Origin: a virus | Virus record (IMG/VR): IMGVR_UViG_3300006104_000052 | Location: 1-28,762 of that record | Reading direction: 5' to 3' (one strand) | Length of the DNA: 28,762 bases | Shown here: one piece after another, positions 1-28,762 of the stretch | How positions within the stretch are numbered: position 1 is the stretch's first letter | Layout of the letters: each line of letters starts with the position of its first letter | The notes under the pieces: generated by a model | Database searches by the model: none | Told to the model about the DNA's origin: nothing | What the model saw: only the letters and a program-made list of their open reading frames with translations | Translations under genes and position numbers: made by a program

Positions 1-538
1 TTAGCTTAGGTTCCGTGTACCGCACTCCCTCATTGTCCAGAACGTTTAGAATGTAACGCTTCTTGGCCGTCCATACGGCACGATCCGCGATGGCCTCACG
101 CTTCATGATCATGCGATTCACATAAGCATTGGTAGCCTTGGCGAACTTATTGAATGCGACCTCGAGTTCCAGACCAATACCCTTCTCATAGAACTCATCG
201 AGAAACTTGATAGGATCTTTTGGCTTGAACTTGTCGATCACGTCCTTCAGAGTCACATACACGGAGTCGGTATCGACGGCCAACACTCGATCCTTCTCGA
301 TGCCAATCATCTTAGACACGTAACGATTCACGGTAGCTTCGGCCAAACGAATGGCCGTCTGACCGGACAGAGTCACGGCCTCGGCCACCTTAATGTTGAA
401 GTAGCGGAAAAAACGATTTCCGAGTGCTCCGTACAAACTATTGAGAAGCACCTTCAGTGACTGTTGTTCGATTTCCAAGTTAGAAATCTGGGTATCGAGT
501 TCTTTCAATTCCTTTTGCAATAATAAAAATTCACTCAT
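1..538 (-). CDS. 43: DNA polymerase gp43, C-terminal fragment (gp43B), cut by window edge
   Basis: This is the second half of a split family B replicative DNA polymerase. The ORF opens at ATG 538 and is still open at base 1, giving 179 visible residues. Residues 29-37 are motif B (K..LLNSLYG) and residues 89-92 are the catalytic motif C (DTDS). A KKRY motif follows at 159-162, and 'EGVRYTEPKL' matches T4 gp43 'EGTRYAEPKL'. The first ~28 residues (MSEFLLLQKELKELDTQISN...) are helical linker sequence with no motif. The exonuclease domain and motif A lie on the preceding ORF (560-2092), so neither half can polymerise alone; the two are expected to associate. It is in the same frame as the first half, separated by 21 nt holding a second TGA. 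The start has no strong Shine-Dalgarno. The thumb should lie beyond the window. Confidence 0.93.
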   Translation of the reverse strand, partial: MSEFLLLQKELKELDTQISNLEIEQQSLKVLLNSLYGALGNRFFRYFNIKVAEAVTLSGQTAIRLAEATVNRYVSKMIGIEKDRVLAVDTDSVYVTLKDVIDKFKPKDPIKFLDEFYEKGIGLELEVAFNKFAKATNAYVNRMIMKREAIADRAVWTAKKRYILNVLDNEGVRYTEPKL

Positions 539-548
539 AAATTCACAT

Positions 549-556
549 CATTTATA
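549..556 (-). promoter_or_regulatory. late-promoter-like octamer TATAAATG before gp43B
   Basis: The minus strand reads TATAAATG, one base off the T4 late promoter octamer TATAAATA. It lies in the 21-nt spacer between the two polymerase halves. It could allow separate late expression of the C-terminal half, but the site falls in an AT-rich island where such a match is cheap. Confidence 0.3.
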
Positions 557-559
557 CTC

Positions 560-2092
560 TCAAAGCACTCCATTTTGCTTCAATTGTTCAATCTTTTTTA
601 CAATAATTTCACGTTTTCTTTTTAATGAAAGGGTTTCATTTTTTGCGAGTTTTCTTTTAGTATACAGCTCCTCAACCAGAGTCGGAATGATGCCCTTCAC
701 GTCCTTTCGAAAGCACGCTCCGTTGGCCGCAACACAGACTCCAGGATCCTCGTCGAAGAGCGGCTTACCGGTCAACACGGCATCGATGATCTGATTCGGA
801 TCGACCTTCATCGTCACGTGCGAGATGTAGGTTTCCGGAGACATGTTGTACTGCACGATGAGATTGGGATACTCCGAGTTGATGTCACATGAGAGCACCC
901 ACTCATGCATTCCTTGCTGAACGTCCTTGACGTATCCACCAGCAAACTGAGGCACATGAGATGGAGGCTCGGATTGAAAGGGAACGACGACATTCCTATT
1001 GGCCAGCTTTCGAAAGATGATGGAATCCCAGATCGCCGTGGTTCCCAAAGTGTCCGCGTAATTCACACCACCCATGTATGACATCATCATCACAAGTTGA
1101 ATCAGACCGAGCTTCTCTTCGAGGCGATCTACGAGCTCCACGTCTTTTATGTTGTACTCCAAAAATTTTTGATGATCCGCATGATAGAGGTCATCGAGAG
1201 TGCCTTCATATTCCAACTTGCTTTCGTCAAGAACAACCTTGGCGATGTGATCGAGCGTGTATTGTTCCTGAGCACCATACGTGTAGCCAAACTTCTGAAA
1301 GAGATCCATGTAGTCAAGCTGTTGAATGCCGACGAGCTCATACATCAGCTGCATGCGACCTTTGAGCTTTACTTCCTTGGATTCAATGATGTTCCAGGGA
1401 CTTAGCATCTTCGAAGCCTCTTCTCCACCAAGCTTGGAGATTCGAGTGGCCAGATACGGCACGTCGAATGCACGGGTGTTCCATCCGGTGATGATGTCTG
1501 GCGAGTTATCCGGATGAATCCACCAGCGAAGAAAGTCCTCGAGCATCTGACCCTCGGTTTGAAACTGACGATAGTCGATCATATATCGAGACGTCTTGCA
1601 GAGTGAAGGATCAAAGGCCTTGAGTCCCCAAGTGTGGCACGTATTATCCGTCGAACACTTGACCGTGATCGCGACGATGGGATTCTTGGCTTCCGATGCC
1701 TCCGAGTAACCCCAAGCTTCCTTACCAACCTCGATGTCCAACGTGCACGTACGAATCAGCGACTGCTGATAATGAATGCTCAGAGGAAACTGAGCTTGAA
1801 TAAATGCCGGAACGTGACGATCATTGCCATAGATCTTGAAGGATGGCACGTGCTTATACGTCTCCACGAACTTACGGCATTCCGACATAGAGTCAAATTG
1901 CATAGGTTCGACTGGAGTTCCGTCGAGTCCTTTGAATTTCGTCTTTGATGGATCCTTGGCTTCAAGGTACATGGTCGGACGAAAACGAACCTTCTCCTGA
2001 ACTCTCTGACCGTTACGATCATACCCACGAATCAGGAGCGAGTTTATAGAACGGGCGATCGATGTGTAGAATGCGAGGTCTAGTTTGGCCAT
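560..2092 (-). CDS. 43: DNA polymerase gp43, N-terminal fragment (gp43A)
   Basis: N-terminal half of the replicative family B DNA polymerase (510 aa; intact T4 gp43 is about 900 aa). It holds the N-terminal domain and the 3'-5' proofreading exonuclease: Exo I D119/E121 (CTLDIEVG), Exo II N205-D210 (NTRAFD) and Exo III Y313-D317 (YNIKD). It also holds polymerase motif A at 401-409 (SCDINSEYP). It then enters the fingers helices (ELYTKRKLAKNETLSLKRKR) and stops at TGA 560-562, before motif B. The last ~35 codons are AT-rich (27% GC at 601-660), unlike the rest of the gene. The ORF begins ATGGCC; no good Shine-Dalgarno is visible, and a strong hairpin lies 22 nt upstream, where T4-like phages keep the gp43 autoregulatory operator. 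A similar gp43 split is known from some Aeromonas T4-like phages, where homing-endonuclease genes occur at the break. Confidence 0.95.
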   Translation of the reverse strand: MAKLDLAFYTSIARSINSLLIRGYDRNGQRVQEKVRFRPTMYLEAKDPSKTKFKGLDGTPVEPMQFDSMSECRKFVETYKHVPSFKIYGNDRHVPAFIQAQFPLSIHYQQSLIRTCTLDIEVGKEAWGYSEASEAKNPIVAITVKCSTDNTCHTWGLKAFDPSLCKTSRYMIDYRQFQTEGQMLEDFLRWWIHPDNSPDIITGWNTRAFDVPYLATRISKLGGEEASKMLSPWNIIESKEVKLKGRMQLMYELVGIQQLDYMDLFQKFGYTYGAQEQYTLDHIAKVVLDESKLEYEGTLDDLYHADHQKFLEYNIKDVELVDRLEEKLGLIQLVMMMSYMGGVNYADTLGTTAIWDSIIFRKLANRNVVVPFQSEPPSHVPQFAGGYVKDVQQGMHEWVLSCDINSEYPNLIVQYNMSPETYISHVTMKVDPNQIIDAVLTGKPLFDEDPGVCVAANGACFRKDVKGIIPTLVEELYTKRKLAKNETLSLKRKREIIVKKIEQLKQNGVL

Positions 2093-2114
2093 TGAACGGA
2101 TATCTTAACGCAAG

Positions 2115-2154
2115 ACGGGGACGAAGTACACATAAAAGTTTCCTTCGTCCCCGT
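2115..2154 (-). terminator. 12-bp perfect hairpin upstream of gp43A
   Basis: Bases 2115-2126 (ACGGGGACGAAG) pair perfectly with 2143-2154 around a 16-nt loop. The stem has no good T-tract on the minus-strand side, so it is either a weak terminator after hsp20 or a translational operator in the gp43 leader. It ends 22 nt from the gp43A start. Confidence 0.6.
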
Positions 2155-2180
2155 TTGATTTACGATTCAAGAAGCTTTCG

Positions 2181-2235
2181 TTTTAGGAAAACCGTTCGTT
2201 TTAATGGCTCACTAAAACATAGGCTTTTCCTAAAA
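2181..2235. repeat. long inverted repeat with nested stem, hsp20-gp43 intergenic
   Basis: TTTTAGGAAAA at 2181-2191 pairs with TTTTCCTAAAA at 2225-2235. A second stem (GTTTTA/TAAAAC) sits within the loop. It follows the hsp20 stop codon (2248) and precedes the GC-rich hairpin. It may be a processing or termination structure; its function is not evident from sequence. Confidence 0.5.
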
Positions 2236-2247
2236 TCAAGGTTTCCT

Positions 2248-2676
2248 TCAACCCTTCAGACACTGTTTATCAGCATTGATGGAGATCTTCTTGGGCTTGA
2301 GTTCATCCGGAATATTATGAATCAGCGTGATCGACAAGACACCGTCAATGAAGTCCGCGGACTTGACCTCCACGTGTTCGGCCAGCGTGAACTTCTTCGT
2401 AAAGTCTCGACGAGAGATTCCCTGATGAAGAGTCGCGGACTTGAGAGAGCTTTCGTTGAGGCCCTTGGTGCCGGAGATCGATAGTTCTCCATTATGAACT
2501 TCAATTGAGATCTCTTTCTGCTTCCATCCGGCCAAAGCCAGATCAACACGATACTCATGATCCGAGATCTTCAGCACGTCGTGTGGAGGATAGGTTTGAA
2601 TGTTGGACCAGTTTTCCGTCTCGAGGAGATCGAAGAGACGATTGAACCCGATGAAGTAATGACGAGGATACTGCAT
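2248..2676 (-). CDS. small heat-shock protein, Hsp20/IbpA type
   Basis: A 142-residue alpha-crystallin-domain chaperone, an ATP-independent holdase that keeps unfolded proteins soluble. It resembles E. coli IbpA throughout: N-terminal 'YFIGFNRLFDLLE', then PPHDVLK, 'HEYRVDLALAGWKQKEI', 'HQGISRRDFTKKFTLAE' and 'ADFIDGVLSITLI'. I chose ATG 2676 (MQYPRHY) because an AGGAAAG Shine-Dalgarno sits upstream and family similarity begins there; an in-frame ATG at 2748 would add 24 unrelated residues. Hsp20 genes are common in T4-like cyanophages. Here the gene sits between the lysozyme fusion and gp43 with its own perfect late promoter octamer upstream, suggesting late expression during virion assembly. 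Confidence 0.93.
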   Translation of the reverse strand: MQYPRHYFIGFNRLFDLLETENWSNIQTYPPHDVLKISDHEYRVDLALAGWKQKEISIEVHNGELSISGTKGLNESSLKSATLHQGISRRDFTKKFTLAEHVEVKSADFIDGVLSITLIHNIPDELKPKKISINADKQCLKG

Positions 2677-2784
2677 AATGACTTTCCTTTCCCGCTTCCA
2701 ATTAAGCGAAGCGATTGTTGTTGTGTTTCTCGACCATCCGATAGGCATGATCGAAGATCGTCCAACCTTGGACCGATCAGAGTT

Positions 2785-2792
2785 TATTTATA
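2785..2792 (-). promoter_or_regulatory. T4-type late promoter for hsp20
   Basis: The minus strand has a perfect TATAAATA octamer, the site recognised by the gp55 late sigma factor. It lies just downstream of the lysozyme-fusion stop (2799) and 108 nt before the hsp20 ATG. Confidence 0.7.
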
Positions 2793-2798
2793 TACGAA

Positions 2799-5303
2799 CT
2801 AGGCGGCCCGTGAAACTTTTGTCTGAGCGTACTGCTGCGCATAGGTCGAGAAGGCATCCGCATTGTCTTGCATGCGCTTCTTCACACCTGAAAGTCCGCT
2901 TCGAAAGTCCTTTGAATTCAGGTACTCATTGGCCACATGAGACCAGTTTCCAGAGGTGATCAGTGCCCAGGTCTTTGGCGTCGCCCTCGGTCCCAGATCT
3001 CCACGATACCAAGCCGAGAGGATCGCGTTCTTCACGTACTGAGGAAGCGTGTCATAACTCGGTAGATTCATGCGAATCGAGGCTTCACGAATCGCGATAT
3101 CCTTCTTCAGAAGATTCAGCGCCTCAGAGTCCGTGAGTCCTGCTGAGAAGTCTTCATCGGGTTGAATCTTGTGACCGTAAGCGATCGTGTCGGATCCGCC
3201 TTCCAGACTTCGCGCGGGAAACCACTTTCCGGAAGCTTTGTCATATCCGCCGTTAGGATTGTCTTTGGAGTTCTCGTAGCCCATCAGGAGCTGTTCTGGA
3301 GTGGTGGCCGTCAGAGGTGTCATCTTATTGGAAATCGTATGAGTGATGTGTGCCTTGTTATGAGGCACGGAATGATGCTTGGCCGATGCGCCATGAGCTC
3401 CGGTCAGAGAAGCCGCACCGATCAATCCAGCCGCGGCCAGCGATCTCCAGTCCTCTTCCAGCGCATCGGGATCATCGGACCATGATAGCAAGTGGTCCTT
3501 GAGCTCCGCGATCGTCTGAGTGGCATTCCGATGAAGGATGCCGATGCCTCCTCGAGATCTCCAGGCGCGAATGTTTTCTTCCAGATCATCGATGAGAATG
3601 TGATTCGGCGCGGCCCAATACTTCTTATCCTTTCCATGATCGGCCACAATGACTTCAAAGGAATTACCTAATTCTCGTGCGCACCAGATCTTCTTTCCTC
3701 TCTCAGCACGATCTCCAGTCATAGAAGTCGCACCGGCCGTAAGAATGATGGGATTCTTATCCTTGATGAAGTTCCAGAGCTGATGGCCGTCCTGTGCCCA
3801 GGAAAGGTCGCTCCACCACTCCACACCGCCAGCATTGATTCGACGCCAGAGTTCCTCGAGACCATATTCCTTGACCGCGTCATTCCACAGAAGGCCTCCG
3901 GTAAGCTTCTTTAGAGGCGTGTCGAAGTCGATCAGAACACCATCCATGTCGCAGTAGATCTGAAGCTTCTTGAAGTTCTTCTGATCGGTGCCTTCATCCA
4001 TTCCGGGTTGCCACAGCACGCGATATTTCGAGTTGACATCGTCGATCAGTATAAGTTGATTCTCGATAGCCAAGTTCTTGAGCTCACGAATCTGAGACGG
4101 ACTGGCCTTCCATGAAAACACCAGGCTTTCACCGTCACAGATCACTCGCACCCATCCAGCCTCGGCCAACTGAGCGCTCCAACGATCCATCCATGAATCG
4201 TCCGAATCGTACTTACCACCAAGGATCTCGGCCGCAGCGGGTTCATGATCCTGCACGGAGATGAGTCGAAGATCCGGAGTCATGAAGAACTTGCCTTCCT
4301 GAAACGGATCCTTCAGAGTGCCTTTATCAACTTTTCTAAAAAGCTTGCCAGAAGCGGAGACGGAAGAGGCATTCAGACTCTCATACATCTTGAGAAGGGA
4401 TCGATCCGAGATGATCTCGAAGAAAGTCTTGGCCTTCTCGCCGCCATTAAGCTTATGATAGTCGAATTCGATCGAGGAATGAATCGGACGATAGTGAAGA
4501 GTACGATCTCCCGAGACGATCAGGATCTGTCCCGTAGTAACCATCTCACCCTTGGCCGGATCGCCTTTGCGAATCGGATTCATGAACTGATCGTCCTTGT
4601 TCGGACACCGAGCCAGAGCCGTCATGAGATCTCGTGGATTCACGGCATCTGGAACGCTTTCCGCGGCGATGGCCAAGCGTGACTCGGAAGACTTACGAGC
4701 GCGAATGAACTTCTCGTCCGTGGCCGTGGACGAGTAGCCTAGTGTAGGAACGTTGATGCCGTGATTGGTACGAGCCGACCATCCAACCTCCTTGGAGATC
4801 TCCGTGACCGTGGAAGTGTATTTACGAGGATTGTCTTTGGTCTCCTCTTCTTTGGAAACGTTCCATCCGCCCTCGAGAAGGTAGCAGTGTTCCGTGTCGA
4901 AGGCATAGGTAGCACCGGCCAGTTCCTCTTCTTGAAGGAGCATGATGGCGTCCTTGGCCGTCGTCTGTAGAAGAGCCTTGCGAATCTTCTTGCCGTCTGG
5001 TGAGTAGTAGTCCGTAGACTTCTTGTACTTGTCGCCGGGTTTGGGCATCCCCTTACTTTTGCCTTTACTTGCCAGTTCTCCCTCTTTCTCATCTCGCTTG
5101 ACGGAGAATGAGGCCGAGATGATTCCAACGCCGAACTCATTGACTCCCTCGGTCCATCGTGAAAGAGTGTCGTCGATGTAGATGCGTTGAATGCCGTCTT
5201 TATTGGACTGAACGATCTCGATCTTGGTTGGATACCCACGATCGCGATTTTTTGCTCCTACCCACCCGTATTTTTCGAAGTATTTGACAGCGCAAGTACA
5301 CAT
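2799..5303 (-). CDS. three-domain fusion: Ntn-hydrolase-like, HAD phosphatase-like, T4-type lysozyme
   Basis: An 834-residue multidomain protein. Residues 1-275 look like an N-terminal-nucleophile hydrolase (C45/choloylglycine/NRDE type): Cys2 as likely nucleophile after Met removal, NRDR at 19-22, and 'ARTNHGINVP' at 177-186. Residues ~281-445 are unassigned. Residues ~446-610 are HAD-superfamily, 5'(3')-deoxyribonucleotidase-like: D452-x-D454-G-V-L, 'ILTAG' near 519-523 and 'HILIDDLEENI' near 568-578. Residues ~616-641 form an Ala/Gly-rich hydrophobic stretch ending GASA that resembles a signal or membrane segment. Residues ~655-828 are a GH24 (T4 lysozyme-like) muramidase: Glu677 in GYENSK, and TIAYGHKI at 706-713. 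The lysozyme module is the clearest. It probably serves lysis or virion-associated wall digestion; the role of the two upstream enzyme modules is unknown. A late promoter octamer abuts the start, where AGGAACAA serves as Shine-Dalgarno. Confidence 0.8.
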   Translation of the reverse strand: MCTCAVKYFEKYGWVGAKNRDRGYPTKIEIVQSNKDGIQRIYIDDTLSRWTEGVNEFGVGIISASFSVKRDEKEGELASKGKSKGMPKPGDKYKKSTDYYSPDGKKIRKALLQTTAKDAIMLLQEEELAGATYAFDTEHCYLLEGGWNVSKEEETKDNPRKYTSTVTEISKEVGWSARTNHGINVPTLGYSSTATDEKFIRARKSSESRLAIAAESVPDAVNPRDLMTALARCPNKDDQFMNPIRKGDPAKGEMVTTGQILIVSGDRTLHYRPIHSSIEFDYHKLNGGEKAKTFFEIISDRSLLKMYESLNASSVSASGKLFRKVDKGTLKDPFQEGKFFMTPDLRLISVQDHEPAAAEILGGKYDSDDSWMDRWSAQLAEAGWVRVICDGESLVFSWKASPSQIRELKNLAIENQLILIDDVNSKYRVLWQPGMDEGTDQKNFKKLQIYCDMDGVLIDFDTPLKKLTGGLLWNDAVKEYGLEELWRRINAGGVEWWSDLSWAQDGHQLWNFIKDKNPIILTAGATSMTGDRAERGKKIWCARELGNSFEVIVADHGKDKKYWAAPNHILIDDLEENIRAWRSRGGIGILHRNATQTIAELKDHLLSWSDDPDALEEDWRSLAAAGLIGAASLTGAHGASAKHHSVPHNKAHITHTISNKMTPLTATTPEQLLMGYENSKDNPNGGYDKASGKWFPARSLEGGSDTIAYGHKIQPDEDFSAGLTDSEALNLLKKDIAIREASIRMNLPSYDTLPQYVKNAILSAWYRGDLGPRATPKTWALITSGNWSHVANEYLNSKDFRSGLSGVKKRMQDNADAFSTYAQQYAQTKVSRAA

Positions 5304-5310
5304 TTGTTCC

Positions 5311-5318
5311 TATTTATA
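5311..5318 (-). promoter_or_regulatory. T4-type late promoter for the lysozyme fusion
   Basis: A perfect TATAAATA on the minus strand, with only 7 nt between the octamer and the ATG at 5303. With T4-like start-site spacing the transcript would have about a 2-nt leader. Confidence 0.7.
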
Positions 5319-5325
5319 TCGAAAT

Positions 5326-5769
5326 CTACTTCGTTTTCTTAACGTTGCCGATCTGATACTTGGCTACCAGATTCCAAGTTGGCTTGTCTTTGAACGGAAT
5401 GATCTTGATCTGCTTGAGATCCAACTTCTGTGGCTGTGCTTTTTCGGAGTGTCGAATCTTCACCAGACCCCAGTCGTCCAGAAGCTGAGCGATCGTGTTT
5501 CGACGAGATAGATCATCGATTGAGAAGTCCGATGGCTTTCCGTCTAGCATGAAGAGCTCCTTGAAGTGAACTATGAAGTAGTATCCGCGCTTATGGAGCA
5601 GATGACAAGACTGATAGAGCGTGTTGACTTCCTTCTTGGAAGCGATGCCGATTCGAGTCAGCGTTTCACGTACCTTGAGAAAGTCGTCGGGCTCGTTGAG
5701 AGTTACCTCGAGCATCTCCTGAGGAGACCAAGGAGCAAGTGTGTCTTGAGATTCTTGTTGTGGAGTCAT
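5326..5769 (-). CDS. regA: RegA translational repressor
   Basis: RNA-binding protein that represses translation of early phage mRNAs by competing with ribosomes at start regions. From residue 19 it tracks T4 RegA closely: MLEVTLNEPDDFLKVRETLTR against MIEITLKKPEDFLKVKETLTR, then 'TLYQSCHLLHKRGYYFIVHFKE', 'DDWGLVKI' and 'LVAKYQIGN'. The listed ATG gives 147 aa with an 18-residue N-terminal extension relative to T4. The homologous Met at 5715 is preceded directly by CAGGAG with no spacing, and ATG 5769 has no clear Shine-Dalgarno, so the start is uncertain. The gene sits between gp62 and gp43 as in T4, except that here the lysozyme fusion and hsp20 are inserted before gp43. Confidence 0.95.
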   Translation of the reverse strand: MTPQQESQDTLAPWSPQEMLEVTLNEPDDFLKVRETLTRIGIASKKEVNTLYQSCHLLHKRGYYFIVHFKELFMLDGKPSDFSIDDLSRRNTIAQLLDDWGLVKIRHSEKAQPQKLDLKQIKIIPFKDKPTWNLVAKYQIGNVKKTK

Positions 5770-5793
5770 AGCAAAATTCGATCACTATGACTC

Positions 5794-5801
5794 TATTTAT
5801 T
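5794..5801 (-). promoter_or_regulatory. late-promoter-like octamer AATAAATA before regA
   Basis: One mismatch from TATAAATA, 24 nt upstream of the regA ATG and just past the gp62 stop codon. It is plausible but imperfect. Confidence 0.35.
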
Positions 5802-5807
5802 CGAAAG

Positions 5808-6221
5808 CTACTTTCCACCTGTATCGAGTGAACGAGCGATAGCTTTGAGCTGATCATCGGAGAGAAGATCAGCGACCTGACGAGCCTTCTCAGAAGAGTA
5901 TCCATAAGCTTTCTTGATTAGATCTATGGAATCGGACGGCTCGTTCTTGAGCCACTTGGAGAAGCGTTTACGAGGACGAATCGAGTTGCGTAGGAATTCA
6001 TACTGAGCTCGAGTCGGAATCGTTGGTCGTTGATTCATCTCATTGGCAAGCAGAATCGTATCAGAGAACCATGAGAGGCTGCGATTACACATGAAGGGAA
6101 CATATGCCTTCTCCTCCGTCGTCGGATCGGCAAAGAGATCCTTTCCGCGGCTTCCTTCATTGATCGAGTTGAGGAAGTCGAAGAATGATAGTTTTTTGGA
6201 TTTGGATTCAGTCACATTCAT
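5808..6221 (-). CDS. 62: clamp loader small subunit gp62
   Basis: A 137-residue protein lying between gp44 and RegA, exactly where T4 carries gene 62. gp62 joins gp44 in the clamp-loader pentamer that opens and loads the gp45 sliding clamp at primer ends. Visible features are 'KLSFFDFLNSINEGSRGKDLF', 'YVPFMCNRSLSWF' (resembling the conserved 'Y.P..INR.LS' segment of phage gp62) and a basic stretch 'SIRPRKRFSKWLK'. It is shorter than T4 gp62 (187 aa), as in many environmental T4-like phages. The assignment rests on short motifs plus synteny. Its ATG overlaps the stop of the preceding 50-codon ORF as ATGA, implying translational coupling. Confidence 0.85.
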   Translation of the reverse strand: MNVTESKSKKLSFFDFLNSINEGSRGKDLFADPTTEEKAYVPFMCNRSLSWFSDTILLANEMNQRPTIPTRAQYEFLRNSIRPRKRFSKWLKNEPSDSIDLIKKAYGYSSEKARQVADLLSDDQLKAIARSLDTGGK

Positions 6222-6370
6222 CCGATCAACATTTGATCATTATTCCAGTATTTCATCATGTTTCGAATCAGAAGGTAAAGGGTATCACCCGTATACATGT
6301 AGCAACCATGAAAGCATATCCAAATTGCCTTCTCGGATATTACTCCGGCTTTTTCTCGATATATTTTCAT
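6218..6370 (-). CDS. 50-residue ORF of unknown function between gp44 and gp62
   Basis: The minus-strand ORF MKIYREKAGVISEKA...MLIG fills the gap between the clamp-loader subunit genes. Its ATG overlaps the gp44 stop as ATGA (6370-6367), and its own stop overlaps the gp62 start as ATGA (6221-6218). Two such junctions in a row strongly suggest a real, translationally coupled gene. An alternative ATG two codons earlier (6376) also exists. The product has two Cys (CFHGC) and an aromatic, Met-rich C-terminus. It matches no family I recognise. The local sequence is somewhat AT-rich, so it may be acquired. Confidence 0.6.
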   Translation of the reverse strand: MKIYREKAGVISEKAIWICFHGCYMYTGDTLYLLIRNMMKYWNNDQMLIG

Positions 6371-7320
6371 TTCCATTGAACGTTGGCCATGAGTTCGGTC
6401 AGGCACGCGACCGTGTTTAGCTCTTTATCGGCCACAAAGACGTTTTTATATTGATAGTCTGCCAAGATGATGACGGCCTGTGGAACCGCCGTGGGTTCCG
6501 CCGTGTCCGTGATGGAGTCGTAGATCGAACGATACACCTGTGCTGAATCGACGTCGTTGTTGGCGACGACCCAGGCTCGCATGGTACGAAAGTCTTTTTC
6601 CTTCAGAGACTTGATGAGTTCCTGAATGCTCGAGTTCGAGAGTCCAACGATCGCATTAGCCGCAATCTCACCAGAGGCCGCATGGCGCTGGCACTCATTG
6701 AGAACTCGACGCCAGTCCGGAGCGTGCTTGATGATGAGCTCGGCCAGCACGGCATCCGTAGCCTTGATTTTCTCGAGCTCGAGGATCTTCTTCAATCGCG
6801 TCATGAACTGACCGGCCAGACCGGCCAACTCCTTCTTGGTCGTGTTGAATTCAATGACGGCCAATCGTGAATGGAGAGGCTCAATGATACGATTCTTGAA
6901 GTTACAGGTCAGAATGAATCGACAGTTGGCCGAGAATTCCTCGATGAAGGCACGAAGTGCTGGCTGTGTCGACTGAGCATTCAGATAGTCCGCTTCGTCG
7001 AGAATGACGACCTTGGGCCGATTCGAGCCGCCCAGAGAAAAGGTGGAAGCAAAATGCTTGATCTTGTTACGAAGCACATCGATGCCTGACTCTTCGGATC
7101 CGTTGATGAGAATGTAGTCACAGCCAAGTGCGTTACAGAGAGCTCGAGCCACCGTGGTCTTACCTAGGCCGGCCGTGCCGGTCAGCAGCATATTCTGAAG
7201 TTGACCGCTCTTGACGATCTCATTGAACGTCTTTTTCAGTGAGGTCGGCAGGATGCATTCGTCGATCGTGCGTGGTCGATACTTTTCGACGAAGAGGAAT
7301 TCATTTGAATTAGATGTCAT
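6367..7320 (-). CDS. 44: clamp loader large subunit gp44 (AAA+ ATPase)
   Basis: ATPase subunit of the sliding-clamp loader (317 aa from MTSNSNEF; T4 gp44 is 319). It carries the family opening 'VEKYRPRTIDECILP', Walker A 'GTAGLGKTT', Walker B 'VVILDEADYL', sensor 1 'FILTCNFKNRI' and the SRC-like arginine-finger region 'PLHSRLAVIEF'. It ends NVQWK, close to T4's MQWK. I chose ATG 7320 because similarity to T4 starts just after it; an in-frame start at 7374 would add 18 unrelated residues and run through a structured leader. It is followed by the small coupled ORF and gp62. There is no obvious Shine-Dalgarno in front of 7320. Confidence 0.96.
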   Translation of the reverse strand: MTSNSNEFLFVEKYRPRTIDECILPTSLKKTFNEIVKSGQLQNMLLTGTAGLGKTTVARALCNALGCDYILINGSEESGIDVLRNKIKHFASTFSLGGSNRPKVVILDEADYLNAQSTQPALRAFIEEFSANCRFILTCNFKNRIIEPLHSRLAVIEFNTTKKELAGLAGQFMTRLKKILELEKIKATDAVLAELIIKHAPDWRRVLNECQRHAASGEIAANAIVGLSNSSIQELIKSLKEKDFRTMRAWVVANNDVDSAQVYRSIYDSITDTAEPTAVPQAVIILADYQYKNVFVADKELNTVACLTELMANVQWK

Positions 7321-7329
7321 ATAAAATTG

Positions 7330-7381
7330 GTCGAGATGGCCGGCTTCACACCGGCGTTGAATCGAATTCGTCAAACTCGAC
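7330..7381 (-). promoter_or_regulatory. predicted three-way-junction RNA fold just upstream of gp44
   Basis: Bases 7330-7335 (GTCGAG) pair with 7376-7381 (CTCGAC), enclosing two hairpins: GCCGG/CCGGC (7339-7343 with 7351-7355, 7-nt loop) and TTGA/TCAA (7357-7360 with 7371-7374). The fold ends 9 nt from the gp44 ATG, where no Shine-Dalgarno is seen. It may regulate gp44 translation. This is inferred by eye only. Confidence 0.35.
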
Positions 7382-7402
7382 GTTCCTAAGAATTCTCATC
7401 AT
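7346..7402 (-). CDS. possible 18-residue leader peptide upstream of gp44
   Basis: The ORF MMRILRNVEFDEFDSTPV is preceded by GGAAGGAA with good spacing to ATGATG, the best Shine-Dalgarno in this 233-nt intergenic region. It ends 25 nt before the gp44 ATG and overlaps the three-way-junction fold, so its translation would open that fold. It is too short for any homology statement. Confidence 0.3.
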   Translation of the reverse strand: MMRILRNVEFDEFDSTPV

Positions 7403-7423
7403 CAGGCGTTCCTTCCCGCAGTC

Positions 7424-7455
7424 GCTTTCTACGACGATGCATCTCGATAGAAAGC
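7424..7455. repeat. 8-bp hairpin in the co-chaperonin-gp44 intergenic region
   Basis: GCTTTCTA (7424-7431) pairs with TAGAAAGC (7448-7455), and the loop contains a further CGA/TCG pairing. There is no T-run after it on the minus strand, so a role in RNA processing or regulation is as likely as termination. Confidence 0.4.
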
Positions 7456-7553
7456 AAGGGTTTATTGATTCTACTTTAGGAGTTCTGCGCGCCTTGCAAT
7501 CACGCTTTCCATAGGTACGCTCTTGATACGGTGGCAACCTACACCGTCGATTG

Positions 7554-7796
7554 TTATGCCGTATACACGGCCAAGATGGACTCGATTGGAACACGATAGG
7601 TGTCTTTGGAGACCTCAATCTGCTTGCCTCCGGCCACCTGCACACGATCACCAACCTTGATCGGCTCTTCGACTTTTGAACCTACTGACTGAACGATCCA
7701 CTTCCATTCAGGCTCGATCGTCACGAGTAAGTTACTCTGCTGTGAAGCATAAGACGCCTCACGCTTGACGATGACATTCTTTCCGATAGCTTTCAT
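7554..7796 (-). CDS. GroES/Cpn10-like co-chaperonin (gp31-like role)
   Basis: An 80-residue protein with the two ends of the Cpn10 fold: 'MKAIGKNVIVKRE' against GroES 'DRVIVKRKE', and 'IKVGDRVQVAGG...ESILAVYTA' against GroES 'VKVGDIVIF...SDILAIVEA'. The central part is shortened; GroES is 97 residues and T4 gp31 is 111. Such phage co-chaperonins cap host GroEL and, in T4, are needed to fold the major capsid protein. The segment between residues ~14 and 22 (SYASQQSNL) occupies the mobile-loop position. I chose ATG 7796 because similarity begins there; an upstream in-frame ATG at 7871 lies inside gp45. It sits between clamp gene 45 and clamp-loader gene 44, which are adjacent in T4. Confidence 0.78.
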   Translation of the reverse strand: MKAIGKNVIVKREASYASQQSNLLVTIEPEWKWIVQSVGSKVEEPIKVGDRVQVAGGKQIEVSKDTYRVPIESILAVYTA

Positions 7797-7807
7797 GATA
7801 TTATGTA

Positions 7808-8479
7808 TCAGATCGTTGAGGTCTTCTCGAGTGCCACGAAGTATTCGAGCTTGAAGTCCTGATGAGTCCACTTGGAGATCAATTTGGACGAGACTTCAAC
7901 GGAGTAGTCGCCACTCATCACCTTGAGATTGTCGATCAGGAACTCCAGAGAGAACTCCTTGCCCAGCTGATGTTTCTCGATCAGCTCGATCGAGAACGTG
8001 TTGGCCGATGTGTCCTTGGGATCCAGAACGACCAGGCTCAACGAGCCGGATACTGTACCCTTCAGAGCGACGATGGAATGCCCAAGGACCGATGCGGCGC
8101 GGCGAATCTTGGAGAGCAGAGCATTCGTGACTTTCACTTGAATGTCGGCCACTGGCATCTTGATCTCCTTCTGAGGAGTCGTGAGGACCGATGGATTGGC
8201 AAATCGATACTTCAAAGTCGTCACGTCTTTGGAAAGGATCGCGGAGTCTTCTTGCAGATCGATTGTCGGATCATCGATCAGATTTAATGCGGAGATGAAC
8301 TCATTTAGATCGTAGACTCCAAAGGAACGATCGAACGTTTCCGGAACCGTGACCGTGGCCATGATGTTCTTGGCCTCCGCGATCGTCGAGAAGGTATTGC
8401 CCTCCTTGATTACGAGATTGGGATTGATGGATGCGAAGTTCTTTAGAACGTCGAGTGTGAACTTGGATAGTTTAAGCAT
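7808..8479 (-). CDS. 45: sliding clamp gp45
   Basis: Processivity clamp of the replisome; in T4-like phages it also activates late transcription through gp55 and gp33. The 223-residue product starts MLKLSKFTLDVLKNFASINPN (T4: MKLSKDTTALLKNFATINSG) and keeps 'VYDLNEFISALNLI.D' and 'VMSGDYSVEVSSK', ending 'YFVALEKTSTI' (T4: YVVALEADSTHDF). The start at 8479 matches T4; the longer open frame up to 8581 lies inside the upstream gene. Its start overlaps the stop of the DUF6378-like gene by 8 nt. No late octamer is present, as expected for an early or middle gene. Confidence 0.96.
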   Translation of the reverse strand: MLKLSKFTLDVLKNFASINPNLVIKEGNTFSTIAEAKNIMATVTVPETFDRSFGVYDLNEFISALNLIDDPTIDLQEDSAILSKDVTTLKYRFANPSVLTTPQKEIKMPVADIQVKVTNALLSKIRRAASVLGHSIVALKGTVSGSLSLVVLDPKDTSANTFSIELIEKHQLGKEFSLEFLIDNLKVMSGDYSVEVSSKLISKWTHQDFKLEYFVALEKTSTI

Positions 8480-8807
8480 GTGATTTATTATTATTTGATT
8501 GCGGTTGTTGATCTTTTTCGGCAAATTGAAGATAAGCTCGTGCGTCGACGTAGTTGTCGGCATGAAACACACGTGCGGCACGTTGAACCTTGAAGGACAC
8601 CATCATGAGCTCGACGAGCCATGATGGCATCGCATGATCCAGGCGAATCTGATAGTGCTGCTGAATCAGAGCGGTCCATGCCAGACCGATGTTCTCGTGG
8701 GACAGAGTCGCGTCGCCATATACCTTGCCGCGTTCGGCAATGGTCGCTTGAACGACGTCATTCGTGGATTGGGTGTCTTTCATCGCTGAGTATGGGATCT
8801 TGGACAT
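8472..8807 (-). CDS. DUF6378-like phage protein
   Basis: A 111-residue soluble protein with the pattern ERGKVYGDATLSHENIGLAWTALI...MMVSFKVQRAARVFHADNYVDARAYLQFAE. This matches the small phage family (DUF6378) found beside nucleotide or replication genes, characterised by an 'ERG..YG' start, a conserved central Trp and a 'D.Y.DA.AY' C-terminal helix. All-helical structure is likely; the biochemical function is unknown. ATG 8807 (MSKIPYS) is preferred, though ATG 8816 (MNFMSK) is equally close and neither has a clear Shine-Dalgarno. The Q/N/K-rich C-terminus overlaps the start of gp45, implying coupled expression. Confidence 0.6.
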   Translation of the reverse strand: MSKIPYSAMKDTQSTNDVVQATIAERGKVYGDATLSHENIGLAWTALIQQHYQIRLDHAMPSWLVELMMVSFKVQRAARVFHADNYVDARAYLQFAEKDQQPQSNNNKSHA

Positions 8808-8834
8808 AAAATTCATTGATCGATCTGAAGATAA

Positions 8835-8870
8835 GCGGCCGACCTGGGATCGAACATCCAGATCGGCCGC
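8835..8870 (-). terminator. strong GC-rich hairpin between small DNA-binding-like gene and DUF6378 gene
   Basis: GCGGCCGA (8835-8842) pairs with TCGGCCGC (8863-8870). CTGG/CCAG extends the stem after a single mismatch, leaving a 10-nt loop. There is little T-run after it, so it is either a weak terminator or an RNA structural element. Confidence 0.5.
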
Positions 8871-8888
8871 CATTGATCATTCGAGCGA

Positions 8889-9188
8889 TTAGTTGCTCAA
8901 ACGATAACGATTCTCGATGCCGGCCGGAGTGCGACCATAGTTGCACGCGTGTGGACGACGCCCGGTGGCGGACTTGCCAGTCTTCGCGTTGTGGGGATTC
9001 GAGTAGATGATGAAGCCATCATCGCGAAGCTTGGTCACGACGGAAGTCGGATTGGTGATGCCGGCCGCACGAGCTTCAGCGTTCGTGAACGGCATACCTT
9101 GAGAGAGGGTTTCGAGGATCGCACCCTTCTGTGTGCCGGTGGCTTTGTAGTTCTTGATGAGCTGTTTGATTGCAGTCTTATTGTTCAT
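8889..9188 (-). CDS. small winged-helix-like protein, unknown role
   Basis: A 99-residue basic protein. Residues ~20-62 (QKGAILETLSQG.PFTNAEARAAGITNPTSVVTKLRDDGFIIYSN) have the spacing of a winged helix-turn-helix: a helix, a turn at the 'AAGITNPTSV' recognition segment, and a 'GF.IYSN' wing strand. It ends with 'ACNYGRTPAGIENRYRLSN'. Similar small HTH proteins are widespread and mostly unnamed in T4-like phages. It could be a regulator, but no target is evident. It is bracketed by a hairpin downstream and a 117-nt gap upstream in which I see nothing but an AATAAAT-like stretch. Confidence 0.5.
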   Translation of the reverse strand: MNNKTAIKQLIKNYKATGTQKGAILETLSQGMPFTNAEARAAGITNPTSVVTKLRDDGFIIYSNPHNAKTGKSATGRRPHACNYGRTPAGIENRYRLSN

Positions 9189-9305
9189 GTTATGTTGTTT
9201 TCAATTGCCGATTTATTGTTTTCTCAGTGGTACTCGGCTAACATACCGTTGAGAGATCATAATAAACTGAGTGAGTCGACTTGTACAGCCAATTGTTTCC
9301 CAGCG

Positions 9306-10181
9306 TCACGCCTCAATGAGCTTATACTTCTTGCCATCAATCTCGATAAGCTTGCCAACACATGAGGATTCAGGCTTCGATTCTTTCTTTGGAGCGGGAA
9401 CGATGACAAGCTTACCGTAACCCACATCACCAATAAATGTAGCGCATTGAATCTCATACTTGTCGATCGCGCATTTTTCATATACGTTAATTCCAGCGAA
9501 AACCGTCAGGCCAGCATTGATGCCCTCGCCAGCCTTGATGCCCTCGCCAGCATTGATGCCACAGCCAGCCTCGATGCCCGTGCCAGCCTTGATGCCCCAG
9601 CCAGCCTTGATGCCACAGCCAGCCTCGATGCCACAGCCAACATCGATGCCCCAGCCAGCCTCGATGCCACAGCCAACATCGATGCCCCAGCCAGCATTGA
9701 TGCCCGTGCCAGCCTTGATGCCCCAGCCAGCATTGATGCCACAGCCAGCCTTGATGCCATAGCCAGCCTTGATGCCCCCGCCAGCATTGATGCCCCAGCC
9801 AGCATTGATGCCCTCGCCAGCCTCGATGCCCCAGCCAGCCGTGATGCCCTCGCCGGCATTGATGCCATGGCCAGCATTGATGCCCTCGCCAGCCTTGATG
9901 CCCCCGCCAGCATTGATGCCCCAGCCAGCATTGATGCCCTCGCCAGCCTCGATGCCACAGCCAGCCTTGATGCCACAGCCAGCATTGATGCCCCAGCCAG
10001 CATTGATGCCACAGCCAGCGCCAAAAACTATGCTTCCGGTACAGCTTATGCCTTTATGGAAACGAATGACTCCTAGATCATCATCAGACGTAATATGCCC
10101 ATCGAAGTTTTCAAGATTCTGAGCACCGACATAGAAGTTGTTCTCGTCAAGGTGACTTTTAGCAATAGCGAATGTTTTCAT
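9306..10181 (-). CDS. hexapeptide-repeat solenoid protein (28 x GI-x-A-G-x)
   Basis: A 291-residue protein. Residues 1-57 form an N-terminal cap (MKTFAIAKSHLDENNF... with a DFDGHITSDDD-like acidic segment). Residues 58-225 are 28 consecutive six-residue repeats of the form G-I-(N/K/E/T/D)-(A/V)-G-(W/C/E/G/H/Y/T/L). A C-terminal cap follows, ending 'LIEIDGKKYKLIEA'. Positions 1, 2 and 5 are almost invariant, while 3 and 6 vary. This suggests a beta-solenoid with a conserved core and a variable exposed face carrying Trp, Cys or charged residues. There is no signal peptide. Similar GIxAGx-repeat proteins are known in phage and bacterial genomes without an assigned function. A structural/adhesive or polymer-forming role is only a guess. 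It is followed downstream by the small winged-helix-like gene. Confidence 0.7.
   Translation of the reverse strand: MKTFAIAKSHLDENNFYVGAQNLENFDGHITSDDDLGVIRFHKGISCTGSIVFGAGCGINAGWGINAGCGIKAGCGIEAGEGINAGWGINAGGGIKAGEGINAGHGINAGEGITAGWGIEAGEGINAGWGINAGGGIKAGYGIKAGCGINAGWGIKAGTGINAGWGIDVGCGIEAGWGIDVGCGIEAGCGIKAGWGIKAGTGIEAGCGINAGEGIKAGEGINAGLTVFAGINVYEKCAIDKYEIQCATFIGDVGYGKLVIVPAPKKESKPESSCVGKLIEIDGKKYKLIEA
9507..10010. repeat. 28 tandem copies of a degenerate 18-bp coding repeat
   Basis: Each unit reads roughly ATTGATGCCxxxCCAGCC on the plus strand and encodes one hexapeptide. Near-identical copies would allow slippage or recombination to change the copy number and shuffle variable positions. 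Because the unit is a multiple of 3 and lacks stops in several frames, long spurious ORFs appear on both strands here. Confidence 0.95.
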
Positions 10182-10231
10182 AATTAGTTGGTGATTGAAT
10201 TGGTTGTGATTAGAATGACACGTTTGCTAAA

Positions 10232-11443
10232 TCACCGCTCAGCGTTCGATTCAGTGACTGGTGGTGGAACGGGCGTGGACGAAGGAATGATCGACGGATC
10301 GATCTTCGTGTAGAGATCCATGAAAGCCGCCTTGGTGTCAGAGTCGAATCGTGAGATGCACAGCTGAATCGATTCCATGCGCTCACCAAAGATCGCAAAC
10401 GACTTGACGATGTGACAAAGACGGCGAGTCGAAATGACTTCTTCGATGGCGTCCTGCTCGAAAGTCTTGCGAATGACTTCCGACCAGTCACAGAGCTTGG
10501 TGGCGAAATCCTCGTCGATGCGACCGAACTTCTCCATGTGCTTGAGAACGATCTTCTTCTCCGTATACTTCGGAGCGTATGGCTGCTCGATTGTGGCCAC
10601 GAAGCGTTCGAGGAAAGCCTCATCGATGATCGTTGCGGCCGCGAATCGGCCGTCGTCGGAGCCGCGACCCTTGGTGTTGGCCGTCGCGATGACGTTGAAA
10701 CCTTTGGCCGGATGAATCACCTGACCGGTCTTCTTGATGAGCACCGGATTGCCTTCGAGGACGCCTTGCAGGCACATAATTTTGTTCGAACCACGATCGA
10801 TCTCGTCGATGAGCAGAAGGCATCCACGTTCCATGGCCTTGATGACCGGACCTTTGCAGAAGACGGTCTCACCGTTGAGAAGACGAAAACCGCCGATCAG
10901 ATCGTCCTCGTCCGTCTCAGGCGAGATCTGCACGCGAATATATTCGCGCTTGAGCTTGGCACAGCATTGCTCGACCATCTTGGTCTTGCCATTGCCGGAC
11001 AGGCCGGAGATGAAGAGCGGAAAGAAGAGCTCCGAAGCGACCGCACGAAGCACCGTGTCGTAAGCGCCCCAGCGCACGTAGGTTGGATCGATCTCGGGCA
11101 CATATGCGTCCGCGGACATAATTGATTGAACTCCGGCCGACATTTGAAAGGCGAGTGACGGCACCGTGGGAGCCATCGGAGCGGGCGACGAAGTGGCCGC
11201 TGCCGGAGCCGGTGAGTGAGTTGGAGGGATCACGGTGCCGTCAAGACGAGCGAAGAGCTGAGCAAGATCATACTTGCCACGGCCGATGTTGAACTCGGAC
11301 CGCATGAGCACTTCGTAAATTTGATTCCAAGTGAAGCCGTTGGCTCGCGCCACCTGCTTGATGTGTTCGGAGGTGTGAATTGTGCCGGCGCTCGAGCCCT
11401 TGAGCTGAGCCAGCGTTTGATTGATTTTAGCTTGTTCGATCAT
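10232..11443 (-). CDS. CobS-like AAA+ ATPase (MoxR type)
   Basis: A 403-residue AAA+ ATPase of the CobS/MoxR group, common in T4-like cyanophages. Residues 1-75 form a helical N-terminal domain, followed by a Pro/Ala-rich linker (PPTHSPAPAAATSSPAP). The ATPase core has Walker A 'GLSGNGKTKMVEQ', 'VQISPETDEDDLIGGFRLLNGETVF', Walker B 'CLLLIDEIDRGS', sensor 1 'NVIATANTKGRG' and arginine finger 'DEAFLERF'. In bacteria CobS and CobT insert cobalt into the corrin ring together with CobN. Here the partner (the next gene upstream) is a VWA protein, so a MoxR-VWA chaperone/remodelling pair is equally possible. The start MIEQ is placed 6 nt from the -10 box of a strong promoter, implying a leaderless transcript. 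Confidence 0.9.
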   Translation of the reverse strand: MIEQAKINQTLAQLKGSSAGTIHTSEHIKQVARANGFTWNQIYEVLMRSEFNIGRGKYDLAQLFARLDGTVIPPTHSPAPAAATSSPAPMAPTVPSLAFQMSAGVQSIMSADAYVPEIDPTYVRWGAYDTVLRAVASELFFPLFISGLSGNGKTKMVEQCCAKLKREYIRVQISPETDEDDLIGGFRLLNGETVFCKGPVIKAMERGCLLLIDEIDRGSNKIMCLQGVLEGNPVLIKKTGQVIHPAKGFNVIATANTKGRGSDDGRFAAATIIDEAFLERFVATIEQPYAPKYTEKKIVLKHMEKFGRIDEDFATKLCDWSEVIRKTFEQDAIEEVISTRRLCHIVKSFAIFGERMESIQLCISRFDSDTKAAFMDLYTKIDPSIIPSSTPVPPPVTESNAER

Positions 11444-11449
11444 GATATA

Positions 11450-11477
11450 ATTCTATCAAGTATTGTCGGTTTGTAAA
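11450..11477 (-). promoter_or_regulatory. sigma70-type promoter of the CobS-like gene
   Basis: -35 TTTACA (11472-11477), 16-nt spacer, -10 TAGAAT (11450-11455) preceded by TG (extended -10). Six nt separate the -10 from the ATG. The layout is identical to the CobT-like promoter at 13803-13830. Confidence 0.72.
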
Positions 11478-11500
11478 TAAAAAAGTGATGGAGTATTTGA

Positions 11501-11522
11501 TTGCAAATCAGCTACTTGCACA
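11501..11522 (-). promoter_or_regulatory. conserved dyad box upstream of the CobS-like promoter
   Basis: A 22-bp block identical to 13854-13875, containing the inverted repeat TGCAA-N9-TTGCA. It lies 23 nt upstream of the -35 element. It is likely a binding site for a dimeric regulator or activator; which protein binds is unknown. Confidence 0.6.
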
Positions 11523-11525
11523 AGC

Positions 11526-13796
11526 TTAGGCAATTTGAGCCGCGAACTTGTTGAGGAGAATGCGAGAATTGCGCTTGTCGGAATTGAATTTCGTGAAGGC
11601 TCGTGACATTTTGGACGTCGTCATCTTGGCATCAGAATCGGATTCCGGATCGAATGATTCATCGTCCGTGATGACGAGGTCGCTCGGAGTGCCGAGGACG
11701 TAGTAGGCATCGAAGCCAAAGCCACCACGAATCTCGACGAAATGTTGCTTGCGATAGGCTTTCTTGAGATTCTCCAGAAGTTCCTGTGTCTCGGAGCTCG
11801 AGTTGCGTTTGAGACCACGCAAAGCACCATTCACTTTCGTCATGGCCAGTTTCTCACTTCCAGGAACGAAGAAGCAAGTGACCGTGCAGTTGCAGGTCTC
11901 ACGAAGAGATTCGATGAGCTTATCGTAGTTGCCGGAAAAGCCATAAGTCAGATCGATTCGACGGCCATTGATGATTCCGGTATATTTGCTATTGATGGAC
12001 GGCTTCTGACCAAGCTTTTCGGCAACATCGGAGTTGTAAACGTAATTGAGGCCACTGCCGTCACCGTCCGTAAGAAAGAGCACACTGACCTTCTGAACCG
12101 GATTGACCTGACGAAACTGACGAACCAGAACGTGAGCCGCAACGATCGCCTCGAGGAGAGGAGTGCCACTAAGCTCTTCAAGCTTACTCGTAACCGGACA
12201 ATTGTAGTTGCTCAATGGATTGTATACAATCGCGTCGACGCGGTAGCCTTTACGCCAGGCCACATGTGTCAGAGTCTCGGAGACGGCCAATTCGAACTCG
12301 GCCTTGCTCATCTTGCTCGAGAAGATCTCGATCATTTGAAGGTCTTCGATTCGAATCTCATCGTGAGCCTGAGCGGCGAGAATGGCCGGCTTGGAGACAC
12401 TTGGATTCGTGAAGCCAAGGACTCGAAAGGGAATGTTTAGAGAGCGGCAGAACATCACCAGATTGACCGTGTGTTCGAGGACCGTGCCGAGCACAGTATT
12501 CATTGAAGATGAGTAGTCGACAAAGAACACCATGCCATGATTCTTGGCATCGGCCAAGCGTGTCGCGGACTTGAATATATCGTCCGCATACTTGTAGCTG
12601 TGCAAACGATTGACATTGATGATGCCGGTCGAGGACACCGTAGCACGAGAATATTGATAAGCCGCCTTGCGCATGTTGAACTCGGTGGCCAGAGTGGCCA
12701 CGTACTTCTTGGCCTTGGCACGGAGTTTAGTCACCTCGGTCTGCACACCAGCATCGGCCATGTAGCACGCATAGCCCGGGCACTTGGCACGTTCGGCCAT
12801 CACTTCGGAGAATGGAATGATCAGGCTCTCGATCGTCTTTGTCGAAGGCATCGAGAAGTGACGATTGCCGTCGTTAACCGCCATGTCTTTGACGGCCTGC
12901 TGAAGCGCTTGCTCGGTCTGAGAAGTGAGCTCGGAGATGAGATCACTATAGTCCTGCTGATCGTCACTTTGACTGGACGTTGAATTGTTGCCGTCGACTT
13001 CTTCGGATTGATCGCTTTCGGTCTGAGCGGATGAGGTGGTGCGTTTTGCCTCGGCTTCGTCACCAGAATCGGCTTCGTCGGCCTTGTCGTCGGATGAATC
13101 GGCTTCGTCACCAGAATCGGCTTCGTCACCAGAATCGGCTTCGGAAGGCTGATCGGCCGTAGGATGCTGAGGAGCATCGGCATCCGGCTTACTGGAAGGT
13201 GTCGGCTGCTTGGATTGTTGAGATTGCTTGCCGACGAGTTCGGCCAGTTCCTTGCAGACGGACAGGACGTCGTCAAAAGTCTGAGCGGCCATTGCCTTGT
13301 CGTAAATCACCAACTCCGAAGCCGTCAGAGGAACCTGAACGGCGCCGCGAGTCTTGGCATGGATGTTGAGGCGATCGGCCACGTTGAGGGACGCCAGATC
13401 TTTGCCTTTGATGCCAAAGAAGTCATCGGCCACGAACTGAGCGTATGCGGCACGAAAGGTGGAAGACAAGCCAGGATATGTGTCTTGAATCATTCGCTCG
13501 ATGCGAATGTCCTCGACGATGTTGCAGATCGAGAACGGAACGCCGGGAAGGGCATCATGAAAGCGAGTGTGACCATTGGCCGGCGTATAGAGAGCATGGC
13601 CGACTTCGTGGCCACAAAGCAAATCATATACGTTCTTGCCTTTATTCTGCCAGAGGGGAAGGCCAAGCACACGATGCTTGACATCGAAATATGCCGTCGT
13701 GTAGTTGCCGTGCTGAATCCGGACGTTTTCCTTGGCCAGCAGCTTGGCGAGCATGCCTTGCTGTTCCAGATTTACGGCTTGATGTTGTTCGATCAT
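11526..13796 (-). CDS. CobT-like protein with HExxH and VWA (MIDAS) domains
   Basis: A 756-residue protein, the partner of the CobS-like ATPase. Residues 60-70 hold a zinc-peptidase-like HEVGH motif (H63, E64, H67), with 'NIVEDIRIERM' ~30 residues on as possible third ligand. A long acidic, low-complexity linker at ~200-275 has repeated ADSGDE units. The C-terminal third is a von Willebrand A domain with a MIDAS motif (FFVDYSSSM, DxSxS) and 'FLTDGDGSG'. CobT of the aerobic cobaltochelatase has the same acidic-linker/VWA plan, and phage homologues are usually annotated CobT or 'peptidase'. The window shows no CobN-like chelatase subunit, so cobalamin synthesis by this phage alone is not supported. 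It is driven by its own promoter, giving a near-leaderless start MIEQ. Confidence 0.88.
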   Translation of the reverse strand: MIEQHQAVNLEQQGMLAKLLAKENVRIQHGNYTTAYFDVKHRVLGLPLWQNKGKNVYDLLCGHEVGHALYTPANGHTRFHDALPGVPFSICNIVEDIRIERMIQDTYPGLSSTFRAAYAQFVADDFFGIKGKDLASLNVADRLNIHAKTRGAVQVPLTASELVIYDKAMAAQTFDDVLSVCKELAELVGKQSQQSKQPTPSSKPDADAPQHPTADQPSEADSGDEADSGDEADSSDDKADEADSGDEAEAKRTTSSAQTESDQSEEVDGNNSTSSQSDDQQDYSDLISELTSQTEQALQQAVKDMAVNDGNRHFSMPSTKTIESLIIPFSEVMAERAKCPGYACYMADAGVQTEVTKLRAKAKKYVATLATEFNMRKAAYQYSRATVSSTGIINVNRLHSYKYADDIFKSATRLADAKNHGMVFFVDYSSSMNTVLGTVLEHTVNLVMFCRSLNIPFRVLGFTNPSVSKPAILAAQAHDEIRIEDLQMIEIFSSKMSKAEFELAVSETLTHVAWRKGYRVDAIVYNPLSNYNCPVTSKLEELSGTPLLEAIVAAHVLVRQFRQVNPVQKVSVLFLTDGDGSGLNYVYNSDVAEKLGQKPSINSKYTGIINGRRIDLTYGFSGNYDKLIESLRETCNCTVTCFFVPGSEKLAMTKVNGALRGLKRNSSSETQELLENLKKAYRKQHFVEIRGGFGFDAYYVLGTPSDLVITDDESFDPESDSDAKMTTSKMSRAFTKFNSDKRNSRILLNKFAAQIA
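13051..13143. repeat. short tandem repeats encoding ADSGDE in the CobT-like linker
   Basis: About five copies, some degenerate, of an 18-bp unit (TCGGCTTCGTCACCAGAA on the plus strand) encode the acidic linker. The unit length equals that of the hexapeptide gene, but the sequence is unrelated. Confidence 0.8.
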
Positions 13797-13802
13797 GTAT
13801 AC

Positions 13803-13830
13803 ATTCTACAGCAGAATGCCGGAATGTAAA
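13803..13830 (-). promoter_or_regulatory. sigma70-type promoter of the CobT-like gene
   Basis: -35 TTTACA (13825-13830), 16-nt spacer, -10 TAGAAT (13803-13808), and 6 nt to the ATG at 13796. About 80 bp of this upstream region align with that of the CobS-like gene. Confidence 0.72.
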
Positions 13831-13853
13831 CAAAAAAGTGCTAAAATATCTCG

Positions 13854-13875
13854 TTGCAAATCAGCTACTTGCACA
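13854..13875 (-). promoter_or_regulatory. conserved dyad box upstream of the CobT-like promoter
   Basis: Identical over 22 bp to 11501-11522, with the same TGCAA-N9-TTGCA dyad. It sits just past the gp46 stop codon (13883) and 23 nt upstream of the -35 box. Confidence 0.6.
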
Positions 13876-13882
13876 CGGACCG

Positions 13883-15595
13883 TCACTTGAGCTGAGAAAA
13901 CAGCCCATTCTTCTCAAATTCGAGCTTTCCAACCATTCGATCGGCCATCGCATCCGGTTTATGAGTGATGACGAAAACGTTGGTGGCCGTCATCGTATTC
14001 AGGATCTTCAGAAGGCAATCCACACCATCGGAGTCCAGAGATGAATCGAAAGTCTCATCAAGGATCAGCAGATTGGTCGAATTGTGATTCTTGAGCTTGG
14101 CGATCTGACGCCACGTGAAAAGAATCGCCAAATTGATTCGGGACTTTTCTCCTTCCGAGAATGAAGCATACGAAAAGTCGTCTCGATGCCGAGAGCGAAT
14201 CGTTTCCTCAAACGATTCATTGAGAGTGAACGAAACAAAGAAGTCGAGGATCTGCAGGTACTGATTGATGCACTTGTTCATCAGAGGCACGTATTGCTTA
14301 ATGACTTTGGTCTTGATTCCGGTGTCACGGAGCATCTCCTGCGCAACGTCTTGATACGTCCTCTCTTCATTCAGATCTCCCTTTCGAACGATCAGAGCTT
14401 CCCGTTCCGAGCGAGAAGCCTCAAGCTCCTGAACGATCGGCGTCGTATCGGCCTTAATTGCCGATGATTTGATTTTGTTTCGAAGATCCTCGAGACGGCG
14501 TTCGAGTCCGCGAAGTGAAGCCAGTGTCGTCATCGAGGCGATGTGAACCTTTTTGAGACGCGACCATTCTTCCTGAGTGGTCATCAGAATCAGATGATGA
14601 TTCTCACGATGCTCGTCAAGGTGCTTCAGGCCATCGATCAGTTCCTGCAGTTTCTTCTTTCCAGCCTGAAGCTTCTCTTGACGAAACTCCTCGGCGATGT
14701 ACTGATCACAGGTCTGGCAGTGACGATTCTTCTCGTAGTAGTCGACTTCCTTTTGCTGACGATCTTGATTGTTGGAGATCTGAGAGCGAAAGCCGTCAAA
14801 GCGGCTCATCTTGATTCGAGCATTCTCGACTTCTTCGTCGACTCGCTTCTGATTAGCCTCATATTCATCATCGAGTTTTTTTAGTTCGGCCTTCTTCTCA
14901 TTGATCTGAGATTCCAGTGTCTGGCATTCGGATGCAAGCTCGAGCTTACTCTGAGCGTTCAGATCGTGGAGTTCATGAAGGTGCTTCTCCTGAAGCTTGA
15001 TTCGCTCATTGATCATCGTGATCTTCTCGGTCACGTCACGAATCTCTTCCTTCAATTTGGCCATTCGTTCCTTCAGGCCGTCGTTCATCTGCGAGAAGAT
15101 CGCAATGTCCAAAAGATCCTCGATCATATCTCGACGATCCCAGATCGGCATCTGCATGAACGGAACAAAGTTGCCAGCACCAAGGACAACGATCTGATCA
15201 AATGAACGTTTGTTCATCTTCAGAATGTTGTTCTCGAGAAGTTTCTGATAGTCGCGAGAGTGTGACTCCTGATTCAACATCTGACCATTCTTCCAGATCT
15301 CGAAGATCGAGGGCTTGTATCCACGAATGACACGATAGGTATCGGATCCGATCGAAAACTCAATCTGAACCTCGCAGTTCTTTCCATTCACGGAGTTGAT
15401 CAGCTGTGGATTCTTGATGTCGCGATGTGGCTTGCCAAACAGAGCGAAAGACAAAGCATCGATCATCGTCGACTTTCCAGCACCGTTGGTTCCCACGACC
15501 AGAGTCGTTGAATGTCGATTCAGCTGAATTCGAACCGGATTGTCTCCAGACGAAAGGAAGTTCTTGTACTGTAGTGATTGAAACGTGATGGCCAT
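13883..15595 (-). CDS. 46: recombination nuclease subunit gp46 (Rad50/SbcC-like)
   Basis: ATPase/coiled-coil subunit of the gp46-gp47 complex that resects DNA ends for recombination-dependent replication. The 570 residues carry Walker A GTNGAGKS (35-42) and a long coiled coil. A zinc-hook CxxC (C293, C296 in CQTCDQYI) lies mid-coil. The C-terminal half has the ABC signature 'SFSEGEKSRINLAI' and Walker B 'LLILDETFDSSLD', followed by the H-loop 'VFVITHK'. Length is close to T4 gp46 (560). The start at MAITFQSLQYKNFLSSG is 3 nt after the gp47 stop, so the two are co-translated from one operon. Confidence 0.97.
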   Translation of the reverse strand: MAITFQSLQYKNFLSSGDNPVRIQLNRHSTTLVVGTNGAGKSTMIDALSFALFGKPHRDIKNPQLINSVNGKNCEVQIEFSIGSDTYRVIRGYKPSIFEIWKNGQMLNQESHSRDYQKLLENNILKMNKRSFDQIVVLGAGNFVPFMQMPIWDRRDMIEDLLDIAIFSQMNDGLKERMAKLKEEIRDVTEKITMINERIKLQEKHLHELHDLNAQSKLELASECQTLESQINEKKAELKKLDDEYEANQKRVDEEVENARIKMSRFDGFRSQISNNQDRQQKEVDYYEKNRHCQTCDQYIAEEFRQEKLQAGKKKLQELIDGLKHLDEHRENHHLILMTTQEEWSRLKKVHIASMTTLASLRGLERRLEDLRNKIKSSAIKADTTPIVQELEASRSEREALIVRKGDLNEERTYQDVAQEMLRDTGIKTKVIKQYVPLMNKCINQYLQILDFFVSFTLNESFEETIRSRHRDDFSYASFSEGEKSRINLAILFTWRQIAKLKNHNSTNLLILDETFDSSLDSDGVDCLLKILNTMTATNVFVITHKPDAMADRMVGKLEFEKNGLFSQLK

Positions 15596-15598
15596 GAT

Positions 15599-16669
15599 CT
15601 ATTGAGTTTCTCCGGACTGTGCCTCAACGTAGAGCTCGCGAATCATGGACTTCATGCGTTCCTTGTCCAGATCGGTCTCCACGGAATCTATGTAGGTGTT
15701 CAGGAGCTTGGATGTATCCTCCAAGTCAATCGCATCATCTTCGACCTGAGTTCCAGCAAACTCATCGAAGGATTCAACGATCTTGGGTTGCTCCAGTGGT
15801 CCCATGTCCTGAATTCGCTGAATGAACTTCTCGAACTGTTTGATGTTGGATCGCTTGACGACCACGACCTTGACGAACTTGTCACGAACCATTTCCGTGT
15901 CCAGTGTTTCATTTGGATCAGACTTCGAGTCATCATAGATCAATCGACTGTACAAAGTCAGAGGATTTCTGATCTGTGAAAGCTCGCGAGTGGCCGTGTC
16001 GAGGACATGAAAATACTTAGGATCATTGCAGTCGGCCCAGGTTTGTTCCACCTGTGTACCCAAGTAGTAGATGTTGCCACGAGTCGACTTGGTGTGATAG
16101 TGACCAGAGAGGACCATCTCAAATCGCTTAAAAAGATCCGGATTCATGCCATGTGAGGCACCAGATTGACCTTTGGCCATCTCGAATCCAGCAAGCTCCA
16201 GATGTGACATTAGAATCGGAGCCGTGCACTTGGAAAGGAATTCGAGAAACTCATCACAATTGGATTCGGAGATCCATGGAAGGAAAGCAATGGGAAGGCC
16301 GTCAAATTCTTGAATTGTCGGCTTCTCGATGATCTTCACGTTCTCGATGTAATAGCCAAACATCTCACGAAGGGAGGATACGGCATTCGAGTTCTTGTAG
16401 TAAACATCATGATTGCCTGGAATGATCGTCATCGTCATTCCTCGCTCGGTCAATGGTTCAAGAAAACTCTTACGTGCATTATGCAAAGCCCGTATATTGA
16501 TGCCACGGCGATTGTCGAAGTAGTCACCCAGATGAATCACGTGCTTGATTCCATGCCGATCACAGAATGGAAAGAATACTTTCGAAAAGAATTGATTCAG
16601 ATGATCCATGTACGGCTCAGAGCCGTTACGCAGATCGACGTGAGTGTCATTGATGATGGCGATTCGCAT
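15599..16669 (-). CDS. 47: recombination nuclease subunit gp47 (Mre11/SbcD-like)
   Basis: Metallophosphoesterase subunit of the gp46-gp47 complex (356 aa; T4 gp47 is 339). Metal-binding motifs are visible: DTHVD near the N-terminus, HLGDYFDNR, PGNHDVYYKN, SHLELAGF and SGHYHTKS. The C-terminus 'IRELYVEAQSGETQ' parallels T4 'QLYVEATQ'. I chose ATG 16669 (MRIAIINDTH): family similarity starts there, and an upstream frame extension begins with TTG and overlaps the gp55 end. It lies 10 nt after the gp55 stop and directly upstream of gp46. Confidence 0.96.
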   Translation of the reverse strand: MRIAIINDTHVDLRNGSEPYMDHLNQFFSKVFFPFCDRHGIKHVIHLGDYFDNRRGINIRALHNARKSFLEPLTERGMTMTIIPGNHDVYYKNSNAVSSLREMFGYYIENVKIIEKPTIQEFDGLPIAFLPWISESNCDEFLEFLSKCTAPILMSHLELAGFEMAKGQSGASHGMNPDLFKRFEMVLSGHYHTKSTRGNIYYLGTQVEQTWADCNDPKYFHVLDTATRELSQIRNPLTLYSRLIYDDSKSDPNETLDTEMVRDKFVKVVVVKRSNIKQFEKFIQRIQDMGPLEQPKIVESFDEFAGTQVEDDAIDLEDTSKLLNTYIDSVETDLDKERMKSMIRELYVEAQSGETQ

Positions 16670-16679
16670 GATCTCAAAC

Positions 16680-17300
16680 TTAATGTTTTGCAAGAAACAT
16701 TTCGAGGGAGGACTTATCTTTCACGGCTTTCTTCTTGGCATTCTTCACCTTCTTGCTAAAGTCCTTGATTACCTTGTCACGAACATGTATCTGTTCGGCT
16801 CTATTGCGAATCCTTTCCACGATGCCTTCGCCGACCGCAGGACTTCCAGAGTCTCCATCACCCCAGTCGGCAAAGTTCTCGATTCCTGCATGTTCCATGT
16901 AGAGAGCCTTGATGTCCTGAACTCGCTTCTCCTTCTGAATGCGACGAATGAAAGCAAAGTAGCAGATCTGTGTGAAGTAGGCAAAAGCGTTGGGTAAGCC
17001 GGTACGAGTTCCGATGCTGACGTCGAAGTTGTTGATCGCACGAATACAGTTCTCGACCGCATCCATGACCATGTCTTCACGGTACGTGTATCGAATGAAA
17101 TTGGGTTTATGTGAGAGCCCCTCGGAGATCTTCAGTAAGCACGATCCGATGTATTCCGTGATCGTAGGTTCCGGCTTACCGGCCTTCTTGGCTTTTGTGA
17201 CCGACACGACGTAATCGACCACGGCCTTGGAAAACTCCGCGTTGTTGACGTAATGTGGTTTCTCTGAAGGCTTAAGCTTTCGAGGTGCGATATCGTTCAT
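16680..17300 (-). CDS. 55: late-transcription sigma factor gp55
   Basis: Diverged sigma factor that directs host RNA polymerase to the TATAAATA late promoters, acting with the gp45 clamp and gp33. The 206-residue product keeps T4 gp55 landmarks: 'PHYVNNAEFSKAVVDY', 'IAEGLS'-like 'KISEGLSHKPNFIRYTYREDMVMDAVENCIRAINNFD' (sigma region 2) and 'PNAFAYFTQICYFAFIRRIQKEKR'. Its C-terminus ends 'KSSLEMFLAKH', like the T4 gp45-binding tail 'SPSLDFLYEANDE'. The T4-type late octamers in this window are its expected targets. It heads the gp55-gp47-gp46 run and has its own extended -10 promoter. Confidence 0.95.
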   Translation of the reverse strand: MNDIAPRKLKPSEKPHYVNNAEFSKAVVDYVVSVTKAKKAGKPEPTITEYIGSCLLKISEGLSHKPNFIRYTYREDMVMDAVENCIRAINNFDVSIGTRTGLPNAFAYFTQICYFAFIRRIQKEKRVQDIKALYMEHAGIENFADWGDGDSGSPAVGEGIVERIRNRAEQIHVRDKVIKDFSKKVKNAKKKAVKDKSSLEMFLAKH

Positions 17301-17312
17301 GTGAGATAATGT

Positions 17313-17340
17313 ATCATACCACTTTCATAAGTACACAAAA
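17313..17340 (-). promoter_or_regulatory. extended -10 promoter for gp55
   Basis: TATGAT at 17313-17318 is preceded by TGG (extended -10), with a weak TTTTGT -35 at 17335-17340 and a 16-nt spacer. It lies 12 nt upstream of the gp55 ATG. Confidence 0.5.
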
Positions 17341-17343
17341 CTT

Positions 17344-17417
17344 TTACAATCAGCCATTGTAACTTAGAGTGACTCCGTCGTAACTATGTTGTGTACACAC
17401 CAGTGTGGTACATGTAC
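17344..17417. promoter_or_regulatory. cluster of palindromes upstream of gp55
   Basis: The 180-nt gap between the Sm-like gene stop and gp55 holds TTACAAT-N5-ATTGTAA (17344-17362), GTGTACAC (17391-17398), CACACCAGTGTG (17396-17407) and GTACATGTAC (17408-17417). The density suggests operators controlling late-sigma expression; no regulator is identified. The rest of the gap (17418-17480) shows nothing I can name. Confidence 0.4.
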
Positions 17418-17480
17418 AATTGATCCAGACCTCAGCAGCAGTCAGGGAATAATCAAGGCAAGCTGGAACAGACTAAGGCT

Positions 17481-17918
17481 TCAGTTGAGATCAAATCTCT
17501 TCTGCTTGTTTAACTGATGCTTGAGCGAGGGACTGAGCGAAGGCATCTGTTGATTATTCGTGGAAGAGGAATCCTTGATGGCCTCCTGAAGCTCAGAGGG
17601 ACTCAGATACTTCTGCAGATGAGTAAGAAGAAAGTACCGTGAGTAAGCGAACTTCTGATCAAATGTAGAATCAGACTCCGCAATGATGGAATCCAGATTG
17701 ACCTTAATCTGAGTTTGACTTCCAGGAATCCAGGGAACATACACGGTCTTCAGGCTCGATTCTACGACCATCTGACAGATCTGCAATGGTCTATGGAGTA
17801 TCACGTACGACTCAACCGAGTCTCGATGATTCTCCTCGGCCAGAATGACGGATCCATCGATCATGCGATAGACCTGAACGTTCAGGGAATCGATGTACTG
17901 CTTAAGGTCCGCGGTCAT
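17481..17918 (-). CDS. small conserved phage protein, possibly Sm-like
   Basis: A 145-residue protein in the slot between uvsW and gene 55, where many marine T4-like phages have a small conserved ORF. Residues ~12-75 (NVQVYRMIDGSVILAEENHRDSVESYVILHRPLQICQMV...VYVPWIPGSQTQIKVNLDSIIAES) have the strand spacing of a compact Sm-like barrel: 'mdGs.I.ae', 'Y.i..P', 'VPW.P' and 'I.v..d.I'. The Ser/Gln-rich C-terminus ends 'KHQLNKQKRFDLN'. An RNA-binding role is possible by analogy with Hfq-like phage proteins, but this is inference. The start codon lies near a CATAAATA octamer that overlaps the uvsW stop. Confidence 0.55.
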   Translation of the reverse strand: MTADLKQYIDSLNVQVYRMIDGSVILAEENHRDSVESYVILHRPLQICQMVVESSLKTVYVPWIPGSQTQIKVNLDSIIAESDSTFDQKFAYSRYFLLTHLQKYLSPSELQEAIKDSSSTNNQQMPSLSPSLKHQLNKQKRFDLN

Positions 17919-17923
17919 GAAAG

Positions 17924-17931
17924 TATTTATG
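17924..17931 (-). promoter_or_regulatory. late-promoter-like octamer CATAAATA before the Sm-like gene
   Basis: One mismatch from TATAAATA; it overlaps the stop codon of the UvsW C-terminal fragment and lies 5 nt upstream of the Sm-like gene ATG. It is suggestive only. Confidence 0.3.
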
Positions 17932-18847
17932 AGATCGGCACTTCATGCACCTCAAAGTCAAATTTCTCTTTCGTATAGATCTTGGCGCGCTCGATGCCGT
18001 GAGTCAGCGTGTAGTTCTTCTGGCCCTTTCTCGAGAGATCGTCGGCGATGTCGTATACGGTCGTTGAACGTTCATCCTTGGTCTTTCTGAGACCACGGCC
18101 GATCGACTGAAGGACTCGCACCTGTGACTTGGTCGGAGAAGCAAAGACGATGTTGTGCAAATTCTTGATGTTGATTCCGGTCGAGAATGTACCAAACGAG
18201 GCGATGATGACGGAGCCTTCCTCCTTCTCCACCAGGCCGCGGATCCGTTCACGCTCGTCGGCATCTACCTCTCCGGAGACGAAGTAGACTTTTCGCTTGG
18301 TGTCCTTCAGCTTCTTCTTGACGGCCTCGAAGAGAGGCTCTCCATGCTTCTCGACAAACTGATACAGAATCAGACTATTGCCCTTGAGATCCGCGACCAG
18401 GTTCGTGATGAAGCGATTGCGTGGCTCATATGACGTCAGAAAGTCGAGCTCGTCCTGATAATCGAGGGAATCGTGCTCCTTGCGAATTGCCTCGGGATAC
18501 TTCAGCACGAGCATGTGAATCTTCAACTGAGCCAGAACATCCGCGTCGATGAGCTCATGTGTTGTCGTCACCTGATAGGTCGGACCGAAGCATCCTTCGA
18601 GCACCAGCTTATTGACCTTGGCATCCTCACCTCCCGGAAGCGTACCGGTCGTTCCGATGCGGAACCAAGCGTTCTTGAGCCAGCTCATGATCTTGGTCAG
18701 TGAAACGGCCTTGAACAGATGTGCCTCATCGCCAAAGACACCACCGAACTGCTCGAACCACTTGGGCCCCATGGTAACGGCCGACTGCCAGGTCGTGATG
18801 ATCACCGGTGGATCTACTTCTACTTTTTCAATCTTTCGAATTTTCAT
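17927..18847 (-). CDS. uvsW: UvsW helicase, C-terminal fragment
   Basis: Second part (306 aa) of the UvsW superfamily 2 helicase, which unwinds branched DNA and R-loops and helps the switch to recombination-dependent replication. It begins MKIRKIEKVEV, then rejoins UvsW at DPPVIITTWQSAV (motif Ib region). Motif II is GDEAH (39-43) and motif III 'IGTTGTL'; the second RecA domain follows with 'VYFVSGEVD', 'SFGTFSTGINIKNLHNIV' (V) and 'QSIGRGLRK' (VI). Walker A is missing because it lies on the upstream ORF, so this half cannot hydrolyse ATP alone. It is in frame with the N-terminal fragment, 63 nt after its stop, with two further stops (TGA, TAG) between. TTAGGTAGAG upstream of the ATG is a usable Shine-Dalgarno, suggesting independent translation. 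Confidence 0.93.
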   Translation of the reverse strand: MKIRKIEKVEVDPPVIITTWQSAVTMGPKWFEQFGGVFGDEAHLFKAVSLTKIMSWLKNAWFRIGTTGTLPGGEDAKVNKLVLEGCFGPTYQVTTTHELIDADVLAQLKIHMLVLKYPEAIRKEHDSLDYQDELDFLTSYEPRNRFITNLVADLKGNSLILYQFVEKHGEPLFEAVKKKLKDTKRKVYFVSGEVDADERERIRGLVEKEEGSVIIASFGTFSTGINIKNLHNIVFASPTKSQVRVLQSIGRGLRKTKDERSTTVYDIADDLSRKGQKNYTLTHGIERAKIYTKEKFDFEVHEVPIS

Positions 18848-19033
18848 AGAATACTCTACCTAATTTCCAGATCGAAACATCAATTGTTTCAGGTTTCATA
18901 AGTTTTGAAATTATATCAAATCATCTTTTAACGTAAGGTCTTTCGCTTTCTTCTCACCAAAACGTGTTGATACTATATCATTCGGTGATAGTATTCTAAT
19001 TGAACCATCTTCCAAAAAAACCTTTACTTTTTC
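18815..19033 (-). other. HINT/intein-like remnant at the uvsW break
   Basis: The last ~40 residues of the N-terminal UvsW ORF (EKVKVFLEDGSIRILSPNDI, then VSTRFGEKKAKDLTLKDDLI) are not UvsW-like. They resemble intein block B ('V.LEDG..I..TPDH...T..G...A.DL..GD.I'), with the usual TxxH reading SPND. The first 11 residues of the C-terminal ORF (MKIRKIEKVEV) resemble the start of a split C-intein (as in gp41-1, MMLKKILKIEEL). Block A (N-terminal Cys) and the terminal HN are absent, so splicing is not expected. Both sides carry the 9-nt direct repeat GAAAAAGTA. The stretch is AT-rich (30% GC at 18961-19020). Confidence 0.5.
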
Positions 19034-19669
19034 TTTTTTAGGATCTTTATCTTCTCCACCCATCAAAATGCTTATTGAAGAGTCAGCGTCGAAAGATGCA
19101 TCTTCAGATGAATAATTTGAAAAATCATTTTGCATTTGAAGAACTAAACTTCGGGTAGGAACGATGACGATTGCCTTCTTCGAAGAACCTTTGAGATGAT
19201 TCAGATACCATCGTAGAAGCTGATAGATGATCAGAGACTTACCAGAACCGGTCGGGGAAACCAGAAGGATCTTCTGAAGCTTGATCGCACGATCTATGGC
19301 ATCTTTCTGGTAATCCCTTAGCTCGAGCGGCTTATCGTCCGCCCCGGTGGCCGCATAAAGGCCTTCAGACGCTTCGGATTCAGCTTCTGAGAGGTCGGGA
19401 AGCCACAGCCCTGGTGCCAGTTCAAGTTCGTGTTTCCGTGAGTCCGCGTACTTCTGAAGGTGATGGAGCAGACCGGCCGGAAGAGTCTGATTACGAAGAT
19501 TGAACAAATGTATACGCCCATCCCATTGCCGACGCTTGAAGGCCGGAGAGAACTGATATCCGGCCGCAAAGAACGAGAAGAACTCAGATAGCTCCTGAAG
19601 GACTCCGGAATCCTCACAGGTCACGCGAAGGTGTGCCTGATCGATCGAATTGACGTGTATGATGGCCAT
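18911..19669 (-). CDS. uvsW: UvsW helicase, N-terminal fragment
   Basis: First part (252 aa) of the UvsW helicase. Residues 1-110 are the UvsW N-terminal DNA-binding region ('SPAFKRRQWDGRIHLFNLRNQTLPAGLL'). Then come the Q-like motif 'LELRDYQKDAIDRAI' (115-129), Walker A PTGSGKS (139-145) and motif Ia 'AIVIVPTRSLVLQMQNDF'. After 'SISILMGGEDKDPKK' the expected helicase sequence stops and an intein-like tail of ~40 residues runs to TAA at 18911. The sequence from about residue 175 onward is AT-rich, unlike the first part, as if exchanged with foreign DNA. The other helicase motifs are on the next ORF (17927-18847). A functional enzyme would need the two chains to assemble, with Walker A and DEAH of one RecA domain on different polypeptides. 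Confidence 0.92.
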   Translation of the reverse strand: MAIIHVNSIDQAHLRVTCEDSGVLQELSEFFSFFAAGYQFSPAFKRRQWDGRIHLFNLRNQTLPAGLLHHLQKYADSRKHELELAPGLWLPDLSEAESEASEGLYAATGADDKPLELRDYQKDAIDRAIKLQKILLVSPTGSGKSLIIYQLLRWYLNHLKGSSKKAIVIVPTRSLVLQMQNDFSNYSSEDASFDADSSISILMGGEDKDPKKEKVKVFLEDGSIRILSPNDIVSTRFGEKKAKDLTLKDDLI

Positions 19670-19673
19670 GTAG

Positions 19674-19681
19674 TATTTATT
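19674..19681 (-). promoter_or_regulatory. late-promoter-like octamer AATAAATA before uvsW
   Basis: One mismatch from TATAAATA, overlapping the uvsY stop codon and 4 nt upstream of the uvsW ATG. Confidence 0.3.
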
Positions 19682-20129
19682 AGCACCCGGCCGTAAACTT
19701 TCGAAAGTCCAGAACGTTCTTGATGTGCTGATGCCTCCAGCGAAGTGTATCGAGAATCTCCGTCAGAACGTCCACGCCGGTCTGAAAGTATGTTTTCTTG
19801 TCGAGCGCCACACGTAAATCCGAATCCGCGTCGACGTAGGTTTCCAGATCCGAGCGAAGAGGCTTCGAGGCACCTTTGAATGGATCGTACGGCCACTTGC
19901 GCTCGTCCATCTCCTCCTGTGTCATCTTGCCGGTGTAGTATAGCCACTTGGCATGACGAAGCTCGGACAGCTTGGATTCTGTGGTACGAAGCTTGAGCTT
20001 AAACTCCGTGAGGTATGCCAGGTACTTGGCATGAATCTTGGCGAACTTGAGGGTCGAGTCGTCCAATGCCAGAGAGTCAAGTTGACAATCGGATTCCCAT
20101 TCCTTGATGATGTCTTCAACGGTAATCAT
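19680..20129 (-). CDS. uvsY: UvsY recombination mediator
   Basis: Mediator that loads UvsX recombinase onto gp32-coated single-stranded DNA. The 149-residue product (T4: 137) has the family layout: N-terminal 'MITVEDIIKEWESDCQLDSLALDDSTLKFAKIHAKYL', a central 'KLSELRHAKWLYYTGKMTQEEMDER' (T4: KARLDYYSGRGDGDEFSMDRY), and the C-terminal helix 'WRHQHIKNVLDFRKFTAGC' (T4: RGFAIKHIQDMRAFEAGK). It is followed directly by uvsW, as in T4-like phages generally. A perfect late octamer sits 15 nt upstream of the ATG; the gene has no clear Shine-Dalgarno. Confidence 0.94.
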   Translation of the reverse strand: MITVEDIIKEWESDCQLDSLALDDSTLKFAKIHAKYLAYLTEFKLKLRTTESKLSELRHAKWLYYTGKMTQEEMDERKWPYDPFKGASKPLRSDLETYVDADSDLRVALDKKTYFQTGVDVLTEILDTLRWRHQHIKNVLDFRKFTAGC

Positions 20130-20144
20130 AATGTAATCTGAAAT

Positions 20145-20152
20145 TATTTATA
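20145..20152 (-). promoter_or_regulatory. T4-type late promoter for uvsY
   Basis: A perfect TATAAATA on the minus strand, 15 nt upstream of the uvsY ATG, in the gap after the tail-tube-like gene. Confidence 0.7.
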
Positions 20153-20165
20153 CCTGTACAGGGTG

Positions 20166-20636
20166 CTACACGAGCACATTGAAGTAGTTGAATCGCAGAG
20201 TCAGATCACAGGGCAGATATTGAATCGTCTGTGCCTGTGTGTCAAACTGAAGCTCACCGATCGTGGTCGGAAAGGCGTCATGAAACTGAAACTGGCGATT
20301 TATCGTATTCTTCGAAGAAAGAACCGACAGAATCACATCCGTACGAAGAGGCTGACCAGATGTGGTCGCATTTGTTTGAAGCCAATTGAGCGCTTCCACA
20401 TAATTGCTCATGTTCTCATCGACCATGAACTTTACACGAAGAGTCTCATATGTGATTGTTTCTCCAGGAAAATAAGCCGATTGATTGTGATAGTTTTCCT
20501 TGACTTCTCCCATGCTCAATGAAGGAATATTCACGGATGTGCAAAAATACTCAATGTTTGTAAATTTGGGATTCTGAATTGTCAGCTTAAAGTTAACCTG
20601 CTGCAGGAAATTCAGATTGGTCGTCAGCGAATTCAT
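20166..20636 (-). CDS. tail-tube-fold-like virion protein (gp19/gp54-related; possible gp3 slot)
   Basis: A 156-residue protein. 'QVNFKLTIQNPKFTNIEYFCTSVNIPSLSMGEV', 'YFPGETITYETLRVKFMVDENMSNYVEALNWLQ' and the C-terminal 'LPCDLTLRFNYFNVLV' resemble the tail-tube fold shared by T4 gp19, gp48 and gp54. For example, T4 gp54 has 'LDPLVISFRMDSEACNYRAMQDWV' at the matching place. It is therefore probably a tail-tube initiator, junction or completion protein. In marine T4-like phages the gene between gp23 and uvsY is often annotated gp3 (tail completion); I cannot confirm that identity from sequence alone. It lies after the gp23 terminator with a CATAAATA octamer 7 nt upstream, so it is probably expressed late. 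Confidence 0.65.
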   Translation of the reverse strand: MNSLTTNLNFLQQVNFKLTIQNPKFTNIEYFCTSVNIPSLSMGEVKENYHNQSAYFPGETITYETLRVKFMVDENMSNYVEALNWLQTNATTSGQPLRTDVILSVLSSKNTINRQFQFHDAFPTTIGELQFDTQAQTIQYLPCDLTLRFNYFNVLV

Positions 20637-20643
20637 TGATGTT

Positions 20644-20651
20644 TATTTATG
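20644..20651 (-). promoter_or_regulatory. late-promoter-like octamer CATAAATA
   Basis: One mismatch from TATAAATA, immediately downstream of the gp23 terminator and 7 nt upstream of the tail-tube-like gene ATG. Its position between a terminator and a start codon supports a real promoter. Confidence 0.5.
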
Positions 20652-20653
20652 GA

Positions 20654-20690
20654 CAAGAAAAAACCGCAGTCCCCTTTCGAGGACTGCGGT
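20654..20690 (-). terminator. rho-independent terminator after gp23
   Basis: A perfect 10-bp stem, ACCGCAGTCC (20663-20672) with GGACTGCGGT (20681-20690), and an 8-nt loop. On the minus strand it is followed by TTTTTTC. This is a textbook terminator ending the major capsid transcript. Confidence 0.92.
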
Positions 20691-20712
20691 CATGATAGCG
20701 AAGCTAATCAGC

Positions 20713-22308
20713 TTAGCTTGTAGCAGCCTGAACGCCGCGGAGACTGATATTACGCACATTAAATGTTCTGTAATAAAAGTTGCCACGATCGTTGCCGTTC
20801 TGAGCACCAGCCGCCGCCGGATTGATCTGCTGAACGAACGGATTCGCGACCACGCCGTAACGCGTTTTGAAGGCGATACGAGGTTGGAAGGAAGCCGGAT
20901 CGATCGCGCGGACCATGGTGAGCGGAACGTAAGGCGCATAGAAGATACCAGCGTCGTACGGATTCGTGCCACGATAGCCGACCGTGATGTAGTCCGTGAA
21001 GGTATACGGATCGATGTACACCTTGATGCGACCATTCAACACACCAGCAAAGGTGTTACCCGTGTCGTCGACTTCGAGCTTCGAGCTCAGAGCCGGCGCG
21101 TAGTCCAGAGAGCCAGCCGCGGCCAGAGCCGAGGCTACGTTGGACGAGCAGAGGATGAAGTTACCCTTGCCACGGCGAGTTTCCTTGGCGATCTGATTCG
21201 CTTCGAGCTCAATCGCCATGTGAAGGCTCTTGTACCGTTCCGCGGCCCAGCGACCATCCGCGTCCGTGCGGACGTCGTAAACACCAGGCGTGGTGTAGTT
21301 GAAGCGAGCGCCGAGGACGGCTTTCGCATTGATCGTTTCAATGATTTCACGATTGATTTCGAACAGGATCTCCGAGGAGAGGATGTTCGCCAGCTCGGAT
21401 TCCGCATCGAGACCATGAACGGCCTTGAGATCCTGAGCGAGTTCCATCGTGTAGCTCGCCTTGAGCGCGCGAGTATTCGCGGTCACGACGGTCTTTTCGA
21501 TGTCAAAGCCCATCGTAGCGAAGTCTTGATTACCGCTGGTACCAAGCAATTCGCCGGTCGCCGTAGGCAAAGCCTGACCGACCTGATACGGAGCCGTACC
21601 AGCATAGGCTTGATTACCCGAGAACGCCGAGGTGATCGGAGCCAGGTTCGCAAACAACACGGTTGAAGCCGAACTCAAGGTCGAGACCAATGCCGTGTCA
21701 ATCGTAACCACACCAGAGTTAGTGGTAACGGATGCAACACGAGTGCCAGGAACGACGCCCTGAGCGATCACCAAATCGCCGACCGCAAGGCCCGCGAGAG
21801 GAGTCGCCGTCAACGTGATGGTCGTAGAACCGGCCGTTGAGGTCGCATTGCTGATCGTACCATTGTAGTACGAGGACTGAGAGGCCGTCGAAGAGCCAGC
21901 CACGGAAGGCTGATTCGAAGTCGTGCCTTGAACGCCGCCATAGAGCGAGTCGTCACCGGCCGCAACGGTCTGACCGGAGGTCGTGCTCAACGCGGAGGTG
22001 TATTTCGGCTTGAGCGCGAAGATCAGACCGGTAGGTCCGCTCATCGGCTGAACGCCGGCGATATCGTAGGCGATCAAGTTCGGCATCGCGCGGCGCACGA
22101 GGGAGATCAAGATCGGATCGAAGTTTTGAATCGCACCGGTGCCCATGTCGGCTTCGGCGAGCATCGAGCGCTCTTCTTTGAGAGCCTTCTGCTGGTTTTC
22201 GAGCAATGCGGCCGTGACGGACCGGCGATAGTTATCCTTAAATGCAGGAGCTTCCGCGTGATCCAACACCGCTGCCCATTTTTGTTCGGACTGTTCGGTA
22301 TTAAACAT
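20713..22308 (-). CDS. 23: major capsid protein gp23
   Basis: Subunit of the hexameric capsid lattice (HK97 fold), 531 residues (T4: 521). The N-terminal ~52 residues are a propeptide ending SMLAE, fitting the gp21 protease consensus (L-x-E), followed by 'MGTGAIQNFDPILISLVRRAMPNLIAYDIAGVQPMSGPTGLIFAL', typical of T4-type gp23. Residues ~105-235 form a Ser/Thr/Gly-rich insertion with a beta-rich segment (STTITLTATPLAGLAVGDLV...) in place of the T4 insertion domain. The rest carries 'ELAQDLKAVHGLDAESELANILSSEILFEINREII' and 'IDPYTFTDYITVGYRGTNPYDAGIFYAPYVPL'. It is probably folded with the phage GroES-like protein (7554-7796). AAAGAAAG precedes the ATG; there is no late octamer, so transcription likely comes from upstream. 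A strong terminator follows. Confidence 0.97.
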   Translation of the reverse strand: MFNTEQSEQKWAAVLDHAEAPAFKDNYRRSVTAALLENQQKALKEERSMLAEADMGTGAIQNFDPILISLVRRAMPNLIAYDIAGVQPMSGPTGLIFALKPKYTSALSTTSGQTVAAGDDSLYGGVQGTTSNQPSVAGSSTASQSSYYNGTISNATSTAGSTTITLTATPLAGLAVGDLVIAQGVVPGTRVASVTTNSGVVTIDTALVSTLSSASTVLFANLAPITSAFSGNQAYAGTAPYQVGQALPTATGELLGTSGNQDFATMGFDIEKTVVTANTRALKASYTMELAQDLKAVHGLDAESELANILSSEILFEINREIIETINAKAVLGARFNYTTPGVYDVRTDADGRWAAERYKSLHMAIELEANQIAKETRRGKGNFILCSSNVASALAAAGSLDYAPALSSKLEVDDTGNTFAGVLNGRIKVYIDPYTFTDYITVGYRGTNPYDAGIFYAPYVPLTMVRAIDPASFQPRIAFKTRYGVVANPFVQQINPAAAGAQNGNDRGNFYYRTFNVRNISLRGVQAATS

Positions 22309-22341
22309 ACTTTCTTTTTGTTATGGTTGGGGGTTATTCTC

Positions 22342-23457
22342 TCACCGACGATTCGGATTATTGCGTTCAGCACGAGAGATAGCACTGACGTAACGTTTCA
22401 TGTCATCTGGCAATGTAGCCATGGAATCTTCTTGACCCTCGATGATTATCGTACCCGAATTAACTACTTTCTGTGGTTTCACGTTCGCCTTCACGATGGA
22501 AGACGGCGCTGACTGAGGAGCCTTGCCAGAGAAGTACGACTCCTTGATCGTGGTCACCTTCTTCGAGAAGGCTTCCGCGGATTCAAAGATGACGTCCTTG
22601 GTGAGCTCCGTTAAACGAGAGGCCTGAGTGGTCGCCAATCCCTTCGACGCTTCCGCGAGAATGGACTTGCGCATCAACTTCTCGTTCTGAACTTTCACGG
22701 ATTCAACGAGCTGATCATTCTGCTTCACTTGCTCCTGAAGCTCGACAATGCGAGAGTTCAATGATTCCACCAAGTCCTTGTCGGCCTTGGGAACCTCGAT
22801 GTAGCTCTCGGCAAACACGTTCTTCAGAGAGGTGATGAAGCCTTCGGCGATCTCCGTGCGAAGGGTCGAGTCGACGGCGACTTGATTCTCCTTCATCCAG
22901 GATTCGACGACGTACATGAGGTACGAGTCGACCTGTTCGGTGACCGTGTTCATGATCTGCTCGGCTTTCTCGGACAACTTGATCTGATATCCTTCATGGA
23001 GCTGCTTACGAGCCAAGCGAACTTTGCTCTTAACGGCCGCTTCGAAGATCGTCTTGGCCTTGGACTTGAAACCTTCCGTGAGGTTGGCTTCACCGTTCAT
23101 CAGTGCCGTGACGTCCTCTTCCATGTCGACTTGATCCACGTCGACTTCAGCTTCTTCAGCTTCGTCTCCCTCTTCATGCTCTTCCGTGCTTCCACAGGTG
23201 CATTCGCCGTCACAGGTACAGGTACATTCTTTGTCCTCTTCTCCGTGAGTTTCCGAGTTGGAATCACCGTTCTCGTCATCGAGCTTCTCAGCTTCGTCTT
23301 TCGAGACGGGTTCCTCTTCCGTGATTGGACCAGGAGCGTGTGCGATCGGAGCTTTAGCATGCGGCGCGGCCGCAATTGCCTTCTCCATATCTTTAACGCT
23401 CTGATCCATGCTCTCGATCGATTCCTCGATCTTCTTTTGGTTTTTCTTCGTGGCCAT
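22342..23457 (-). CDS. 22: prohead scaffold (core) protein gp22
   Basis: Internal scaffold of the prohead, later degraded by gp21. The 371-residue product is highly charged and helical, with Lys at the start (MATKKNQKK), a Pro/Ala region and an acidic middle ('EEHEEGDEAEEAEVDVDQVDMEED'). The middle part matches marine gp22: 'ANLTEGFKSKAKTIFEAAVKSKVRLARKQL', 'VDSYLMYVVESWMKENQVAVDSTLRTEIAEGFITSLKNVFAESYIEVP', then a coiled coil and 'ILAEASKGLATTQASRLTELTKDVIFESAEAF'. LxE sites suitable for gp21 cleavage occur. An odd cluster of five cysteines (CTCTCDGECTC) interrupts the acidic region. ATG 23457 is preferred; the upstream extension begins with TTG. Confidence 0.93.
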   Translation of the reverse strand: MATKKNQKKIEESIESMDQSVKDMEKAIAAAPHAKAPIAHAPGPITEEEPVSKDEAEKLDDENGDSNSETHGEEDKECTCTCDGECTCGSTEEHEEGDEAEEAEVDVDQVDMEEDVTALMNGEANLTEGFKSKAKTIFEAAVKSKVRLARKQLHEGYQIKLSEKAEQIMNTVTEQVDSYLMYVVESWMKENQVAVDSTLRTEIAEGFITSLKNVFAESYIEVPKADKDLVESLNSRIVELQEQVKQNDQLVESVKVQNEKLMRKSILAEASKGLATTQASRLTELTKDVIFESAEAFSKKVTTIKESYFSGKAPQSAPSSIVKANVKPQKVVNSGTIIIEGQEDSMATLPDDMKRYVSAISRAERNNPNRR

Positions 23458-23477
23458 CTTCTTCAATGTTTGTTGGA

Positions 23478-23580
23478 GAGGAAGCCCCGAAGGGACCTCA
23501 GTCTCATACTATTCAATCTCGATCGAGCAAACAGGCTCGCTTCGAGTACCCATACCAATAACTCCCTGACGTATCAGGAG
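23478..23580 (-). promoter_or_regulatory. three hairpins in the gp21-gp22 intergenic leader
   Basis: The 131-nt gap holds a near-perfect hairpin right after gp21 (CTCCCTGA 23562-23569 with TCAGGAG 23574-23580). It also holds CGAGC/GCTCG at 23524-23539, and GAGG/CCTC (23478-23499) enclosing a CCC-TTCG-GGG tetraloop. They may tune scaffold expression or mRNA processing. No late octamer is present. Confidence 0.45.
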
Positions 23581-23588
23581 AGATTCTG

Positions 23589-24251
23589 TTAGCTGATATC
23601 CCGAAGGAATTGCTCAAATGATTTGATCTGAGCTTCAGCGTAAAATTCTTTGCTTCGTGTCTGACGGATTTTCTTCAACGACTCGTTCATTCGATCGACT
23701 TTGTTGGCAACGTACTGTTTTCCATCAAACACCCAGTCAACCGATTCCATGATTCCCTCGACGAAGGCCGAGGGAGCCGAGGGATCCTGAACAATGTCGA
23801 CCGTGGCCAGACTATAATCTGGCTTCACGTAGGTCTTACCTGCGCGGGATTCAACTGAACCCATGCCGCGAGAGGACACTCCAAGTTTCACTCCACCATC
23901 CAATAGGCCCTTGACGATCTGTCCCATCGGAGTGTTGAGAATCAGTGCCTTGCCATACACATCATCTCCGTTCCAGTTCAATTCCGTGATGCGATGTGAC
24001 ACTTTATCCAGATTGATCGTGGGACCGTCCGGGTGATTTAGTTCACCTACCGCACGGCCAGTCGACACCTGCTCGGCGACGAAACGACTGACGGCCTCAC
24101 GGAGTACGGAACGAGGATAGATTCGATTATTTCGATTCTGCTTCTCGGCCTGCATGAAAACGCCTTCCAAGAAGTACTTCTTCTCGGTGCCGGCACTTTC
24201 AATGAGAGGCTTGATGCCGTTCTCGTTATACTCCGTGATGAGTAAAGCCAT
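23589..24251 (-). CDS. 21: prohead protease gp21
   Basis: Serine protease that matures T4-type proheads by cutting gp22, gp23 and core proteins at L/I-x-E sites. It has 220 residues (T4: 212). Catalytic candidates are His in 'VGELNHPDGP' and Ser in 'LGVSSRGMGSV', both in the family positions, with 'NRNNRIYPRSVL' before them and 'DIVQDPSAPSAFVEGIMESVDWVF' after. It starts MALLITEYNENG 6 nt after the stop of the homing endonuclease; GGAA just upstream gives a Shine-Dalgarno that overlaps the endonuclease stop region. Confidence 0.96.
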   Translation of the reverse strand: MALLITEYNENGIKPLIESAGTEKKYFLEGVFMQAEKQNRNNRIYPRSVLREAVSRFVAEQVSTGRAVGELNHPDGPTINLDKVSHRITELNWNGDDVYGKALILNTPMGQIVKGLLDGGVKLGVSSRGMGSVESRAGKTYVKPDYSLATVDIVQDPSAPSAFVEGIMESVDWVFDGKQYVANKVDRMNESLKKIRQTRSKEFYAEAQIKSFEQFLRDIS

Positions 24252-24257
24252 AATTTC

Positions 24258-24767
24258 TTATTCCAATTTCCGCTGTTTTCTCTTTTCCCAGGCCAATCGC
24301 ATTTTTGCTCTAGACTCTTCTGATCTTTTAGATCCAATATGTGCGACTCTCGTTTTCTCTATAGACTCAGGAGAAAGTTTATAACGTTGTCGAGCCATGC
24401 TCATTTTAGCTCTAGTTTCTCGTGAATGCTTTCTTCCAATTGCTTTAGCCCTAATTTTTTCTTTAGTTTTAGCAGAATGAGTATAATTCCATCCTCGGGC
24501 TCCTGCATTATTATTATGCTGATTATAAAAATCCATACTGCCAGCAGCATCAACTGCTAATAAAATTTTAGTCTCAAGAGCAGCCATTTTTTCTTTACTG
24601 CCTGTGGCAATTATGTATCTTTCGAAATTATCAGGATTATTATAATAATCTTTCAAAAAAACTTTGCTTGAACAAATATATCCATCATTTAATGCCCCAG
24701 TATGATACCCCACGTATAGTCTATTATCTATTTTATTCCTCCAAGAATAGACGAAAGATTGGTTCAT
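24258..24767 (-). CDS. free-standing GIY-YIG homing endonuclease with NUMOD3-like repeats
   Basis: A 169-residue site-specific endonuclease of the Seg-like type, inserted between gp67 and gp21. The N-terminal GIY-YIG domain reads 'FVYSWRNKIDNRLYVGYHTG' (residues 5-24) and continues 'DGYICSSKVFLKDYY', 'FERYIIATGSKEKMAALETKIL' (catalytic Glu65) and 'YNQHNN'. The C-terminal DNA-binding part has three NUMOD3-like units: 'GRKHSRETRAKMSMARQ' (111-127), 'LSPESIEKTRVAHIG' (131-145) and 'KRSEESRAKMRLAWEKR' (147-163). The gene is far more AT-rich than its neighbours (25% GC at 24601-24660) and uses A/T-ending codons, implying recent arrival from an AT-rich phage. It is intact, starts 2 nt after the gp67 stop and leaves the gp21 Shine-Dalgarno intact, so it does not break the capsid operon. 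Confidence 0.92.
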   Translation of the reverse strand: MNQSFVYSWRNKIDNRLYVGYHTGALNDGYICSSKVFLKDYYNNPDNFERYIIATGSKEKMAALETKILLAVDAAGSMDFYNQHNNNAGARGWNYTHSAKTKEKIRAKAIGRKHSRETRAKMSMARQRYKLSPESIEKTRVAHIGSKRSEESRAKMRLAWEKRKQRKLE

Positions 24768-24769
24768 TG

Positions 24770-24940
24770 TTACTTAGATTCGACCGTAGGGTTATTGAAA
24801 ACCTGATCGACCAGAGCCAGCTTGCGAACTTCCAACGCCGCGATTGCCTTCTCGGCCAATCCACGTTGAAAAGCTTGCTCGGCCTGTTCGGTATTGCCGG
24901 CAATGACCGCATGAACAAAAGTTTCGGCGTGTTTATTCAT
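24770..24940 (-). CDS. 67: small prohead core protein, gp67-like
   Basis: A 56-residue protein, MNKHAETFVHAVIAGNTEQA..., ending 'RKLALVDQVFNNPTVESK'. It lies between portal gp20 and the prohead protease, the place of gp67 (and gp68) in T4-like phages. It has the family pattern of a short helical protein: 'F..A..AGN...AE.AF..gL..Ka..ALe..K..l...vfn'. gp67 is an internal core protein needed for correct head shape. A perfect late octamer lies 10 nt upstream of the ATG. Identity rests on position plus a weak pattern. In T4 the following slot holds gp68; here it is taken by the homing endonuclease. Confidence 0.75.
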   Translation of the reverse strand: MNKHAETFVHAVIAGNTEQAEQAFQRGLAEKAIAALEVRKLALVDQVFNNPTVESK

Positions 24941-24950
24941 CTTAAAGGTT

Positions 24951-24958
24951 TATTTATA
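24951..24958 (-). promoter_or_regulatory. T4-type late promoter before gp67
   Basis: A perfect TATAAATA on the minus strand between gp20 and gp67; the predicted leader is about 5 nt. Confidence 0.72.
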
Positions 24959-24971
24959 CGATTTGTGATTT

Positions 24972-26732
24972 TCAAGCCACCGGAGTCTCTTCGGGTGCAG
25001 GTATCTCTTCAGTAGGAACTTCTTCAGCAGGAGCTTCAGCTTCGATTGGGGCTTCCGGAGCGCCTAATCCTTCAGCACCGGCTGGCATACCACCCATGGC
25101 TTCTTCTCCGCCTGGAATTCCTTCTGCTGGAGTTCCACCCTGTGGAACGTTCTCTCCGGCGTCCGGAGCGATATCTCCCTTGGCTTTTTCCTCGGCAATC
25201 TCGAGATCCATCTTCTCGATGTCATCATCGGACTGACGAAGAACATTACGCCGCACCCACTTCTCGGAGTAGTATCGACCAATGAATTCGCCAACCTTAC
25301 CAAGCATATCCATGCGAGCCGAAAGGACTTCGAAGTCCTTGAGTTCCGCGAAGTAGTTGTCTCGCTTGAAATCGATCGAGATCTTCTCCTTGATCAGTCT
25401 CCAGTCATCCTCGACGATGATACCTTTGAGAAGGAGCTGAGTCTTCAGAAGATTGAGGAACAGAGAAGAGAAGCGTCTCCGCAGACGATCCACGAAGCGT
25501 TGAAAGGCTACTTCCTCGCGATTGATCTCCGTGGACTTTCCGGCCGTCCAGAGTGATTCCTTGGCCTCGAAGCGAGACAAAGGAACATTCATGCAACGGT
25601 ACAGATTCTTCTTGAAGAAGACGATGTCGTCGATCTGTCCCAGATTCTGTCCACCAGCCAAAGTCGAGATCTCGGTTCCGCGACCACCTTCACGACGAGG
25701 AAGCCAGTAGTCCTCGAGCATCGACATGTGTCGACGATCATCTCGCATGGCACCTGTATTGGCGTCATACACCATCTTATTGCGATACTTCGACATCAAC
25801 TCCTGCATGTACTGTTCGGCCTTGGCCTTGGGCAGATTGCCAACGTCGACATAGAAGATGCGTCGTTCCGGAGCACGAGAGATGCGATAGATGACCAGAG
25901 AGTCCTCCATCATACGCAGCTGATTCACCGGCTTCAGAGCCTTATGAATGTGAGAGACGATGCGCTTATGAGTTGAGTCAAGAAGACCAGAGGGAATGTA
26001 GCAGATTGCCGAGGGATCGATTCGAAGGCCCGTAACGGAGTCACCGGTATTGACCGTCTTAACCAGCTGACCAGCGATCTGATTCTCGTTGTATACGAAA
26101 TACTCAGCCTTGGTCGTGATGAGCTTGACACCGGTCTCCGCATCGATTCGTGTGTCGACCTCACGGATCTTACGAATCTTGATGGAGTCGATGAATCGAA
26201 GTTCCTGAATGCCCTTCGATGGATCGTGATCATCGACGATGATGTGATAGTATAGGCGGCCGTCGACGTACCAACGACGAAAGATGTCCGAGCATTGGCG
26301 AGAGAAGTCGAGCAGGCGAAGCACCTCATCAAATTCTTTTTGAATCGCGTCCTTCACGTCGTCACCATATTCAAGGTCATTCATGACCAGCGAGACCGGT
26401 GCACCGTCTTCGCCAGAGACAATGGCCTCGTCCATGATGTAGTTCACGGCCATGTCACACTCGGGCTGCTCGGCCGCGTTGCGATACTTGAGAATCAGAT
26501 CCTGATCTGAAGCTACGGTCGTACCGTCGATGTCGATATATTGACCAAAGTATCCACCAGCCGAGATGACGGTCGAACCATCCTCGCCTTCTTTGGGAAC
26601 AAAAGATTTTTTCTCCGCAGGTTGTTCGGACGCAATAGGCAAAAGGCCGCGATCGAATTCAGGAGCCGTTGGTTGCAGAAGCTCCTGATTCTTTTTAATC
26701 TCACGAGTGATATTCAGACCGAACAATTTCAT
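24972..26732 (-). CDS. 20: portal protein gp20
   Basis: Dodecameric portal vertex that initiates prohead assembly and forms the DNA entry channel. It has 586 residues (T4: 524). Recognisable stretches are 'YRNAAEQPECDMAVNYIMDEAI', 'RRWYVDGRLYYHIIVDD..PSKGIQELRFIDSIKIRKIREV', 'PSGLLDSTHKRIVSHIHKALKPVNQLRMMEDSLVIYRISRAPERRIFYVDVGNLPKAKAEQYMQELMSKYRNKMVYDANTG', then 'MLEDYWLPRREGGRGTEISTLAGGQNLGQIDDI'. These are the strings behind standard g20 marker PCR. The C-terminal ~65 residues are a Pro/Ala/Glu/Gly-rich tail, common in environmental relatives and absent from T4. A perfect late octamer sits 8 nt upstream of the ATG. Confidence 0.97.
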   Translation of the reverse strand: MKLFGLNITREIKKNQELLQPTAPEFDRGLLPIASEQPAEKKSFVPKEGEDGSTVISAGGYFGQYIDIDGTTVASDQDLILKYRNAAEQPECDMAVNYIMDEAIVSGEDGAPVSLVMNDLEYGDDVKDAIQKEFDEVLRLLDFSRQCSDIFRRWYVDGRLYYHIIVDDHDPSKGIQELRFIDSIKIRKIREVDTRIDAETGVKLITTKAEYFVYNENQIAGQLVKTVNTGDSVTGLRIDPSAICYIPSGLLDSTHKRIVSHIHKALKPVNQLRMMEDSLVIYRISRAPERRIFYVDVGNLPKAKAEQYMQELMSKYRNKMVYDANTGAMRDDRRHMSMLEDYWLPRREGGRGTEISTLAGGQNLGQIDDIVFFKKNLYRCMNVPLSRFEAKESLWTAGKSTEINREEVAFQRFVDRLRRRFSSLFLNLLKTQLLLKGIIVEDDWRLIKEKISIDFKRDNYFAELKDFEVLSARMDMLGKVGEFIGRYYSEKWVRRNVLRQSDDDIEKMDLEIAEEKAKGDIAPDAGENVPQGGTPAEGIPGGEEAMGGMPAGAEGLGAPEAPIEAEAPAEEVPTEEIPAPEETPVA

Positions 26733-26740
26733 GGTGAATC

Positions 26741-26748
26741 TATTTATA
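26741..26748 (-). promoter_or_regulatory. T4-type late promoter before gp20
   Basis: A perfect TATAAATA, located between the gp19 terminator and the gp20 ATG. The predicted leader is about 3 nt with no Shine-Dalgarno. Confidence 0.75.
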
Positions 26749-26761
26749 CCGTTTCAAAAGC

Positions 26762-26795
26762 TAAAAAGGGCGGCTCGATGTTACTCGAACCGCCC
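26762..26795 (-). terminator. rho-independent terminator after gp19
   Basis: An 11-bp stem, GGGCGGCTCGA (26768-26778) with TCGAACCGCCC (26785-26795), one G-T wobble in RNA and a 6-nt loop. On the minus strand it is followed by TTTTTAG. Confidence 0.92.
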
Positions 26796-26813
26796 ATGAG
26801 TTGCTTCTGAAGA

Positions 26814-27437
26814 TTAGGTTCCGATACCACCGCTAATGGTTACACCGCCCACGTTGACGGAAGCGGAGACACCGGCCGAGATACCAAAGCTTCCGCCAGA
26901 TCCACCCGAGCTCGGAGTCGAGCTGGCTTCCCAGTATTGATACTGAACCGTCACGTCGAATTCCTCGATAGTATCATTGGAGTCATAGGCCAGATCGATA
27001 GCACCGACCGTCGAAGGAAATACACCGCGAAAGATGTAAGTCTTCACAACGGCTCCAGACTTATCGAGCTGAGCAACGGACCAGTCGGTCATGTAGTCCT
27101 TGGGATTCGTGCGACCGATATTGGATTGATGCTGATTGATTCCGTTCATCCAACGCTCGAACGCGTCACGAAGCTTCATCGGCACGTCATTGATGACCTT
27201 AATGGTCCATTCGGGGAACGTGCGATCACCGGCGATCTTGAGCTTACGACCACGGAATGGAACCTCGATGAGGCCCTGAGTTGAGGTTGGAAGACTCGCG
27301 CCCTTGATCATGAAGGAAGCGAGTTCCGAACTACCACCGGCAAAGCCGGGGAAGTTACACGTGACCTGAAACAGATTAGCGCGAGCACCTCCGCCGGTCA
27401 GCTTGGACTTGAATTGATCTACACCTAGAGTTGGCAT
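26814..27437 (-). CDS. 19: tail tube protein gp19
   Basis: Subunit of the inner tube of the contractile tail (207 aa; T4: 163). The N-terminal part reads 'MPTLGVDQFKSKLTGGGARANLFQVTCNFPG', followed by 'SFMIKGASLPTSTQGLIEVPFRGRKLKIAGDRTFPEWTIKVINDVPMKLRDAFERWMNGIN'. The late part is 'VVKTYIFRGVFPSTVGAIDLAYDSNDTIEEFDVTVQYQYWEA', all typical of gp19. A Gly/Ser-rich C-terminal extension (SGGSGGSFGISAGVSASVNVGG...) is present, as in many marine relatives. It follows gp18, with a late octamer 16 nt upstream of its ATG, and is followed by a terminator. Confidence 0.96.
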   Translation of the reverse strand: MPTLGVDQFKSKLTGGGARANLFQVTCNFPGFAGGSSELASFMIKGASLPTSTQGLIEVPFRGRKLKIAGDRTFPEWTIKVINDVPMKLRDAFERWMNGINQHQSNIGRTNPKDYMTDWSVAQLDKSGAVVKTYIFRGVFPSTVGAIDLAYDSNDTIEEFDVTVQYQYWEASSTPSSGGSGGSFGISAGVSASVNVGGVTISGGIGT

Positions 27438-27453
27438 AAGTTTTTCTTTCTTT

Positions 27454-27461
27454 TATTTATA
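27454..27461 (-). promoter_or_regulatory. T4-type late promoter before gp19
   Basis: A perfect TATAAATA in the 39-nt gap between gp18 and gp19. Confidence 0.72.
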
Positions 27462-27476
27462 TGTCGGTTTCCAGGT

Positions 27477-28762
27477 TTACGCGTTCGAGGCGCCAGCGAT
27501 CTCCGAGAAGGAGACACCTGTACGAGTGGCAATGAAGTTCAGAGTGATGAAGTTAATCGATCGCGCAGGCTTGATGTAGATGTCCGCCACGAACTGATTG
27601 GCATCTACCACTCCCGGAGTGTTATTGGTCGAGTCGCACACCACAAGGAAGTCCGTGATGCCACGACGACCTTGAATGTCCCGCAAGAACGGTTCCGTCA
27701 TGTTACGGAACATTGCCTGTGTGAACTGATCGTTGAGCTCGAAAAGCTGATACTTAGCGGCCGTCGAGATCGCTTTCTCGAGGATGATGAAGAGGCGACG
27801 AACGTTGATGCGATCGAAGGCACTCGGCTTGGACTGAGCGGTCTTGTCACCAAAGAGCAGAATGCCCTGACCGGGGAACGAGACGATCGGATTGATCGAG
27901 GCCTGATAGAGAGCGTCACGACCGGCCTGATCGGCGTTGTAGGCCAGCTTGGTCACACCCTTCAGATTGCCGCGATTGTAACCGGCCGGAGAGAACCAGG
28001 CATCAGCAACCGTATCGGTATTGGCACAGAGACCAGCCATGTGACCACACGCCGGAATCCAGACGTAGTTGTCTTGATACTTATTATAGACGTACAGCGG
28101 AGTCGAGTCGAACACGGAGTATGAATCGTGCGTGGCCGTCTGATCATTGAACTTGGCCAGAATGGCCGCTTGCTTGGCCGAATTGGAGGTCTGCTGCCAA
28201 ATGTTCAATGGAGCCGAGATGAAACCAACGACATCCTTACGAGTGTTTGCGATCAATTGAACGGTTTGCTCCGCAAAACTGAGACCGGTCAAACCAGTAG
28301 TGTCGCCACTGAAGAGCAGATTGATGTCGATCGTTGCCGCGTCGAGGAACACGGTATTCAATGCATTACCGATGTCACCAGAAGCACCGATCACGGAACC
28401 GTCCGAACCATTACCACCAAGAGTACCAGTGATTCCCAATGTGTTGAGGTTGCCAAGCACGTGCGCCAGTGCCGTCGTGGTGATCGGCAGATTGATGAAT
28501 GCCGTGTTGTTCAAAGATATGTCCGCATTGGGAATCTCGGCGACGAGAGTGTTGCCATAGATCCACGAGGAATTACGATTGATGTAATCACGATAGTAAT
28601 TGTTCGTGCCATCCGGACGCTTACCATCCGTGTAGAGTGACAAATTCTGCCACTTCTCGATCAAAGTGCCAGGAGTACCGGAGATACCACCATCAATATC
28701 AACCACGGCCACGTGAACTTCATCGGGTTCGAAGAACGTCAACTTGGCCGACGTCGTTGAGG
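27477..28762 (-). CDS. 18: tail sheath protein gp18, N-terminus outside window
   Basis: C-terminal ~428 residues of the contractile sheath subunit; the frame is open to the window end. The first possible Met-coded start in the window is really TTG (LTFFEPDEVH), so the true start lies upstream (T4 gp18 is 659 aa). The C-terminal domain is diagnostic: 'MFRNMTEPFLRDIQGRRGITDFLVVCDSTNNTPGVVDANQFVADIYIKPARSINFITLNFIATRTGVSFSEIAGA'. Also 'AFDRINVRRLFIILEKAIS' and 'NPIVSFPGQGILLFGDKT' are conserved in phage sheath proteins. It heads the gp18-gp19-gp20 virion run. Confidence 0.96.
   Translation of the reverse strand, partial: STTSAKLTFFEPDEVHVAVVDIDGGISGTPGTLIEKWQNLSLYTDGKRPDGTNNYYRDYINRNSSWIYGNTLVAEIPNADISLNNTAFINLPITTTALAHVLGNLNTLGITGTLGGNGSDGSVIGASGDIGNALNTVFLDAATIDINLLFSGDTTGLTGLSFAEQTVQLIANTRKDVVGFISAPLNIWQQTSNSAKQAAILAKFNDQTATHDSYSVFDSTPLYVYNKYQDNYVWIPACGHMAGLCANTDTVADAWFSPAGYNRGNLKGVTKLAYNADQAGRDALYQASINPIVSFPGQGILLFGDKTAQSKPSAFDRINVRRLFIILEKAISTAAKYQLFELNDQFTQAMFRNMTEPFLRDIQGRRGITDFLVVCDSTNNTPGVVDANQFVADIYIKPARSINFITLNFIATRTGVSFSEIAGASNA

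Follow-up and report, generated by a model that had tools for sequence, protein, structure and literature searches.

The DNA-repair helicase gene uvsW is broken in two in the stretch of bacteriophage DNA analysed here (the window, 28,762 nt), where the ORF list gives two minus-strand ORFs in the same frame, 63 nt apart. We favour the view, with a probability of about 0.7, that uvsW was fractured by a homing endonuclease of the PHROG 655 family which later decayed, and that the two chains would assemble, with the tail of the first chain acting as a docking piece. Split relatives carry the endonuclease between the halves and the window keeps its last 28 codons, which argues for an endonuclease-fractured gene rather than for an intein that decayed in place. 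The features concerned are the following.

17927 to 18847, minus strand: UvsW C-chain ORF, 306 aa; an added MKIRKI restart, then DEAH and RecA domain 2; matches PHROG 9690 (3.5e-92).
18719 to 18730, minus strand: DEAH (motif II) of the C-chain, read from the sequence.
18815 to 19153, minus strand: imported block, 339 nt, with limits set by BLAST ends; replaces 114 nt (L090:5517-5630).
18821 to 18829, minus strand: GAAAAAGTA, copy 2.
18831 to 18914, minus strand: endonuclease remnant, 28 codons, IISKLMKPETIDVSIWKLGRVFYENSKD, with its stop at 18828-18830; overlaps the C-chain start.
18848 to 18910, minus strand: spacer between the uvsW ORFs, 63 nt.
18911 to 19669, minus strand: UvsW N-chain ORF, 252 aa; UvsW_N domain, Walker A, then a non-UvsW tail; Pfam matches PF21241 (3.5e-18) and PF04851 (8.2e-16).
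18914 to 19033, minus strand: tail of the N-chain, EKVKVFLEDGS...KDDLI, homologous to the tails of L151/L152 and L184-L186.
19025 to 19033, minus strand: GAAAAAGTA, copy 1.
19235 to 19258, minus strand: Walker A of the N-chain, SPTGSGKS, read from the sequence.

According to Pfam and PHROG, the UvsW N domain and two RecA domains are present: UvsW_N and ResIII match the N-chain, Helicase_C matches the C-chain, and PHROG helicase families match both. The sequence-only reading had described two same-frame ORFs with Walker A on one and DEAH on the other, a break inside RecA domain 1 with an added restart on the second half, TAA, TGA and TAG stops, a 9-nt direct repeat at both edges and a tail of about 40 residues foreign to UvsW. 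All of this was borne out; the stops lie at 253, 258 and 270 of the read-through, respectively, and the window has two copies of GAAAAAGTA, starting at 19033 and at 18829, both on the minus strand, with none on the plus strand. Neither L151 nor L184 has the repeat at the matching edges, and it is therefore not a fixed part of the element. In a survey of the split site covering 82 uvsW loci, listed as the best 80 of at least 598, 73 have an open frame that runs through the site from 188 or more codons upstream, and none of these intact relatives carries the tail as normal helicase sequence; the other nine are cut by a contig end near the site or within the N half, and none of the 82 is split there. 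An assembly error is very unlikely as the source of the split, since five other IMG/VR contigs (L084-L088), with five different metagenome identifiers and including one contig of 118 kb, match across the break at 99.96-100% nucleotide identity. The N-chain scan returned all five at 100% protein identity, four over the whole 252 residues and L088 over residues 13-252, the latter match being shortened by the contig end; two of the five contigs are cut inside uvsW. Chance is likewise not the origin of the split, since the arrangement recurs in two other lineages.

These lineages are represented by L151 and L152, found with a scan using the 51 residues before the break (36 loci returned), and by L184-L186, found with a tail-alignment scan. 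Both have the same split site, a homologous tail of about 40 aa and a similar MKI restart, and in both an intact free-standing homing endonuclease lies between the uvsW halves. The N-chain of L151 and L152 ends in RIKLTMEDGSQKFLCPNELVMTEQGNKLAKDLTSKDSLV and is followed by a 279-aa ORF and then by the C-chain start M(K/R)IKKIETVEVETPV, while L184-L186 show the tail KIKLTMEDGSIQSYFPNDIVNTSNRGKIKAGDLTLKDDIV, a 276-aa ORF and then MKISKIDIIETPSPV. All C-chains begin M(K/R)I(R/K/S)KI before running into UvsW, and in the window, L151/L152 and L184-L186 both halves have added terminal residues. Within the limits of the contigs, both are open in all of these and in L084-L088. At 47% identity to each other, the middle ORFs of L151 and L184 match the PHROG 655 homing endonucleases at 9.2e-28 and 2.6e-30, as does MobE of Aeromonas phage Aeh1 at 2.7e-45. 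Pfam gives no HNH match in either middle ORF; they are labelled HNH because of matches to PHROG HNH families (PHROG 12434, 1.7e-15 and 9.9e-7) and of an HHI...N...REH pattern seen by eye. The 3' end of the endonuclease overlaps the C-chain start by 20 nt in L151 and 14 nt in L184, so that the endonuclease there shares its 3' end with the restart codons, whose window counterpart (MKIRKIEK) the sequence-only reading had likened to a C-intein start.

A wider scan of viral contigs for endonuclease relatives kept 80 loci of 358. Flanks were inspected by script for 65 of the 80, taking only the longest nearby ORF, and the three uvsW loci among these carry the tail, namely L210, L212 and L214, which are the L151, L184 and L186 contigs; the other 62 lack it, as judged by eye. 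In phage records, nine flanks of endonuclease matches were read by annotation and ORFs were listed for two. Klebsiella phage Metamorpho has a related endonuclease (L202:2995-3675) after uvsW and before a small ORF; the annotation puts this endonuclease within one joined helicase CDS, although the upstream uvsW ORF runs for 510 codons to its own stop. In Vibrio phage K469 (L192:2495-3370) a related homing endonuclease directly follows a PhoH-like gene and overlaps the next ORF.

The distribution of identity around the element is what homing would be expected to leave. When L151 and L152 are compared block by block (60 nt each), identity is 92-100% between about 5016 and 6155; beyond these limits it is 57-93%, bar one block at 100%. 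L184 and L186 are 100% identical across nearly the whole insert, 85-98% on its left side (the first block at 58%) and 92-100% to its right, where the tract has no sharp boundary, a point that counts against this reading. We count both tracts as a probable homing signature. In the window lineage the split is an imported block, since two near-isogenic contigs (L089 and L090), whose flanks are 98.5-99.9% identical to the window, have an uninterrupted uvsW with a different middle, 114 nt standing where the window has 339 AT-rich nt. UvsW of L090 is a single 505-aa ORF, and that of L089 is open for 343 codons to the contig end. Upstream of the insert, about 108 nt of the block are UvsW coding sequence that is divergent and AT-rich, being 53% identical to L090 with a GC content of 34% versus 50%; over the same stretch L146, L147 and L149 are 75%, 74% and 67% identical to L090. 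We infer that L090 represents the older state and that the window took up a foreign block together with flanking coding sequence, as expected of homing co-conversion; co-conversion of flanking sequence in homing is described in PMC2988022. No donor of block 18815-19153 was found in the searched sequences, and its DNA matched 31 phage records, with pieces of 6-12% of the query among the 30 listed.

What the block of the window retains of the endonuclease is its end. The 28 codons of IISKLMKPETIDVSIWKLGRVFYENSKD align with the L151 endonuclease over its 29 C-terminal residues (score 63, which none of 5000 shuffles reached; maximum 47) and with the end of the L184 endonuclease (score 56, reached by one of 5000; maximum 60); they overlap the start of the C-chain (TATGAAAAT) just as the endonucleases of L151 and L184 do. 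This alignment and the identical overlap point to the window element being the endonuclease-bearing element after a deletion, which by the lengths involved would have removed about 750 nt and spared the tail and the restart.

A close parallel is nrdA-a/mobE/nrdA-b of Aeh1: there too an essential gene is divided by a PHROG 655 endonuclease, whose ORF runs 14 nt into the second half, and both NrdA halves appear, as judged by eye, to bear added end residues. The gene differs, uvsW being the target here, and so does the fate of the endonuclease, which is gone from the window. The end of Aeh1 NrdA-a, unlike the window tail, does not score as intein block B (-0.9 bits), and the NrdA-b start is not among the matches. 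The Aeh1 NrdA tails themselves are reportedly required for assembly of the active enzyme. Fractured phage genes with split inteins have reportedly been found as well; split uvsW is like them in having an endonuclease between the halves of a phage gene and a block-B-like tail on the first half, and unlike them in lacking Cys1, the block B histidine and the terminal HN, without which splicing by the standard route is impossible. A further two-chain phage replication enzyme, although of a different gene, is the product of the split gene 43 of Aeromonas phages 25 and 44RR. According to PMC2988022, split NrdA of Aeh1 is fully functional, the halves of phage 25 gp43 co-purify with polymerase activity, and untranslated intercistronic sequence separates the gene 43 halves of 44RR, to which the 63-nt spacer of the window is somewhat similar. 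The same source gives T4 segE as a homing endonuclease with uvsW as target; unlike the endonuclease of the split genes, it is of the GIY-YIG type and lies between inh and uvsW, the gene not being split.

Several other features of these genomes deserve mention. The window gp43 DNA polymerase gene is also split, into minus-strand pieces at 2-538 and 560-2092 that lie 21 nt apart (43A, 510 aa; 43B, at least 179 aa), and the same split is found in the 118-kb contig; in the relatives G037, G038 and G040 gp43 is one open frame of 855-879 codons, and the split ends of the window gp43 do not score as block B. Directly upstream of the split uvsW of L184 (L184:3587-4420) an ORF with a GIY-YIG-like start, seen by eye, recalls T4 segE. 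In the window, the minus-strand ORF at 24258-24767 has a NUMOD3 motif and a sub-threshold GIY-YIG match and matches the PHROG 314 homing endonucleases (8.6e-24), and 9306-10181, on the same strand, encodes a 291-aa protein of short GI(N/K/E/D)AG-type repeats.

The tail appears to be constrained as protein between lineages, since in each of the three lineage pairs differences at third codon positions are roughly double those at second positions (30 versus 13, 24 versus 9 and 28 versus 15 over 44 aligned codons; Fisher p of 0.0006, 0.002 and 0.01), although the pairs, having a common history, do not amount to three independent tests. Its amino-acid identity between lineages is 48-57%, that of the N-chain body being 44-66%. 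The window-type alleles are nearly identical to one another, which puts selection after the loss of the endonuclease beyond measure in the window lineage. Using tblastn against phages at E up to 10, the window tail had no match and the L151 and L184 tails one weak match each (E 9 and E 2); a tail profile matched the pattern in 289 stretches of GTDB genomes, none of which was confirmed.

These data bear on whether the split gene is simply dead, a pseudogene in a lineage doing without uvsW, with meaningless tails. The recent import of the block and the loss of the endonuclease would suit such decay, as would the C-chain of L152 (L152:6097-7017), whose motif II reads AEAH where the window, L151, L184 and L186 have DEAH, which is either a damaged catalytic motif or a sequence error and counts against function. 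Nonetheless, both ORFs are open in the window and in the related split contigs as far as these reach, the tail looks protein-constrained between lineages, and neither tail nor restart was touched when the endonuclease was deleted. Inactivation is an unlikely account, if a conceivable one for the window lineage and for L152.

The sequence-only reading had proposed that a split intein decayed in place, that is, that an intein once spliced UvsW at this site and later lost its junctions. The likeness of the tail to intein block B, on which that proposal was built in part, partly stands. Against a small block-B profile of eight stretches, three of them partial, the window tail scores 12.7 bits, L184 9.3 and L151 2.5, and among 23,735 null windows (from ORFs of at least 250 codons in all six frames of the sequences gathered in this analysis) 0, 3 and 412, respectively, score as high; leave-one-out controls reach 7.3-50.6 bits, with 0-6 null windows as high. 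An earlier five-sequence profile gave 10.1 bits for the window, 4.1 for L151 and 9.1 for L184 (0, 0 and 1 of 1000 shuffles as high), and hhalign of the tails against seven of the eight stretches gave a probability of 71%. On the other hand, the block B TxxH histidine is missing, the aligned residue being D in the window and in L184 and E in L151, and the intein-profile search that had been proposed shows no intein or other family in the window tail in Pfam, NCBIfam and PHROGs, nor does Pfam show a family in the L184 and L151 tails. A PHROG 16259 match of the L184 tail (E 0.026) was set aside, because the final part of this profile is also matched by the native C half of UvsW from the L184 genome. 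Pfam detects one of two real block-B stretches and none of the three tails, and neither of two PDB sequence searches with the tail returned an intein among its seven matches. At E up to 10, PF14890 is absent from the L087 record and TIGR01445 from the L087, L089 and L090 records; at E up to 0.01, PF14890 matches 2 of 50 virus records, both with an intein at the DEAH site, and it is not a full intein test, since it missed the L068 intein present among the 50. Overall, the resemblance to a block B without histidine is suggestive, not established.

UvsW inteins do exist in relatives, which lends some support to an intein origin of the split. L162 (5226-5615) has a 130-aa mini-intein in the DEAH box (DE^C...SN^CH, PF14890), also found in the L164 contig, and L068 (1194-2237) a 348-aa intein at Walker A (TG^C...HN^SGKS) whose start resembles PI-SceI in the PDB and whose long middle part may be an endonuclease. 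Both, however, sit in catalytic motifs and not in the split-site loop, and when each of the three tails is compared with each of these two inteins no colinear block-B match emerges, the best pair by shuffling (L151 and L068, 0.04% of 5000 shuffles as high) lying outside the L068 block B. As far as reading of the sequences goes, all three lineages lack the block A nucleophilic Cys or Ser at the first junction, and all lack the terminal HN before the C-extein, so that the junctions would have to have been lost before the lineages diverged or repeatedly. With these losses common to all lineages, the low score of the L151 tail and the endonuclease as the part that decayed, decay of an intein in place is improbable.

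Least probable is a self-splicing RNA intron with an HNH endonuclease, which would yield UvsW as one chain from a spliced mRNA. Phage ICP1 does splice transcripts of genes interrupted by HNH endonucleases, according to PMC10448857. In five sources, however, no Rfam family reaches the gathering threshold (an undescribed intron family would escape Rfam), and with E values as high as 10 admitted for L184 4900-6200 and window 18700-19250, only sub-threshold snoRNA, microRNA and lncRNA matches appear. The fold of the endonuclease-free insert is ordinary (z -0.85), 40 of 200 shuffles doing as well. The protein-like evolution of the tail codons also speaks against an intron, as does the in-frame ATG with which the C half is provided.

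Fracture by the PHROG 655 endonuclease, with later decay, would have proceeded as follows. Inserting into the RecA domain 1 loop that precedes the VIxTWQS strand, the endonuclease would have broken the uvsW of T4-like phages, and the element closes the first half with a tail of about 40 aa and reopens the second at MKIxKI. Its spread would presumably be by homing, in which flanking uvsW is co-converted. The window lineage received it as the 339-nt block, from a more AT-rich uvsW, and has kept of the endonuclease only the last 28 codons. Both chains are most likely made and assembled into one RecA-type motor, with the tail, and perhaps also the restart, as a putative docking piece, by analogy with what is reported for NrdA-a/NrdA-b of Aeh1. 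The read-through folded from 51 sequences has a mean pLDDT of 81, with a confident helicase and the tail as a low-confidence hairpin (block means 34-53); a nine-sequence alignment gave a poor model (pLDDT 46), and a 54-row alignment with misplaced tails was not used for folding. T4 UvsW (2oca) is the best PDB match of the read-through model (E 1.9e-37, TM 0.43-0.50, with the domains placed differently), and the T4 UvsW fragment 1rif aligns with a TM of 0.86 by 1rif length. In this model the break lies between the RecA domain 1 strand 199-202 and the VIITT strand 289-293, and two chains meeting at this loop could rebuild RecA domain 1. The uvsW of L061 has an in-frame Ser/Arg-rich insertion in the same loop, which indicates that the loop tolerates insertion.

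Endonuclease-fractured genes are known as a kind from Aeh1 NrdA. No split uvsW is described in the literature searched on uvsW and the topic, to which few subscription papers belonged, nor in the accessible parts of PMC2988022, PMC3322345, PMC3267527, PMC3653736 and PMC10448857. Within that literature we also met no tail common to three lineages, no block-B likeness of such a tail and no endonuclease-free derivative that keeps it.

It is conceivable, if doubtful, that the tail is an intein (Hint) half-domain which lost splicing before or at its capture with the endonuclease and now acts as a non-covalent docking clasp. If this were true, a mobile endonuclease would carry its own repair kit, ending the first half in a stop and clasp and giving the second a restart, by which an essential gene could be broken harmlessly, and the clasp would outlive the endonuclease; an intein-derived tail would moreover link split inteins to the assembly tails of fractured genes. 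With UvsW, the short list of two-chain phage enzymes would gain a helicase that is divided between Walker A and DEAH. Related phages present three states of uvsW, the intact gene, the gene with an endonuclease and the split gene from which the endonuclease has been lost, and the endonuclease-free form allows the direct question whether the tails are kept for a purpose.
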